Part shown: piece by piece, positions 1 to 64,000 of the stretch
Layout: every line of letters starts with the position of its first letter
Numbering within the stretch: position 1 is the first letter of the stretch
Assembly (NCBI GenBank): GCA_027488135.1
Contig: JAIYCH010000011.1
Span: forward strand, 1 to 64,000
Length of the DNA stretch: 64,000 nucleotides
From: Saprospiraceae bacterium
GTDB taxonomy: Bacteria; Bacteroidota; Bacteroidia; Chitinophagales; Saprospiraceae
Reading direction: 5' to 3'
Notes under the pieces: generated by a model
What the model saw: the letters and a program-made list of their open reading frames with translations, nothing else
Told to the model about the DNA's origin: nothing
Databases searched by the model: none
Position numbers and translations under genes: made by a program

Positions 1-5
1 TAAGC

Positions 6-1505
6 TCAATTTTCTTTTATCCATTTCCGATTTCCTATAGTTAGAGCCAAAACATCTTTGCCATTTAAACTTAATTCGAAAATTATTTTTTCATCATCAA
101 ACCAAAAGTAATCAAGATATTTTCCATTAAATTCCTTTTCGTTTATAGCGTTGAGTGTTAAGGTAAGTATTGGGGTTAGATGAAGCAACACTTTATTTTC
201 CTTTGTTTTTTCTACTTTAATTTTCCCATAAAGGGGATGGTAATAGGTGCCTATAAACGAGGTTATACTGCCCCTCTCATCCCTCTTATTATAAGGAACA
301 TTCTCTTTCCTATTACTATCTGCGATTTGTTGGTAAAGCGATTTAATTTCATCATTCCAATCTCTTGAACCTTCGACATTTTCACCTAAAAGGTCTAAAA
401 CCTTAAACATAATAGCATGCCTCAATTCTGCATGATCTAGATTTCCTAAAACAAAAACACCCAGACTATCGTAGGGTAGAAGGCCTAAAATGGCAATATT
501 CCCATCGATACTACCTGTATGAAAATGAAGTATTTTGCCTCTATAATCTTGTTGAAACCAACCTAACCCGTAAGTAGTCCAGGTCGGCAGCGTCAAACTG
601 GTTGTAGGATAAAAATCCTTTGGTGGAATCACTGTTTGGGGGTTAAATAACTCGTCAAAATTATTTTCAGAAATTAATTCTCTACCATTTATTTTGCCCT
701 TATTGAGGAGGAAATGCATCCATTTAGCCATATCGTGTGCGCTCGACCAAACCGCTCCGGCAGGAGCTACCTGATCAATGACCATATATGGAATGGGGGA
801 TATTTTATCTGAGATTCTAAAATGGGGAAACATCCTGTTTTTATAGAACAGGGAAGATTTATAGGTAGGAAAGGATTCCTTCATATCTAATGGGTCAAAA
901 ACTCTTAGTTGGAGAAAAGTTGTCCATGGCATACCACTTATTGATTCAACCAATTCTCCAGCAATGGCATACATCACATTTTGATAAGTATAACCACCTC
1001 TGATGGGATAAGCCTGATTAACAAATTTCAATCGCTGAATCATCTCTTTCACCTCTAAGTTATTGGCATACCATAAAAAATCGAGATTTGGCAGACCTGC
1101 ATTATGTGTTAGCAAATCCTTCACCCGAATTTGATTAGTCCACTCATCTGAAGCTAATTTGAAATGGGGTAAATATTTGACAACAGGATCGTCCCAATTC
1201 AGTTTATTTTCATCGACCAGCATAGCTAAAGTTAATGCCGTCATAGCCTTAGTAGCAGAACAAATACCAAAGATAGAATGCTCGTTTACTGCTTCCGTCA
1301 AATGCATATTTTTCAAACCAAACCCCTTCTGATAAATCGTTTTTCCATTTTTAACGACAGAAACTGACAGCCCTGGAATTTCCCAATCGGCCATTCCTTT
1401 TTCGATAAAGGAGGTCAATTCATTTAATTTATTTAGTTCTGTTTGAGAAAAAGCGGACAAACAGCAGAATAAAAAAGGAAGAATGAGGAATTGAAATTTT
1501 TTCAT
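6..1505 (-). CDS. Exported beta-lactamase-family serine hydrolase
   Basis: This is a class C beta-lactamase/PBP-fold serine hydrolase of 499 residues. Residues 1-20 form a signal peptide ending in SAFSQ, so it is exported to the periplasm or surface. The three family motifs are visible: SATK at 83-86 (nucleophile and Lys), YQN at 174-176, and HTG at 329-331 in place of KTG. The last ~100 residues look like the beta-sheet domain often attached to such hydrolases (DUF3471-like). I start at the ATG at 1505, because the longer frame from 1607 adds a hydrophilic stretch before the signal peptide and overlaps the upstream gene. It lies 34 bases downstream of a D-aminoacylase-like gene on the same strand, so a role in hydrolysing D-amino-acid-containing peptides is possible. 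The substrate is not readable; family members include esterases, D-aminopeptidases and carboxypeptidases. Confidence 0.85.
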   Translation of the reverse strand: MKKFQFLILPFLFCCLSAFSQTELNKLNELTSFIEKGMADWEIPGLSVSVVKNGKTIYQKGFGLKNMHLTEAVNEHSIFGICSATKAMTALTLAMLVDENKLNWDDPVVKYLPHFKLASDEWTNQIRVKDLLTHNAGLPNLDFLWYANNLEVKEMIQRLKFVNQAYPIRGGYTYQNVMYAIAGELVESISGMPWTTFLQLRVFDPLDMKESFPTYKSSLFYKNRMFPHFRISDKISPIPYMVIDQVAPAGAVWSSAHDMAKWMHFLLNKGKINGRELISENNFDELFNPQTVIPPKDFYPTTSLTLPTWTTYGLGWFQQDYRGKILHFHTGSIDGNIAILGLLPYDSLGVFVLGNLDHAELRHAIMFKVLDLLGENVEGSRDWNDEIKSLYQQIADSNRKENVPYNKRDERGSITSFIGTYYHPLYGKIKVEKTKENKVLLHLTPILTLTLNAINEKEFNGKYLDYFWFDDEKIIFELSLNGKDVLALTIGNRKWIKEN

Positions 1506-1539
1506 AGCTAACACAATCAAAAAAAGAATAATGTGGGAA

Positions 1540-3231
1540 TTAGAAACCTTTTTGATAGCCAGGTCCTTTGATAAAGCGTCCAGGTCTTTCCTCTGTAGGC
1601 TCCCCATTTAATAGCACCAATTTACCATTTACCCAAACATTTTTCACACCGACCGCATACTGATGAGGATTTTGAAAATCAGCTAAATCGGCTATTTCTT
1701 TTGGATCGAAAAGGACAAGGTCTGCAAAATATCCTTTTTTCAAATAACCCCTTTGTGCAATCCCCAATCGTTCACAAGGCAGTGCAGCTAATTTTCTCAC
1801 TGCCTCTTCGAGTTTAATGACCTTTTCATCACGTACATATTTCCCAAGTAGTCTGGCAAAATTTCCATAAGCACGCGGATGAGTGCTTGACTTAAGAAAT
1901 ACCCCTTCTGAAGCAGGAGCGCCAGCATCAGAACCAAAACTAACCCATGGCAACTTAATTTGTTTTTTTACATTCTCCTCATTCATTAAAAAATAAACAG
2001 TGCCTACGCGGGAACTATCTTGAATCACCAGATCAATTGCCGTTTCTTCGGGACTTTTCCCTCTTAAAGTTGCCACCTCTGCCAATGTTTTACCAGTATA
2101 TTTTTTTAAGGAATCTTGTTTGAAATCGACTAATAAAAGCTTATCAGGAGAACCAGCGGAGGCATATAAATTTTCCCAGTCATTAGCATTTATTTTCATT
2201 TGGGCAATTACCTTTTTCCTAATATTAAGATCCTTTAATCTTTTTGCCCACTCCCCAAAACCACCCTCCTGAACCCATGGAGGCATTGCTGCATCAAGGC
2301 CTGTAGCCCCAGCGATATAATTATACATATTAGCAGCAATATCAATTCCTTGATTTCTAGCCTTATTGATACTTGTAATTACTTGGTCCATTTTTGACCA
2401 ATTATCGATACCTGCAGCTTTCAGATGATATATTTCAGCTTTCACTTTTGCCTTTTCAGCCAGTTTAATGACACTTTGAACAGACTCCTCCAATCTATTT
2501 CCTTCACTTTTCATGTGGGTAATATACAAACCATTGTAAGGAGCCATAGCCTGACAAAGGGCTAAAATCTCCTCTTCGTCAGCATAAAAAGCGGGGGCAT
2601 AAATAAGAGCAGAAGATAAACCCATTGCACCTTCATTCATTGCTTGTTTAACAAGGAGTTGCATGTTTTTTAACTCCCCATTTGTGGGTTTCCTATTTTC
2701 ATAACCTAATTCATGAATTCTTAGGGAGGTAGCACCAACAAAAGAAGCAATATTTGGAGAAACGCCTTTTTTTTCGAGGCCAGTTAAATATTCCCCTAAA
2801 GTACGCCAATAGACCTCATATTTAATATCTCCCTGACCATCTAATTCTTCCTTTTTCATGGCTTCATTCAAAGGTCCCATGGAATTTCCTTCTCCCATTA
2901 CTTCAAGTGTAACCCCTTGTTTTATATCACTCATTGCTCTGCCATCAGCGAGTAAGGAGACCGTTGCCCAAGAAAGCATATTGACAAAACCGGGACTAAT
3001 AGCCAGACCTTTGGCATCAAATTCTTTTTTGCCCTTGTTCATTTTTAAGTCTCCAATAAAGGCTATCGTATCTTTATTAATGCCAATATCCCCTTTAACA
3101 GGAGTATTACCAGTGCCATCAAAAATGACCGCATTCCTGATGATTACATCATATTCAAGTTCTGATGAACAAGACTGAAAAAACAAACTTAAGAGCAATA
3201 TGGAGAAGCTCAAAAAATTATCTGCCTTCAT
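1540..3231 (-). CDS. N-acyl-D-amino-acid deacylase-like amidohydrolase (lipoprotein)
   Basis: This is a 563-residue amidohydrolase-superfamily protein of the D-aminoacylase family, which removes N-acyl groups from D-amino acids using a zinc site in a TIM barrel. A hydrophobic leader ending at Cys21 suggests a lipoprotein, although the lipobox (FQSC) is not ideal. His240 (ITHMKSEGN) and His270 (IYHLKAAG) match the zinc ligands, and Asp436 in GSDAG matches the catalytic aspartate. The HxH usually found after PGFID is absent: the segment reads GFVNMLSW at 81-88. The bridging cysteine region (GNCG in classical enzymes) reads VMGEGNS, so Glu may substitute. I recall a Bacteroidota subfamily with this pattern, so it is probably functional but variant. 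It is followed by a serine hydrolase gene on the same strand and is divergent from a VPS10-type propeller gene. Confidence 0.85.
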   Translation of the reverse strand: MKADNFLSFSILLLSLFFQSCSSELEYDVIIRNAVIFDGTGNTPVKGDIGINKDTIAFIGDLKMNKGKKEFDAKGLAISPGFVNMLSWATVSLLADGRAMSDIKQGVTLEVMGEGNSMGPLNEAMKKEELDGQGDIKYEVYWRTLGEYLTGLEKKGVSPNIASFVGATSLRIHELGYENRKPTNGELKNMQLLVKQAMNEGAMGLSSALIYAPAFYADEEEILALCQAMAPYNGLYITHMKSEGNRLEESVQSVIKLAEKAKVKAEIYHLKAAGIDNWSKMDQVITSINKARNQGIDIAANMYNYIAGATGLDAAMPPWVQEGGFGEWAKRLKDLNIRKKVIAQMKINANDWENLYASAGSPDKLLLVDFKQDSLKKYTGKTLAEVATLRGKSPEETAIDLVIQDSSRVGTVYFLMNEENVKKQIKLPWVSFGSDAGAPASEGVFLKSSTHPRAYGNFARLLGKYVRDEKVIKLEEAVRKLAALPCERLGIAQRGYLKKGYFADLVLFDPKEIADLADFQNPHQYAVGVKNVWVNGKLVLLNGEPTEERPGRFIKGPGYQKGF

Positions 3232-3324
3232 TTTTTTAAAATAAATGGTTCAAAATGTAAAAGACCATTGAAAATAGATAAAAAAAAATTAATTTTAGAA
3301 TTTAAGTTAATAGATAATGTTAAG

Positions 3325-6300
3325 ATGAGTGCAAGAATTCTCCTTCCATTAGTATTTATTGTAACCTTTTTCTCCTTACATGCTCAAAAAGGCAAGCCTG
3401 CAAATACTGAAATGACCGTTATGTCCGGCATATCAGAAGATTATTTTGATGCAGTACGATGGAGACAACTTGGCCCTTTCAGAGGCGGTCGCTCTTGTAC
3501 AGCCACTGGAGTACCAGGTAAACCAAATCTTTACTACATGGGTACCGTAGGCGGAGGTGTGTGGCGCACCACCGATGGAGGAGGAACCTGGGAGTGTATT
3601 TCAGACGGTTATTTTGGGGGTTCCATTGGTGCCGTGGCCGTTTCAGAAAGTGATCCCAATGTGGTTTATGTCGGAGAAGGCGAACAAACCCTCCGCGGAA
3701 ATGTATCGCCCGGAAAAGGTTTGTGGCGTTCCACCGATGCAGGGAAAACATGGAAATATATGGGTTTGCCTCAATCGCAACACATTAGTCGTATCAGGAT
3801 TCATCCAACCAATCCAGACCTGATCTATGTAGGTGTTTTAGGGAATCTTTGGAAATCATCAGCAGAAAGAGGACTTTACAGAAGTAAGGATGGTGGAAAA
3901 AATTGGGAAAAGATATTATACGAAAATGATCGTGCCGGTTGTGGCGATGTGGTTTTTGACCCTAGTAATCCCCGCATAATATTTGCCAGTACCTGGGAAA
4001 TGAAGAGGAATGGCTATAGAATGGATTCCGGAGGCGAGGGTTCTAATTTATATAAAAGCTCAGATGGCGGCGATACCTGGGTGAATATTTCTAAAAGTAA
4101 AGGCCTGCCAAGTGGCCTTTGGGGAATCGCTGGATTAACTATTTCTCCGGCAAATCCAGAAAGAATTTGGGCTTGTATCGAAGCGGAAGATGGCGGTTTA
4201 TTCCGTTCCGATAATGGTGGACAAAGCTGGATAAAAACGAGTGAAGACCGTGAATTACGACAAAGAGCCTGGTATTATTCAAGAATAACCGCTGATTCTG
4301 AAAATCCTGATGTTATTTATGCGCTAAATGTTCCTTTCTTAAAATCTACAGACGGAGGGAGAACTTTCAAAGAAATGGAAACACCCCATAGCGACCATCA
4401 CGACTTATGGATTGATCCCGTAAATAATCAACGAATGATTGTTGCCAATGATGGAGGAGCGCAAGTATCAACCGATGGGGGCGTAAACTGGACCACCTAC
4501 CACAATCAGCCAACTGCACAATTTTATCGGGTAACCACAGATCAATCTTTTCCATTTAAAATATTAGGTGCGCAACAAGACAATTCTACCGTTCGCATTT
4601 CGCACCGCTCAACTGGTTCAACCTTAACGGATAAAGACTGGGAAATTTCAGCTGGTGGGGAAAGTGCCCATTTAGCCCCAGATCCTACTAATCCTGACGT
4701 GGTTTATGCGGGTACTTACAAAGGGTATATGAGTCGCTTTGATCATAATACTGGACAGGAAAGAAGCACCAATGTGTGGCCATTCAATCCTGCTGGCTCT
4801 GGTGTAGAGGTAATGAAATATAGGTTTAACTGGAATTTTCCGCTCCTTTTTAGCCCCCATAATCCTAAAAAATTATACGCAGGTTCCAATTATTTACATG
4901 TCACAACCAATGAAGGACAAAGCTGGGAGGTCATTAGTCCCGATTTGACAAGAAACGATCCAGAAACACTTAAGTCTTCTGGTGGGCCTATCACCCAAGA
5001 TAATACGGGCGTTGAATTTTATGGGAATATTTTTGTCATCGCTGAATCACCCAAAGAGGAAGGGGTCATTTGGACAGGCAGTGACGACGGCCTGTTGCAT
5101 GTTACCCGAGATGGTGGAAAAACCTGGCAAAATGTTACCCCACCTGGTTCACCAAAATGGAATATGTTTAATTGTATCGATGTTAACCCGCACCAACCTG
5201 GAAGTGCTTATGTTGCCGCTACCCATTATAAATTTGGGGATTATACTCCTTACCTTTATAAAACAATGGATTATGGCAAAACCTGGACAACCATTACAAA
5301 AGGGATCGATAATACACACTACACCAGGGCAATCAGAGTAGATCCTACAAAAAAAGGTCTGTTATACGCGGGTACAGAATGGGGTATGTATATTTCGTTT
5401 GATGATGGTAATTTTTGGCAACCTTTCAAATTGAACCTTCCCATTGTCTCTATCCATGATTTGCATATCAGAGATAATACCTTAATTGCTGCCACCCACG
5501 GAAGAAGCTTTTGGATGATAGACGATTTGAGCCCCATCCAGGAAATTAACAGCGAAATAAAAGCAAAAGATTTTCATTTATTTGCATCCAAACCAACGTA
5601 TAGATTAGCACAGGAAACCAATGCGCCGTCGAGCTTAAAGGAAGGTGAGAATCACCCAAATGGGGCCATTTTTCATTTTTATATCAATGATTCGGCGCTA
5701 AAATCTCCAAATATTTCTTTGGAAATTTTTGACGATAGTGGCAAATCAATACAAAAATGGAGCAGGGATAGTAAAAATCCAAAACAAAAACTTGCTGTAA
5801 TGGCGGGTGGAAATCGATTTATCTGGGACCTCAGATTTCCAGGATTCACGGAATTCCCTGGAATGGTGTTCTATTCATCTCCAAATAAGGGACCGAAAGT
5901 AATACCGGGAAATTATCAGGCCACACTCTCTGTAGATGGGAATAAATCGAGCATCGATTTTGTTGTTTTGCCTGATCCCCGATTAAAAAATACCCAGGAA
6001 GATTATAAGAAGCAATTGGATTATTTACTTAAAGTTCGCGATAAAGTCAGTGAAGCCAATCAAGCCATTCTGGATATCAGGACAATCAAAAAAGACCTTA
6101 TTTATATCAAGGAAAAATTGGGCAATCAAAGTTTATACAAAGATTTGCTGATACAGGCAGAGGAATTGGAACGGGATATTACAAAAATTGAAAATCAAAT
6201 TCATCAGACTAAAAATATTGCCAGGCAAGACGCGCTCAATTATGGCATAAAGGTCAATAACAGATTAGCTTTTTTATTAGCCGACCAGCAATTGGGTGAT

Positions 6301-6459
6301 TTCCCCCCAACTGACCAGGCGGAAGAGGTTTATGATGTACTTGCAAAAGAACTGGACGGGTATTTGAATCAGCTCAAGCCATTAATTAAAACTGGGGTGG
6401 AGACCTTAAATGCTGAAGCGCAGAAAAGACAGATTCCACTTTTAAAGGAAAAAGGATGA
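3325..6459 (+). CDS. VPS10/sortilin-type beta-propeller protein, exported
   Basis: A protein of about 1044 residues with a signal peptide (MSARILLPLVFIVTFFSLHAQ) and a long region of Asp-box (SxDxGxxW) repeats. I count about eleven, for example TTDGGGTW, STDAGKTW, SKDGGKNW, STDGGRTF and TRDGGKTW. This is the pattern of sortilin/VPS10 and sialidase-like beta-propellers; annotation pipelines often call them glycosyl hydrolases, but I see no sialidase active site. A beta-sandwich-like segment and a helical, probably coiled-coil C-terminus follow the propeller (last ~120 residues). No T9SS sorting domain is evident. I start at the ATG at 3325 because the TTG at 3268 only adds a charged stretch before the signal peptide. 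A paralogue lies at 58095-61148. An M20 amidohydrolase follows about 210 bases downstream, so a role in peptide binding or breakdown is possible but not shown. Confidence 0.85.
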   Translation: MSARILLPLVFIVTFFSLHAQKGKPANTEMTVMSGISEDYFDAVRWRQLGPFRGGRSCTATGVPGKPNLYYMGTVGGGVWRTTDGGGTWECISDGYFGGSIGAVAVSESDPNVVYVGEGEQTLRGNVSPGKGLWRSTDAGKTWKYMGLPQSQHISRIRIHPTNPDLIYVGVLGNLWKSSAERGLYRSKDGGKNWEKILYENDRAGCGDVVFDPSNPRIIFASTWEMKRNGYRMDSGGEGSNLYKSSDGGDTWVNISKSKGLPSGLWGIAGLTISPANPERIWACIEAEDGGLFRSDNGGQSWIKTSEDRELRQRAWYYSRITADSENPDVIYALNVPFLKSTDGGRTFKEMETPHSDHHDLWIDPVNNQRMIVANDGGAQVSTDGGVNWTTYHNQPTAQFYRVTTDQSFPFKILGAQQDNSTVRISHRSTGSTLTDKDWEISAGGESAHLAPDPTNPDVVYAGTYKGYMSRFDHNTGQERSTNVWPFNPAGSGVEVMKYRFNWNFPLLFSPHNPKKLYAGSNYLHVTTNEGQSWEVISPDLTRNDPETLKSSGGPITQDNTGVEFYGNIFVIAESPKEEGVIWTGSDDGLLHVTRDGGKTWQNVTPPGSPKWNMFNCIDVNPHQPGSAYVAATHYKFGDYTPYLYKTMDYGKTWTTITKGIDNTHYTRAIRVDPTKKGLLYAGTEWGMYISFDDGNFWQPFKLNLPIVSIHDLHIRDNTLIAATHGRSFWMIDDLSPIQEINSEIKAKDFHLFASKPTYRLAQETNAPSSLKEGENHPNGAIFHFYINDSALKSPNISLEIFDDSGKSIQKWSRDSKNPKQKLAVMAGGNRFIWDLRFPGFTEFPGMVFYSSPNKGPKVIPGNYQATLSVDGNKSSIDFVVLPDPRLKNTQEDYKKQLDYLLKVRDKVSEANQAILDIRTIKKDLIYIKEKLGNQSLYKDLLIQAEELERDITKIENQIHQTKNIARQDALNYGIKVNNRLAFLLADQQLGDFPPTDQAEEVYDVLAKELDGYLNQLKPLIKTGVETLNAEAQKRQIPLLKEKG

Positions 6460-6471
6460 TACTATAGATTT

Positions 6472-6532
6472 TGGAGCAAATGATCGGGTATAATAGAAGG
6501 AATTTTAGTGAATGCCTGGCAAATTTGCTCCA
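6472..6532 (+). terminator. Possible long-loop hairpin after the propeller gene
   Basis: Ten bases at 6472-6481 (TGGAGCAAAT) are perfectly complementary to 6523-6532 (ATTTGCTCCA), with a 41-base loop, followed by TTATTTTC. It begins 12 bases after the stop codon. The long loop makes it a weak terminator candidate. The rest of 6460-6671 holds no convincing gene; a 62-codon open frame there has no recognisable features. Confidence 0.25.
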
Positions 6533-6671
6533 TTATTTTCAATGTTGGTCTTATTTTTCATCCATTTGGCATTTATTCGTCAAAAAAACGATTTTTTTAC
6601 ACACTTATTTATCTGAAAATCCTATTTTTAGAAACTCCGAAATCTTTGATATTTTTTAAAAAGACATTATC

Positions 6672-8285
6672 ATGAAAAAACCACTGACGCTATTCATCCC
6701 TTTTTTACTGATTATACCATTTTTTCTGAACAGCCAAACGGCGGCAGAAAAGGCATTTGAAAAAAGAAAAGCCTCATTAAAAGCTGAGGTACAAGCAAAT
6801 GTTGAAAAACAAGCAAAATTGGCTCAAGTCATGGTGGATAAAGTTTTTAGTTTTTCTGAACTAGGATTTCAGGAAGTAGAAACATCAAAATATCTGACAA
6901 AAATTTTGGAGGAAAATGGCTTTACGGTAAAATATGGAATTTCTGGTGTGCCAACGGCCTGGTGGGCTACCTGGGGAAGTGGAAAACCAGTTATATCTAT
7001 GGGCTCCGATTTGGATTGCATACCAAAGGCTTCACAAAAACCTGGGGTGGCTTATCATGATCCGATTGTTGAGGGTGCACCAGGTCATGGTGAGGGTCAT
7101 AACTCTGGCATGCCTTTAAATATATTGGCTGCCATTGAAACCAAGAAAATAATGGAACGGGAAAAAATTCAAGGCACCCTTGTTTTGTGGCCTGGTGTTG
7201 CCGAGGAATTAGTGGGGACGAAAGCTTATTACACACGGGATGGTTATTTTGATAATGTAGATTTATGTTTATTTACACACGTTGGTAATAACCTGAGTGT
7301 AAGTCACGGGCAGGCACGCGGCACCGGGCTCATCTCTGTATTATATGAATTTGAGGGAGAAGCCGCCCATGCAGCAGGTGCGCCATGGAGAGGTAGAAGT
7401 GCCCTCGATGCAGTAGAATTAATGAGTATTGGCTGGCAATATAACCGGGAACATCTTGATCCTTTACAAAGAAGTCACCACGTTATTCAAAATGGGGGTG
7501 ACCAACCAAATGTAGTACCTTCCAAAGCCTCTATCTGGTTTTATTTGAGACATGTGACCTATCCTAAAATCATGGAACTTTATGAGCGCGCAAATAAAAT
7601 AGCCGAGGGAGCAGCACTGATGAGTAATACAGCCGTAACAAAAAAGATATTAGGTTCTGCCTGGCCCAGACATTTTAATAAAGTAATCGCAGAAACGATG
7701 TACCAGAATATTGTCAAAGTCGGCCTGCCAACCTGGTCTCCAGAAGATAATGCACTGGCCTCTGGTATTCAGCAAGAGGTGAAAGCACCAGACGATGTCA
7801 AAGGACTACCAACGAAATTAGATACTTTGGAAGCACCATCCCTTTCTTTTGTTAGTGGCGGATCTGATGATATTGGTGATATTTCATGGAAATTACCCAC
7901 CGTTACATTGGTTTATCCTTCAAATATTCCGGGATTACCCGGCCATCATTGGGCAAATGCCGTATCCATGGCAACTCCTATTGCTCATAAAGGCGTAGTG
8001 GCCGGAGCAAAAGTACAGGCGATGACTCTTTTAGACCTATTCCTTGATACAAAAACCATCGATAAAGCCTGGGATTATTTTAAAAATGAGCAGGGTATGA
8101 AACAAAAGTATATTCCTATGGTTAGCGAGAATGACAAACCCGCTATTCATTTAAATACTGAAATACAAAATGAATTCAGAGAGTCATTGAAAAAATATTA
8201 TTATGATGAAACTAAATATTCTTCTTACCTGGATCAATTAGGCATAAAATATCCTACGGTCAAAGCCAAAACACCTGAAAAATAA
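6672..8285 (+). CDS. AbgB-like M20 family amidohydrolase, exported
   Basis: A 537-residue M20 peptidase/amidohydrolase resembling the aminobenzoyl-glutamate hydrolase subunit B group. A signal peptide ends at about FLNSQ, so it acts outside the cytoplasm, unlike E. coli AbgB. Metal-site motifs of the family are visible: GSDLDCIP, the GHGEGHNSG segment, the catalytic Glu pair in PGVAEELVGTK, FTHVG, and a C-terminal LPGHHWAN histidine. The dimerisation domain starts near AAHAAGAPWRGRSALDAVELM. These enzymes cleave amide bonds of N-acyl or peptide substrates with a two-metal centre; the substrate here is unknown. It follows the propeller gene on the same strand and is followed by a strong hairpin at 8301-8337. 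Confidence 0.88.
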   Translation: MKKPLTLFIPFLLIIPFFLNSQTAAEKAFEKRKASLKAEVQANVEKQAKLAQVMVDKVFSFSELGFQEVETSKYLTKILEENGFTVKYGISGVPTAWWATWGSGKPVISMGSDLDCIPKASQKPGVAYHDPIVEGAPGHGEGHNSGMPLNILAAIETKKIMEREKIQGTLVLWPGVAEELVGTKAYYTRDGYFDNVDLCLFTHVGNNLSVSHGQARGTGLISVLYEFEGEAAHAAGAPWRGRSALDAVELMSIGWQYNREHLDPLQRSHHVIQNGGDQPNVVPSKASIWFYLRHVTYPKIMELYERANKIAEGAALMSNTAVTKKILGSAWPRHFNKVIAETMYQNIVKVGLPTWSPEDNALASGIQQEVKAPDDVKGLPTKLDTLEAPSLSFVSGGSDDIGDISWKLPTVTLVYPSNIPGLPGHHWANAVSMATPIAHKGVVAGAKVQAMTLLDLFLDTKTIDKAWDYFKNEQGMKQKYIPMVSENDKPAIHLNTEIQNEFRESLKKYYYDETKYSSYLDQLGIKYPTVKAKTPEK

Positions 8286-8300
8286 ATTTTAGACATAGTA

Positions 8301-8337
8301 AATCCTATCATTATAAATTATTTATAATGATAGGATT
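8301..8337 (+). terminator. 17-bp perfect hairpin after the M20 gene
   Basis: Bases 8301-8317 pair perfectly with 8321-8337 around a 3-base loop, 16 bases after the stop codon. The stem is AT-rich with a CCTATC/GATAGG core. The downstream bases are not a clean T-run, so it could act as a terminator or as an mRNA 3'-end stabiliser. The rest of 8286-8469 shows nothing else that I can support. Confidence 0.6.
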
Positions 8338-8469
8338 AAAGAATCTAATTTAGTTTAACAAAATGTATTTCATTTCATAATTTTAACTAATTTCGCCAAC
8401 ATGTAAAAAAATATTTTGTTAAAGTAATTTATTCCTAAACTTATACCTTTTCCATAAATCAAGTACCAC

Positions 8470-10017
8470 ATGTTCGCACGAAGTTTTTTATCTGTAGGCA
8501 TTGATGATATTGCAGCCCACCTGCCTCATATTTATTTAAAAATTGAAGACTTATCTATTGCAAGAAACATAGAATACGCTAAGTTGAATAAAGGATTAGG
8601 ATTAACAACCATGAGTCTTGCTGATGTTCACGAGGATGCCGCAACGATGGCAGCCAATGCAGTAAGAAAGCTCATTGAGCAAAACGACCTCAATCCTAGT
8701 CATATAGGTAGAATATATTTAGGTACCGAAAGTGCCCTCGATGGATCTAAACCCACCGCATCATACGCATTAGATATGCTGAATCATTATTTTTCACCAA
8801 AGTATGGTCCAGATTGCTTTTTACATTGTGATGTGGTTGATTTAACCTTTGCCTGCATTGGTGCAGTAGATGCGCTTCAAAATTCATTGGATTGGGTAAG
8901 AATGGGAGAAGATAGAATGGCTATTGTCATTGGTTCTGATGTAGCTAAATATGAATTGGCATCTACCGGCGAATATACCCAAGGCGCTGGGGCCATTGCG
9001 CTCCTAATAAAAGAAAATCCCAGATTACTGGCTTTTGATGAACAGTGGGGGGTAGCCACACGTCCAGTTCATGATTTCTTTAAACCTATCAGGACGGTTC
9101 AAAAAAATCAGCTGTTAACAGAAATTGAAGAAAAGGGTATTGGACAAAATCTTAATTTCGATAATCTTGAAAATGCCATTTTTCAGAAATTAGATCAGTC
9201 AGGATTTTGGGACACTAACGAAACGAACGTTCATATACATAAGGTAACGCCCGTTTTTGATGGACCTTACTCTAATTCATGTTATCAGGAAAGAATCAAA
9301 GAAGCCCTGCAACATTATATTTCTCAAAATGGCCTGCCAGTAAATGAAGCGGCTACAGATAACTGGCGCAGATTGATTTTCCACCTCCCTTACGCTTATC
9401 AGGCCCGACGAATGTTTTCTGAAATATTTTATGCTGAAGCCAAAAAGAGAGGTGATCATGATATTTTAATACTGGAACTCGGTCAAACAGAACCATTAAT
9501 TCAACAATTCGAGGAAGAAGCAGCCTATCAGGAAGCTTTTTCTAAATTTTTAACCGCTATTACCAAAACAGAAAGATATAAAAGATTTATTGCTGAAAAA
9601 ATTGAAAAAGGAGAAAGGGCCTCGTCTTTGATGGGAAATCTTTACACCGCCTCCATTTTTCTTTCTTTAATGAGTACTCTGGCCATAGATTTAGACAATG
9701 ATACTGAATTAACTGATGCGAGAATTGGTTTCTTCGCCTACGGAAGTGGCTCAAAATCAAAGGTTTTTACAGCAACCATTCAACCCTCCTGGCGTGAAAT
9801 TACGCATAGATTTCAATTATTTAATCAATTGGAAAACAGGCAGGCCGTAACCTACAACGAATATGAATCGCTACACAGAGAAAGTTTAACCCAAAGTATC
9901 AAACAAGTAGAGGGTGAATTTTATCTGGCTTCCATTTGTTCTGAAAAAGGCGTAAAAGAAGGTGCCAGACGCTACGGCTGGCGTCCTGCTAAAGTTCCTG
10001 TAACAGTACAGATGTAA
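8470..10017 (+). CDS. Hydroxymethylglutaryl-CoA synthase
   Basis: A 515-residue thiolase-fold enzyme of the HMG-CoA synthase family. It condenses acetyl-CoA with acetoacetyl-CoA to make HMG-CoA, the committed precursor of the mevalonate pathway for isoprenoids, in the cytoplasm. The family signature is visible: IYLGTES with the general-base Glu, DLTFACIGAVDAL with the acyl-accepting Cys, and IFHLPYAY with the catalytic His. It is longer than the compact enzymes of Gram-positive cocci (about 390 residues), with extra sequence in the middle and at the C-terminus. No HMG-CoA reductase or mevalonate kinase is visible in the window. The gene converges on the competence-like operon with only a 17-base gap. 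Confidence 0.9.
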   Translation: MFARSFLSVGIDDIAAHLPHIYLKIEDLSIARNIEYAKLNKGLGLTTMSLADVHEDAATMAANAVRKLIEQNDLNPSHIGRIYLGTESALDGSKPTASYALDMLNHYFSPKYGPDCFLHCDVVDLTFACIGAVDALQNSLDWVRMGEDRMAIVIGSDVAKYELASTGEYTQGAGAIALLIKENPRLLAFDEQWGVATRPVHDFFKPIRTVQKNQLLTEIEEKGIGQNLNFDNLENAIFQKLDQSGFWDTNETNVHIHKVTPVFDGPYSNSCYQERIKEALQHYISQNGLPVNEAATDNWRRLIFHLPYAYQARRMFSEIFYAEAKKRGDHDILILELGQTEPLIQQFEEEAAYQEAFSKFLTAITKTERYKRFIAEKIEKGERASSLMGNLYTASIFLSLMSTLAIDLDNDTELTDARIGFFAYGSGSKSKVFTATIQPSWREITHRFQLFNQLENRQAVTYNEYESLHRESLTQSIKQVEGEFYLASICSEKGVKEGARRYGWRPAKVPVTVQM

Positions 10018-10034
10018 AAGTAAACCAGGTTTTC

Positions 10035-10886
10035 CTATAGGTTATTTATGGTTATATAGGGCAAAAGTTTAACGTATATGGAGTCATTCACAATGGGGAG
10101 TTTCTTTAAATCTTCAATGTTTTGAAATAACCCATTATTTTCCCTATATAAACAGATGGCTTTGGCTAATTTGTATCTGACGTAAGGGTGTTTTGAAAGC
10201 CCTTCCTGATTTGTATAGTTAATTGAAATACAGGGTTTCATATTTTTCTCTATCGTTAAACAAGGTTTAATTGATTGAAAAACGGAATCCCTTAATCCAT
10301 ACGTTTCTTTAACTTGCTCGACAGATACAAATCCACAGAGCGATGCTCTAAAGGTTATAATCCTTTTAGCCAGATAAGGTCCAATGCCATAGAGTGATTC
10401 CCATTGAGCAGAATCTGCTTCGTTTATATCTATTGTTTTGCATCGAAAGGCCCTGTCTTCCTTTAAAAAAGGTTTACGCTGCTTTTCTCTAGCTTCTTTT
10501 ACATATAAATATTTTGATATACTAGCATATAACGGCTCGGACATACCATAAAGCTTTTTAACATCCCCCACCCTTTTAAAACTACCTCCATTCTCCAAAT
10601 ATTTCACCCAGCGCCTGGCTAAAAAATCGGGTACAGATAATATGGCCAGTGATTCAAGGTCAGCTTCATTGATATTTAATCTAAAAAACAAGGGAATTTC
10701 AATTTTTATAGCACCAGGTTTCTCTATTTCATGCACGGCATAAACGGGTACCTTTTCATCTCTATAAGAAAAACTTAAAGCCCACAATTGCCTGCTTAAC
10801 AGGCACCAAACCAATAAAAAAAGCGCAAGAAACCCATTTCGCAACGATACAGGAAAATAGAAAAAGGTAGAAAATTTATTTTTCAC
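10035..10886 (-). CDS. Helix-hairpin-helix DNA-binding protein (ComEA-like)
   Basis: A 283-residue exported or membrane-anchored protein with one N-terminal hydrophobic segment (about residues 12-35) followed by three helix-hairpin-helix-like units. They begin with NEADLESLAILSVPDF, NEADSAQWESLYGIGPYLAKRI and, more divergent, a region near LSKHPYVRYKLAKAICLYRE. The second unit has the clear GIGPYLAKRI hairpin. ComEA-type proteins use this fold to bind incoming double-stranded DNA during transformation. The gene starts at GTG (10886), three bases after the stop of comEC on the same strand, so the two are almost certainly co-transcribed. That neighbour supports DNA uptake rather than another HhH function. 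It is longer than typical ComEA because it carries three units. Confidence 0.8.
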   Translation of the reverse strand: MKNKFSTFFYFPVSLRNGFLALFLLVWCLLSRQLWALSFSYRDEKVPVYAVHEIEKPGAIKIEIPLFFRLNINEADLESLAILSVPDFLARRWVKYLENGGSFKRVGDVKKLYGMSEPLYASISKYLYVKEAREKQRKPFLKEDRAFRCKTIDINEADSAQWESLYGIGPYLAKRIITFRASLCGFVSVEQVKETYGLRDSVFQSIKPCLTIEKNMKPCISINYTNQEGLSKHPYVRYKLAKAICLYRENNGLFQNIEDLKKLPIVNDSIYVKLLPYITINNL

Positions 10887-10889
10887 AGA

Positions 10890-12914
10890 TTAATTTTTAA
10901 AAAGATTCAAAGCACCCGATACGCCAATATCATAAACTTCTATGTTCAGTTTTTCAGCCAGATTTAATAGTTTTCGTTTAAAATAAAAAGGTACATCGGC
11001 ATTAAAAATCAGTACTTTAGGAGGACATTCAGCCAGCCATTTTTCCCAGGGCCCATAAAAAGCGCTTGTTACCCACCAATGTGAACCAAAGGGAATAAAA
11101 TGATGAGAATTTTCACCGTTAAGCAGGACAAAAGTATCATCGTGTATATTGAAAGAAATGACAGATGACGGTAAAATAGTATAATGTCGCTTTGTCGCCC
11201 ATTTTTCTAAAAACAAGATGTCCTGACGCTTTTTATCGATTGGTTTATTAGAAAAAACAAAAAAAGAATACCCTTTTCGAATAGTTAAAACAGCATTTCC
11301 TCTTTCAGACAAAATATAGGTTTGTTCTTCTTTATTGTAGTAAAAAAATGAGACCTGAAATAACGTAAATAATAAGCAGGTGGAAATTATAAAAATATTT
11401 CGTTTTCGATATTCAATGGATAATGCAATAAGTAAAACAATGATAACAAGGCATAAAATAGCAGCATCTGGCAGATAAATACCTTCTGAAACAGCCCAAG
11501 TAATATCGCTCAAAAAGGACATAATCCAACGAAATAAAAAAACAGAACTTTCCAGTAACCAGCCAATAAAAGTATTTAAAAAAGGAATACCAGATACTAA
11601 AATATAAAGCAAAGATATACCTAGTATGAAAGTAGATAAAGGAATGGCAACCCAGCCTGTAATCAGAAAAAGCCATGAAAACTGCTGAAAATGATACAAT
11701 AAAAGCGGTAAAGTGACCCATTGCGCTGCAAAGCCCATGACGGTCATCTCCCAAAAATATTGTATTAATTTATTAGAAAACGTGAACCTACCTACCCATG
11801 ACTTATAGAATCCTATGATCCCTGCCACGGCCAGAAAGGATAATTGGAACCCAATATGAAAAAAGAAGTTTGGATCAAGAAGGAGTAAAAAACAAGCCAT
11901 AGCAAACAAATTATTCCAGGCATTGGCCGTTTTCTGGAAAATATTCGCCAATATCATTAGAATGGAACCACCCACGGCCCTGAGAATTGCCGGCTCAAAA
12001 TGAGTTAACCAGGCGAAAAGAAGAAGGAAAAGAATGAAGAAACCTGCAGTAAAAACCTTTCCCAGTCTGCTATATATAGGAAGTAAACCAAGAATAAATT
12101 GAATGATACCTGCTAATATTCCAACATGGAGTCCACTGACAGCAAGAATATGCATCGCACCAGTTCGCTTAAAATCGGTCATAATATCAGAGGTAAGACC
12201 TGATTTATTACCCAGTAACAAGGCATCCATCAATCCTAGAGAAACACTATCTTTTAAGGCTTTTCCAAGTATGTCCGAGATATATAGTTGCGCTTTATCT
12301 CTGTAAAACAAGGACCCCGAAGCAGCTTTGATTTCCTTCCAATGGGCTCTGTTACCGTACGCTTTGTGAAAAATTCTCTTTAATGCCCAATATTTCTGCT
12401 GATTAAATGAACCTGGATTATGTGCGTCGGGAATAGGGAGAAGCTGAAAAACTTCCCCCTGAACTATAGAACCAGAGGAAAACGGGGGCAAATCGGAAGC
12501 TGAAAGATACAGTAATATGAGTCCTGACGATGTAATAGCCGTATTTTCCTTGTTAAAAGTATTCGAAACATTCAAAACATACCTCTGTCCCCCATTCATC
12601 CTCGACTTACTACTAAGTACAGTTCCCTGAAATTTAACGGCAGATATTTGGTTTCCTAAGTAGCTACTTTTATTTATTGGGTTCAAAGAGGCCATTCTAA
12701 AAAAAAGAATAGATATAATAAGGAAGGTAAAAAATGGATAAAAAACGATGGCCGATACTGTCTCATTTTTATATATAAGAAAACATATACCTATGAAAAA
12801 GGAACTAATCATCCAAAGTCCTACCATATTTTCAATATTAACATAAGGATATAGCAATATACCCGCTACTAACCCAATAAACAATTTTAGAAATGGTATT
12901 TCGTGAAAACGCAT
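10890..12914 (-). CDS. comEC: ComEC/Rec2 family DNA-uptake channel
   Basis: A polytopic inner-membrane protein of 674 residues. The N-terminus has hydrophobic helices and a DUF4131-like periplasmic domain. The central ComEC core contains the characteristic GAMHILAVSGLHVGILAGI segment, followed by many transmembrane helices. ComEC carries single-stranded DNA across the inner membrane in natural transformation. The roughly 130 residues after the last helices have no HxHxDH motif, so the metallo-beta-lactamase domain found in many ComEC proteins is reduced or replaced. I start at the ATG at 12914; a TTG at 12935 adds seven residues and is less likely. The helix-hairpin-helix gene follows three bases downstream. 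The 12915-13073 gap holds the divergent promoters of this operon and the GNAT gene, but I could not assign exact elements. Confidence 0.88.
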   Translation of the reverse strand: MRFHEIPFLKLFIGLVAGILLYPYVNIENMVGLWMISSFFIGICFLIYKNETVSAIVFYPFFTFLIISILFFRMASLNPINKSSYLGNQISAVKFQGTVLSSKSRMNGGQRYVLNVSNTFNKENTAITSSGLILLYLSASDLPPFSSGSIVQGEVFQLLPIPDAHNPGSFNQQKYWALKRIFHKAYGNRAHWKEIKAASGSLFYRDKAQLYISDILGKALKDSVSLGLMDALLLGNKSGLTSDIMTDFKRTGAMHILAVSGLHVGILAGIIQFILGLLPIYSRLGKVFTAGFFILFLLLFAWLTHFEPAILRAVGGSILMILANIFQKTANAWNNLFAMACFLLLLDPNFFFHIGFQLSFLAVAGIIGFYKSWVGRFTFSNKLIQYFWEMTVMGFAAQWVTLPLLLYHFQQFSWLFLITGWVAIPLSTFILGISLLYILVSGIPFLNTFIGWLLESSVFLFRWIMSFLSDITWAVSEGIYLPDAAILCLVIIVLLIALSIEYRKRNIFIISTCLLFTLFQVSFFYYNKEEQTYILSERGNAVLTIRKGYSFFVFSNKPIDKKRQDILFLEKWATKRHYTILPSSVISFNIHDDTFVLLNGENSHHFIPFGSHWWVTSAFYGPWEKWLAECPPKVLIFNADVPFYFKRKLLNLAEKLNIEVYDIGVSGALNLFKN

Positions 12915-13073
12915 ACTAACTTTACTTAAAAGCAAAAGTCGTTGATATTTTTATGGTTTGAAGGTAATTCATGGGACAGAAGTAACCATTTTCCAACTTA
13001 TCAGGTTATATATAAAATTAGATTTAGAAGCTAGAAAGTTCTTATTTTGTGCTTTTTAAAAATCACCTCAAAT

Positions 13074-13661
13074 ATGCTTACAGAAAATTTCATCGATGCT
13101 AATTTATATGATATCGAAACAGCTGTTTTAGGTAAAAAGGTACTCATTAGAAGATTAAGAGAGGGAGATGGCAAGTTTTTTTATGACCTGGTTGCAGAAA
13201 ATAATAGTTTAATAAGCGAATATTTCCCTGTGATTACCTCGGCTTTATCTACCCTGGATGGTGCAGAACTTTTTGTAAGAAAAACCATTATTTCTTGGTT
13301 AAAACAGGAATCATTCAGTTTTGGCTTGTGGGATAAAGATAAATTATGCTTAGTGGGCTACCTTGATATTTCAAGAAGAATGCCAGAAAATATAGGTGAA
13401 TTAAGATTTTTTACAGACAAAAACAGAATGGGTGAAGGTATTATGTCAGATACTTTACAAACCATGATTCCCTATTTTTTCAACCAGCTTCTTTTAAATA
13501 AAATCACAATAAAAGCATCCACTGAAAATTTTACGCTACCTACATTAGCCAGAAAATTTGGATTTTTACGCGAAGGCGAACTCCGAGGCGAAATTTATAA
13601 ACTGTCAGGCGATCGCGGAGATGTCTGGGTTTATGGCTTATTAAAAAACATGTACAAATAA
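13074..13661 (+). CDS. GNAT family N-acetyltransferase (RimJ/RimL-like)
   Basis: A 195-residue cytoplasmic acetyltransferase. The N-terminal strand (KVLIRRLREGDGKFFYDLV) and the acetyl-CoA pyrophosphate loop (RMGEGIMSD, matching R/QxxGxG) fit the RimJ/RimL-type GNAT fold, as does the late KFGFLREGELRGE segment. The usual substrates are protein N-termini, amino acids or small amines; the specific one is unknown. I use the ATG at 13074; a TTG at 13047 would add nine residues. It is the first gene of a co-directional run: the next gene starts ten bases after its stop. Confidence 0.82.
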   Translation: MLTENFIDANLYDIETAVLGKKVLIRRLREGDGKFFYDLVAENNSLISEYFPVITSALSTLDGAELFVRKTIISWLKQESFSFGLWDKDKLCLVGYLDISRRMPENIGELRFFTDKNRMGEGIMSDTLQTMIPYFFNQLLLNKITIKASTENFTLPTLARKFGFLREGELRGEIYKLSGDRGDVWVYGLLKNMYK

Positions 13662-13671
13662 AACAATAACA

Positions 13672-16600
13672 TTGATTTCATATATTAACTTATTTCTGGA
13701 ATGGGGTAAAACCCTGCCAATCAGTAAACAAAATGAATTAATAGCTTTATTCAAGGCTGTCAATAATGCAATTTCTCAGGAGGAATTTGAAAACCGTTTA
13801 CTTGCCTTTCGCAGTGCCAATCAGGTAACTTTAACTGAAAATGTTTCAACTTTCCTGTCAGACTTACATCCTTTGGCAAACTATCCATCTTTTTCAGGAA
13901 ATCATAAATACATAGTACCTAACTTAATAGGTCATAGTTTGGCTGCTCTCAATAAGCTTCCAACGCTTTTCAACCCCAATAGCCAGCTTTTTCTTAAAGA
14001 ATTTTTGCGCTATTTTTTAATTCAGGAAAATTTTACAAAGGGAAAAGATATACTCGCCGACCTATTAAACGTTGGTTTAATTTCTCATGAGGACACGGAC
14101 ACATTCCAACAAGATTCAGCCCATTACTCTAAATTAATGGAGCAATTATTCACCTTTATCCTGTTAAAAAAGGAGGAATTTCCTGGTGAAAGTACTCATC
14201 TGCTTTTTTACAAAGAAGCCGTTACTACTACCCTTGGATTATCCTTTTTTCGCTATGTAGATGAGGCGAGTATATATTTAACTTTGGAAAGAGTCTATTT
14301 TGTCTATCAGCATATTCCAATGGAAGCGAAAGACAGGATGTTTGTATTTAATGTATTCCTGCGAATTGCCTTTGAAAGCGCTGGAAATCAACAGAATAAC
14401 CAACTACCTGATAGTCCGCTTTTGAGCTGGTACAAAAAAGGAGAAAACAAAGGTATCCAGGATGTAATTGCCGGAAGATTCTTAACCCTTTCTTTAGAAA
14501 AGGGTATAGTTAATATTGCTTATTTAACTGAAAAATTCCCTGTTATTAGTGCTGCCATGCACGCTATCTGGCAATTTAATGAGAAAAGTATTCTTTCAAA
14601 TGCTTTAGAGAGTAAAGAATTATTTCTCGAAAATGCAGGGAAAATATTAGACGTCATTATTAAATTCCCCTATTTAGTTACTTCCGGTACTCAAAACACG
14701 GCGCCTATATATCAATTACTCCAGGGTTTTGATATAATCAAAGATAGTTTACCCGATGCCATTAAAAGCAATCATGTTTTACAACGCTTTTTGTTGGACA
14801 AATATCTTCAGTGCGCTGCTGAAAATCCAACCCTTTGGGAGAGCAATGTAGAGAGCATTGGAAATAAAAGTATTCTAGACCGAGGGGTATTGTTAGTTAT
14901 TTCAGCGGCATTTCATCGTCAAAATGAAATGAGTGAGGGAAAAAATATAGCCCTCTTCAGGTCATTAATTTCATTTACTTTAGAAGAAATTTTACAAACT
15001 TATCCTAGTGAGTTAGGTTTGACCTTCATAAAAATCATCGTTTCCCCAGACACAGGATTTGGATTTAGGTATGGTTTTGATCGTCAATGGGCCGATCAAA
15101 TGGTGGAGGCTGCATTGGCTTTATTTTCACAACATCCGCACCTTATCGCTGCAGAAAATACATGGGATGACTTGTTTTCTGGCGTTTCTGATGCATTGAA
15201 AGAATCAAAAATTCAGCAACTCAACCTGCTTCCTGAGTTAACACGCATGATTTTAGAAAAATCAGCTTTACAACTAAACCTGAGGGTATCCTTAGAAAAT
15301 GGAAAAGAAGAATATCTTCTTATTGCCGGATTGAGGGAAATTTTAGCTGCCCTTTCTGCCAATGAAACATCCAATTCAAAACACCCTCAATTAACCCCTG
15401 GCCAATTACTATCCTTCGTAGAATTATTGCTGGATGCTGTCATAAAAAATCCTAACTGGTTAACTACCTCATTTGAAGGTAACCCCATGATTAGAGAAGT
15501 TTTGGCCATTCCTTTCCGCACCTTATCGAAGATACCCGCAGATCAACGTTTAGGGTACGACTTACTTACCCAGGTCATTGAGTCAGAACTGGAGGCGATA
15601 GAAAGAAGTCCGCATTTAATGGATCGGATACAGTACGGTGAATCTCCTTCAGAAAAAACAGTTTTAGAGCATGCCTTTAATTTAGTAATTGCCTGGTTAT
15701 TTCCTCCCGGAGAGAGAGCTGGTTTGCATAAAACGAAGCAATTAATGGACGTAATCGCTTATGCCATTGAAGATCTGGTTTCTGAAAATCCAAATACCAC
15801 TGGTTTAGCTATTTTAGAACTTATTTTATCTGATGCGGTCGGATTAGATTTGTCCAACGGGATTATTGAAGATCAGACCGACGAATTGGTTGAAGCCGTG
15901 CTGCTTGCCATTGCCACACAACCTGAATTAATACAAGAAGCACCAGGATTAAGGGAAATTGCACAGGAATCAGCTGGTGCCATTCATCTTTTATCTATTG
16001 ATCATCCAGAAATTGGTTTAGAGATTCTTCGAAATCTATTTGAAGAAAGTGCGGGACGTTTAACCATTTTATTAGAAGTAAATGACACCCAGTTCCGCCA
16101 TTTACTTATAGAGGCTTTGCAGCAGTTTGCTACCGCCATAAGCATGGAACGCAAAAATGGAAGATACACTATAAAATTAAGTGAGGACCAGATTCTTGAT
16201 TTAGTTCAAATTATATTTGAAGGCGTGGTAGAGCATCCGGAATGGGTGGAGGACGAATATATCCATCAGGTTCTTGATGCTATTTTACAAGCTGTTGATG
16301 CGAAAAGTGGAGGGAGGAGAATCCCCTATTTACTAGTCTCTTTACTATTCCAGGCACTCCTTCCAATGGCTCAGGAACGATCAGAATTGCTTGAAAAAAT
16401 AGAATTTGGCGAAAAAAGAGAGGCCATTGCTATTAGTTATGTCGTAGAAAGATTGTTAAATCTACTGTTGGGCTTAGATCTCAAGGATTGGAGAAAAGTA
16501 ACTCAAGATGAGGCTATTGAAGCCATCGTTCACTTTTATTTAAACTTAATCAATCAATGGGATATGAGTGCTGCATCCATTGAAGCCGCTATGACTCACC

Positions 16601-16695
16601 TAAAACAATTGGTTAGGCAGTTTGCTACAGGAACGTTGTCTCAAGATGAATTTTTAGATTTATTAAGTGAGGAAGATGATGATGACGAAGAATAA
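13672..16695 (+). CDS. Large helical repeat protein of unknown function (1007 aa)
   Basis: I do not recognise a family. The protein is almost wholly alpha-helical by eye, with no signal peptide or membrane segment, so it is probably cytoplasmic. It contains an internal repeat of about 260 residues. Residues ~428-683 align by eye with ~688-935: SALQLNLRVSLENG matches SAGRLTILLEVND, and FVELLLDAVIKNPNWL matches LVQIIFEGVVEHPEWV. Residues ~320-425 resemble the second half of the unit (ILDVIIKFPYLV), so at least 2.4 copies exist. The C-terminus is highly acidic (EEDDDDEE). The start is a TTG at 13672: an in-frame stop lies at 13642-13644, no ATG lies between, and the next in-frame Met is only at residue ~156. 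It sits ten bases after the GNAT gene and 25 before the desaturase, suggesting co-transcription. A HEAT-like scaffold is a structural guess only. Confidence 0.8.
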   Translation: MISYINLFLEWGKTLPISKQNELIALFKAVNNAISQEEFENRLLAFRSANQVTLTENVSTFLSDLHPLANYPSFSGNHKYIVPNLIGHSLAALNKLPTLFNPNSQLFLKEFLRYFLIQENFTKGKDILADLLNVGLISHEDTDTFQQDSAHYSKLMEQLFTFILLKKEEFPGESTHLLFYKEAVTTTLGLSFFRYVDEASIYLTLERVYFVYQHIPMEAKDRMFVFNVFLRIAFESAGNQQNNQLPDSPLLSWYKKGENKGIQDVIAGRFLTLSLEKGIVNIAYLTEKFPVISAAMHAIWQFNEKSILSNALESKELFLENAGKILDVIIKFPYLVTSGTQNTAPIYQLLQGFDIIKDSLPDAIKSNHVLQRFLLDKYLQCAAENPTLWESNVESIGNKSILDRGVLLVISAAFHRQNEMSEGKNIALFRSLISFTLEEILQTYPSELGLTFIKIIVSPDTGFGFRYGFDRQWADQMVEAALALFSQHPHLIAAENTWDDLFSGVSDALKESKIQQLNLLPELTRMILEKSALQLNLRVSLENGKEEYLLIAGLREILAALSANETSNSKHPQLTPGQLLSFVELLLDAVIKNPNWLTTSFEGNPMIREVLAIPFRTLSKIPADQRLGYDLLTQVIESELEAIERSPHLMDRIQYGESPSEKTVLEHAFNLVIAWLFPPGERAGLHKTKQLMDVIAYAIEDLVSENPNTTGLAILELILSDAVGLDLSNGIIEDQTDELVEAVLLAIATQPELIQEAPGLREIAQESAGAIHLLSIDHPEIGLEILRNLFEESAGRLTILLEVNDTQFRHLLIEALQQFATAISMERKNGRYTIKLSEDQILDLVQIIFEGVVEHPEWVEDEYIHQVLDAILQAVDAKSGGRRIPYLLVSLLFQALLPMAQERSELLEKIEFGEKREAIAISYVVERLLNLLLGLDLKDWRKVTQDEAIEAIVHFYLNLINQWDMSAASIEAAMTHLKQLVRQFATGTLSQDEFLDLLSEEDDDDEE

Positions 16696-16720
16696 ATTGT
16701 GGCTGAATAATGTATAAATT

Positions 16721-17533
16721 ATGAACGAAATACTCTACGAGGTAGGAAAGGTTACCTTTCTATTGGGCATTCTTAACAACTTAAGATATTTTCTTATCGC
16801 TGGTATTCCTTTCCTGATTTTCTATATATTCCATTCAAAAAAATTTCAAATTTTAAAAATCCAACTAAAAGAGGCAAGAAAAAGTGATTTCCTTAGGGAT
16901 ATAAAGTATTCTCTCCTTTCAGGATTTATTACCGCGTTTATTGTAGCTTTCCTCCTCAGGACTTCATTAAAAAATAACTCCCTTATATACAATGATTTGA
17001 CTGAATACCCAATTTACTGGTTGTTCATTAGTTATGCCTTAGCTATACTCTTTCACGACACCTGGTTTTATTGGTTACATCGATTTTTTCATATTCCAAA
17101 GATTTACAAACATGTGCATAATGTCCACCATTTATCTGTAAATCCATCTCCCTGGACTTCATTTTCTTTTCATTTTTTTGAAGCTATTGGAGAAGGGCTG
17201 GTGATCATTCCTTTAGTCTTTATTGTTCCTCTTCACCTATATACGCTCATCTTTTTTGGATTTTCCATTTTTGCCATTAATGTTTACGGGCATTTAGGAT
17301 ATGAAATAGCACCTAAATGGTTTCGACAATCTTTTTTGTTCGAATTAATTAATACATCTGTTCATCATAATCTTCATCATAGTAAATTCAAAGGGAACTA
17401 TAGTTTATATTTTAGAATTTGGGACCGATTAATGGGTACTGAAAACAAAGATTATGTTATGGAATTTGACCGTATTCAGGGACGAAGATTTATTAACGAA
17501 TATTCAGACATAAATATTAAAAATAAAGCATGA
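16721..17533 (+). CDS. Fatty acid hydroxylase/sterol desaturase family protein
   Basis: A 270-residue integral membrane di-iron oxygenase of the fatty acid hydroxylase superfamily. The three histidine clusters are clear: HDTWFYWLH, HVHNVHH and HHNLHH, with a further His (FSFHFFE) between them. Hydrophobic segments lie near residues 10-35, 65-85 and 100-120, and between the second and third clusters. Such enzymes hydroxylate or desaturate lipids (fatty acyl chains, sterols or carotenoids) in the membrane; the substrate cannot be read. Its stop overlaps the start of the M16 protease gene by four bases (ATGA at 17530), which indicates translational coupling. Confidence 0.88.
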   Translation: MNEILYEVGKVTFLLGILNNLRYFLIAGIPFLIFYIFHSKKFQILKIQLKEARKSDFLRDIKYSLLSGFITAFIVAFLLRTSLKNNSLIYNDLTEYPIYWLFISYALAILFHDTWFYWLHRFFHIPKIYKHVHNVHHLSVNPSPWTSFSFHFFEAIGEGLVIIPLVFIVPLHLYTLIFFGFSIFAINVYGHLGYEIAPKWFRQSFLFELINTSVHHNLHHSKFKGNYSLYFRIWDRLMGTENKDYVMEFDRIQGRRFINEYSDINIKNKA

Positions 17534-18765
17534 TTTCATACGAAAAAATGGTTCTTCTAAATGGTTTAACAGTATTGATGCATGAAGATAAAAATACACC
17601 CATTGCGAGTATTAGCGTGCTTTATAAAGTAGGATCAAGAGACGAGCACCCGGAAAAAACAGGTTTTGCCCATCTTTTTGAGCATTTAATGTTTGGAGGG
17701 TCTGTCAATATACCTGACTATGATGGCGTTATGCAGAGGGCTGGAGGAGAAAATAATGCTTATACCAATCATGATTATACCCATTTTTTCACTACGCTGC
17801 CAGCCATAAATATTGAAACCGCATTATGGTTGGAATCTGACAGGATGTTAGAGTTAATGCTTCAAAAGGAGGTCCTTGATGTGCAAAAAAAAGTAGTGGT
17901 TGAAGAATTTTATGAAACCTGTCTCAATTTACCTTACGGTGATGTATGGCATGAATTATCATCATTAAACTATGAAAAACACCCTTATAAATGGCCAACT
18001 ATAGGTGTACACCCCAGTCACATTGAAAAAGCCAATTTAGCCGATGTTAAAAAATTTTACAATAAATATTATCATCCAGGTAATGCCATATTGGTCTTAG
18101 CGGGACCAATTCCAATAAAAAAAATGAAGGAACTGGCCCTAAAATGGTTTAATGACATTCCATCTGGTAAAACGATTAAAAAGAATTATTCCACCGAACC
18201 CCCAAAGAAAGAAGCCAGGCATAAACAAAGTCAGGCGGAAGTTCCCGTTGATGCTATATATATGACCTTTCCATGTCCCGGACGGGCAGATAAATCATTT
18301 TATGCCGTTGATTTGCTAAGTGATATATTCAGTAACGGTCCATCATCCAGATTAATACACCGATTAACCAGGGAAAACAAGTATTTTAATCATATAGATT
18401 GTTATGTTACGGGTGATTTTGATCCGGGGCTTATTGTATTTGAAGGAAGACCTACGGAAAAAATTTCCTTACAAGATGCAGAGGAGATAATAAGTAAGGA
18501 GATAAATGACCTTAAAAAACAGTTGATAGATACCGTTGAACTACAGAAATGGAAAAACAAAGCTGAAAGTACCTTAGTACTTTCAGAAATGGGCATACAA
18601 TCTAAATCGATGAACTTAGGCTTTTTCGAGGCCTTGGGAAACGCCGATTTGATGAATGCGGAGTCAGAGATATACCAATCTATTTCCGCAGATGAAATTC
18701 AACAAGCAGCTCAGCAATGGCTAAGAGATGATCAAAAATCAGTACTAACCTATAAGGGAAAATAA
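17530..18765 (+). CDS. M16 family zinc metallopeptidase
   Basis: A 411-residue pitrilysin-type (M16) peptidase. The inverted zinc motif HxxEH is present as HLFEHLMFGG near residues 47-56, and the downstream ligand Glu lies in VVVEEFYET. The second half has the domain-2 pattern typical of single-domain M16B proteins such as the mitochondrial processing peptidase beta-like group. No signal peptide is visible, so a cytoplasmic location is likely. Bacteroidota often encode an active and an inactive M16 subunit side by side; only the active-type protein is present here, so it may be a homodimer or have a distant partner. It is translationally coupled to the desaturase and ends ten bases before a convergent gene. 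Confidence 0.88.
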   Translation: MISYEKMVLLNGLTVLMHEDKNTPIASISVLYKVGSRDEHPEKTGFAHLFEHLMFGGSVNIPDYDGVMQRAGGENNAYTNHDYTHFFTTLPAINIETALWLESDRMLELMLQKEVLDVQKKVVVEEFYETCLNLPYGDVWHELSSLNYEKHPYKWPTIGVHPSHIEKANLADVKKFYNKYYHPGNAILVLAGPIPIKKMKELALKWFNDIPSGKTIKKNYSTEPPKKEARHKQSQAEVPVDAIYMTFPCPGRADKSFYAVDLLSDIFSNGPSSRLIHRLTRENKYFNHIDCYVTGDFDPGLIVFEGRPTEKISLQDAEEIISKEINDLKKQLIDTVELQKWKNKAESTLVLSEMGIQSKSMNLGFFEALGNADLMNAESEIYQSISADEIQQAAQQWLRDDQKSVLTYKGK

Positions 18766-18775
18766 AAAAATCCCG

Positions 18776-20158
18776 TTAATTTCCTCCCTGGATAGATTTT
18801 TCAGCAAAAATTTCTGCTAATTTTCTTTCTAATTCAGCACCCCTTAAATCTCTGGCTATAATCATTCCATTGGGATCAACCAAAAACGTTTTCGGAATAG
18901 CTGAAATTTCATATAATTTACTCACCTCATTGGACCAGCCTTTTAAGTCACTGGTATGTTTCCAGGTGAGTTGATCTGCCTGAATAGCCTGTAACCAACG
19001 CTCTCTATTTTGATCAAGGCTAATTCCCAGGATTTCAAATCCTTTGGTTTTATATTTATTATATAACTTAACCACATTAGGATTTTCCTTTCTGCAAGGT
19101 CCACACCATGATGCCCAAAAATCGAGCAACACATATTTTCCTTTAAAATCAGTCAGTTTAACGGGCGTACCCTCAGGAGAAACCTGGGTAAATTCTGGCG
19201 CTTTTGCTCCCTCCATCAAACGCATTGTTCTTTCCAGCATTTCAGAAATTTCCATCGCTGCATCAGGCGCTTTGTCTTGATATTCAGTAACGAATCTTTT
19301 TCCATATTTTGCCAATAAAGGGTGTTTAAGAGATTGCATTACCGCAATCGTTGCACCTAAACATTGCATACGGGCATGAGATCCTTCAGGAATTTTACTT
19401 ATAATATTTTCAATAAAATACTCAACCTGGTTTTCTACTACGCCGGCATTTACCATGACATTCACATAAGTTCTAAAGGTTTCGTATAACCAAATCAGAT
19501 GATTATAACCAGGATCAGAGAAATCAACTTTCGCAAAAAATTCATTTAAGAAATAACTTAACTCGTCAGGATAACGATTATCCTTATTGTTTAATTGATA
19601 ACTTTGATAGGCATTCAATGCCATTATTCTATATTGAAAAGGATTTACCACCTTCAGGGAATCCAATAATCGAAGTTTTTTAGCATCTAAGCCCGCCAGC
19701 TGATTTACCAACTGATTTTGATTTGCTGGATTTCCTTCACTTAAGCCCCTTAAAATTTCTCCCATTTCGTTATTTAGGCCTCCAATGATATTTTTTAGAT
19801 TATTATATCCATCATTTTCCTTTGAATTTGAAATAACTGCAGTACCCATACTTTCAGCATTACCAGTTATTTCTACCTTATCTTCCTGACCAAGAATGAC
19901 GGGAATAACCTGATCAGAATTTTGACCAATATAAAACATTCTTGGTGTTTGCCTGGGAACATCCATTACAAACTGCCCTGGTTTCTCCGCAGTCACACTA
20001 TGCTTAGGAGAAAATCCAAAACCGTTAAATTCATATAAAAAAAGAGAACTACCTCCACCGCTTACATTACATATTACTTGAATAGTAGATTGACCCGAAA
20101 GTCCGGTCTGTAAAAGAGCGAACATAATCAAAAAAACGAACCCTGATAATTTACGCAT
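18776..20158 (-). CDS. TlpA-like thioredoxin-fold protein with DUF4369-type N-terminus
   Basis: A 460-residue exported protein with a signal peptide ending near QTGLSGQS, an N-terminal beta-rich DUF4369-like region, a helical middle (residues ~110-310) and a C-terminal thioredoxin/AhpC-TSA domain from about residue 320. The redox motif WCGPC is in LLDFWASWCGPC, and the cis-Pro is in SAIPKTFLVDPNG. It probably acts as a thiol-disulfide reductase in the periplasm. Many Bacteroidota carry several paralogues of this architecture with unknown partners. A TATATTTG element lies just upstream at 20174-20181. The final bases converge on the M16 gene with no good terminator between. Confidence 0.88.
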   Translation of the reverse strand: MRKLSGFVFLIMFALLQTGLSGQSTIQVICNVSGGGSSLFLYEFNGFGFSPKHSVTAEKPGQFVMDVPRQTPRMFYIGQNSDQVIPVILGQEDKVEITGNAESMGTAVISNSKENDGYNNLKNIIGGLNNEMGEILRGLSEGNPANQNQLVNQLAGLDAKKLRLLDSLKVVNPFQYRIMALNAYQSYQLNNKDNRYPDELSYFLNEFFAKVDFSDPGYNHLIWLYETFRTYVNVMVNAGVVENQVEYFIENIISKIPEGSHARMQCLGATIAVMQSLKHPLLAKYGKRFVTEYQDKAPDAAMEISEMLERTMRLMEGAKAPEFTQVSPEGTPVKLTDFKGKYVLLDFWASWCGPCRKENPNVVKLYNKYKTKGFEILGISLDQNRERWLQAIQADQLTWKHTSDLKGWSNEVSKLYEISAIPKTFLVDPNGMIIARDLRGAELERKLAEIFAEKSIQGGN

Positions 20159-20173
20159 GCTTGAAAATTTTTA

Positions 20174-20181
20174 CAAATATA
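20174..20181 (-). promoter_or_regulatory. -7 promoter element (TATATTTG) for the TlpA-like gene
   Basis: Read on the minus strand, the bases are TATATTTG, an exact match to the Bacteroidota -7 consensus TAnnTTTG, 15 bases upstream of the ATG at 20158. I see no clear TTG at -33. The 5' leader would be only about 10 bases. The same octamer appears upstream of two other genes in this window. Confidence 0.45.
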
Positions 20182-20287
20182 AACTAAATTTATTTTAGTA
20201 TAAAACTAAGTGTTGTGATGAAAGTTCTATTCCAATAAAACATTATTTAGGAAATGATTATTATATTGTTGTCAAAATTTATTAAAC

Positions 20288-20707
20288 ATGATTTATCGCA
20301 GTTTTAACACCGCAGGAAAATTTCCCTTTTTGGGTTTGCTAATAATGGGTTTGTTCTTATTCTTAATTTTTTTATTTCTCAGGGCACTCTTCATTTTATT
20401 GTATTATTTAACCCCAGTACTCTTCATATTGATATTAGTTTTTGATGCCAAAGTGATACTCCATCACATAAAATATTTAGGCCGAAAAATAAAGGATAAT
20501 CCTGTTTCAGGACTAATTCAAACTGGTTTATCCATTTTGTTTCTGCCTGTTTTGTTAGTTTATTTGCTATTTCAGGCATTAATAAACAGACAATTGAAAA
20601 AGGCCCAAATGAACGCTGGTAATAATCAAACGACTGATTGGGCAGATTTTGAGGAGCTGGACAGTCAAATACCCATAAAAAAAGCTGATCCAAGAGACTT
20701 AGTGTAA
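20288..20707 (+). CDS. Small membrane protein (DUF4834-like)
   Basis: A 139-residue protein with two or three hydrophobic helices (about residues 14-36, 38-50 and 76-98) and a hydrophilic tail ending in KKADPRDLV. The order of a small membrane protein, a basic loop and an acidic/polar tail resembles the Bacteroidota DUF4834 family, whose function is unknown. Its stop overlaps the next start (TAATG), so it is translationally coupled to the glycosyltransferase and may support it in the membrane (inference). Confidence 0.7.
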   Translation: MIYRSFNTAGKFPFLGLLIMGLFLFLIFLFLRALFILLYYLTPVLFILILVFDAKVILHHIKYLGRKIKDNPVSGLIQTGLSILFLPVLLVYLLFQALINRQLKKAQMNAGNNQTTDWADFEELDSQIPIKKADPRDLV

Positions 20708-21864
20708 TGTTTTTTGGAGGTATAGTTCTTAGTTTCGTTTTAGGTTTATCTTATTTATATATAATCGTAAGTTATCTAAAAAACTGGAGATACTTAAAAT
20801 TTGTACCCAGTAAAAATAATCTGGAGAATATTCCTTTTATATCTGTAGTTGTGGCGGCGCGAGATGAGGAAAAGAATATTATACACTGCATTCAAAGTTT
20901 ACTTAATCAGGATTATCCTATCGATAAATTTGAAATTTTAATTGTCGATGATTTTTCAACGGATAATACGGCCGAATTAGTTAAAAAATTTGAGACATCG
21001 GAAACAAACCTAAAATATCTTTCTTCAACAGCCAAAAGGCATGAAAAAATAGTAGTTTCTTATAAAAGAGAGGCCATTCAAACAGGTATAAACGCATCGA
21101 AAGGACAGTATATCCTTTTAACAGATGCTGATTGTATTGTTCCACCTTCATGGATTACCACATTTTCTGAACAATTCATAAAAGAAGATTGTGTATTTAT
21201 TGGTGGGCCTGTCGTTATTTCAGATGAAAAACCAAGTCTTTTGACTTCATTTCAGGGCCTCGATATGATTGGCATGATGGTTATAACGGGAGCTGGCTAT
21301 CAGTCCGGTAACCAACTTTTAGCTAATGGGGCCAATATGGGTTTTTCAAAACAAGTTTTTAACGAACTGGGAGCTTATACTCAATTTCCCAACAAAGCGT
21401 CTGGAGACGATATGTTTTTACTGCATCATTTTCATCACCATCACCCAAAGAGCATCCGATTTTTAAAAACGCTGTCGGCCGTTGTTGTTACGCAACCCGA
21501 ATATGCTATAAAATCGTTACTTAGACAAAGAATTAGGTGGGCGAGTAAGAATAATGCTTACAAAGAAATGAAAATCAATTTTTCACTTTCCGTCCTATTT
21601 ATGGTATCCCTAACAATTATCATTTTGGGAGTTCTCAGTATCTTACATACGAGCATTTTTTTTCCTGGTTTTTGTGTACTTTATATATTTAAAATGTTTA
21701 GCGACTATCTATTACAGAGAGAAGCCATAAGATTTTTCAACAAAAGAACATTAGAAAAGTACTTCTTCCTATCACAGAACATCCATACCCTGTATATTGC
21801 CTGGGTTGGTATAATGGCCAGTTTATTTCCATTTTATTATTGGAAAGGAAGAAAAGTCAGATAA
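20707..21864 (+). CDS. Membrane glycosyltransferase family 2
   Basis: A 385-residue GT2 enzyme with an N-terminal membrane helix (residues ~2-22), a GT-A domain and two or three C-terminal helices. The nucleotide-sugar binding motifs are ISVVVAARDEEKN, IVDDFSTDNT and LTDADC. GDDMFLL supplies the catalytic acidic residue, and QRIRWASK matches the QxxRW motif of processive or lipid-linked GT2 enzymes. It likely transfers a sugar to a lipid or growing polysaccharide at the inner membrane; donor and acceptor are unknown. It is coupled to the upstream small membrane protein. Confidence 0.88.
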   Translation: MFFGGIVLSFVLGLSYLYIIVSYLKNWRYLKFVPSKNNLENIPFISVVVAARDEEKNIIHCIQSLLNQDYPIDKFEILIVDDFSTDNTAELVKKFETSETNLKYLSSTAKRHEKIVVSYKREAIQTGINASKGQYILLTDADCIVPPSWITTFSEQFIKEDCVFIGGPVVISDEKPSLLTSFQGLDMIGMMVITGAGYQSGNQLLANGANMGFSKQVFNELGAYTQFPNKASGDDMFLLHHFHHHHPKSIRFLKTLSAVVVTQPEYAIKSLLRQRIRWASKNNAYKEMKINFSLSVLFMVSLTIIILGVLSILHTSIFFPGFCVLYIFKMFSDYLLQREAIRFFNKRTLEKYFFLSQNIHTLYIAWVGIMASLFPFYYWKGRKVR

Positions 21865-21869
21865 GATAT

Positions 21870-23450
21870 TTACTCAAATTCGCTTATAAAATGGAAAATA
21901 ATTTCTGGATTATTCTCCTGTAATAACTTCAAGGCCCAGGGAGATTCTGCGAGATACACCCATTTTCCAGATTTATCTTTAGCGAGGTCTCTTTTTCGTC
22001 TTTGCAGAAATGACTGGAGATCTGAATCTTTTTCGGCACTTATCCAACAAGCTTTATAAAGGTTTACAGGTTCAAATTGAACAGAAGCGCCATATTCATG
22101 TAACAATCTATATTGAATAACGTCAAATTGAAGGGCACCTACAGTACCTATCAACTTTCTGCCATCAAATTCTTTAGTAAACAATTGAGCGACACCTTCG
22201 TCCATCAACTGATCCAATCCTTTTGCTAATTGTTTGGTTTTTAGTGGATCTACATTATTTACATATCTGAACATTTCAGGAGAGAACCGGGGAATTCCTT
22301 TAAAATGCAGCACTTCGCCTTCCGTCAAGGTATCACCTATTTTAAAATTCCCTGAATCATAAAGGCCAATAACATCGCCTGGAAAAGCCTCTTCTACTAT
22401 GGTCTTTTTGGCTGCCATAAAAGACGTTGGATTAGAAAATTTTAGCTTTCTATTCTGTCTTACATGCAAATAATTGGTATTTCGATGAAAAACACCTGAA
22501 CAAATTCTTAGGAAGGCAATTCTATCTCGATGATTGGGATCCATATTCGCATGAATTTTAAATACAAATCCAGAAAAACCCGCTTCATTTGGTTCAATAA
22601 TCCTTTCTTCCGCCTGTCTTGGAAGAGGTTGGGGAGCGATTTGAATAAAACAATCCAACAGTTCTCTTACACCAAAATTATTAATAGCACTGCCAAAAAA
22701 GACTGGAGAAATCATCCCCAAAAGATAATCTTCTCTTTCGAAAGCAGGATAGACTTCCTCAATTAACTTAACCTCTTCCTTTAGTGTTTTGGCATCTTGA
22801 ATGCCCACTATTTTCTCAAGGAGAGGATCATTCACAGAGGCAATTTCAATGGTATCCTCTTCATCTTGCTTTCCGTGAGGCTTAAATAATTTAAGATTTT
22901 TCTCAAAAATACTAAAAACGCCTTTAAAATGCTGTCCCATGCCAATAGGCCAACTTAGGGGAGTAACCTGAATATCGAGTTTACTTTCAATTTCATCCAG
23001 AAGATCGAAAGCGTCCTTCCCTTCCCTGTCTAATTTATTCACGAAAACTATGATAGGCGTATTTCTCATTCTGCAAACCTTCACTAATTTTTCAGTTTGA
23101 CTTTCAACGCCTTTCGCTGCATCGATAACTACAATAACACTATCTACGGCTGTAAGGGTTCTGTAGGTATCTTCAGCAAAATCCTCATGTCCGGGAGTAT
23201 CTAAAATATTTACTTTAAGATCCTTATAGTCAAAAGCCATCACTGAAGTTGCCACGGAAATACCTCTTTGTTTCTCAATCTCCATAAAATCGGAAGTGGC
23301 TGATTTTTTTATTTTATTGGACTTAACTGCACCGGCCACTTGGATAGCACCTCCGAAAAGGAGCAGCTTTTCAGTAAGGGTAGTTTTTCCCGCATCGGGG
23401 TGACTTACAATCCCAAATGTTTTCCGCTTATTAATCTCCAGTTCGTTCAT
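21870..23450 (-). CDS. prfC: Peptide chain release factor 3
   Basis: A 526-residue translational GTPase, the normal length for RF3. It stimulates recycling of RF1/RF2 from the ribosome after peptide release. The GTPase motifs are all present: G1 [15 protein letters not shown], the EKQRGISV switch region, G3 DTPGHEDF, G4 NKLDREGKD, and the RF3-specific C-terminal domain with [13 protein letters not shown]. It is a single gene between a convergent glycosyltransferase and a divergent TetR regulator, so regulation is probably independent. Confidence 0.95.
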
Positions 23451-23565
23451 GAAAATAAATTTTCTTATGTAAAATTGAATGCGAAATTAAAGATTTAAAT
23501 TATCCTTTTGATAAAAATTTTAGTTGTATTTTGCAGTTTTAAACTTCTATAAATCCTAAATTAAA

Positions 23566-24237
23566 ATGCCGGTTAACATTCATAGTGGATTATACCTAAG
23601 GGATCCGAAAGAAACTACTTTAGGGCAAAGTATTTTAAAATATTCCATTATTCTTATTGACGAACTTGGTTTTGAACATTTTACGTTTAAAAAATTAGCC
23701 GTTAGAATTAATTCAACGGAAGCATCTATTTATAGATATTTTGAAAACAAACACCTGCTACTGGTTTATTTGTCAAATTGGTATTGGGAGTATATGTACG
23801 TAAATATTCAAAATAAATTATATAATATTACTTCTCCTACTGAGAAACTAAAAATAGCTATAGCCGGCATTCTGGATAGTATGATGAAAAACGATGAAAT
23901 TTCCTATATTGATGAGGATATTCTGCATAGTATCATGGTAAGTCAAGCCGATAAGGTATATAGAATTAAGGAGGTTACCGAAGAAAATAAAAATGGATTT
24001 TTTCTGGCTTACAAAAAAGTAGTCCGTTTTATTTCCGACATTATGCTTGAGGTTGATCCCGATTTTCCTTACGCAAGAATACTTGCCAGTACCTTAACAG
24101 AAATGCCAAATCAACAACTTTATTACGCTAAGAACCTACCCTCATTAACCAGCCTTGCAGATCAAAAAGATAACCAATTAGAGCTGCAGAAGGTCATGGA
24201 AAACATGGCATTTGCATGGATAAAAGCCTATAAATAA
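23566..24237 (+). CDS. TetR/AcrR family transcriptional regulator
   Basis: A 223-residue regulator. The N-terminal helix-turn-helix spans about residues 20-65, with the family pattern LGFEHFTFKKLAVRIN followed by STEASIYRYFENKHLLL. The C-terminal ligand/dimer domain is divergent, so the effector cannot be predicted. The gene is divergent from prfC and ends two bases before a convergent hypothetical gene, so it has no obvious target in its own operon. It may regulate itself or a distant locus. Confidence 0.85.
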   Translation: MPVNIHSGLYLRDPKETTLGQSILKYSIILIDELGFEHFTFKKLAVRINSTEASIYRYFENKHLLLVYLSNWYWEYMYVNIQNKLYNITSPTEKLKIAIAGILDSMMKNDEISYIDEDILHSIMVSQADKVYRIKEVTEENKNGFFLAYKKVVRFISDIMLEVDPDFPYARILASTLTEMPNQQLYYAKNLPSLTSLADQKDNQLELQKVMENMAFAWIKAYK

Positions 24238-24239
24238 AT

Positions 24240-24818
24240 CTAAGGCTTAACGGGCATTACCCCTGCTGCTTCACCTACACAACGGATAGTTTGCTGAAAC
24301 TTTTTTTGTTGTTCAGAAAACAAGGAAACGGTTCTTTTAATACCGCTTTTATATTGCAACCTGATTTTTTCCGTTTTGAAATGTGCCAAAGCGTAATATA
24401 AATCGATGGGGAGCACACAAACCGCCTCATATCTCCTCATGTTTGTTTTTTTATCCAGCGTTCCCCTATCCTCCACCGTATTTAACTTGATAATACTACC
24501 ATTTTCCAATAAAAGCATTACATTTTCTCCTGCTTCCAACACTTGATATTCCCATTCCATTAAAGCCAGCGTAAGAAAGAATGATTCTAATGAATCATTT
24601 TCGGCATAAGTAACTAATAATTTAGCTTCTTCCACCATTTTATTTCCCTCTTCCACTTCAAAATTAGAAGTGACTAACCCGCCAATGTTTATAGGTTTAT
24701 CATAAACTAACCTTGTGCTATCAAATGCATCGGTTTCTATTTTAACCGAGGTACATTGTCCGGACAATTTAAAACAAGGCAGTAAAAACACCGTAAAAAG
24801 TAAAAATCTATTCAGCAC
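24240..24818 (-). CDS. Secreted hypothetical protein (192 aa)
   Basis: I recognise no family. A signal peptide (MLNRFLLFTVFLLPCFKLSGQ) predicts export. The mature part mixes beta and alpha segments and contains Cys residues near both ends (QCTS and TIRCVG) that could form a disulfide. The start codon is GTG at 24818, directly before a good signal sequence. A TATATTTG promoter element lies at 24836-24843. It is downstream of the T9SS adhesin cluster on the same strand but probably has its own promoter. Confidence 0.65.
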   Translation of the reverse strand: MLNRFLLFTVFLLPCFKLSGQCTSVKIETDAFDSTRLVYDKPINIGGLVTSNFEVEEGNKMVEEAKLLVTYAENDSLESFFLTLALMEWEYQVLEAGENVMLLLENGSIIKLNTVEDRGTLDKKTNMRRYEAVCVLPIDLYYALAHFKTEKIRLQYKSGIKRTVSLFSEQQKKFQQTIRCVGEAAGVMPVKP

Positions 24819-24835
24819 CTTTAAAAGAATTTTTG

Positions 24836-24843
24836 CAAATATA
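24836..24843 (-). promoter_or_regulatory. -7 promoter element (TATATTTG) for the secreted hypothetical
   Basis: An exact TAnnTTTG match on the minus strand, 17 bases upstream of the GTG start at 24818, in the 32-base gap after the large adhesin gene. No -33 TTG is evident at the expected distance. Confidence 0.45.
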
Positions 24844-24850
24844 CAATGTC

Positions 24851-27800
24851 TTATTTAATTAACGTTACGTTTCCTCGCTTGGCAAAATTTCCACCATCTA
24901 TGCATCGAACAGTAAGATAATAACCAAAAACATCGGGACTTAACTCTTTTCCCTTAAAGGATCCATCCCAACCCTCTAACTGATTATTAGTGGTAAACAG
25001 CTCCTGTCCATATCTGTTATAAACCACAAAACGAAGAGAAGTTATCCAACGTCCTCTTACAAGCAACTCATCGTTATTCCCGTCATTATTCGGTGTGAAT
25101 GCATTGGGAACAAAAATATTTGGCTCCTCACATTGAACATCATCGACATTAATTCTTATGGTTCCTGTAACAGAACACCCCAATTTACTCGCAATTACCT
25201 TGTAAATGGTTGTATCATTAGGCATTGCTGTAACCACACTATCCGTTAAACTATTCAGGGTATTAAAAGGAGACCATACATATTGACATCCTTGACATCC
25301 ACTTACCTTTATTATAGCTTTATCCCCCTTGTTCTTTATTAATGTTTCAACATCTGAAGTAACTTTTACTGTAGGATTAATCAGGGTTAACTTTGTGCTT
25401 AGCGTAGATTCACACCCATACTTATTCATCAGCAAAACAGATACCGTGGTATCTTTTGTGATCTGAGCCAAAGCGATGGGACCTTCCAAAGGGTCAGATT
25501 TAATAACACCATTTGGCGCCCATAAATAATTTAAAAACTGAGAAGTATCGGTATCTGTCACCTGAATTTTTATAGTATCTGAGGGTAAGCAAACAGAATA
25601 ATTATCTGGCATAGAAGCTGCTACAGGAAATACAAATAATTTGATAGTATCCACATACACACATTTATCTGTGTTTTCACCTCTAACATACAAGGTATTA
25701 ATACCCCGTTCAAGGGTATAGTTTATTTTATCCCCTTTTGATAAAATGGTATTAAAAGTTGATGATTTCGACCAGGTTGGCTGCACCGGAATATTAGAAT
25801 TAACCTTAATTTCAATACTCCCTAAATTACATAAAGTACTATCTTTACCCGCTGAAAAGGTTACGGGAACTCCATTATTTGAAAGAGAAATCTGCGTAAT
25901 GAGTTCTTTTCTACATCCATATTGATTTGCAAGGGAAACACCAATTCTCCCCGAGTCACGGATTAAAAATTTACCTTCAGCGCTATTTAGCGGATTTAAA
26001 AATAAACCACCTTTAGGAAACCAGTCATAACTTAATATTTGCAAGGAATCCAGGTTCTTTACATTTACTATAGCAGTGTCAGATTGTTTACAAAGAATGA
26101 GAGAAGACGGCATGTTCGCCATAATAGAAGCTAACCGGATTTGAATTGAATCTGTTAAAACACAACCTATCGTATCCGTTGCTTTTACAAAAAATGAATT
26201 TAACCCTTGATTTAAAACGGTAGAAACTAAATTTCCTGTTCCAATGATTTTATTAAAATTTGCTTCATTTGACCAGATGTAGGAAATACCACTCGTCAAA
26301 CCATTGACCGACAATGAATAATTATCTATATCACAAAGAGTCGTATCATTTCCTAGGCTAATTTGGTTAAGTACGCCCTTTTTCACAGCAACTTCCTTAA
26401 CCATCTTACAATTATTGAATGGATTGGTTACGGTAACTTTATAAATTCTGCTTTCAGAGGAAGAAAATATAGGATTTCCAATAGAATTACTACTTAAACC
26501 GAAGCCTGGGGCCCATAAATAAGTATATGAAGGATTAAATCCTGGATTTAAAACGATAGGAGACTGAGTACATACAGTAATTAATGTGTCTAAGGCAGGA
26601 TCGAATGTTTGCGCATTTAAGTTGAAATCTTTATTGATAAAACACCCCACTGTATTGGTAATGTTAAGTTGTAAGTTCGATGATTTGTCCGTCAAAATAA
26701 CAATAGTTGGAGAACCTTGACCTACTTTAATTACATTTGCAGGCGTCCAGAGATACCTGTTTGCATAAGGAGAAGAAAGGGTTTTTACTTCTAATGTGAA
26801 CTCATTATTAGCACATATCTTAATAGAATCAGGCGGAAAAGGAGGTAACAAACTAATTTTTCCAGGTATCAATTTTACAGAATCAAGCTTTTCACAGCCC
26901 AAAGTATTTGTCATTTTAACATAAGCAAAATGCGCTGATAATGGATACAAAAAGGTTGGAGAAGTGGCGGTATCATTTAAAATTCCCTTATCATTAGAGG
27001 TCCATTTTAAACGAAAAAGGGTAGCTGAGTTTGAAAAATCTGGTATTAATTTTTTTGCTATAGAATCACAAAAAACTAAAGAATCAGGATAATTGAGGCT
27101 AAATGGGATATTTGTAAAAGTACTAAGAGAAAGAATCAAAGTATCTTTACAACCTAAGTTGTTTATGGCGACTAATTTGGATGGCCTGGTTGCTGACCAG
27201 GACAAAGAAATGGTTTTGCCGGAAGCAATGACCTTATTGTCACTATTCAGCCATAAAATTTCATTTACGGGTAATGTTGAATTTGCCTGTAGCAACAGCG
27301 AATCGAGACATTGATCTACCTCATTAATTGTTAAATTAAAATCACTACCTGAAGATGGACTGGTAGAAAACACCCTGGACAAGCTATCGACACAATTTGA
27401 GGCAGTCATCTTTAAGGAAATACTACCTGAAGATCCAAGTGGAATATCAAAAACGGGGGATTTCAGGGAGCTTGTCAGCAGGCTATTTCCAAAGGAAACT
27501 GTCCATAAATATTGTGGGGTAGTTAAATCATTTATAACAGAAACATTATTTAAAGAAAAGCGAGAAAAATTTTCACAAAGAAAATCCAGTTTATTGATGG
27601 AAAAATCAATCTCAGTGCCAATCACCTGAAAACGACGAGACTGAATACTTTCACAAAACTGACCTTTATCGGTAATTAAAGTAAGAACATAAAAACCAAT
27701 TTCAGCAAACTTCAATTTTACAGCAAAATCCCTACTTATTAGTTCTTTATCTTCCCCTTCGCCTAAATACCATTCAAAAGTGCTCGCCTCAGGATTTTCC

Positions 27801-28789
27801 CTAAAAACGGTAACTTCCGAATTTTTACAAATTTTGTCGGGCACGCTAAATGCTGCGTTGGAACCTGTGCAGTTTACCACATTATACTGAAAATCTCTTC
27901 TTGTTTCTGAAAGTAATGTTTTAGTAACTTTATCATATTCTTCGATACAAACACCAACGACAAACTGACCCAATGTTTGAGGCACTCCTGTCATAATTCC
28001 TGTTTTTGAATCAATGACAAGAGGGAAACTTCCTCCCAACATGTTTGCCAAACTATAGGTAGGATTAACCCAAACCACCGTGTCATAAGGAGGACCATCA
28101 GGAGGAACAGGCTGTGGAATGGCAAAAGTAGCTCCTTGAAATGGGGTACAAAATTTGTAAACTAAGGAATCGAAATTTTCATCAATAGCTTTTGAATTTA
28201 CCAGTAAGGGCCTGTTATTACACACATAAACAGGTGGCCATGAATTGATAACAGGGCTTGAATTACAATCTATCATGGCTGCTTCCGTCAGTAAAATATC
28301 GAAAGTGGCCCCTGTTTCCAGAGGATTTATGATATTGACAATGGTTTGATTTCTACAACATCGCTGATAAACAAAACGGTATCCACCTAACCTTGGCAAA
28401 AGATTTATGGTATCCTTATAAGTTGTGGTATGTACACAAACTGGGGTGGAAATGGTGAGACAAGGATCAGAACCTTCACTTAGTGTGTCATTACCAATAG
28501 GACTTAAGGTAAAAGTAGAAATAAGTAAACCTTCCCTGTTAAAAACACCAATGGATGCCGGATCGTCAAAATAGGCTCCGTCCGCAGCATTGAAACAATC
28601 CCTGAAGACACGTAAAGTAACTTCAAAATTATTATTTCCAAGACACCTGTAACCTATTTCACCGCCAACAATATGGGTAGCAAACAGGGATTTTGAAAAA
28701 AGAAAAAAAGAAAAACACAAAATAACAAGGCGATATATTGACTTATCATTTGCATAAGAGTAAAACCAACTTTTGTTTATGCTCCCCAT
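24851..28789 (-). CDS. T9SS type B-sorted giant adhesin-like protein 2 (1312 aa)
   Basis: A large secreted protein. An N-terminal hydrophobic signal (about residues 19-38, ending SLFATHIVGG) leads into a conserved ~300-residue Cys-containing module (HIVGGEIGYRCLG through the DFQYNVVNC segment) shared with the neighbouring paralogue. The middle ~850 residues are repeated Ig/PKD-like beta modules, many ending in xLGC, xYGC or similar. The last ~90 residues are the gliding-motility-associated C-terminal (CHU_C, type B) sorting domain, with PNIFVPNAFTPNNDGNND, VVYNRYGQELF and a terminal RGNVTLIK. Such proteins pass through the T9SS and are held at the surface by a PorP/SprF partner. It has its own promoter-like element at 28855-28862 and follows a terminator, so it may be expressed separately from the upstream three genes. 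Confidence 0.88.
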   Translation of the reverse strand: MGSINKSWFYSYANDKSIYRLVILCFSFFLFSKSLFATHIVGGEIGYRCLGNNNFEVTLRVFRDCFNAADGAYFDDPASIGVFNREGLLISTFTLSPIGNDTLSEGSDPCLTISTPVCVHTTTYKDTINLLPRLGGYRFVYQRCCRNQTIVNIINPLETGATFDILLTEAAMIDCNSSPVINSWPPVYVCNNRPLLVNSKAIDENFDSLVYKFCTPFQGATFAIPQPVPPDGPPYDTVVWVNPTYSLANMLGGSFPLVIDSKTGIMTGVPQTLGQFVVGVCIEEYDKVTKTLLSETRRDFQYNVVNCTGSNAAFSVPDKICKNSEVTVFRENPEASTFEWYLGEGEDKELISRDFAVKLKFAEIGFYVLTLITDKGQFCESIQSRRFQVIGTEIDFSINKLDFLCENFSRFSLNNVSVINDLTTPQYLWTVSFGNSLLTSSLKSPVFDIPLGSSGSISLKMTASNCVDSLSRVFSTSPSSGSDFNLTINEVDQCLDSLLLQANSTLPVNEILWLNSDNKVIASGKTISLSWSATRPSKLVAINNLGCKDTLILSLSTFTNIPFSLNYPDSLVFCDSIAKKLIPDFSNSATLFRLKWTSNDKGILNDTATSPTFLYPLSAHFAYVKMTNTLGCEKLDSVKLIPGKISLLPPFPPDSIKICANNEFTLEVKTLSSPYANRYLWTPANVIKVGQGSPTIVILTDKSSNLQLNITNTVGCFINKDFNLNAQTFDPALDTLITVCTQSPIVLNPGFNPSYTYLWAPGFGLSSNSIGNPIFSSSESRIYKVTVTNPFNNCKMVKEVAVKKGVLNQISLGNDTTLCDIDNYSLSVNGLTSGISYIWSNEANFNKIIGTGNLVSTVLNQGLNSFFVKATDTIGCVLTDSIQIRLASIMANMPSSLILCKQSDTAIVNVKNLDSLQILSYDWFPKGGLFLNPLNSAEGKFLIRDSGRIGVSLANQYGCRKELITQISLSNNGVPVTFSAGKDSTLCNLGSIEIKVNSNIPVQPTWSKSSTFNTILSKGDKINYTLERGINTLYVRGENTDKCVYVDTIKLFVFPVAASMPDNYSVCLPSDTIKIQVTDTDTSQFLNYLWAPNGVIKSDPLEGPIALAQITKDTTVSVLLMNKYGCESTLSTKLTLINPTVKVTSDVETLIKNKGDKAIIKVSGCQGCQYVWSPFNTLNSLTDSVVTAMPNDTTIYKVIASKLGCSVTGTIRINVDDVQCEEPNIFVPNAFTPNNDGNNDELLVRGRWITSLRFVVYNRYGQELFTTNNQLEGWDGSFKGKELSPDVFGYYLTVRCIDGGNFAKRGNVTLIK

Positions 28790-28854
28790 TTTGTAGCTTT
28801 CCTTTTATCGATGAATATCTAAAAGACCTTTATGGCTTATCATCAATATAATTA

Positions 28855-28862
28855 CAAATATA
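28855..28862 (-). promoter_or_regulatory. -7 promoter element (TATATTTG) for adhesin 2
   Basis: An exact TAnnTTTG match on the minus strand, 65 bases upstream of the ATG at 28789, in the 183-base gap between the two adhesin genes and downstream of the hairpin at 28915-28941. The predicted leader is about 55-60 bases. No TTG is clear at -33. Confidence 0.45.
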
Positions 28863-28914
28863 CGAATTTTATCTAATATAAAACAGGATGAAAATGTAAA
28901 GTGTCCTAAAAATG

Positions 28915-28941
28915 AAAAATGGCAACCGAGGCTGCCATTTT
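28915..28941 (-). terminator. Terminator between the two T9SS adhesin genes
   Basis: On the minus strand, AAAATGGCA pairs with TGCCATTTTT around an 8-base loop, followed by a short T-rich run, 31 bases after the stop of adhesin 1. This fits an intrinsic terminator ending the porP/sprF-PD40-adhesin 1 unit. Confidence 0.65.
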
Positions 28942-28972
28942 CCAATGATTATCAATAATTGAAATGAAAAAA

Positions 28973-31900
28973 TCATTTAATCAGACTTGTATTTCCTCTT
29001 TTCGTAAAAATTTTATTGTCCAGACAAGTAACCTGAAGGAAGTAATTATAAACATCGGGAGCGACCTCATTTCCTTTGAAAACTCCGTTCCATCCATTAT
29101 TTAAATCGGTGGTTGTAAACATCTCTTGTCCCCATCTATTATAGACAACAAATTGAAGTTTTGAAATCCATCTCCCCCTCACTTTAAGAATATCATTATT
29201 ACCATCATTATTGGGAGTAAAGGCATTGGGCACAAAAATATTTGGTTCACCGCAATTCACATTATCTACATTGATACGAATTGTTTTCTCCTCCTTACAA
29301 CCCTTTTTCGAAACAACCACCTTATAAATGGTGGTATCCTGAGGTGTGGCCCTAACTGAAGCGGAATTCGTTGCATTTAAACCAGTGGAAGGGGTCCAAG
29401 TATAAGCACAATCGGTACAACCTGTCACCGAAATATTGGCTATTTCGTTATTTCCTTTAATCAATGTTTCCTTATCAGTAGCGATATTCACTTTAATATC
29501 AATAAGTTCCAACTGGGTTTCCAAGGTTTTCTTACAGCCATATTTGTTTTCAAAATTAACATTCACCAGTGAGGTTGCATTTATTTTATAGATAGCATTA
29601 GGCCCTTCATTTGGTTTAGTGGTCAGCGAATTTACAGGGAACCAGCTATAATTTTTCAAGCCCTGATTTGGATCATTATCCTTAATAGTCACCGTAGTCA
29701 AATCGGCTGGTTTACAAACCACATAATTATCCGGCATGGAAGCCTCTACTGGAAACGCACTAATTACTACGGTATCTCTCCAGAAACAGCCTTTAGGGTC
29801 CGTTGCTTTAAGGTAAAAAGTATTTTCAGTTCTACTCAGCGTATCTCTTTTTAAGGTAGCCTGATTACCCAGATTATTTGAAAAATCTGATACTCTTGAC
29901 CATTGGAAAGAAAGAGGAAGAGAAGAAGTGGCAGTCAAAGTATATGGGCCATAATTACAAAGCGTAGTATCTCTGCCAGCAGAAATAACTGCTTCAGGAC
30001 TTACCCGTGCATTTACTTTCCATACTAAATTACAATTGGTTTTGGGGTCAGTTACCTTTACCGTATATATTTGATTATTCTTCAAAGTAAACGTAGGATT
30101 AGCCACATTTGCATTATCCAAGCCCGTTGAGGGAGACCATAAATAGGTCACCAAAGGGCTTTCAGGAAGATTAACCTTTTTGGGAATACCCGGGCAAAAA
30201 TCCAGTGTAGTATCCAATTCCACAACGGGAAGCATAGGACTCACCTCTACGCGCACTGAAATGGTGGTATCACAACCAGATGCAGGATTCTGAATTTTAA
30301 CTTTATAAGACATTGATTCTTTCAACATTACCGTAGGATTACCTTTGGACGTTTCACTCAGGCCAGTGGCAGGACTCCAGGAATAAATCAAAGAATTATT
30401 AAACTTTGGATTAATCTGTTTTCCAACATTGTAGCAAACGGTTGAAAGACTATCGATACCCGTTTCTGCACCAAAAGGTTTGACTATGGCACTAAATGAG
30501 ATAGAAGTATCACATTTAGTTTCTGGATTTGTAATTTTTACGGAATAGATTTGACTATTATTCAGGGTTATAATAGGATTTCCAATGCTTGGATTACTTA
30601 ATCCATTCTGTGGCAACCAATTATAGGAAAAATCTTTATTAACATTTACATTGGTTACTGTTGGCACATCTCTACATAATTGAACGCCCGCATTAATATT
30701 TGACTGAATGGAAGCGTGTATGGCCACTGGAAAAATCAAAGTAGATTTACATCCGAGGGCATTGGAAAGATTGAGCGTAATAAGGGTTGGCGCATCCATT
30801 TTAAAGGTAGCTAAAGAAGAACCCTGACCTGAAACCAGTTTTCCATTGGTTTGCCAATCGTAAGTTAGCGACCTGTTCCCTTGTTTATTTTGAATATTTA
30901 CTTCAAAATTTGAACCTCTGCAAACCACTGAGTTTTGACCTGCTAAAGGTAAAGAATTTACATCTATTGCTACGGCATCAATAACGGCAGAAAAAGTACT
31001 TTGGCAAGCAGTTCCTTTTTCGTAATATAATGTAATTCTATTTTTACCCGCCGCGGCGAAAGTCAAATTAACGGAATCACCCTTCGATATCAACTTTTCC
31101 GCACCAGGTTCTCCGAGATACCATTCTACAGATTTTGCCCCTGGAGTACTTTGTTTCAAAGTAAGTTTTGAACCTACACATAGCTCTTTCGGAGCTTCAA
31201 AAGTAGCTTGAGGCACCATACAATTCACTACATTATATTGAAAATCGCGGCGAACGACAGACAATAAATTTTTAGTAGATCTATCATACTCCTCTACACA
31301 AACAGCCACCACAAATTGACCCAAAACGGGGGGTACCCCCTTCATAATGCCTGTATTAACATCAATAGTTAAAGGATTATTCCCTCCAAGTACATTCGCT
31401 AAAGAATAGGTTGGGCCTAACCAGATAATGGGTTGAAATGGCGGCGCAGTGGGAGGTATAGGTTGAGGTCTTTGAAATGTTCCACCTACTAATGGGGTAC
31501 AAAGTTTATAAGCAATAGAATCATTATCAGCATCGGTAGCTGCAGAATTTACATTGAGTTCCTGGTTGGCACAAACATAAACGGGAGGCCAGCGATTTAC
31601 CACGGGACTAGAATTACATTTTTGCATAGCTGCTTCCGTAAGCAAAATATCATACGTTGCCCCGGCCTCGGTAGGATTAACAATATTAGAAATAGTCGTA
31701 TTACGGCAGCAACGTTGATACACGAAATGATAACCCCCTACCCTTGGATTTAAGGTAATTACAGATTTGTAAACAGTAGTATGAACACAAACACTATTTA
31801 TAAAAGAGGTATAGCAAGAGTCAAGGCCTTCCCTTAACGTATCATTCCCAATAGGTCTGAGTGAAATATTACTTAACCTTAAACCATTTGAAGCGTAAAC

Positions 31901-32143
31901 CCCTATAATGCCCGGATCATCAAACAAAGCCGTTGGATCGGCATTAAAACAATCTCTAAAAACCCTCAATGTTATTTCATACTGATTGCCACCAAGACAT
32001 CTGTAGCCAATTTCACCACCTACAATATGGGTTGCATTGGCAGTAAAAGGAAGCATAAAGAAAATGGCAGGTATAAATAACGTTAATTTTAAACGAAAAT
32101 ACGTTATAAAATCATGTTTTTTAATTATATTATGTTGATTCAT
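28973..32143 (-). CDS. T9SS type B-sorted adhesin-like protein 1 (1056 aa)
   Basis: A paralogue of the protein encoded at 24851-28789, about 256 residues shorter. The N-terminal signal ends near TANATHIVGG. The same ~300-residue module follows, with GYRCLGGNQYEITLRVFRDCFN, YHFVYQRCCRN and RRDFQYNVVNC. Then come Ig/PKD-like modules, several with the repeated Y-x-W-x-P-x-x-G-L-S pattern (YNWLPQNGLS, YSWSPATGLS, YLWSPSTGL), and a CHU_C type B sorting domain in the last ~90 residues (PNIFVPNAFTPNNDGNND to GNTSLIK). It is secreted by the T9SS and probably retained at the cell surface as an adhesin or gliding-type filament. The gene starts eight bases after the PD40/OmpA-like gene, so it is the third gene of that operon. 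Confidence 0.88.
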   Translation of the reverse strand: MNQHNIIKKHDFITYFRLKLTLFIPAIFFMLPFTANATHIVGGEIGYRCLGGNQYEITLRVFRDCFNADPTALFDDPGIIGVYASNGLRLSNISLRPIGNDTLREGLDSCYTSFINSVCVHTTVYKSVITLNPRVGGYHFVYQRCCRNTTISNIVNPTEAGATYDILLTEAAMQKCNSSPVVNRWPPVYVCANQELNVNSAATDADNDSIAYKLCTPLVGGTFQRPQPIPPTAPPFQPIIWLGPTYSLANVLGGNNPLTIDVNTGIMKGVPPVLGQFVVAVCVEEYDRSTKNLLSVVRRDFQYNVVNCMVPQATFEAPKELCVGSKLTLKQSTPGAKSVEWYLGEPGAEKLISKGDSVNLTFAAAGKNRITLYYEKGTACQSTFSAVIDAVAIDVNSLPLAGQNSVVCRGSNFEVNIQNKQGNRSLTYDWQTNGKLVSGQGSSLATFKMDAPTLITLNLSNALGCKSTLIFPVAIHASIQSNINAGVQLCRDVPTVTNVNVNKDFSYNWLPQNGLSNPSIGNPIITLNNSQIYSVKITNPETKCDTSISFSAIVKPFGAETGIDSLSTVCYNVGKQINPKFNNSLIYSWSPATGLSETSKGNPTVMLKESMSYKVKIQNPASGCDTTISVRVEVSPMLPVVELDTTLDFCPGIPKKVNLPESPLVTYLWSPSTGLDNANVANPTFTLKNNQIYTVKVTDPKTNCNLVWKVNARVSPEAVISAGRDTTLCNYGPYTLTATSSLPLSFQWSRVSDFSNNLGNQATLKRDTLSRTENTFYLKATDPKGCFWRDTVVISAFPVEASMPDNYVVCKPADLTTVTIKDNDPNQGLKNYSWFPVNSLTTKPNEGPNAIYKINATSLVNVNFENKYGCKKTLETQLELIDIKVNIATDKETLIKGNNEIANISVTGCTDCAYTWTPSTGLNATNSASVRATPQDTTIYKVVVSKKGCKEEKTIRINVDNVNCGEPNIFVPNAFTPNNDGNNDILKVRGRWISKLQFVVYNRWGQEMFTTTDLNNGWNGVFKGNEVAPDVYNYFLQVTCLDNKIFTKRGNTSLIK

Positions 32144-32151
32144 AGCTCTTT

Positions 32152-34596
32152 TTAATTAAGAATTTTTACTAAAATTTCAACTCTTCGCTCTACGGAAGCT
32201 ACCAAGCTGAAAACGGAATTCCTCTTATCCATCGGATTATCCGACACCTGCTTTTTCGATTTTATTTCACCATAAGCGGATGAAACAAACTTCAATTGTC
32301 CATTTTTAACAGACGCTGCTAATTTTCCCTCATTACTTTGCAGCAGATAATTTTGGATAGTTTTAATACGTCGATCACTCAACAATTTGTTAGAGCTAAC
32401 ACTACCCAATGGACTGGCAAATCCGCTTAAGGTAATTTCCAGTTTCTTACCCTCCCCTAACTTAGCGGCTATGGCTTTTGACAAATATTCAAGACTTACT
32501 GTACCCATTTTCACTTCCCTGTTAAAGAACAAATCATATTGTTCATTTAAAATAAATTTCTCAGCTTCAGGAAGTACCTTGGTAAAATTAGAAATGAATG
32601 ATTCCTTCTGATTGTAATAGGTATTTGAAAGTTCTACATAATTCTCGGTTCCTTTTATCTTCATTTGCTTCGCCTTTGGAATATCATTATCAAAATACAA
32701 GGCCACAGGCGTAGATAAAGGTGGTTTAAGATAGACTTCAATGGTTATTTTTTTACCTAAACCCTTCACATCACTTAAGGTAAAACTTATGGCCTTTTCG
32801 ACAGATTCATAATTTTCTTTGCTTGCTACCAAAGTATATTTGTGATTCTGAATGACCGAGAACGTAAAGGAATTGCCCTTCTCATTGGTTTGAATATTGT
32901 CCACCGAATTCTTTGTGTCTATCCATTTTAAAAGATTAACCGTTGTACCATTAAGTGCTTCTTTTGTTCGGTCATCAAAAGTTAAAACCTGGAGTTCTAT
33001 AACGGTAGGTTGTAAATAAACTTCAATAATAACCGTATCCCCTGCATAAGGAAAACCTGCTATATTCAGTTCTCCCTGATAAGGATCAAAACCGTCACTT
33101 TGGACTCCTACGGCATAATTGTCAGAAGAATTCCATGAAAAATAGGGCCAGTTGCCATAAGAAACATCTACTTTTTCTACTGTTCCTGAAGGAAGGCTTT
33201 GCACAGAAAGATTAGCTTCTCTGATTAAAGAAGAATCATTTGCATTACGAGCTAAAATTCTCACTTTTCTCATTGGCATGTCCCATGTAACCAAGTTATA
33301 ACAGCAAGCGTCAGGCACTTCCGTAGTACATGAACTTCCCTTTTCCCCCCGAACGGTTAACCAGCCATTGATTCCCTTTTCACTGAGGGAGAAAAACAGA
33401 TCATCTGAGGAGGCATTCATCTGTACCCCCATATTCATTGGGTTGGTCCAGCCATTTAAAGATGACGACGAGGCATAAACATCATAACCTCCAAAAGTAA
33501 ATCTTCCTTGCGTGGAAAAATAAAGACGTTGGGTCGGCGAATGAAAGAATGGCGTAACGTCTTCTTCTGAGGTATTCAGTGTTGTCAAATTTTCTGGTGC
33601 TTCAACCTCACCATTTTCTAACACTGCAGCGCGATATAAATCATCTTTACCCTTACCGCCTGGTCTATTGGAAGAAAAATATAACCATAATTTTCCGTTC
33701 ATATCTTTTCCCACAGCGGGGTGCTGGGTAGAAAATCCACTGGCATTAGCCGCTATTTTTAAAGGTTCCCCTACACCCCCATTCTCATTAAATTTTCTAA
33801 AGTAAATATCGCATCGAACCTCCATTAAATTTACTTTGTCACACAAACAATAGTATAAACCAGTATTTTCAGGTAGGAAAGTAACGCCAGAAATTAATTT
33901 ATTAGGCATAGCCAATTGAGGCAACCAATTGGTATCTCCCTGACTGTTCATTAACCTTAAATTTGATAAAAAAGCAATACTGTCTTTCTTAGAGGTTACC
34001 CTGTCATTTTCAGAAAATTTAGCATAGACAAGATCATTTTTATAAGCAACGGCACCAAATTCTGCTTCCAAACAATCATTAAAGGTTGAAATCTTTTTAG
34101 TTTGTTCCGGAACATTTGTGTAATTAGCATAATCTTTTAAGATTCGGCTGCAACTACCATCCATCATTAAAGCTTTATTTTTTAAAGGATCACCCTCTTT
34201 TGCTTTTCTGAAATAGGACTGTAGGTTCTTTTGTGCACCTTTATAATCTGCTAACCTCATGTTAATCCATGCTGAATAAAAATAATTTTCAGCGGTAACC
34301 ACGGAATCTGGAAAAAGAAGAACCTTATCATAAATGGATCTGGCTGTTTGTAAACCCTGCATATTTCGAGCAGATTCAGCCATTTTCACCCATATATCCA
34401 CCCGGGTAGAATCATAATTTGTTGCTGCCTGATAAAAATTAAAAGCCGTTCGATAGTCCTTTTCTACGTAGAAGGACTGGTCACCCGCTTTTAACCAGTT
34501 TTCTAACTTTTGTCCAAAGGAATTATATTGAAAAGTGCCTATCAATAAAAAACTGAATAGCAGCTTATAAAAAGTATGAGTATTATAATTTCGCAT
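32152..34596 (-). CDS. TPR-PD40-OmpA-like protein of a T9SS type B cluster
   Basis: An 814-residue envelope protein. A signal peptide (to NSFGQ) is followed by TPR-like helices (residues ~30-150) and a PD40/WD40-like propeller (~170-430, with SSNRPGGKGKDDLYRA, YFSTQGRFTFGGYDVY and LFFSLSEKGINGWL). Two carboxypeptidase-regulatory-like beta domains (~440-630) precede a C-terminal OmpA-like domain (from ~690). This TPR-PD40-CarboxypepD-OmpA order is a recurrent Bacteroidota architecture encoded next to porP/sprF and CHU_C genes. The OmpA domain keeps the Arg of LSDRR, but where classical proteins have GYTD/GHTD the sequence is GFAS, so the peptidoglycan-binding Asp is missing. It lies between porP/sprF (55-base gap) and adhesin 1 (8-base gap). 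Confidence 0.85.
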   Translation of the reverse strand: MRNYNTHTFYKLLFSFLLIGTFQYNSFGQKLENWLKAGDQSFYVEKDYRTAFNFYQAATNYDSTRVDIWVKMAESARNMQGLQTARSIYDKVLLFPDSVVTAENYFYSAWINMRLADYKGAQKNLQSYFRKAKEGDPLKNKALMMDGSCSRILKDYANYTNVPEQTKKISTFNDCLEAEFGAVAYKNDLVYAKFSENDRVTSKKDSIAFLSNLRLMNSQGDTNWLPQLAMPNKLISGVTFLPENTGLYYCLCDKVNLMEVRCDIYFRKFNENGGVGEPLKIAANASGFSTQHPAVGKDMNGKLWLYFSSNRPGGKGKDDLYRAAVLENGEVEAPENLTTLNTSEEDVTPFFHSPTQRLYFSTQGRFTFGGYDVYASSSSLNGWTNPMNMGVQMNASSDDLFFSLSEKGINGWLTVRGEKGSSCTTEVPDACCYNLVTWDMPMRKVRILARNANDSSLIREANLSVQSLPSGTVEKVDVSYGNWPYFSWNSSDNYAVGVQSDGFDPYQGELNIAGFPYAGDTVIIEVYLQPTVIELQVLTFDDRTKEALNGTTVNLLKWIDTKNSVDNIQTNEKGNSFTFSVIQNHKYTLVASKENYESVEKAISFTLSDVKGLGKKITIEVYLKPPLSTPVALYFDNDIPKAKQMKIKGTENYVELSNTYYNQKESFISNFTKVLPEAEKFILNEQYDLFFNREVKMGTVSLEYLSKAIAAKLGEGKKLEITLSGFASPLGSVSSNKLLSDRRIKTIQNYLLQSNEGKLAASVKNGQLKFVSSAYGEIKSKKQVSDNPMDKRNSVFSLVASVERRVEILVKILN

Positions 34597-34651
34597 TATT
34601 GGTAATTTTTTACATCTGTCTAATACAGATTAGGAAAATAAATTCTTAACA

Positions 34652-35725
34652 TCAAATCAAAGGACAAACCCTTACCGTTTTAAAACGAGGTATTTTCTTG
34701 ATTACATAATGCACAAAAATTTCAGGATCCGCCTGACCCGTTGGCAGAACACCTGTCTTTGTCAGATTAATATCATAACTAAATCCAGCTCTGACATTAC
34801 GATAAAGCATTTCAATAGATGGTGCAATCCTATTACCAATTTCCCGTTGTTGATAGTTAACATTTAAGTCAATGGCAAAGGTATTCCCTGGATTTTTATC
34901 TAAATAAACCCGGAAACCAGCGCTTGCCATCCACTCACTATACGCTGCCTGTGTAACAAAGATGAGATTAGAGGTAAGATCAATATTATTTGAAACCTGT
35001 AAAACCCCCATTACATAAGGATTTAATCGCATGGGAACTTTTGACACAGCGCCAGGAAAGAAACTGGTATTTGGCGAAAACAAATGATGAACACCCACGC
35101 CAATATCTAACTTACTTCGTTTATTCAAAAGATCAACTAATTGTCCCCTTTGATCTGCCTGGATTCTAATATTTGCTCCCATTCCGGCATCAAAAAATAT
35201 TTTCGATAAATCCCAAAGTCCTTCTCCATTTGGAGCAGAAGCATTTACACCATTGATTGATGGGTCATATTGACGATCAAATAACAATGCACCAGGGTCA
35301 AAACCTCTCTGATTTCCGCTAAGGTTGAATCCAATGGTGCCAAAAACCTTCGGGCTGAATTTTTTAGTGTACCCTCCACCGACAAACAATCCTGTTTGTT
35401 GTAAACGTGAATCACCTGCCAAATCATAGGTTAACCCGCCATTTAATGACCAAAATTTGTCATCCTCCAAATAAGAAGGTAATTTGGTATCAAAAGATAG
35501 CGTAACCGTTTTGTAATCAACGGGAATTTCTCTCCATTGATTTCTGGCCTGAAACATCAATCTGGTATCTCCGTTGAATACACCAGATAATCCTGGCGAA
35601 ACTTGCAAAGGGTTCCTAAAAAACTGGGTAAAATGAATATCTTGAGCCATTACCTTGGTAGATAAAAACAGCAAAACCCAAAACAAGGAAAATAATTTTG
35701 AAATCTTTTTGTAAATTTTCATCAT
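34652..35725 (-). CDS. PorP/SprF family T9SS outer-membrane protein
   Basis: A 357-residue outer-membrane beta-barrel of the PorP/SprF family. A signal peptide ending KVMAQ leads straight into the family hallmark DIHFTQFFRNPLQVSPGLSG, followed by the FQARNQWREI segment and alternating beta strands to the C-terminus. SprF-type proteins are needed for secretion or surface attachment of type B CTD (CHU_C) substrates. This is the first gene of the operon, followed by the PD40/OmpA protein and the adhesin that it presumably serves. Generic family assignment only: P. gingivalis PorP and F. johnsoniae SprF are both relatives. The ATG at 35725 has a second in-frame ATG immediately after it. Confidence 0.9.
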   Translation of the reverse strand: MMKIYKKISKLFSLFWVLLFLSTKVMAQDIHFTQFFRNPLQVSPGLSGVFNGDTRLMFQARNQWREIPVDYKTVTLSFDTKLPSYLEDDKFWSLNGGLTYDLAGDSRLQQTGLFVGGGYTKKFSPKVFGTIGFNLSGNQRGFDPGALLFDRQYDPSINGVNASAPNGEGLWDLSKIFFDAGMGANIRIQADQRGQLVDLLNKRSKLDIGVGVHHLFSPNTSFFPGAVSKVPMRLNPYVMGVLQVSNNIDLTSNLIFVTQAAYSEWMASAGFRVYLDKNPGNTFAIDLNVNYQQREIGNRIAPSIEMLYRNVRAGFSYDINLTKTGVLPTGQADPEIFVHYVIKKIPRFKTVRVCPLI

Positions 35726-35809
35726 GGAGTAAGTATTAGTATGTTATAGCAAATAAAGCAGCGGTAAAATACAAATTTTAAATTTAAATTAAAAATAAAA
35801 CAAACAATC

Positions 35810-35840
35810 TTGAACACATATAAATAAATCACTATATTTA
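35810..35840 (+). promoter_or_regulatory. Probable promoter of the beta-helix gene
   Basis: TTG at 35810-35812, a 20-base spacer, then TATATTTA at 35833-35840, matching the Bacteroidota TTG/TAnnTTTG promoter at all but the last base. The ATG follows 44 bases downstream. The rest of 35726-35884 must also hold the divergent promoter of the porP/sprF operon, but I could not place it. Confidence 0.4.
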
Positions 35841-35884
35841 GCGTTAATACAATATTGCTATTTAATTTTTAAAACCCAGTTTGT

Positions 35885-36922
35885 ATGAAACCAATATCTG
35901 TTAAACTATTCTTTTTCTGCGCATTATTCTTCATTGTGGAGGGAAATGCGAAGACTATATTTGTAAAAATGGATGGGAAAGGGAACGGGGAAAGTTGGGA
36001 AAATGCCCTATCTAACCTTCAACTTGCCGTTGGCATGGCAACGGAATCAGACCAAATTTGGGTAAAAACGGGTATTTATTATCCAACAAAGACTAATAAC
36101 AGGCAAATTCCATTTTTAATTGATAAATCAGTACAAATTTTTGGAGGTTTTTCAGGTAGTGAAAAGGAGTTGAAAGAAAGGGATTTCAAACAATTCCAAA
36201 CCATAATCTCTGGAGAAATAGGTGACAAAACTACGCTCTTGGACAACTCTCATAATATTTTTTTAATTGATATTGATAAGGGTGATATTGTTTTAGATGG
36301 TATTACATTACAGCGTGGAATGGCCAATATTTCTTCCAATGCTTATGATAGAAAAGCGTCAGGAGCGGGAATATTTTATACCAGCAGTGGCAATAAAAGT
36401 AGTCTCTGGGTATCTAATTGTTTGTTTATCGATAATCAATCTCTGTATGGAGGCGCTATTTCTGCCTTCACACTTGAGGGAGGCGATGTCACTATTCACA
36501 TAGAAAACTGTGTTTTTCAAAATAATACTGCCGAAATTGAAGGAGGAGCTATTTACCATCTTGCAGCAAAAGGAAGCAAGGATTTATTAGACATTCAACA
36601 CACCACCTTTACTGAAAATATTGCCACCTTTGGTGGAGCTATTTACCACAAAGCAGATAAAGGATCCATTTCCTCGCCACGGGTTAGTTTTTCAGATTTT
36701 GCCACGAATATTGCCTACGTCAGAGGTTCTTGCATTTATAATCAATTAGACGATGAAGAAACAGGAAGTCCGTTATTTATAGATTGTAGCTTTTTCGAGA
36801 ACAAGGAAACGGTAGGTAATTCGATGGGTGACTCCAATAATATTCAAAAAAGTCAGAATAACGCTGATCGTATGATCATTAGACCGACGCTACGCGCCAA
36901 TTCAAAAAGGAAGATTCCCTAA
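35885..36922 (+). CDS. Exported right-handed parallel beta-helix protein
   Basis: A 345-residue exported protein (signal peptide to about IVEGNAK) with a parallel beta-helix pattern. The N-terminal cap has the common GKGNGESWENALSNLQLAV segment, followed by IWVKTGIYYPT and IFGGFSGSEKELKERD. Repeats of LxxGxAxxxGGAIYH and FxxNxAxxxGGAI occur from about residue 150 to 300. Relatives in Bacteroidota usually end in a T9SS sorting domain or other anchor, but this one ends in a polar, basic tail that overlaps the 3' end of the convergent dehydratase gene by 21 bases. It may therefore be truncated or simply periplasmic. The function is not clear: beta-helices often bind or process polysaccharides, but I see no catalytic motif. 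Confidence 0.78.
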   Translation: MKPISVKLFFFCALFFIVEGNAKTIFVKMDGKGNGESWENALSNLQLAVGMATESDQIWVKTGIYYPTKTNNRQIPFLIDKSVQIFGGFSGSEKELKERDFKQFQTIISGEIGDKTTLLDNSHNIFLIDIDKGDIVLDGITLQRGMANISSNAYDRKASGAGIFYTSSGNKSSLWVSNCLFIDNQSLYGGAISAFTLEGGDVTIHIENCVFQNNTAEIEGGAIYHLAAKGSKDLLDIQHTTFTENIATFGGAIYHKADKGSISSPRVSFSDFATNIAYVRGSCIYNQLDDEETGSPLFIDCSFFENKETVGNSMGDSNNIQKSQNNADRMIIRPTLRANSKRKIP

Positions 36923-37858
36923 ATCGACATTCCCTCCTGTAAGTATGACGCCTACCTGTTTCCCTCTAAAAGTTTCTTTATTAGCCAATATAGCTGCTAA
37001 AGGTACGGCGCAGGAAGGTTCAATGATTATTTTCATTCTCTCCCATATTAATCTCATGGCCTGAACAATTTCATCTTCCTCAGCGGTAAATATATCGGTA
37101 ACATGTCTTTTTATAATATCCAGCGTTAAAGGTCCCAGGGTTGTTCGCAAACCATCTGCTATGGTATCAGTCCTCTCATTTTGTTCAATATGACCACTTC
37201 TGAGTGACCTAAGGGCATCATCAACCATTTTGGGTTCTGCGCCAATGATCATAATCTCAGGGTTAACATAATGCGCGGCCAAAGAAGTTCCGCTTAACAA
37301 TCCACCGCCGCCAACGGGAGCAACCACAATATCTAACTGCGGGTAATCTTCCAGTAACTCTAAGGCAGCGGTTGCCTGCCCTGCAATCACATCATAATTA
37401 TCATAAGGGTGAATAAAATGAGCCCCCGTTTTTCTTACTACTTCCGCCAAAGTACTTTCCCTTGCCATTTGATTTGGTTCACAGAAAATGATTTCCGCAC
37501 CATAAGCGCGGGTTCCCTCAACTTTTATTTTAGGTGCATTATTGGGCATAACGATAAAAGCGGGAATACCTAAAAATTGAGCTGCTTTAGCCACGGCCTG
37601 CGCATGATTTCCCGATGAATGAGTAGCTATTCCCAGATTTTTAACCTCTCCTTGTAATCGCAAAGAAGCGCTCGCAGCACCTCTCATTTTAAATGCACCT
37701 ATTTTCTGGAAATTTTCACATTTGAAATAAATAGAACAGCCAGCCATACCATTTAAAAATTGGTTTGTCAACACCGGCGTTCTATGAATCATCGATTTGA
37801 TGGAGTCTTGGGTCAGCCTCAAATCAGATAAGGTGGGAATACTTGAAAGTGATTTCAT
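36902..37858 (-). CDS. PLP-dependent threonine/serine dehydratase or serine racemase
   Basis: A 318-residue fold-type II PLP enzyme. The PLP lysine lies in CENFQKIGAFKMRGA, the phosphate-binding glycine loop is VGGGGLLSG, and HSSGNHAQAV is the substrate-loop signature. It lacks the C-terminal regulatory ACT domains of biosynthetic IlvA, which suggests a catabolic threonine/serine dehydratase, serine racemase or hydroxyaspartate ammonia-lyase; sequence alone does not separate these. It is cytoplasmic. The gene starts nine bases after the PBP4-type carboxypeptidase stop on the same strand. That pairing could link D-amino acid or peptidoglycan metabolism, but this is inference. Confidence 0.88.
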   Translation of the reverse strand: MKSLSSIPTLSDLRLTQDSIKSMIHRTPVLTNQFLNGMAGCSIYFKCENFQKIGAFKMRGAASASLRLQGEVKNLGIATHSSGNHAQAVAKAAQFLGIPAFIVMPNNAPKIKVEGTRAYGAEIIFCEPNQMARESTLAEVVRKTGAHFIHPYDNYDVIAGQATAALELLEDYPQLDIVVAPVGGGGLLSGTSLAAHYVNPEIMIIGAEPKMVDDALRSLRSGHIEQNERTDTIADGLRTTLGPLTLDIIKRHVTDIFTAEEDEIVQAMRLIWERMKIIIEPSCAVPLAAILANKETFRGKQVGVILTGGNVDLGNLPF

Positions 37859-37867
37859 TTCTTATTT

Positions 37868-39202
37868 TTAAAAGTTATCTCTCAGAAAGGTTAATACCTT
37901 ATTCATTTCATTTTTAACCACGACACTCCCTTCCACAAAATGATTATTCATAAAACTGAATATCAATGTTTTACCCTTATTTGTTACCACATATCCACTA
38001 AGGCAGTGGTTATTGGATAGTGATCCTGTCTTAGCAAAAACAAAAGGCTTTCCCTGGCCTTTGTAAGAACCTGAGATGGTACCCGACACCCCACCTGCTG
38101 GCAGTAAGCTAAAAAGTCTTTCTTGTGGCATCATCGCATATAATTTTTTTAAAATAAAAACCATATCCATAGGTGAAAAAAGATTGTACCTTGAAAGACC
38201 TGATCCGTCTGCCCAAACAGGTTTTTGTGGCCAGTCAGAAATTATGGAATCTCTTGCATACCTAATAAATTTTTCTGGATCGAGATAACCAAACTGTTTA
38301 TCTGAACATAAAATCAACAATTGTTCTCCTATAAAATTATCACTTTCCTGTAAAAAAAACCGATAAAGAGAATCCGGAATAGAGACTTTATAATTTGTAA
38401 AAGAAATATTCTCCTCCACATTGAGTTTAATTTGAGATACAGGTTGCTGAATATCCTCTCTAAATACACCTAACACCGTTTCTACATCGGTACGAAATGG
38501 AACGAGCAAATCAAAACTGGTATCAAAAGCTACTTTATTGGCATAAAATTTATTTTCAAATTCATCTCTGTATATTTTGGGTTTTTTCCCCTTATCTGCA
38601 TCGTCAAAAGTTAAATGATCTAACCAAAAACCGGGGGTGGTCAACCACTTACCCAGGCTATCTTTTTTAAACTGCACATAATTTCCATGTATAGGAATGG
38701 GGCTTCTTTCCACCTGGTAATAATAGGGATAATCTGCCCACGACCATCCTGAACCAAAACGATTCCCTTTCCAATTATCAAAAGAAAGCTTTACAGGCAG
38801 ATTTGATTTTTTCCAAGGCTCCGGTTGTTCCACTGACAAAAAAGCCGGATGCCTCCACATCGGATTACCTGTTCCCTGAATAATTAGTTGCCCCTCATCT
38901 TCCGCTACTCGCCAAACATTCAAACTATCGCCTAATACCTTTAACGCTGCATAAAGTGTGACTAATTTCACATTAGAAGCTGGAGTAAAATGTTTGTCTG
39001 CCTCTCTTTTTAATAAAATTTCTCCCGATGCCGCATCTTCAATCATTAATCCACTAAAATGCTGATTAAATATAATGGAGTTATGAACTAGATTATCTAA
39101 TTCCTTTACCTGCTTTTTATGTGTTTTTTGACCTAAAATGGAACCGATACATAAAAAAGAAATAACTACAATCCCTGAAAAAGAAACATAGGTTTTTGTC
39201 AT
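37868..39202 (-). CDS. dacB: PBP4-type D-alanyl-D-alanine carboxypeptidase/endopeptidase
   Basis: A 444-residue S13 family penicillin-binding protein. Residues ~1-25 form an export signal. The SxxK motif is in FTPASNVKLVTLYAAL, the SxN-type region is DGSGLSRYNL, and KTG is in FAKTGSLSNNHCLSGY. It trims or opens peptidoglycan cross-links in the periplasm. The length and motif order match the DacB family. It probably forms an operon with the downstream PLP dehydratase and is divergent from a serine hydrolase gene. Confidence 0.88.
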   Translation of the reverse strand: MTKTYVSFSGIVVISFLCIGSILGQKTHKKQVKELDNLVHNSIIFNQHFSGLMIEDAASGEILLKREADKHFTPASNVKLVTLYAALKVLGDSLNVWRVAEDEGQLIIQGTGNPMWRHPAFLSVEQPEPWKKSNLPVKLSFDNWKGNRFGSGWSWADYPYYYQVERSPIPIHGNYVQFKKDSLGKWLTTPGFWLDHLTFDDADKGKKPKIYRDEFENKFYANKVAFDTSFDLLVPFRTDVETVLGVFREDIQQPVSQIKLNVEENISFTNYKVSIPDSLYRFFLQESDNFIGEQLLILCSDKQFGYLDPEKFIRYARDSIISDWPQKPVWADGSGLSRYNLFSPMDMVFILKKLYAMMPQERLFSLLPAGGVSGTISGSYKGQGKPFVFAKTGSLSNNHCLSGYVVTNKGKTLIFSFMNNHFVEGSVVVKNEMNKVLTFLRDNF

Positions 39203-39296
39203 TTTGATTTATTTTTTCTAAAAAATTGATTTGAAAGGGTTACAAATCTTTACTAATTCGTACTTTTCAGCTAAGTTAAAAAAAATACCCTTGAAA

Positions 39297-41138
39297 ATGT
39301 CATTCCTCAAATACACCGCCATCATTTTTTTATCAGTGATAGGTTCAAAAGCCTTGTCTGGTCAGATAAATAACATCGATCCTTATCAGGTTGCCATTCA
39401 ACAAATAAGAATGACATCTAATGAAAAATCAATTATTCCATTTAAAAAACTAGAGACACTATCTATTACGCACCTGGTATTGGGCAAGGCACAAGTTCAA
39501 ACCAACGTTTTTAGTAATCAATTAGACAAGTATGCCTCTGTCAGTCATTATCAACTCCCTCTTCAAGATAATCTCCAAAATCTTGACATTTGGTTAAAAG
39601 CGAGAAAATCCGCTGGTGATAATGCCTTTATTATCGAAATCTGGACTGCTGAAAATTTTAGCAAAGATAAATTAATCCAAATAAAAACATTATTTGATGG
39701 TTTGCCAGTGGTCATTGTAAACTTCGACTCAGAATATTTTGACCGTAAGGATGAAATTGGAAATAGTGTGAAATTTGACATTCAAACCCTTTCCGGTTAC
39801 TGGCACCAATCTTTAGCAGCACAACTTATTTTTGGAGGCTTAAGCATTGAAGATGGAAAGGAAACAAAGGGGGTCCGACTTGGATATTCACCAGTGGCCA
39901 GTGTTGACATGAAGGCGAATATCCTCCATGATAGTATTAAATTTATCATAGAAGAAGGTATTGCAGCCAAAGCATTTCCCGGTGCTCAGGTTCTCGTGGC
40001 CAGAAAGGGCAAAATTGTGTACCATGAGGCGTTTGGCAAACACACTTATGAGGGGGAACAAAAATTATCTACAAATGATATTTACGATATGGCCTCCGTT
40101 ACTAAAGTTAGCAGTGGCCTTGCTGCGTTAATGAAGTGGTATGGAGAAGATAAATTAGATTTAGATGCGCCATTAAGTACCTATTTGCCGGAAGCAAAAG
40201 GAACGAACAAAGCTGATCTAAAAATGAGAGATATACTGACGCATCAAGCCAGATTAAGGGCCTGGATTCCCTTTTGGAAAGGTACTTTAGTGGGAAACAG
40301 CAGGAATCCATGGCAAAAAAACTGGAATAATAATCGAAATAATGATTATAGGTTTAAGGCAAAAACATTCAGATTACAAGCGACAAAAAATTATTCTATT
40401 GAAGTACCGGGCGGCTTATGGTTACATAAAAATTATCCGGATAAAATGGCCTCCCATATTTTTAAGTCTCCCCTTAATACTAAACCTGGGTATGTTTACT
40501 CCGATTTCTTTTTTATACTGATGCCTAGATTGGTCAAAGCGCAGACGGGGCAAGAATTTGAAAGTTATATTAAAACCCAATTTTACAAACCATTGGGCGC
40601 TAATACACTGACTTGGAACCCATTGCGGTTTTTCGATACCACTCAAATTGTGCCCACAGAAAGAGATACTTTTTTTAGAATGACCCTTTTACAGGGAAAT
40701 GTACACGACGAAGGTGCCGGTATGTTAAACGGTATTTCCGGTCATGCAGGTTTATTTGGTTCTGCCAATGACTTAGCTAAATTAATGCAGTTATACCTTA
40801 ACAAAGGTATTTATGGCGGAGAAAGACTTATCGGGGAGAAAGCTTTTGATGAGTTTACCCGCTGTCAATTCTGCCCTGATAATTATCGAGGTGTAGGTTT
40901 TGACAAACCGTTCGTTCAATATATTCCTGGTAAAAGTTCCATTGCAAAAGATGCTTCTCCTGAAAGCTACGGTCACAGCGGATATACAGGTACTTTTGTT
41001 TGGATAGACCCCAAAGAAGAGCTGATTTACATTTTCTTATCCAACCGAGTATATCCTACCAGAGAAAGCAGGGCTATTTACGATTTGAATATCAGACCGC
41101 GCATCCAACAATCTATTTATGACGCGTTGAAAAATTAA
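39297..41138 (+). CDS. Exported serine hydrolase with an orphan GH3 C-terminal-like domain
   Basis: A 613-residue protein with a signal peptide (to about SGQ), an alpha/beta region at ~28-200, and a beta-lactamase-fold serine hydrolase domain at ~205-613. The serine hydrolase motifs are SVTK at 267-270, YSD in GYVYSDFFF, and HSG in YGHSGYTGT. Residues 28-200 resemble the C-terminal domain of family 3 glycoside hydrolases as it occurs in Bacteroidota GH3/beta-lactamase fusions. It starts with an ALxxI-type helix and SIIPFKKLETL and ends in GVRLGYSPVASVDM. The catalytic GH3 barrel that normally precedes it is absent. I start at the ATG at 39297, directly before the signal peptide; a TTG at 39231 would add 22 residues. 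It may act on peptidoglycan fragments, as the fusions are thought to do (inference). Confidence 0.82.
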   Translation: MSFLKYTAIIFLSVIGSKALSGQINNIDPYQVAIQQIRMTSNEKSIIPFKKLETLSITHLVLGKAQVQTNVFSNQLDKYASVSHYQLPLQDNLQNLDIWLKARKSAGDNAFIIEIWTAENFSKDKLIQIKTLFDGLPVVIVNFDSEYFDRKDEIGNSVKFDIQTLSGYWHQSLAAQLIFGGLSIEDGKETKGVRLGYSPVASVDMKANILHDSIKFIIEEGIAAKAFPGAQVLVARKGKIVYHEAFGKHTYEGEQKLSTNDIYDMASVTKVSSGLAALMKWYGEDKLDLDAPLSTYLPEAKGTNKADLKMRDILTHQARLRAWIPFWKGTLVGNSRNPWQKNWNNNRNNDYRFKAKTFRLQATKNYSIEVPGGLWLHKNYPDKMASHIFKSPLNTKPGYVYSDFFFILMPRLVKAQTGQEFESYIKTQFYKPLGANTLTWNPLRFFDTTQIVPTERDTFFRMTLLQGNVHDEGAGMLNGISGHAGLFGSANDLAKLMQLYLNKGIYGGERLIGEKAFDEFTRCQFCPDNYRGVGFDKPFVQYIPGKSSIAKDASPESYGHSGYTGTFVWIDPKEELIYIFLSNRVYPTRESRAIYDLNIRPRIQQSIYDALKN

Positions 41139-41139
41139 A

Positions 41140-42525
41140 TCAATTTTTGATGGGCTGAAAAAGATTTATTCTTACCCCCGATTGAAAAGAAACCGTTGAA
41201 ATACGGTCATTGTAGGGACCTATACCTTTACTAACGTGTCCTACAAAAGATTGATAGCTCGATTGTGCGAAAATACTTGTTCTTGGTGAAATCATCTTTT
41301 CAGCTCCAACTCCCATGTCCATAGATAAATATATGTTATCAATGAGCGTTCCTCCCTGCATTAATCCCTCTTCAAGATTTTGATAAACACTATTGGTTTT
41401 ACCCGTTAAAGCAACGGAGGAGGGAAAAAATCCTGGGTGGACAATAAAGTAATTTGCAGAGAGCGTGACTTGAGCCGTAGCACCCAAAGAAGCGTAAAGA
41501 CGCCAATTTTCTTTGTGAACAATATTGAAACGGGTAAATACAGGAATTTGTAAAAGATTTAGCTGAATTTTCTTTAATTGCTCAGTAGTGTAACCATCTC
41601 TTAGACTACCTTGTATAAAGGTGACCGCTGGGGCATTGTACTCTTTATGCGCAAAAATGAATCCAAAGCCGGTTTCTAAACGTTTTGCTCCCTCACTTAG
41701 TAAGAAACCAAGATGAAAACCTGATGAATTTCTGATGGTTTCAGGAACTTTAAATCTTGGGTAGGCCGGGGTAAAAACATTATCACCGTCTAATCCAGTT
41801 AATAAGGTTAAATGCCATTTCCCAAAATCAAGTATATTGTTAATATAAATTTTTCTTGTCCCAATGGGGATGTGTCTTGATGTTAAAGTAGGAATTTGAT
41901 TTACCTCAGGGAAAGATTCTAAAGAAACGGGTGACATTTTAAGAATTATTGGAGACGAGCTTTGAATAGGCTCAACTTCTAATAGTCCTTTTTTGGGTAG
42001 TAGTTTATTTACCTCCTCATAAGATTGATTATCTGATACCTCTGACAATATTCTATCTAGCTGATTATCATTAAGTTTATTTTGAATATTGTTTTCTACT
42101 ACTTTAATTTCCGTTGTTGCAGAGGAACTTTTATCAACAGATACTTTAGTTCTATTTTCCAGATTGATCGATTGGGAGGTAGGTACCTGCCGAATGACTC
42201 CTACATGCAAACACGTAAAGAACAATAAAACGGCCATGGTAACTTCCATGGCTTTAAACCATATAATCTTATTTTCATTTCTTTTGATATGGGAATAGTA
42301 AGAATGAAAATGCCCCCAGGCGTGCCTTTCATTTGTAGGAAAAATGAATTGATTTAATTTTTCATGAATGTTTTGGTCAAACATTTTTTCCGCATCAGTC
42401 TGATCATCCAACAAAGCGTCATTCCATTTTTCAGAAAAATTTTTCCATGCATCTTTAGGAACCTTCGTTTCCAGAGATTCCAGTTTATCCTTCAAAAATT
42501 GGTCCATTTTTTCCTCTTCCATCAT
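41140..42525 (-). CDS. Putative dual-membrane-spanning anti-sigma factor
   Basis: A 461-residue protein with three parts. Residues 1-85 are cytoplasmic and carry two copies of a short helical motif (11-39 and 54-82), each with KL, a proline or nearby polar turn, then AWxxF. A single membrane helix lies at ~89-111, and a polar linker at ~112-225. From ~228 to the end, alternating beta strands look like an outer-membrane barrel domain, with the last strand VSFQSGVRINLF near the C-terminus. This topology would span inner membrane, periplasm and outer membrane. It is translationally coupled (TAATG) to the upstream ECF sigma factor, so an anti-sigma function is likely. I recall dual-membrane-spanning anti-sigma factors from Bacteroides thetaiotaomicron (Dma type) with this layout. 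No catalytic motif is visible. Confidence 0.72.
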   Translation of the reverse strand: MMEEEKMDQFLKDKLESLETKVPKDAWKNFSEKWNDALLDDQTDAEKMFDQNIHEKLNQFIFPTNERHAWGHFHSYYSHIKRNENKIIWFKAMEVTMAVLLFFTCLHVGVIRQVPTSQSINLENRTKVSVDKSSSATTEIKVVENNIQNKLNDNQLDRILSEVSDNQSYEEVNKLLPKKGLLEVEPIQSSSPIILKMSPVSLESFPEVNQIPTLTSRHIPIGTRKIYINNILDFGKWHLTLLTGLDGDNVFTPAYPRFKVPETIRNSSGFHLGFLLSEGAKRLETGFGFIFAHKEYNAPAVTFIQGSLRDGYTTEQLKKIQLNLLQIPVFTRFNIVHKENWRLYASLGATAQVTLSANYFIVHPGFFPSSVALTGKTNSVYQNLEEGLMQGGTLIDNIYLSMDMGVGAEKMISPRTSIFAQSSYQSFVGHVSKGIGPYNDRISTVSFQSGVRINLFQPIKN

Positions 42526-43076
42526 TACCTCTGCTTCAATAAAATGTTTTGTAATTTGAGTCTTGCCTTCACCAAATTTGATCTTGACGTACTTTCATTA
42601 ACATCAAGTAATTGGCTAATTTCTTTATGCGAATAACCTTCAATGACATATAAATTAAAAACGGCGCGATAGGAGGGAGAAAGTTGCTGAACGGCGTCTA
42701 AAATTTCCAATTCTGAGAAACGGCTCACTGCATCCGCATCAAAGCTGGCCACATGACTTGCCTCGTCCATATCCGAAGTTCTTCTGCGCATATTTGACCG
42801 ATAATAGTCAATAGAAGTATTAACCATTATGCGTCTAATCCAGGAAACCAAAGAAGTACCCGGCTGAAAAGAGTGAATATTCCTTAATATTTTTATGAAG
42901 CCTTCGTGCATAATGTCGAGAGCATCATTTTCGTTATTAGCGTAACGCATACAAACCCCCATCATACGCGCATAATACTCTTCATAAAGGGCTTGTTGCG
43001 CCCATTTCTCTCTGCGTATGCAAGCTAAAACCACATTTTGTTCAGCATCCCAACTGCCAGGAATTACTAATTCCAT
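42525..43076 (-). CDS. ECF-type RNA polymerase sigma factor
   Basis: A 183-residue sigma-70 family protein with only regions 2 and 4. Region 2 spans about residues 25-95 (YEEYYARMMGVCMRYANNENDALDIMHEGFIKIL, SWIRRIMVNTSIDYYR) and region 4 about 125-178 (LSPSYRAVFNLYVIEGYSHKEISQLLDVNESTSRSNL). No signal-receiving extension is present. Its stop overlaps the start of the membrane protein that probably restrains it. The regulon is unknown; no matching promoter was recognised in front of its own gene. It lies 63 bases downstream of a small orphan gene that follows metH. Confidence 0.92.
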   Translation of the reverse strand: MELVIPGSWDAEQNVVLACIRREKWAQQALYEEYYARMMGVCMRYANNENDALDIMHEGFIKILRNIHSFQPGTSLVSWIRRIMVNTSIDYYRSNMRRRTSDMDEASHVASFDADAVSRFSELEILDAVQQLSPSYRAVFNLYVIEGYSHKEISQLLDVNESTSRSNLVKARLKLQNILLKQR

Positions 43077-43139
43077 AAAATACGTTTGAAAAATTGAATC
43101 AAGGCTAACAAGTTACTCTGTTATTTAGAGAAATACCAA

Positions 43140-43520
43140 TTAATTGGCGTGATTTTTTAGCAGCACTTCATTTTCCGCATCGAGCCGTTTAAAAAAATGA
43201 ATAATTTGTTCAATTAAATATCTTTCCTGGGCTTCAGGTCCTTCCACCGGACTTTTTGTTACCCGGTCGTAATGTGGCCATCCGTCCGCATCTCTCCCTT
43301 TAAACACATAAATTCCTTGCTGACTCAATAACTCACAAATAGCAATATGCATTAAATCTTGCTTTTCTTCCTTTGTGTAAGTTTTTTGCCAACGACCTAA
43401 AATTTGAATGCCCACCAGCAGCAAAACGGCATTAAGATCAGGAAGTTCAGGTTTCTTAAAAGCCTCTTTTATTTGATTTCTAATTCGAAGCCAATCAAAA
43501 TTTATTTCCCATTCTTCCAT
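43140..43520 (-). CDS. Small conserved hypothetical protein (126 aa) after metH
   Basis: I recognise no family. The protein is acidic to neutral, helical, without signal peptide or membrane helix, and rich in Trp (WEINFDWLRIR, GRWQKTY, DGWPHYDRV). The gene starts one base after the metH stop on the same strand, so it is probably translated from the metH message. The sigma factor gene follows 63 bases further. A role with methionine synthase is possible by position only. Confidence 0.65.
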   Translation of the reverse strand: MEEWEINFDWLRIRNQIKEAFKKPELPDLNAVLLLVGIQILGRWQKTYTKEEKQDLMHIAICELLSQQGIYVFKGRDADGWPHYDRVTKSPVEGPEAQERYLIEQIIHFFKRLDAENEVLLKNHAN

Positions 43521-43521
43521 A

Positions 43522-46500
43522 TTAGTTGTTATAATTTAGATTTGGAGAAAGCCATTTTTCAATAATCTCCAAAGACATATCTTTTCTATCTGCATAATCT
43601 TCCACCTGATCTTTAGATATCTGACCAACGCCAAAATAGGTAGAGGCAGGATTTGAAAAATACCAACCGCTCACAGAAGCAGCAGGATACATGGCAAAAC
43701 TTTCGGTTAAAATAATACCCGTTCTCTTTTCTACTTCAAGAAGTTCCCACAACTTCTCTTTTTCAGTATGATCTGGGCATGCAGGATAACCTGGAGCTGG
43801 TCTAATACCCTGAAAATCTTCTTTTAATAAATCGATGGCAGAAAAATTTTCATCTTTAGCATACGCCCAGGTATCCGTTCTTACCCATTCGTGTAATTTT
43901 TCAGCCAGGGCTTCTGCCAATCTATCAGCCAGCGCTTTAAGTAAAATAGATTGATAATCATCTAAATTCTCCAGAAAATAGGCATCCATTTTCTCGATAT
44001 TAAAGCCTGCGGAAACGGCAAAAGAGCCAATAAAATCAGGTTTGCCTACTGGAGCAATGAAGTCGGAAAGTGACCTATTTGGCTGTCCGGGTGCTTTTTT
44101 AAGTTGTTGCCTCAAACACTGCAAGCGCATTTTTTCAGTGGTTCTCTCTTCGTCGGCATAGATAATAATATCATCTTCTGTCCCTTGATTTGCTGGAAAA
44201 ACACCCCAAACAGCTCTGGCCTCGAGCCAGTTTTCATCAACAATTTTTTTGAGCATGGCATTGGCTTCTACAAAAAGTTTCGTTGCCTCCTCCCCTACGA
44301 CAGCATCTTTGAGAATATCTGGATATTTACCAGCCAGTTCCCAAGAGCTAAAGAAGGGTGTCCAATCGATGTAAGGAACTAATTCATCTAATGGGAAAGG
44401 AATTTTTTCCTGTATCCCTCCCTTTTTTGGCACTGGAGGCGTGTAAGTAGCCCAATCCATGGTCCATTTATTTTTTCTGGCTTCTGCAATAGGAAGAAAC
44501 TGTTTTACCTGTTCTCTCCCTACTCTTTGCTCCCTGATTCTATTGTTTTCAGCTCTGACATCCAGAATGAAATTACTGCTAACGTCTCCTTGTTCACTAA
44601 GTAAATTACTGACCACTCCCACAGCACGGGATGCATCTAATACATGGACTACGGGACCCTTATATTTAGGTTCTATTTTTACCGCTGTATGGGTTCGACT
44701 GGTTGTTGCGCCACCTATCAGCAACGGAATAGTAAATCCAAGACGCTGCATTTCACTGGCAAGGTGAACCATTTCATCTAAGGAAGGCGTAATCAGACCT
44801 GATAATCCAATAACATCTACTTTTTCCTCTTTTGCTCTTTGCAGAATTTTATCAGCGGGTACCATAACCCCCAGATCAACAATATCATAATCGTTACAAC
44901 CGAGAACAACACCAACAATATTTTTACCAATATCGTGTACATCACCCTTTACAGTAGCAAGCAAAATTTTACCTTTTGCCCGACTATTCCCATTTTTATT
45001 TGCTTCAATATAAGGCGTTAGCCAAGCTACTGCCTTTTTCATTACCCGGGCACTTTTAACTACTTGGGGAAGAAACATTTTACCTTCACCAAATAAGTCA
45101 CCAACGTAATTCATGCCATCCATCAAGGGGCCTTCAATAACAGACAAAGGTTCCGCTACTTGCGTGCGTGCCTCTTCAACATCCTCATCAATATAGTCTG
45201 TAATTCCCTTTACTAAAGCATATTTAAGTCTTTCATTAACAGATTGATTTCTCCAGGAGAGATCTTTCTGAATCGACTTTCCTGCATCCCCTCTAAGAGA
45301 CACGGCTAAATCAGTTAATCGCTCGGTGGCATCTGCTCTTCTGTTAAAAAGCACATCTTCCACTTTTTCGAGTAAATCGGGTTCAATATTAGAATAAATA
45401 TCCATCATCCCGGCATTTACAATACCCATATCCATGCCAGCACGAACAGCATGATAAAGAAAAGCGGTGTGCATTGCCTCTCTTACCACTTCATTTCCTC
45501 TGAAGGAGAAAGAAATATTACTTACTCCACCACTAACTTTGGCACCAGGGCAAAGTTTTTTTATCTGACGGGTAGCTTCAATAAAATGAATCGCATAATC
45601 ATTATGTTCCTCAATGCCAGTAGCTACGGCAAAAATATTAGGATCAAAGATGATGTCTTCAGGAATAAAACCTACCTTTTGAGTAAGCAAATCATAGGCT
45701 CTCTTACAAATATCTACTTTTCGTTCCACGGTATCGGCCTGACCCAACTCATCGAAAGCCATAACCACTGCCGCCGCACCATAACGACGAACCAATTTAG
45801 CTTGTCTTAAAAAAGCTTCCTCCCCTTCTTTTAATGAAATTGAATTTACGATACATTTGCCCTGAACGCATTTTAAACCAGCTTCAATGACAGAAAACTT
45901 TGAGGAATCAATCATTATGGGAAGCTTTGCGATATCGGGTTCGGACATAACAAGATTTAAAAATTCCACCATAGCTTGTTCCGAATCGAGCAAACCCTCA
46001 TCCATATTTATATCAATGATTTGGGCTCCCCCTTCTACTTGTTGTTGGGCGACTTTTAGGGCTTCCGTGTAATTTTTCTCCCGAATTAATCTTGCAAATT
46101 GCTTGGAACCCGTAACATTTGTTCTTTCACCCACATTAACAAAATTTGTTTCGGGGCGAATGACCAGAGGTTCCAGACCACTTAACGTAGTGTAATGGCT
46201 TCTAGGTGTTCGTTTTCTTGGAATAATACCCTTAACTGCTTCAGCCATAGCCTGAATGTGATCGGGCGTTGTTCCACAGCAGCCACCCACTATATTTACG
46301 AAACCAGAAGAGGCAAATTCCTTAATATACTGCTGCATTTCTGAAGCACCCTGATCATATTCTCCAAACTCGTTAGGCAAACCTGCATTAGGATATGCGG
46401 AGATATAACAGTCTGCCAAATCAGATAATTCCTGGAGGTAGGGTCTCATTTCTGTTGCTCCCAAAGCACAGTTTAAACCTACACTTAAGAGAGGAATATG

Positions 46501-47199
46501 GTTAATAGAGGCCCAGAAAGCACCAACGGTTTGTCCTGAAAGGGTCCTTCCGCTGGCATCGGTGATGGTACCAGATACCATAACAGGAAGACGGTCGCCT
46601 ACCTCCTCAAATAATTCTTCAATGGCAAAGAGCGCTGCTTTTGCATTAAGGGTATCAAAGATGGTTTCCACGATGAGGGCATCACAACCACCGTCCATTA
46701 ATCCTTTTGCCTGTTCATAGTAAGCCTCTTTAAGTTCGTCAAAAGACACCCCCCTGAAACCAGGGTTATTTACATCGGGGGAGAGCGAAGCTGTTTTATT
46801 GGTTGGACCTATTGCCCCTGCAACAAAACGAGGTTTTTCTGGTGTTCTTTGATTGAATTCATTTGCTGCCTTTCTGGCTATTTTTGCAGCCTCAAGATTC
46901 ATTTCATAAGCCAGGCTTTCCAAATGATAATCGGCTTGGGCTATTTTTGTAGCACCGAAGGTATTTGTTTCCAATATATCGGCACCGGCCTCCAAGTAGG
47001 CACGATGAATAGCTTCAATTATATGGGGCTGGGTAAAAACAAGAATTTCATTATTTCCTTGAATATCGTATGCATGATTTGCAAATCTAGTACCCCGATA
47101 GTCCTTTTCCGTTAGTTTATATTGTTGTATCATTGTGCCCATGGCACCATCAATAACTAGAATACGGTCTTTAAGTAAAGCTTCAAGCCTAATATTCAT
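43522..47199 (-). CDS. metH: Cobalamin-dependent methionine synthase
   Basis: A full-length 1225-residue MetH that transfers a methyl group from methyltetrahydrofolate to homocysteine through cob(I)alamin. Domain order is normal. The homocysteine-binding barrel is at ~1-330 (DGAMGTMIQ, zinc cysteines including [10 protein letters not shown]). The pterin-binding barrel is at ~350-630 ([23 protein letters not shown]). The cap and B12-binding Rossmann domain are at ~650-890 ([15 protein letters not shown] with the cobalt-ligating His). The AdoMet-binding reactivation domain is at ~920-1225 ([15 protein letters not shown]). No cobalamin riboswitch fits in the 94 bases upstream. It heads a likely operon with a small orphan gene. 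Confidence 0.96.
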
Positions 47200-47293
47200 T
47201 TTCTTTTTTAATTTGATGAAAAATTTAATGGTTAAAGGTAAAATAAAAGTATTGAAACTTATAATTTGTCAAAGAGTTCACTATTTATTTAAT

Positions 47294-47323
47294 AAAAAAA
47301 GCCTCCTATTCGGAAGCTTTTTT
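47294..47323 (-). terminator. Terminator of the GMC oxidoreductase operon
   Basis: On the minus strand, AAAAAAGCTTCC pairs with GGAGGCTTTTTTT (one G-T pair) around a 5-base loop, ending in a T-run, 26 bases after the isomerase-like gene. A-runs on both sides could make it work in both directions. It separates this operon from metH. Confidence 0.8.
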
Positions 47324-47348
47324 CAAATATCTTACCCATTTATTAATA

Positions 47349-48104
47349 TCAAACGGTACAAAGTTCTTTAGCCCTTCGCAAACTCTCCAGCGGTTTACCT
47401 GAAGTAGGAATAAATTCTTGTCCTAAAAAGCCATCATAACCCGTTCCCTTTATAGTTTTAATTATATGAGGATAATAAAGTTCCTGACTTTCATCGATTT
47501 CATTTCTGCCTGGAAGGCCAGCCGTATGATAATGACCAATAACCTCATGATATTTCAAGATATTATTACTGATATTTCCCTCCATCACCTGAGCGTGATA
47601 AATGTCATACAATAATTTAAAGTTCGGCGAGCCTAATTTTTGTACTAGGGCTGCACCCCAAGCGGTATGATCGCATTGATAATCAGCATGATCAATATAA
47701 CTATTCAACAGTTCAATAACTATTTTGACACCATATTTTTCTGCCTCTTTGGTCACCATTTCCAGACCTCTTGCACAATTTTCAAGTCCTTGCTCGTCAG
47801 AAATACCATTTCTATTTCCTGAAAAACAAATGACAGAAGGAATTCCATTTTCACTCGCTTGTCTGATAAATCTCGCATAATTCTCTTGAAGAAAGGCATG
47901 ATTTTTAGGATCATTAAATCCTTTGGAAATACTACAAAAGCTATCCATACCAACGGCACAAGTAAGACCTGCATCTTTGACGACCTTCCAATCGGCAGGC
48001 CCTAAAATTTCTACCGATTCAAAACCCAATGCTTTGACTTCTTTACAAAACTCAGGTAAGGTATAAAAGGCGCGAAAACACCAGTAACAAACAGAATGTT
48101 TCAT
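47349..48104 (-). CDS. Hydroxypyruvate isomerase-like TIM-barrel protein
   Basis: A 251-residue member of the xylose isomerase-like TIM-barrel superfamily, closest in pattern to hydroxypyruvate isomerase-like proteins. Metal-binding acidic residues are seen in KIVIELLNS and GFLGQEFIPT, with histidines in LYDIYHAQ and IGHYHTAG. These enzymes isomerise small sugars or ketoacids, or epimerise 3-keto sugars. No signal peptide is seen (it starts MKHSVCYWCFRAF), so it is cytoplasmic. It is the third gene after a GMC oxidoreductase and a gluconate-dehydrogenase-type small subunit, suggesting a sugar oxidation/isomerisation pathway. Confidence 0.82.
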   Translation of the reverse strand: MKHSVCYWCFRAFYTLPEFCKEVKALGFESVEILGPADWKVVKDAGLTCAVGMDSFCSISKGFNDPKNHAFLQENYARFIRQASENGIPSVICFSGNRNGISDEQGLENCARGLEMVTKEAEKYGVKIVIELLNSYIDHADYQCDHTAWGAALVQKLGSPNFKLLYDIYHAQVMEGNISNNILKYHEVIGHYHTAGLPGRNEIDESQELYYPHIIKTIKGTGYDGFLGQEFIPTSGKPLESLRRAKELCTV

Positions 48105-48160
48105 AAGACAGAATGATTAATATGACTAAAAACAATAACAAAATGTTTTAATAAAAACAA

Positions 48161-48784
48161 TCAGACGGGCGCATAAGCCAGGCCTTTTGTATCCGCTAAG
48201 GGGGTACAACCTTTAAAAACACCCGGAATGGGGTCATAGACTAAAACCTCGGTACAAAGTTGTTCGTTAGCGAAATATCCCTTATAAATGGTATCCTTCA
48301 GCATCATAAAAAACTGATGCGAAGGCAAAGGTTTGGCACCCACAGGCAGTAATTTAACAGCTTCTCTAATTTCTGTATTCAGCGCGTTTAAATAATCTGT
48401 ACGTTCTGATTCCATAAGAGCAACAAATGATTTGCCCATTTTTTCCTTCACCTTGACGTCAAAATTATCAAGACCGTTTAAAAAGAGTTGTTTTGTGTCT
48501 GGTGCAGCCCAATCGGAAAGAAGTAAATCTACAAATCTGTCAACGCCCAGCTCTGAAGCAGAGGGGGTTTTTGTTTTAGGCAGCATAGTATCAGCAATCA
48601 AAGTAACCCAGGCAAACTGTTCTGTAGTTAGCGCGGAGGGAACCCAATCATCTTTTTCTTTACCCTCTGAGGGGGCGTTTTCATTATTAGGTTTACAAGA
48701 CGAGACCAATCCAGCTAAGGATCCGGTGGCGGCTGTAAATCCAATAACCATCCCTGTATATTTTAAAAGTTCACGACGTTGCAT
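48161..48784 (-). CDS. Gluconate 2-dehydrogenase subunit 3 family protein, Tat lipoprotein
   Basis: A 207-residue small subunit of the gluconate 2-dehydrogenase subunit 3 family. The N-terminus has a twin-arginine signal (MQRRELLKYTG) followed by a hydrophobic stretch and a Cys (LVSSC) that suits lipid attachment. The family motif near FAWVTLIADTMLPKTKTPSASELGV is present. In related systems this protein accompanies a GMC flavoprotein and helps its export or maturation. It lies 18 bases after the GMC gene and 56 before the isomerase-like gene, in one operon. Confidence 0.85.
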   Translation of the reverse strand: MQRRELLKYTGMVIGFTAATGSLAGLVSSCKPNNENAPSEGKEKDDWVPSALTTEQFAWVTLIADTMLPKTKTPSASELGVDRFVDLLLSDWAAPDTKQLFLNGLDNFDVKVKEKMGKSFVALMESERTDYLNALNTEIREAVKLLPVGAKPLPSHQFFMMLKDTIYKGYFANEQLCTEVLVYDPIPGVFKGCTPLADTKGLAYAPV

Positions 48785-48802
48785 AGTGGCTATTATAAAG
48801 GT

Positions 48803-50530
48803 TTACAGATTGTTATTTTTCAATTGTTTAACGGCATAATCAACTGCTCTGGCTGTTAAAGCCATGTAGGTTAACGATGGGTTAACGCAAGCGGCCGAAG
48901 TCATACAAGCGCCATCCGTCACGAAAACATTAGACACCTGGTGCATTTGATTCCATTTATTCAGAATAGACGTTTTTGGGTCATTCCCCATTCTGGCTGT
49001 TCCCATTTCGTGAATACCCAAACCGAGTGAATAACCATCATCGTAGGTCGTTATATCCTTTAGACCGGCAGCTTCCAGCATTTCAGCTGCAGCATTCATC
49101 ATATCAAGTCGCATGTTTTTTTCATTCGTCTTAATACCTGCATCAAATTTCAGCACAGGAAGACCCCATTTATCTAACCGGCTATAATCGAGTTCGACTT
49201 TATTCTCATGATAAGGCAGTGTTTCACCAAAGCCAAGTAAATTCATAGACCATGGTCCAGGCTCAGAAAGTTGATCTTTAGATTGGGCACCCATAAGGAA
49301 AGCCTCCTCTGCTACTAATGCGCCGAAGCTTTGTCTTCCGCCACCACCCTGATAACCATAACCCCTTATAAAGTCCCTTCTTTTGGTTGCATTGTCAATA
49401 TTTCTAAATCGGGGTACATATATTCCATTAGGTCTTCTGCCTTTAAAATATTTATCACCAAATAATTCAGATTTAGCTCTTGCTCCTGCTCTAAAATGGT
49501 GATCCATAATATTATGACCAAGCTCACCACTTAGATTTCCCAAACCATTTGGATGAGAATCGTACCTTGAATTCAAAAGGATATGGGTAGTTCCCAAAGC
49601 AGAGGCACAACAGAAAATCACTTTAGCAAAAAACTCATGTACTTCCATGGTTTCCGCATCGATAATCCGAACACCCACTGCCTTTTGTGTTTTTTCATCC
49701 AAAATAATATTTTGAACAATAGAATGAGGTCTTAGGGTCATATTACCCGTAGCTTCGGCAGCGGGTAAAGCGGCGGCATTGGAACTATAATAGGCACCAT
49801 AAGGACACCCTCTGATGCACCGGTTTCTTGACAAGCACTGACCTCTTGTTCCATGATACTCAGGATTTGGCTGAGTAAGATGGGCCGTTCTACCTATGGT
49901 TATGCGACGTTCCGGAAATTTAGCTTCTGATTTTTCCTTTACATATTCTTCTATACAATTAAACTCCATAGGAGGTAAAAACTCACCGTCAGGAAGCTGA
50001 TGTAGCCCCTCCTTTTGGCCACTTACCCCAATATAACGCTCAACATAATCATACCAAGGAGCGATATCAGCATATCTGATAGGCCAATCTACTGCCACAC
50101 CGTCCTTTGCATTTGCTTCAAAATCAAGATCACTCCATCGGTAACTTTGTCTTCCCCACATAATAGAGCGACCGCCCACATGGTATCCCCGCATCCAGTC
50201 GAAGCGTTGAACCTCAGTGTAAGGTTGTTCAGAATCTTTAACAAAAAAGTGCTTGGTAGATTCTTTTATGGTATATCCAGTCCTGGATTGGTTGAAATAA
50301 TGTTCTTTCACTTCAGCTTCCGGCACATTGTCCCCATTAGGTAATTCCCATGGATCAAGAGAGGCTGTTGGATAATCGACTACGTGTTTGACATCCCTAC
50401 CCCTTTCGAGGACGAGCGTTTTGAGTCCCTTTTCACAGAGTTCTTTGGCGGCAAAACCTCCACTAATCCCAGATCCGATGACAATGGCATCATAAGTGAC
50501 TTCTTTTTTACCTTCAGTGTTTACGTACAT
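48803..50530 (-). CDS. GMC family oxidoreductase (FAD sugar/alcohol dehydrogenase)
   Basis: A 575-residue GMC flavoprotein. The FAD Rossmann motif is at residues ~14-38 (AIVIGSGISGGFAAKELCEKG, then LVLERG). The region with GGRSIMWGRQSYRW follows. Near the C-terminus come GIHEMGTARMGNDP and the NVFVTDGACMTSAACVNPSLT signature, with the usual second catalytic His/Asn as Asn. A Cys-rich segment (CLSRNRCIRGCPYGAY) is typical of the gluconate/3-keto-sugar dehydrogenase branch. It oxidises sugars or polyols, possibly co-exported with the Tat-signal subunit encoded next. It has no signal peptide of its own, which fits hitchhiking export. The gene is divergent from aconitase. Confidence 0.9.
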   Translation of the reverse strand: MYVNTEGKKEVTYDAIVIGSGISGGFAAKELCEKGLKTLVLERGRDVKHVVDYPTASLDPWELPNGDNVPEAEVKEHYFNQSRTGYTIKESTKHFFVKDSEQPYTEVQRFDWMRGYHVGGRSIMWGRQSYRWSDLDFEANAKDGVAVDWPIRYADIAPWYDYVERYIGVSGQKEGLHQLPDGEFLPPMEFNCIEEYVKEKSEAKFPERRITIGRTAHLTQPNPEYHGTRGQCLSRNRCIRGCPYGAYYSSNAAALPAAEATGNMTLRPHSIVQNIILDEKTQKAVGVRIIDAETMEVHEFFAKVIFCCASALGTTHILLNSRYDSHPNGLGNLSGELGHNIMDHHFRAGARAKSELFGDKYFKGRRPNGIYVPRFRNIDNATKRRDFIRGYGYQGGGGRQSFGALVAEEAFLMGAQSKDQLSEPGPWSMNLLGFGETLPYHENKVELDYSRLDKWGLPVLKFDAGIKTNEKNMRLDMMNAAAEMLEAAGLKDITTYDDGYSLGLGIHEMGTARMGNDPKTSILNKWNQMHQVSNVFVTDGACMTSAACVNPSLTYMALTARAVDYAVKQLKNNNL

Positions 50531-50562
50531 TGTTGCTTTATGAAAATTTGTTGAGTGATAAA

Positions 50563-50574
50563 CCTAAATTTAGG
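50563..50574. promoter_or_regulatory. 12-base palindrome between GMC and aconitase genes
   Basis: CCTAAATTTAGG is a perfect palindrome 33 bases upstream of the GMC start. Either strand contains TAAATTTA, one base off the -7 consensus, so it may be the GMC promoter or an operator. The evidence is sequence symmetry only. Confidence 0.25.
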
Positions 50575-50629
50575 GTATTTTATTTATAAAAAAAACTATT
50601 CTTAAAATTTAATTAAATATCAGAAAATT

Positions 50630-50662
50630 TTGGGTAAATATCCTTCAATAGTTCTAAATTTG
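50630..50662 (+). promoter_or_regulatory. Promoter of the aconitase gene
   Basis: TTG at 50630-50632, a 22-base spacer, and an exact -7 element TAAATTTG (TAnnTTTG) at 50655-50662. The ATG is 45 bases further on. The spacing is within the range reported for Flavobacterium promoters. Confidence 0.6.
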
Positions 50663-50707
50663 GGCGAAATTTAATAAACCAAAGCATAGACTAAATAACC
50701 AACGATT

Positions 50708-52978
50708 ATGCCATTTGATATTAATATGATTGAAGCTTGGTATGCTGCATTACCACAACGCATTGCTGACGCAAGAAAAGTACTTGGAAGACCATTAAAT
50801 CTTACCGAGAAAATACTTTATGCCCATCTTCATAATGCTTCACCTTTGCAAGGTTATCAGAAAGGTAAAGATTATGTATTTTTTGCCCCCGACCGTGTTG
50901 CCATGCAAGATGCTACCGCACAAATGGCACTTCTTCAGTTTATGACTTGTGGTATGCCCAATACTGCGGTTCCCACTACGGTTCATTGTGATCATTTAAT
51001 TCAGGCCGAGGTTGGTTCTGCAGAAGATTTAAGTACGGCGCTACGCGAAAATGATGAGGTTTACCAATTCCTGGCTGACGTTTCTATCAAATATGGTATT
51101 GGTTTCTGGAAACCAGGTGCGGGTATCATTCACCAGATTGTTCTTGAAAACTATGCATTTCCAGGTGGAATGATGATAGGCACGGATTCTCATACGCCGA
51201 ATGCGGGTGGATTAGGTATGGTGGCCATCGGTGTTGGTGGTGCTGACGCTGTGGACGTTATGGTAGGCATGCCATGGGAATTAAAAATGCCTAAGGTCAT
51301 TGGCGTTAAACTTACAGGTAAACTAAACGGCTGGACCTCTCCAAAAGATGTTATTCTAAAAGTAGCGGGTATTCTGACAGTTAAAGGGGGAACAGGCGCT
51401 ATCGTTGAATATTTTGGACCTGGTGCAGAATCTCTTTCTTGTACTGGAAAAGGTACTATTTGCAATATGGGTGCTGAAATTGGCGCCACTACGTCAACTT
51501 TCGGTTATGATGACTCTATGAGCAGGTATCTTAAGGCTACCGGAAGAACCGATATTGCAGCATTAGCTGATAAAGTAGCCGAACATTTAACTGGTGACGA
51601 AGCCTGTTATGCAAATCCTACTGAATATTTCGATCAGGTTATCGAGATAGACTTAAATACGCTGGAACCACATATTAACGGTCCTTACACGCCCGATTTG
51701 GCCTGGCCAATTTCTCAGTTCGCTCAAGCAGTAAGAGATAATGGTTATCCAACAAAATTAGAAGTTGGCTTAATTGGTTCTTGTACCAATTCTTCCTACG
51801 AAGATTTAGACAGAGCCGCCTCCGTGGCAAGACAAGCTGGTGAAAAAAATATTAAAGCTAAAGCAGAATTTACTATTACGCCTGGTTCTGAACTTATCAG
51901 ATACACAGTAAATCGCGATGGTCAGCTGGCTGATTTTGAAAAAATAGGTGGTGTGGTCATGGCGAATGCTTGTGGGCCATGTATCGGTCAATGGGCAAGA
52001 CACACAGACGACCCAACGAGAGCCAATTCTATCATAACCTCATTTAATCGTAATTTTTCTAAACGAAATGATGGTAATCCTCAAACAAGGGCCTTCGTTG
52101 CTTCTCCTGAAATTGTTACCGCGCTAACTATTGCCGGTGATTTAACTTTCAATCCTTTAACAGATACCTTGTTAAATGAAGATGGTGTGGCTGTTAAATT
52201 AGATCCACCAAATGGTGATGAATTACCAGCAAATGGTTTCGCCGTGGAAGACGCTGGCTATGTTGCTCCAGCTGATAACGGAAATGAGGTTACCATTTCG
52301 GTAAGCCCTATCTCAGAAAGATTACAACTTTTATCTCCATTTACACCTATTCAGGCCGAACACCTGAAAGGTATGCGTATCTTGATTAAAGCAAAGGGAA
52401 AATGTACCACAGATCATATTTCTATGGCAGGTCCCTGGTTAACTTATCGCGGACATTTGCAAAATATTGCTAAAAATACTTTCATCAGTGCCATTAATGC
52501 CTTTAACGGTGAAACAAATAAGGTGATTAATTTTATTAAAAATGATTACCTATCTGTACCAGATTCAGGGCTCGCATATAAAGAAGCAGGTATTGGAACC
52601 GTCGTTTTTGGTGAAGAAAATTATGGTGAAGGTTCTTCCAGGGAACATGCAGCCATGCAACCAAGATTTCTTGGTGTAAGGGCCGTTATCGTTAAGTCAT
52701 TCGCCAGGATTCATGAAACCAATTTGAAAAAACAAGGTATGCTCGGCTTAACTTTCGCAGATGCCGCCGATTATGAAAAAATCCGTCAGGATGATTTAAT
52801 TAATATCGAAGGTTTTGATACCATGACGCCAGGTAAACCACTGACGTTAGTTCTACATCATTCCGACGGTAGCAGAGATTCTTTCGATGTTAATCATACT
52901 TACAACCAACAACAAATAGAATGGGTACAAGCTGGTTCAGCCTTAAATAAAATAAGGACGACCTTACTTTCTGCCTAA
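50708..52978 (+). CDS. Aconitate hydratase
   Basis: A 756-residue [4Fe-4S] aconitase that interconverts citrate and isocitrate in the TCA cycle, in the cytoplasm. Cluster-ligating cysteines are in [14 protein letters not shown] and [10 protein letters not shown]. Active-site residues are in [13 protein letters not shown] and [14 protein letters not shown], and the swivel domain is at ~560-756. Length and N-terminus ([21 protein letters not shown]) match the mitochondrial-type enzyme common in Bacteroidota. It is a single gene with its own promoter and a strong terminator. Confidence 0.95.
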
Positions 52979-52998
52979 ATAGATTGTTACCTAAATTT

Positions 52999-53041
52999 AG
53001 AGGGAAATCATCCGTTTATCCAGTGATTTCCCTCTTTTTTT
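52999..53041 (+). terminator. Strong intrinsic terminator after aconitase
   Basis: AGAGGGAAATCA (52999-53010) pairs perfectly with TGATTTCCCTCT (53024-53035) around a 13-base loop, followed by six T's. It ends one base before the stop codon of the convergent lipoprotein gene. Confidence 0.9.
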
Positions 53042-53042
53042 G

Positions 53043-53405
53043 TCAGGGAATTACCTCGATAGCATAAGAAACCTTGGGTGGCGCATCATAGAGTAAACAT
53101 TGAATGCAATCATTTTGCGTTAAGGAAATGATTTTAAATTGAAATATTTTCCCCATTTCCAGGTTAACTTTACAAATATTTTCTACCTTAAAAACATTAT
53201 CATATTTCACATCACCCGTTGACATTTCGTTGGTCCATCCGTCCTCACCGTATTTTTCTGCATTTTTTATCTGTATAACCGTCGAAGCACAAGTTACCCT
53301 AATGACTTCCCCTTTTAAAATTGATTCGTCCAGCATATCGCTTTTTTCACAACCAAAGAAGAGCTGAGAAACGATAAATAAAAAAATTAATAATTCCTTT
53401 TTCAT
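53043..53405 (-). CDS. Small hypothetical lipoprotein (120 aa)
   Basis: I recognise no family. The N-terminal signal ends in a lipobox-like LFFGC, with the cysteine at residue 19, so the mature protein is probably lipid-anchored. The mature part is beta-rich and holds Cys residues in RVTCAST, ENICKVN and NDCIQCLL that could form disulfides. It stands alone between the convergent aconitase and the divergent AddA-like helicase. The 95 bases upstream hold no clear promoter element. Confidence 0.65.
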   Translation of the reverse strand: MKKELLIFLFIVSQLFFGCEKSDMLDESILKGEVIRVTCASTVIQIKNAEKYGEDGWTNEMSTGDVKYDNVFKVENICKVNLEMGKIFQFKIISLTQNDCIQCLLYDAPPKVSYAIEVIP

Positions 53406-53500
53406 CTTAAATTTTTTAGTAAAAACGAAAAAACTGTAAATAAAATTGTAAATAGCAATGCGATAGAATAGGATAACTTACTATAAAAATTTTATACAAT

Positions 53501-56500
53501 ATGGCATTTACTATAATTTCTGCAGGTGCTGGCAGTGGAAAAACATACAGGCTCACTCAGGAAATGGTTAAAAAATTAAATGAAGGCTACCCGGCTGCTG
53601 GCATCATTGCTACCACTTTTACTCAAAAAGCTGCGTCCGAGTTGCAAAGTAGAGTAAGGATAGCTTTACTAAAATTAGGATTACGACAAGAAGCTGAAGC
53701 GTTAACCAACGCATTGATTGGAACCGTTCATAGTCTGGGGATCAAATTATTACAACGCTTTGCCTTTGAAGCAGGCGTATCTCCCATTGTAAATATTATT
53801 ACTGAAGGAGAACCACAATACTATTTCAATCTGGCTATGACCTCTATTCTGACCCCGGATAAGGTAGAAAAAATGGAGGAATTAAGTAGGAGACTTACCA
53901 TTGTAAAAGATGAAAATAATGGAACGGACTGGCGAAATATCGTAAAAAATTTAACCGATATTGCCAGATCTAATAATTTTTCAGCGGCCATGTTAAGGGA
54001 ATCAGCAAAAGAATCTATTGCTACCCAACTGAATCTTTTGGAATCACCTGAGATGGAAGCCGAAGCATTTGACAGGCTTCTATTAGATCAGATAAAAGAT
54101 ACCCTAAATAAAGTTAGCGAAACCGGTGATGTAACCAAAGTTACTTCCACCAGTATTGATAAAATTAAAAAAGTAAAACAACTCCTTGAAAATAATATCT
54201 ATCCGCCATGGGAAGATTGGGCCAGACTATCTAAATTAGATGCTGGGGCAAAAAGTAAGGAAGCTATAAAAGAAATGACCGATTTTGCAGCCAGTCATAT
54301 TCGGCATCCACGATTCCATGCTGATATTTCTGCGTTTATTCATGAAATATTTGAACTCGCCATCGAAGCTATGCAAGAGTATAGTCATTTCAAAACGCAA
54401 CGAGGTCTCATTGATTACACAGATATGGAAGTTAAGGTGGATGAATTACTCGACCATCCTGCCGTTTGCGACATTTTGAGATCGGAAATCAGTATTTTAA
54501 TGGTTGATGAGTTTCAAGATACCAGCCCCATTCAGTTATCCATTTTTCTCAAACTTTCTCAAATAGCTAAACATACTATTTGGGTGGGAGATCCAAAACA
54601 AAGTATCTATGGATTTCGAGGTGCCGAACCCTCTTTGATGAAAGCCATTATAGATAAAAACGGAGGGGTAAAACCTGAAGATGTTCAAGGTACTTCTTAC
54701 CGGTCCAGGCAAGATCTGGTTCATTATGTTAATGCCCTTTTCGTTCGTGGATTTAGCGATATGCCCTCCTCTCAAGTGGAACTTCAACCCTTTCGTACCA
54801 GGGAAAGTGAATCTAATCTGTTTGGTCCGGCTCTAAATATGTGGGAATTAAATAAAAATGAAGATGGAAAGAAACAAAAATTTACAATTCAAAATGTATC
54901 CAACGCTTTAGCCCAATCTTTGCAATCTCAGTTACAAAAGGGTATCTATATAAAAGATGATCATAGTGGTGAAATGAGAAGGGCTCAAGCGGGTGATGTC
55001 GCTATTCTTTGTAAAAAAAACAGCCTTTGTTTAGACGTGGCCGCCGCCTTGAAAATGGCCGGACTAAATGCTGCCCTTTCACAACCAGGTATTTTTGACA
55101 CTATCGAAGGCATTCTGATTCTCGCCTGTCTGAAATATGTTCAAAGTAAAGATGAGATTGCCCTCACAGAAATTTTATTGTACGGCGAAAAAATGAGTCT
55201 TGAGGCACTTTTACACGCAAAGGCTGACCTGCAACGCCAAAAAGCAAACGAAAGTGAACTGAAATTACCTGAATGGGGCTTGGATTACCCTCTTACAAGG
55301 AAACTGATAGCCTTAAGAAAAAATAGAAAATATCTTTCCGTTTTTGAAATATTAGACCAGATAATTTCCTCTCTTGATATAAAAAGATTGATTGTAGAAT
55401 GGGGAAATCCGGATCAGCGATTAGATAATATTGATCAAATCAGATCTATCGCCCTTAAATATGAGGAAAGTTGCAAGAGCCTTCATATTGCTACTTCGTT
55501 GAGTGGATTTATTTTCTGGTGCCAAAGAAAAATTGAAACCAAAGCAGATCTTCAAGGTGCCGGGGAAGGCCCCGATGCTGTCAGAGTGCTCACCTATCAC
55601 CGAAGCAAAGGACTTGAATGGCCCATCGTTATTCTTCTTGATCTTGATAAGGATGTTAACACTAAAATCAATAATCTAACCATTGTTCCCAAAAATAATA
55701 CCATTGATTTATCAAATATTCTGGGAAACCGATGGGTGCGTTTATGGATTAATCCCTACGGTAAGAACAATAAAAAAACCGTGCTTTGGGAGAATATTGA
55801 AAAATCTCCAGAATGGGATTACCAGAATAAACAAGATCTTGCCGAAGAAATCAGACTATTTTATGTGGGGTTTACACGAGCAAGAGATTATCTGATACTG
55901 CCCCAAGCAGATAAAGATCTCTCCGTTATCAACAGAATCTGGAATAAAGACCTGGAAGAATTGAATCTCCTCGACCTTAAGAGTGAAACGATTTCAATAC
56001 CCTGGAAAAATGAAAACCTAACCTTTCATAGATTTCCTATGCGTTTTATTGACCAGACGCCAGAGATGGTTAAAGAATATACTTCCTTTCTTTATACGGA
56101 AGCAGCTAAAGGCGAGGTTGACCATATTACTAAACTTATTCAGTATGAAGATTTATCTGGAATAAAAGAGGTAACAACTACTTTCAAAATTATTGAAACG
56201 GTAACTATTTGGGAAGATTTAAACACAGAAAATTGGTCTCATAAAGAAAAAGAAAATTTTAAAATGGCTATGGCTGCCTTTATAAATGAATGGCATCCCG
56301 ACGAGGAAAGTTATAGAATAAAAATTTTGGCAGAAGATTTGTTGAAGGAATTTTCACTGACTGACCTTTTACCAACTACCTTTTTTAGTGAGATTAATGA
56401 ACGTTTAACCTCTTTAGTAGAACCCCTTTTCTTCGATTTTATAGATAAAAATCATCCAGTTACTTCATATATTGCACAAAGGGAATATAATTTTCATATT

Positions 56501-56746
56501 CCTATGGTCATAGAATCAGAACAAGAGAATATTTTTGTCACCCTGATTAATAATTTAGACAGTAAATCAGTTGAAGAGCTTTTGGAAGAACATAAAAATA
56601 AACTTGCCTTTGAAAATGAATTAATTAAGCGAAATAAAGCTTCAGAGAACATTCAAAATTGGGTGCTGTTAGTCTCCAAAGGAATCATTGTAAAAATCGA
56701 TTGGACACTAAATGATTCTTTAGAGGAAATTATAAATAACTTGTAA
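53501..56746 (+). CDS. AddA/UvrD-like superfamily 1 helicase with degenerate nuclease end
   Basis: A 1081-residue SF1A helicase of the AddA/RecB-like group, which unwinds DNA ends for recombination repair. Helicase motifs are clear: Walker A SAGAGSGKT at 7-15; motif Ia ATTFTQKAASEL; Walker B MVDEFQD at 334-340; motif III WVGDPKQSIYGFRGAEP; motif V TYHRSKGLEWPIV; motif VI EEIRLFYVGFTRARDYL. The C-terminal ~200 residues keep some nuclease-domain-like order (REYNFHIP, then a helical stretch), but I see no GxxD...DYK nuclease signature, so this end is probably catalytically dead. No AddB-like partner is in the window. A secreted DinB-fold gene starts two bases after the stop. Confidence 0.85.
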   Translation: MAFTIISAGAGSGKTYRLTQEMVKKLNEGYPAAGIIATTFTQKAASELQSRVRIALLKLGLRQEAEALTNALIGTVHSLGIKLLQRFAFEAGVSPIVNIITEGEPQYYFNLAMTSILTPDKVEKMEELSRRLTIVKDENNGTDWRNIVKNLTDIARSNNFSAAMLRESAKESIATQLNLLESPEMEAEAFDRLLLDQIKDTLNKVSETGDVTKVTSTSIDKIKKVKQLLENNIYPPWEDWARLSKLDAGAKSKEAIKEMTDFAASHIRHPRFHADISAFIHEIFELAIEAMQEYSHFKTQRGLIDYTDMEVKVDELLDHPAVCDILRSEISILMVDEFQDTSPIQLSIFLKLSQIAKHTIWVGDPKQSIYGFRGAEPSLMKAIIDKNGGVKPEDVQGTSYRSRQDLVHYVNALFVRGFSDMPSSQVELQPFRTRESESNLFGPALNMWELNKNEDGKKQKFTIQNVSNALAQSLQSQLQKGIYIKDDHSGEMRRAQAGDVAILCKKNSLCLDVAAALKMAGLNAALSQPGIFDTIEGILILACLKYVQSKDEIALTEILLYGEKMSLEALLHAKADLQRQKANESELKLPEWGLDYPLTRKLIALRKNRKYLSVFEILDQIISSLDIKRLIVEWGNPDQRLDNIDQIRSIALKYEESCKSLHIATSLSGFIFWCQRKIETKADLQGAGEGPDAVRVLTYHRSKGLEWPIVILLDLDKDVNTKINNLTIVPKNNTIDLSNILGNRWVRLWINPYGKNNKKTVLWENIEKSPEWDYQNKQDLAEEIRLFYVGFTRARDYLILPQADKDLSVINRIWNKDLEELNLLDLKSETISIPWKNENLTFHRFPMRFIDQTPEMVKEYTSFLYTEAAKGEVDHITKLIQYEDLSGIKEVTTTFKIIETVTIWEDLNTENWSHKEKENFKMAMAAFINEWHPDEESYRIKILAEDLLKEFSLTDLLPTTFFSEINERLTSLVEPLFFDFIDKNHPVTSYIAQREYNFHIPMVIESEQENIFVTLINNLDSKSVEELLEEHKNKLAFENELIKRNKASENIQNWVLLVSKGIIVKIDWTLNDSLEEIINNL

Positions 56747-56748
56747 TC

Positions 56749-57264
56749 ATGAAAAAAAATATCAGCCTCATATTATGCCTCTCTTTCTTTTTGTCAGTCA
56801 TGAACGGGCAAATCTCTTTTATCCAGGACCATATCACTAAGTGGCAAAATGGACTAAAATATACAGAGGATGTTATGAATACGCTGCCAGATTCACTCTG
56901 GAATTTTAAACCTGTAAAAGAAGAAATGTCTTTTCGGGAACAACTTTTACATATTACTCAAAATATGTATTGGTTAAGCAGTACTTACCTGAATGGTGAA
57001 AGTTTACGTTTGAAAATAAAAGATGAAGGCCAATCTATTCAGGAAATTAAGTCCCAATACCTGGAAATAGGAAAATATACCTTAAAAGTGCTCCAGAATT
57101 TAGAGGAAAATGAACTTACTGAAAGAGTACCTTTTTTTGCCGGAAACCTCACCCGCTGGCAGATATTTGAATTGATGCACGATCATCATACGCATCATAG
57201 GGGGCAAATTATTGTTTACCTTAGGCTTAACGGTTTCAAACCACCTAAGTATGTCGGATGGTAG
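56749..57264 (+). CDS. Exported DinB-fold protein
   Basis: A 171-residue DinB/YfiT-like four-helix bundle with a cleavable signal (to about MNGQ), which places it in the periplasm rather than the cytoplasm. Metal-binding histidines of the fold are in LLHITQNMYW and the HDHHTHHRGQ segment. The family includes metal-dependent thiol transferases and stress proteins; the activity here is unknown. It starts two bases after the AddA-like gene, so the two are co-transcribed, although their compartments differ. It is probably not itself a DNA-repair protein. Confidence 0.82.
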   Translation: MKKNISLILCLSFFLSVMNGQISFIQDHITKWQNGLKYTEDVMNTLPDSLWNFKPVKEEMSFREQLLHITQNMYWLSSTYLNGESLRLKIKDEGQSIQEIKSQYLEIGKYTLKVLQNLEENELTERVPFFAGNLTRWQIFELMHDHHTHHRGQIIVYLRLNGFKPPKYVGW

Positions 57265-57349
57265 TATTACTATTCCCAATTTTATAGTGCTTTAGTCGAT
57301 AAAAAATACTAAATCTTCTAATTATGATATGGAGGTAATAAAACCACTA

Positions 57350-57357
57350 TATCTTTG
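57350..57357 (+). promoter_or_regulatory. -7 promoter element (TATCTTTG) for the LolA-like gene
   Basis: TATCTTTG matches TAnnTTTG and lies 18 bases before the ATG at 57376. It overlaps a TTG at 57355 that could otherwise be read as a start codon, which supports the ATG start. No TTG is clear at -33. Confidence 0.4.
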
Positions 57358-57375
57358 AAAAAAAATAAATCCAAA

Positions 57376-58092
57376 ATGATGAAAACAACATTTTTTTCTA
57401 TCCTAACCATGGTTTGCATTCTCTTTACCAATGTGACAGGAAGTGCTCAAACCGCAGATGAAATTATTAATAAGTATCTCCAGGCATTAGGAGGTCAGGA
57501 AAAATTAAAAACCATTCAAACGGTCGTTATGGAAGGAAGTCTTTCCGTTCAAGGCTTTGAATTACCTATCAAGTTATCCTCCGTACACAACAAAGGGGTG
57601 CGTCAGGACTTCAGTTTAAACGGCATGAATGGATATTCCATTATAACGCCTACCGCAGGCTGGAACTTTAATCCATTCCAGGGACAAACAAAACCTGAAC
57701 CTGTTACAGCAGATGACATTAATGAGGGAATTAACCAACTGGATATTCAAAGTCCCTTTATTGATTATGCTGCAAAAGGACATGCCATTGAGTTGTTGGA
57801 AAAAGAGGATATTGAAGGTACAGAATGCCATAAAATAAGATTTACCTATAAGAATGGGAAAGAGGAATTCTGCTTTTTTGATCCATCCACCTTTTATATG
57901 GTAAGACAAAAAAGTAAAACCAAAGCAAACGGTCAGGAAGTAGAATTGGTAAGTGACTTATCAGGTTATTCACCAAATGAACAAGGTTATGTATTTCCAA
58001 TGACTATTGGCAGTGCCATGGGTACTATCACCATGAAATCTGTAAAAGTAAACACAACGGTTGCTGAAACATTATTCACCGTAGATAAATAA
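57376..58092 (+). CDS. LolA-like outer-membrane lipoprotein-sorting-type protein
   Basis: A 238-residue exported protein (signal peptide to about TGSAQ). The mature part has the LolA-like pattern: TADEIINKYLQALGGQEKLKTIQTVVMEG, then an open beta-barrel of strands such as LLEKEDIEGTECHKIRFTYKNGKEEFCFFDPSTFYMVRQ. Proteins of this group bind lipids or lipoproteins in the periplasm, but many Bacteroidota versions are only distantly like LolA. The gene lies two bases upstream of the VPS10-type propeller, so the two are co-transcribed. Confidence 0.78.
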   Translation: MMKTTFFSILTMVCILFTNVTGSAQTADEIINKYLQALGGQEKLKTIQTVVMEGSLSVQGFELPIKLSSVHNKGVRQDFSLNGMNGYSIITPTAGWNFNPFQGQTKPEPVTADDINEGINQLDIQSPFIDYAAKGHAIELLEKEDIEGTECHKIRFTYKNGKEEFCFFDPSTFYMVRQKSKTKANGQEVELVSDLSGYSPNEQGYVFPMTIGSAMGTITMKSVKVNTTVAETLFTVDK

Positions 58093-58094
58093 TA

Positions 58095-61000
58095 ATGAAT
58101 TTAAAGAAATTTATTGGCTTAAACCTCCTGATAGGAGGTTTAAGTTTCCCTTCTTTTGCCCAAAATACAACCATTAATGCCAGTTCTTTTGGCGTATTGG
58201 AAGCCAGGCAATTAGGCCCGGGAACCATGAGTGGCAGAATTTCCGCCATTGAAGGCGTTGTATCTGATCCAAAAATCCTTTACGTTGGTACAGCAGGTGG
58301 AGGTATCTGGAAATCCATCAATGCAGGCGCCTCTTTCAAACCTATTTTTGATAAATACTGTCAGAGCATTGGCGCCTTAGCGATTGACCCTAACAATGCA
58401 AAGATTATATATGCAGGAACAGGTGAAAGCAATATGCGAAACTCTGTATCCATTGGAGACGGTCTTTACAAAACGACCGATAGTGGAGAAAACTGGAAAA
58501 AAATAGGTCTTGACAGTACAGAGCATATTTCAAAAATTGCCATAGACCCAAAAAATCCTTCTATTTTATATGTAGCTGCACCAGGTCCGCTTTGGTCTGA
58601 TAGTCCTCACCGGGGATTATATAAGTCTGAGGATGGAGGAAAAACCTGGTCTAAAATATTATATATCAACGAAAAAACGGGTGTTGCAGACCTGCTGCTC
58701 GACCCCCGTGATGCCTCTGTCCTTTATGCAACTACCTGGGAATTCAGAAGAACCGCTTATAGTTTTTCGAGCGGTGGTAATGGCAGTGGTCTATATAAAA
58801 GTACGGATGCAGGAAAAACCTGGAAAGAAATCACAAAAGGTCTTCCTCAAAAACCATTTGGCAGAATCGCCATGGCTTTAGCTCCTTCTGCTCCTGAAAA
58901 TTTACTGGCTATTGTAGAAAGTGAAAATACCGGCCTTTATATTAGCAGTGATAACGGAGAAAGCTGGAAACCTCAAAGTGCCACCCTTAATGTAGTGAGC
59001 AGGCCGTTTTACTTCAGCACCTTAGTGGTTGACCCCAAGGATGCGAAAAGGGTTTACCGTCCAGCTTACAGTTTTAGTTACAGTAGTGATGGTGGCTATT
59101 CATTCACTGATGCCAGTAGTGAAGGAGGTTGGGTGCATAGTGATCATCATGCGCTTTGGATTAATCCTAATAATACCGCTCAAATGTATCTTGGAACCGA
59201 CGGAGGCGTTTATTTGAGTCAGGATAGAGGGGTTACCTGGATTTTTCTGAGTAACCTTCCCGTAGGTCAATTTTATCATGTTGCCGTTGATAATGAATCT
59301 CCCTATCGTATTTATGGCGGATTACAAGATAATGGCAGTTGGGTGGCCCCTTCTGCCGTGCCAGGTGGTATTAGTAATGGCGATTGGAAAAGTATCTTTG
59401 GTGGGGATGGATTCTGGACTGTTCCTGATCCTGTAAACCCAGATTTCGCTTATGCGGAAGCTCAGGGTGGAACTATGGCGAGAGTCCATTTGAAAACCTT
59501 TAAATCCATTGACATTAAACCTCAAGCGGGAAAGGTAGATGGTAAGTTGCGATGGAATTGGAATACGCCCATTGTTACTGGTGCTGCAAATAAAGGTAAT
59601 CTTTATACTGGTGCTCAATATTTGTTCAAAAGTACAGATCAGGGTAGAAATTGGGAAAGAATTTCTCCTGATTTGACAACTAATGATCCAAAAAAGCAGG
59701 AACAGGAAAAAAGTGGCGGTATCAGTGCTGATGTGACCAGTGCTGAAAACCATACGACAATCTTCACTATAGCTGAAAGTCCGCTGGACGAAAAAATTAT
59801 CTGGGTAGGTACCGATGACGGTAATTTACAAGTGACCACCGATGGGGGTAAAACCTGGACAAATACCAGTGCCAATGTAGCAAAAACAGGCATTCCTGCT
59901 CAGGCATGGGTCAGTAGTGTGGAACCAGGCAGATTTGATAAAAATACTATTTATGCCACTTTTGATCACCATGCTTATGGAGACCATAAGACCTATTTAG
60001 CAAAATCAACTGACCTGGGCAAAACTTGGATCTCTTTTAAAAGTAGTGAATTTACCGGGTTTGCTCACAAGATAAAAGAAGATCTGGTTCGTCCCGATTT
60101 ACTTTTCCTTGGCACAGAAATGGGATTTTTTACCAGTTTTGATGGAGGAAAACAATGGAACAGGATGAAAAACAATATTCCATGGTACACCTTAGTCCGG
60201 GATATTGCCATTCATCCCAAAACAAACGATCTAATCCTTGGTACGCACGGCAGAGGTATCATGGTTATAGATGATATAAGTTCCATGAGATCTTTGACGG
60301 AGAAAGAAGCAATGCAAGCTGCCATTTTTCTACCTACCCCTCCCCTTGCCATTACAGATGGTGAATTTTCAGGAGGAAGCTTTCCTGCAACGGGCGGATG
60401 GGTAGCTCCTAATGCTCCAGGAATTAAACCTATTATTTATTATCTTAAAGATAGACCAAGTACAGGTGAATTTTCCATTGACATTTTGGATGAACAAGGA
60501 AAGCTGGTACAAAAACTGAGTAATCCTTCCAAAAGAAAAGGATTAAATAAGGTGTATTGGAATCTTCGAATGGAACCCCCTAAAACAGCCAAAGGAAGTA
60601 AGGTAGATAATGCCACTTTTACTGCACCTGCTGTTTTACCTGGTAATTATACAGTTAAAATGACCAAAGGTAATGAAGTAATTACGCAGGTTATTCAGCT
60701 GGTTCACGACGAATCCAATCCATCTTTCAGTTTGGAAGACAGGAAAGCAAGGCATTCATTGAGTATGCAATTGTATGAAATGCATAAGAATTTAGCCTCT
60801 TTGGTAGATGAGTTGATAGCTGAGGAAGAACTCTTAACAAAGTTAAGTGCAGAAGTTAAAAAAGCTGCTTACAAGGAAACCCTTTCCCAATCGGCCAAAG
60901 CACTTTATTCATTGAGAGAAACATTAGTTCCTATTGAAATGAAAAGTATGTTTGCCGACATCAGAAGGCTTCGTGAGGATATCAGCGAGGTTTATGTTGC

Positions 61001-61148
61001 TGTTTGTAGCAATGACTCTAAACCAAGCAATCTGCAAGAAATGAGGACAAAAGACTTAAACGAGGAAATCAAGAAAGCAAATGAAGCCCTTACCTCGTTG
61101 AAAAATAGATATGTTCCTATACTTAATAAGATAGGGCCAAAGCCATAA
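58095..61148 (+). CDS. VPS10/sortilin-type beta-propeller protein 2, exported
   Basis: A 1017-residue paralogue of the protein at 3325-6459. A signal peptide ends near SFPSFAQ. About eleven Asp-box (SxDxGxxW) repeats follow, such as TTDSGENW, SEDGGKTW, STDAGKTW, SSDNGESW, TTDGGKTW and STDLGKTW. A beta-sandwich-like region (SIDILDEQGKLVQKL) and a helical C-terminus that may form a coiled coil complete the protein. The parts and their order match the paralogue. It is likely periplasmic or surface-exposed; the ligand is unknown and no catalytic site is visible. It is the last gene of an operon with the LolA-like gene and ends at a strong hairpin. Confidence 0.85.
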   Translation: MNLKKFIGLNLLIGGLSFPSFAQNTTINASSFGVLEARQLGPGTMSGRISAIEGVVSDPKILYVGTAGGGIWKSINAGASFKPIFDKYCQSIGALAIDPNNAKIIYAGTGESNMRNSVSIGDGLYKTTDSGENWKKIGLDSTEHISKIAIDPKNPSILYVAAPGPLWSDSPHRGLYKSEDGGKTWSKILYINEKTGVADLLLDPRDASVLYATTWEFRRTAYSFSSGGNGSGLYKSTDAGKTWKEITKGLPQKPFGRIAMALAPSAPENLLAIVESENTGLYISSDNGESWKPQSATLNVVSRPFYFSTLVVDPKDAKRVYRPAYSFSYSSDGGYSFTDASSEGGWVHSDHHALWINPNNTAQMYLGTDGGVYLSQDRGVTWIFLSNLPVGQFYHVAVDNESPYRIYGGLQDNGSWVAPSAVPGGISNGDWKSIFGGDGFWTVPDPVNPDFAYAEAQGGTMARVHLKTFKSIDIKPQAGKVDGKLRWNWNTPIVTGAANKGNLYTGAQYLFKSTDQGRNWERISPDLTTNDPKKQEQEKSGGISADVTSAENHTTIFTIAESPLDEKIIWVGTDDGNLQVTTDGGKTWTNTSANVAKTGIPAQAWVSSVEPGRFDKNTIYATFDHHAYGDHKTYLAKSTDLGKTWISFKSSEFTGFAHKIKEDLVRPDLLFLGTEMGFFTSFDGGKQWNRMKNNIPWYTLVRDIAIHPKTNDLILGTHGRGIMVIDDISSMRSLTEKEAMQAAIFLPTPPLAITDGEFSGGSFPATGGWVAPNAPGIKPIIYYLKDRPSTGEFSIDILDEQGKLVQKLSNPSKRKGLNKVYWNLRMEPPKTAKGSKVDNATFTAPAVLPGNYTVKMTKGNEVITQVIQLVHDESNPSFSLEDRKARHSLSMQLYEMHKNLASLVDELIAEEELLTKLSAEVKKAAYKETLSQSAKALYSLRETLVPIEMKSMFADIRRLREDISEVYVAVCSNDSKPSNLQEMRTKDLNEEIKKANEALTSLKNRYVPILNKIGPKP

Positions 61149-61174
61149 TAGATAAAATTACAAAGCAACCAATA

Positions 61175-61219
61175 TTAAATGAATTCTCTGCAGAAAATAA
61201 TCGCAGAGAATTCATTTAA
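61175..61219. terminator. Bidirectional terminator between propeller and SusD genes
   Basis: Bases 61175-61191 pair perfectly with 61203-61219 (17-bp stem, GAATTCTCTGC core) around an 11-base loop. It lies between two convergent genes and has A/T-rich flanks on both sides, so it probably ends transcription from both. Confidence 0.8.
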
Positions 61220-61240
61220 ATAACTGGAAAATTTAAAATT

Positions 61241-62827
61241 CTACCAGCCAGGATTTTGACCTAAGGTAGGATTCAACGTTTTTTCCTTCTGAGGAATAGG
61301 CCACAGGTAATGTTTTGACGGATCAAAAACCCTTAAAACGCTGGGAACTTCAATAGTTAATGGATTATTACCTACAAAATAAGTAATACCAAATACTTTG
61401 CCTTGCATTACATTTTGAGCGATTTTCCAGCGTCTGATATCAAATAAACGCCAACCTTCCCACGCTAATTCCAACGTTCTTTCTAAACGAACCGCATCAC
61501 GAAGCTGTGATTGATTTAGGGTAGAAGATAGTGGAGGTAAGCCAACATCAGAACGAGTCCTGACTTGATTAATTGCATCATAAACAGTAGCATCAATTTG
61601 GTTCAATTCAATTTTAGCTTCAGCATAAGTGAGCAATATTTCAGCATACCTCAATAAAATAAAATTTAACCCACTATTTCCAGGATTGGCAAAATCATCC
61701 GTTGGAATATATTTCTTTAATGAAAAACCAGTAGATGTGTTATACTGTGTACGACCAACTTCATCAGAACCACCTTTCCCTGGTATAACTCCAAATAACA
61801 CACCACTGGGTAATTTATCTCCTTCTAAAAAGAGAGAGAAACCCATTCTTGGATCGCGGCCTAAATAAGGATTTTTAGGATCGAATCCAGAAGTTGGATC
61901 TGAAATAGCTTTTCCATTTTTCATTGGATAAAGATCAGTAAGTGCTTTAGTTGGAACATAATTACTCCCAGAACTTTTTTGGCTGTAGGGCCCCATGAAA
62001 GCAAATGCATTATGTGAATAAATACCCGCTAAAAATTGTTTATCGAGAATTACCTCAACATTATTTTCTGCAGCGTAAGAGAAAAGTTTGCCATACTCAG
62101 GGAAAAGGGCATAAACTTTAAGATCCATGACAGATTTAGCATCAGCTGCAGCAGCCGCATAATTTCCTGCCCATAAATTTGCCCTTGCTTTTATAGCCAA
62201 GGCAGCACCCTTAGTTATTCTACCCTTATCGGATGCAGCATACGAATTTGGTAAAACAGAAGCAACCTCTGATAATTCTTTTTCAATAAAGGCATAAACA
62301 GCATCAGCTTTCGTCCGGGAGATACTTTTTCCTTCTTCAGGATTAAAATTTTTAGTTGTTAAAGGAATATCTCCATATAAACCAACCAATTTAAGAAAAA
62401 AGTACGCTCTTAAAACTCTTGTTTCTCCTTTAAGTCTATTTATAAGCGTCGTATTTGAGGTAATAACTTTGTCTATATTTTCAAGAACAAAGTTAGCAAG
62501 GAAAATACCTCTATAACCATTTTGCCATTCTGTCTGAATACGAGAATGAGAAGCATCGAAAGTTCCGTTTTCAATATTATATTCAGCTGTAAATGTGGTA
62601 TTGGTATGACCAATATCAGAAACACCGTCCAATACAAATAAATTTACGGCATCTAAACTTTGATAGATACCGTTAACAGCACTAATAGCATCCGTTTCTG
62701 TTTTCCAATAAATTTCTGAAGAAATTCTATCGTTAGGAATTGTGTCAAGAATATCTTTCTTACACCCTTGTAAAATAAAAATCAGAAGTAAAAAAGAAAA
62801 CAATTTAAAAGATAAATAATTTTTCAT
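61241..62827 (-). CDS. SusD/RagB family nutrient-uptake lipoprotein
   Basis: A 528-residue SusD-like surface lipoprotein. The signal ends in LQGC, with the lipidated Cys near residue 22, and is followed by the family start KKDILDTIPNDRISSEIYWKTETDAISAVNGIYQSLD. TPR-like helices and the typical C-terminus (FDIRRWK, HYLWPIPQKEKTLNPTLGQNPGW) are present. It binds a glycan, peptide or other nutrient at the cell surface and caps the TonB-dependent SusC transporter encoded 20 bases upstream. No glycoside hydrolase lies in the visible part, so the substrate is open. Confidence 0.93.
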   Translation of the reverse strand: MKNYLSFKLFSFLLLIFILQGCKKDILDTIPNDRISSEIYWKTETDAISAVNGIYQSLDAVNLFVLDGVSDIGHTNTTFTAEYNIENGTFDASHSRIQTEWQNGYRGIFLANFVLENIDKVITSNTTLINRLKGETRVLRAYFFLKLVGLYGDIPLTTKNFNPEEGKSISRTKADAVYAFIEKELSEVASVLPNSYAASDKGRITKGAALAIKARANLWAGNYAAAAADAKSVMDLKVYALFPEYGKLFSYAAENNVEVILDKQFLAGIYSHNAFAFMGPYSQKSSGSNYVPTKALTDLYPMKNGKAISDPTSGFDPKNPYLGRDPRMGFSLFLEGDKLPSGVLFGVIPGKGGSDEVGRTQYNTSTGFSLKKYIPTDDFANPGNSGLNFILLRYAEILLTYAEAKIELNQIDATVYDAINQVRTRSDVGLPPLSSTLNQSQLRDAVRLERTLELAWEGWRLFDIRRWKIAQNVMQGKVFGITYFVGNNPLTIEVPSVLRVFDPSKHYLWPIPQKEKTLNPTLGQNPGW

Positions 62828-62847
62828 TTATTAAGCATTAAAGTTAA

Positions 62848-64000
62848 TTAAAAAGTGAGGTTTACACCGAAAGTCCACATTCGTGTTTGAGGATAATAGG
62901 TTCCTCTTCCAGAATCAACTTCAGGATCAAGATCCCATTTATTCAAATTGGAAAAGGTCAACAAATTAGTACCTGAGAAATAGATGTTTCCCTGTGAGAT
63001 ATTAACTGTTTTGCAAATTTTAGGAGAAAGGGCATAGATAAGTTGCAAATTTTTAAGCCTGATATAAGAACCATCAATAATTTGTCTGTCTGAAGTATTA
63101 ACATTCCGTTGATCACTTTTTCTAGGTAAAGGGAAAAGAGCATTTGGATTTTCGGGGGTCCAGTAATTATTTGCAAAAATTTCATGTGTAAATCCTTCAA
63201 AAATACCCATTTCAGCCAGTGCGCCTGACAATCTGGTGTCAACTTTGGCTGCACCTTGAAATAAGATATTGAGCGTAAATTGTTTATATGAAATATCAGA
63301 ATTGAATCCAAAAGTATATTTAGGAAAAGGATTTCCAATATTTGTCATATCATCTGCGGTAATTTTTTTATCATTATTTAAATCCAAATATTTAACGTCT
63401 CCTGGTTTTGTATTTGCAGCTATGGTTGGATAAGCTGCTATTTCAGCTGCATTCTGAAATAATCCCCCTGTTTTGTAGCCCCAAAAAGTATTAAATGGCA
63501 ATCCTTCTTTAACAATATACCGAGGATCTAAATCAGAACCTGAAATGAATGGACCTGAACCTTTAAGGTCAACAACATTGTTATTATTTATAGCCATATT
63601 TCCACTAAATCTGAATTTAATAACCCCAGTTGGATTAGAATTATATCCTAAAGAAAATTCCCAACCTTCATTATCGATAATTCCAGCATTTTGCGTGGAC
63701 GATGTAAAGCCTGTTACAGCTGCCAGGGGTAAAGCAAGTAATATTCCATTCGTTCTCTTTTTATAATAATCGGCCGAAAAATTTAGACGACCATTAAGCA
63801 TTTGGCCTTCAATACCTATATCCGTTTGATTATTTGTCTCCCAAGTGATTGTTCTGTCTGCCAGGCTTGTTTGGGAAAATACTTGCGCAGCTGCTCCTCC
63901 AAAAGTATAAGAACCTGAGTTTAAGGAAGCAAAATAACTATATAAAGGCACTGTTTGGTTACCTGTTTGTCCCCAGGAACCTCTTAATTTAAATTCCTCA
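62848..64000 (-). CDS. SusC/RagA TonB-linked outer-membrane transporter (partial, 5' end outside window)
   Basis: The C-terminal ~384 residues of a SusC-type beta-barrel transporter. The reading frame continues past the window edge; the last bases encode GSWGQTGNQ, a SusC hallmark, so the GTG at 63951 is not the start. Further hallmarks are ITWETNNQTDIGIEG, FSADYYKKRTNGIL, GDVKYLDLNNDKKI, YIRLKNLQL and the terminal strand WTFGVNLTF. It works with the SusD protein to import a large nutrient across the outer membrane using TonB energy. The plug domain and any N-terminal regulatory extension are not in view. Confidence 0.93.
   Translation of the reverse strand, partial: EEFKLRGSWGQTGNQTVPLYSYFASLNSGSYTFGGAAAQVFSQTSLADRTITWETNNQTDIGIEGQMLNGRLNFSADYYKKRTNGILLALPLAAVTGFTSSTQNAGIIDNEGWEFSLGYNSNPTGVIKFRFSGNMAINNNNVVDLKGSGPFISGSDLDPRYIVKEGLPFNTFWGYKTGGLFQNAAEIAAYPTIAANTKPGDVKYLDLNNDKKITADDMTNIGNPFPKYTFGFNSDISYKQFTLNILFQGAAKVDTRLSGALAEMGIFEGFTHEIFANNYWTPENPNALFPLPRKSDQRNVNTSDRQIIDGSYIRLKNLQLIYALSPKICKTVNISQGNIYFSGTNLLTFSNLNKWDLDPEVDSGRGTYYPQTRMWTFGVNLTF

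What the first reader, a model, noticed from the sequence alone, without database searches (positions are those of the whole stretch)
41140..43076. ECF sigma factor coupled to a protein that appears to span both membranes
The sigma factor stop overlaps the start of a 461-residue protein with a cytoplasmic N-terminus, one membrane helix (~89-111), a periplasmic linker and a beta-barrel-like C-terminus with an outer-membrane-type final strand. This would let an outer-membrane event release a sigma factor without a separate receptor or TonB system. I recall Dma-type dual-membrane-spanning anti-sigma factors described in Bacteroides thetaiotaomicron. A member here, with a duplicated cytoplasmic motif, would extend that class to another Bacteroidota lineage.
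Basis: partly seen in the sequence, partly recalled or inferred. Interest (0 to 1): 0.72.

Follow-up and report, generated by a model that had tools for sequence, protein, structure and literature searches.

The report
Anti-sigma factor spanning both membranes
A bacterium of the Saprospiraceae carries a gene-control pair in which one protein appears to hold a transcription switch inside the cell while its other end sits as a barrel in the outer membrane, so that a disturbance at the cell surface could reach the genes through a single molecule; the class is known from gut Bacteroides, and this example comes with a predicted set of target genes that can be tested.

Summary
An ECF sigma gene (42525-43076, minus) overlaps by one base (TAATG) a 461-residue protein (41140-42525). 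The fold prediction gives two cytosolic helical hairpins, the second running into one membrane helix, a disordered tether (114-230) and a confident eight-strand barrel (233-457) matching OmpA-type outer-membrane barrels (VIA Z 17.7). [quoted passage not shown] It is not unique to this genome: the pair is found throughout the Saprospiraceae (80 of 80 sigma loci fetched) and in other Bacteroidota families (29 of 29 survey loci have the sigma gene directly upstream), and the linked sigmas form one supported clade. The 'duplicated motif' is a tryptophan hairpin module present in 1-5 tandem copies in Saprospiraceae and apparently once elsewhere. New here: a sequence shaped like an ECF promoter (GCAGC-N16/17-CGTT) precedes the sigma gene in 72 of 80 loci and recurs before a conserved lipoprotein (21 of 24 genomes) and a polysaccharide deacetylase (19 of 30). 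In the window's genus it is missing at the sigma gene, which follows metH, but retained at those targets. Anti-sigma activity, dual-membrane topology and the release signal are untested. New member of a known class.

The parts
42525..43076 (-). ECF sigma factor gene, 183 aa, regions 2 and 4
   Evidence: 94-100% identical in the genus; in the clade of barrel-linked sigmas with 99/96 support
41140..42525 (-). Dma-type dual membrane-spanning (predicted) anti-sigma factor, 461 aa
   Evidence: homologues with the same architecture
42523..42527 (-). TAATG overlap of sigma stop and anti-sigma start (translational coupling expected)
   Evidence: read directly from the sequence; same -1 overlap in the six genus genomes
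42409..42516 (-). cytosolic W-hairpin copy 1 (residues 4-39)
   Evidence: helices 4-17 and 26-39; unit profile trained without the genus, E 1.6e-5
42262..42396 (-). cytosolic W-hairpin copy 2, membrane-proximal (residues 44-88), W70 invariant
   Evidence: invariant column; weak on its own in the unit profile (E 0.14)
42193..42261 (-). inner-membrane helix (about residues 89-111), continuous with the hairpin helix 66-111
   Evidence: hydropathy and model
41830..42192 (-). periplasmic disordered tether (about residues 112-232)
   Evidence: pLDDT below 50 through most of 114-230
41155..41829 (-). C-terminal eight-strand outer-membrane beta-barrel (residues 233-457)
   Evidence: Foldseek E 4.1e-8 and VIA Z 17.7 to OmpA
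43140..43520 (-). orf126, 126 aa, no Pfam match, between metH and the sigma gene; context of the pair only in this genus
43522..47199 (-). metH (cobalamin-dependent methionine synthase), same strand, upstream of orf126-sigma-anti-sigma in the genus

Best explanation
The pair is a Dma/Reo-type signalling module. Shown or predicted here: the second gene encodes a cytosolic helical-hairpin domain, one inner-membrane helix, a disordered periplasmic tether and an OmpA-type outer-membrane barrel, next to an ECF sigma with which it is co-inherited across the phylum. Inferred: the cytosolic hairpins hold the sigma inactive; the barrel is inserted in the outer membrane and reports its state (assembly defects, lipid or glycan disturbance, surface attack); the signal passes down the tether and membrane helix, by pulling or by proteolysis, and frees the sigma. 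Inferred from comparative genomics: in Saprospiraceae the freed sigma reads GCAGC-N16/17-CGTT promoters upstream of its own gene, of a conserved lipoprotein of about 260 aa, of a polysaccharide deacetylase and probably of SusC-type receptors, that is, an envelope response. In the window's genus the pair lacks its own copy of that promoter and follows metH-orf126, while the other target sites are kept.
For: Fold: eight-strand barrel, pLDDT mostly 90-97, Z 17.7 to OmpA over 181 residues, Z 15-17 to NspA, OprF, OmpW. Co-inheritance: barrel gene downstream of the sigma in 80 of 80 Saprospiraceae loci, same-strand sigma upstream in 29 of 29 survey loci. Sigma tree: barrel-linked sigmas form a 45-row clade, 99/96. 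Known members match the domain list and are anti-sigma by genetics (PMC13088901; PMC9308784). Promoter: 72 of 80 sigma genes against 2.5% of random 400-nt windows; lipoprotein 21 of 24, deacetylase 19 of 30, background 4.6%, reversed control 0. In the genus, sites keep their place upstream of lipoprotein, deacetylase and SusC orthologues.
Against: No binding, localisation or expression data. The complex was not modelled. AlphaFold2 confidence in the cytosolic hairpins is only about 57-74 for most blocks. pTM is 0.50, as expected with a long disordered tether, so relative domain placement is unknown. The barrel could be cut from the membrane helix after export. That the motif belongs to this sigma rests on its position before the sigma gene and on its -35/-10 shape, not on a bound structure or a transcript start.
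Confidence: 0.82

Rival explanations
1. The protein is exported and processed: the hydrophobic segment is cut by a protease after insertion, so an ordinary outer-membrane barrel and a separate cytosolic or inner-membrane anti-sigma fragment result. Signalling would then not pass through one continuous chain.
For: The tether is long and disordered (residues 114-230), and sequence cannot show whether the chain stays whole.
Against: A tether of this kind is kept in nearly all homologues (alignment). No lipobox or signal-peptidase-like site is conserved after the helix (the Cys at the helix is confined to the genus). Papers on Reo and Dma treat the chain as continuous (PMC13114119, PMC13088901).
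Confidence: 0.12
2. The barrel protein is not an anti-sigma factor but a structural outer-membrane protein that is merely made together with, or under control of, the sigma factor.
For: Outer-membrane proteins are common targets of envelope sigma factors (general knowledge); OMP_b-brl_2 is a broad family.
Against: The cytosolic W-hairpin region before the membrane helix is conserved (W70, K91, E94) although a plain outer-membrane protein has no use for it; a related hairpin signal is found, weakly, in the short 122-aa protein that follows another ECF sigma in this genome (L041, E 0.002); the genetics of Dma2 and of the P. vulgatus homologue show anti-sigma behaviour (PMC13088901, PMC9308784).
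Confidence: 0.05
3. The module is an ordinary inner-membrane anti-sigma factor with a soluble beta domain in the periplasm.
For: Most anti-sigma factors are built that way (general knowledge).
Against: The C-terminal domain aligns over residues 233-456 with solved outer-membrane barrels at Z 15-17.7.
Confidence: 0.02

Closest known systems
Dma family (Dma1/Das1, Dma2/Das2) of Bacteroides thetaiotaomicron
   Same: N-terminal anti-sigma region, one membrane helix, long disordered tether, C-terminal barrel, adjacent ECF sigma gene (domain list quoted from PMC13088901)
   Different: Here the cytosolic hairpin is doubled (1-5 copies in the family); predicted targets are a lipoprotein of no known family, a deacetylase and SusC receptors rather than nigD; no vesiculation phenotype is known; sequence homology to Dma1-3 was not testable
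EcfO-Reo of Bacteroides fragilis and Phocaeicola vulgatus (M0N98_03761/03760)
   Same: Sigma gene upstream of a large anti-sigma with a membrane helix and an outer-membrane barrel; proposed to sense outer-membrane stress; sigma gene strongly induced when the response is on; lipoprotein-type genes in the regulon (PMC9308784, PMC13114119)
   Different: Different lineage; in the window's genus the self-activation site seen in relatives is missing at the sigma gene
FecI-FecR type cell-surface signalling and canonical RseA/RsiW-type anti-sigma factors (general knowledge)
   Same: An extracytoplasmic signal releases an ECF sigma from a membrane anti-sigma
   Different: Those need a separate outer-membrane receptor with TonB, or sense only in the periplasm; here one chain is predicted to reach both membranes

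Membership tests
[quoted passage not shown]
   One-base overlap in the window; barrel gene downstream of the sigma in 80 of 80 Saprospiraceae loci; sigma upstream in 29 of 29 survey loci
[quoted passage not shown]
   Hydropathy and model: helix 66-111, hydrophobic core from about residue 92; topology itself not measured
[quoted passage not shown]
   pLDDT below 50 through most of residues 114-230
[quoted passage not shown]
   Eight strands, residues 233-457; OmpA-type matches, Z 15-17.7
[quoted passage not shown]
   No ECF21 model was available; the sigma falls in a 99/96 clade of barrel-linked sigmas from several Bacteroidota families, but none of those rows is named ECF21
[quoted passage not shown]
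[quoted passage not shown]
   No complex prediction offered; needs two-hybrid or pull-down
[quoted passage not shown]
   Needs fractionation or tags at both ends

The most novel reading that the evidence does not exclude
Saprospiraceae have turned the anti-sigma end of Dma proteins into an adjustable array of 1-5 tandem sigma-binding hairpins, giving each lineage a different number of sigma molecules held per outer-membrane sensor or a different release threshold, and the window's genus has rewired the switch from self-activation to a fixed supply behind metH while keeping the envelope regulon.
Probability: 0.2. Interest if true: 0.72.

Novelty: new member of a known kind. Interest (0 to 1): 0.52.

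Why it matters
How an outer-membrane event reaches cytosolic transcription without a separate receptor is open for Dma proteins: neither signal nor release step is known. This lineage gives a predicted promoter with clear boxes, a small conserved target set that can serve as reporters, a natural series of 1-5 anti-sigma hairpins, and a genus in which the self-activation site is missing at the sigma gene. Together these make the mechanism directly testable in bacteria outside the gut Bacteroides.

Tried and rejected
Genome-wide sequence search with the 461-aa protein found no close paralogue; the other candidate pairs in the genome (L039, L040) were found only through their sigma genes and match neither Pfam nor the family profile. 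An earlier idea that the window's genus uses a spacer one base shorter was dropped: both spacings occur in relatives, by target gene. The motif is not clearly enriched genome-wide in the window genome (15 sites against 7 for the reversed control); only the sites at orthologous genes carry weight. Many sites found in relatives lie inside coding sequence and were set aside. The conserved lipoprotein was tested for being NigD-like: no supporting Pfam family. Family f44 was first taken for Bacteroidaceae; the Bac303 probe was absent, so that claim was dropped. A riboswitch before metH was looked for and not found. The metH context is not general: it occurs only in the six genus loci. Alignments A1 and A2 were too diverse for the collection scan, so the scan used the sigma. 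Plasmid searches gave nothing useful. A sigma-Dma fusion was not submitted to the fold tool, as its rules do not allow changed sequences. No solved structure matches the family by sequence in a meaningful way. No natural sigma-barrel fusion (Dma3-like) was found in the loci.

Full report
What is there. On the minus strand an ECF sigma gene (42525-43076, 183 aa) and a 461-aa gene (41140-42525) share one base, TAATG. The sigma has regions 2 and 4. The 461-aa protein matches OMP_b-brl_2 only weakly (E 9e-4, below cut-off), but 24 of 29 homologues match that family, best 3e-14.

Fold. With 68 homologues taken from named public genomes, AlphaFold2 predicts helices 4-17, 26-39, 44-58 and 66-111, a disordered stretch 114-230, and eight long strands from 236 to 454 with pLDDT mostly 90-97. 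The last cytosolic helix runs into the membrane helix. Foldseek and VIA-align place residues 233-457 on solved outer-membrane barrels: OmpA Z 17.7, NspA 16.4, OprF and OmpW about 15. The hairpins have moderate confidence (about 57-74 for most blocks), and pTM is 0.50, so the domain layout in space is not known.

Distribution. The window lies in a genome of the Saprospiraceae/Haliscomenobacteraceae: the nearest public loci are so named, and the sigma is up to 100% identical there. The 461-aa protein has matches in 33 of the 37 genomes of its family searched, own genome included. A profile search of 395 Bacteroidota genomes matched 95, and all 29 survey loci examined (24 of them outside the family) carry an ECF sigma directly upstream. 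Not all of these are barrel proteins: L064 is 263 aa and too short. In a sigma tree the barrel-linked sigmas form a clade of 45 rows with 99/96 support, the Saprospiraceae sigmas a subclade with 100/98; most other ECF sigmas of the same genome, and three of the survey sigmas (L064, L076, L078), fall outside.

The repeated motif. The cytosolic unit reads roughly FDxxIxxKLxxLxxxYxxxxWxxMExxLD, about 34-50 residues between tryptophans. By an automatic count in 77 homologues, 3 have one copy, 42 two, 24 three, 7 four and 1 five. Nearly identical neighbouring copies in L143 and L123 point to recent tandem duplication. Homologues outside the family reach the membrane helix at about residue 41-54 and show one unit. 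A four-copy homologue is predicted as four helical hairpins followed by the same helix, tether and barrel. In the window protein alone the repeat is marginal (102 of 2000 shuffles score as high). The membrane-proximal copy holds the invariant tryptophan (W70) and is likely the core unit. The same unit profile gives a weak signal in three other proteins that follow ECF sigmas in this genome (L039, L040, L041; E 9e-5 to 2e-3), L041 being a short one of 122 aa, which fits an anti-sigma function.

Promoter and targets. Upstream of the sigma gene, 72 of 80 loci carry GCAGC-N16/17-CGTT; 2.5% of random 400-nt windows do. The geometry is that of an ECF -35/-10 pair, so self-activation by this sigma is the simplest reading. 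The same motif precedes a lipoprotein of about 260 aa (lipidation cysteine C20 invariant, no known family) in 21 of 24 genomes and a polysaccharide deacetylase in 19 of 30, against a 4.6% background and no hit for a reversed control; binomial values are about 1e-25 and 1e-18, not corrected for shared ancestry. SusC-type receptors also carry it in several genera. The first two families were noticed among motif hits before they were tested across the family, so their choice was guided, but the test genomes are mostly independent of the discovery set.

The window's genus differs. Its sigma gene lacks the motif in all seven loci (window and L082-L087), and no copy of the R-GCAGC form occurs in the 64-kb window. 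The pair there follows metH and a small unknown ORF on the same strand, a context seen only in this genus, with no riboswitch found. The sites before the lipoprotein and the deacetylase are present in all seven genus genomes by site sequence, and that before a SusC receptor in six. Gene context was checked in those loci that were fetched: lipoprotein 6, deacetylase 5, SusC 5, besides the window genome. So the target set seems kept while self-activation through this promoter is absent; whether the pair is expressed from metH is inference.

Comparison with known systems. PMC13088901 defines Dma proteins by an N-terminal anti-sigma domain, a membrane helix, a long disordered tether and a C-terminal barrel next to an ECF21 sigma. 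All architectural features are met here; ECF21 assignment is inconclusive and sequence homology to Dma1-3 could not be tested. In P. vulgatus the equivalent pair responds to antibacterial toxins and probably to envelope stress, with the sigma gene induced 33-fold (PMC9308784), and EcfO-Reo controls NigD proteins (PMC13114119). The Saprospiraceae regulon predicted here, with a lipoprotein and envelope enzymes, looks like the same kind of response, by analogy only. The 2024 paper on Dma1 could not be read.

Verdict. A genuine further member of a recently described class. Architecture and co-inheritance are well supported; anti-sigma action, topology and trigger are inferred. The most useful new pieces are the promoter, the target genes and the hairpin copy-number series.

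Noticed in passing
own genome, L040 (C127): sigma 1489-2031 minus, next protein 331-1461 minus: A second ECF sigma followed by a 377-aa protein with one W-hairpin, a hydrophobic segment near residue 47 and a barrel-like C-terminus (..FMATFLGIGYQF); its sigma falls in the barrel-linked clade, and GGCAACC-N16-CGTT lies upstream of the sigma gene.
   Followed up: partly
own genome, L039 (C126): sigma 1465-2031 plus, next protein 2031-3224 plus: A third sigma with a 398-aa follower carrying one hairpin and a membrane helix near residue 48; the sigma is outside the supported clade and the C-terminus was not identified.
   Followed up: partly
L059-L067 (f23) and L068-L081 (f44), upstream of the sigma genes: Related but different promoter-like pairs: GGCAACC-N16-CGTG in f23 and AGGCAACC-N16-TGTAT in f44, in about 5 of 7 loci each; suggests self-activation with drifting promoter boxes across the phylum.
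   Followed up: partly
own genome L167 (C81), 1541-2320 plus, and orthologues L294-L316: Conserved 256-276 aa lipoprotein of no known family behind the predicted promoter in most Saprospiraceae genomes tested; an attractive reporter and candidate effector.
   Followed up: partly
own genome L042 (C61), 743-2588 plus: An outer-membrane barrel protein of 218 aa directly upstream of an ECF sigma whose follower is a 190-aa anti-sigma-like protein with two P..W motifs: barrel and anti-sigma as separate genes.
   Followed up: no
window 34652-35725 minus: PorP/SprF-type membrane protein of type IX secretion.
   Followed up: no
window 39231-41138 plus: Beta-lactamase-family protein of 635 aa convergent with the anti-sigma gene, their ends one base apart; conserved next to the pair in the genus and also seen in L094.
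   Followed up: no
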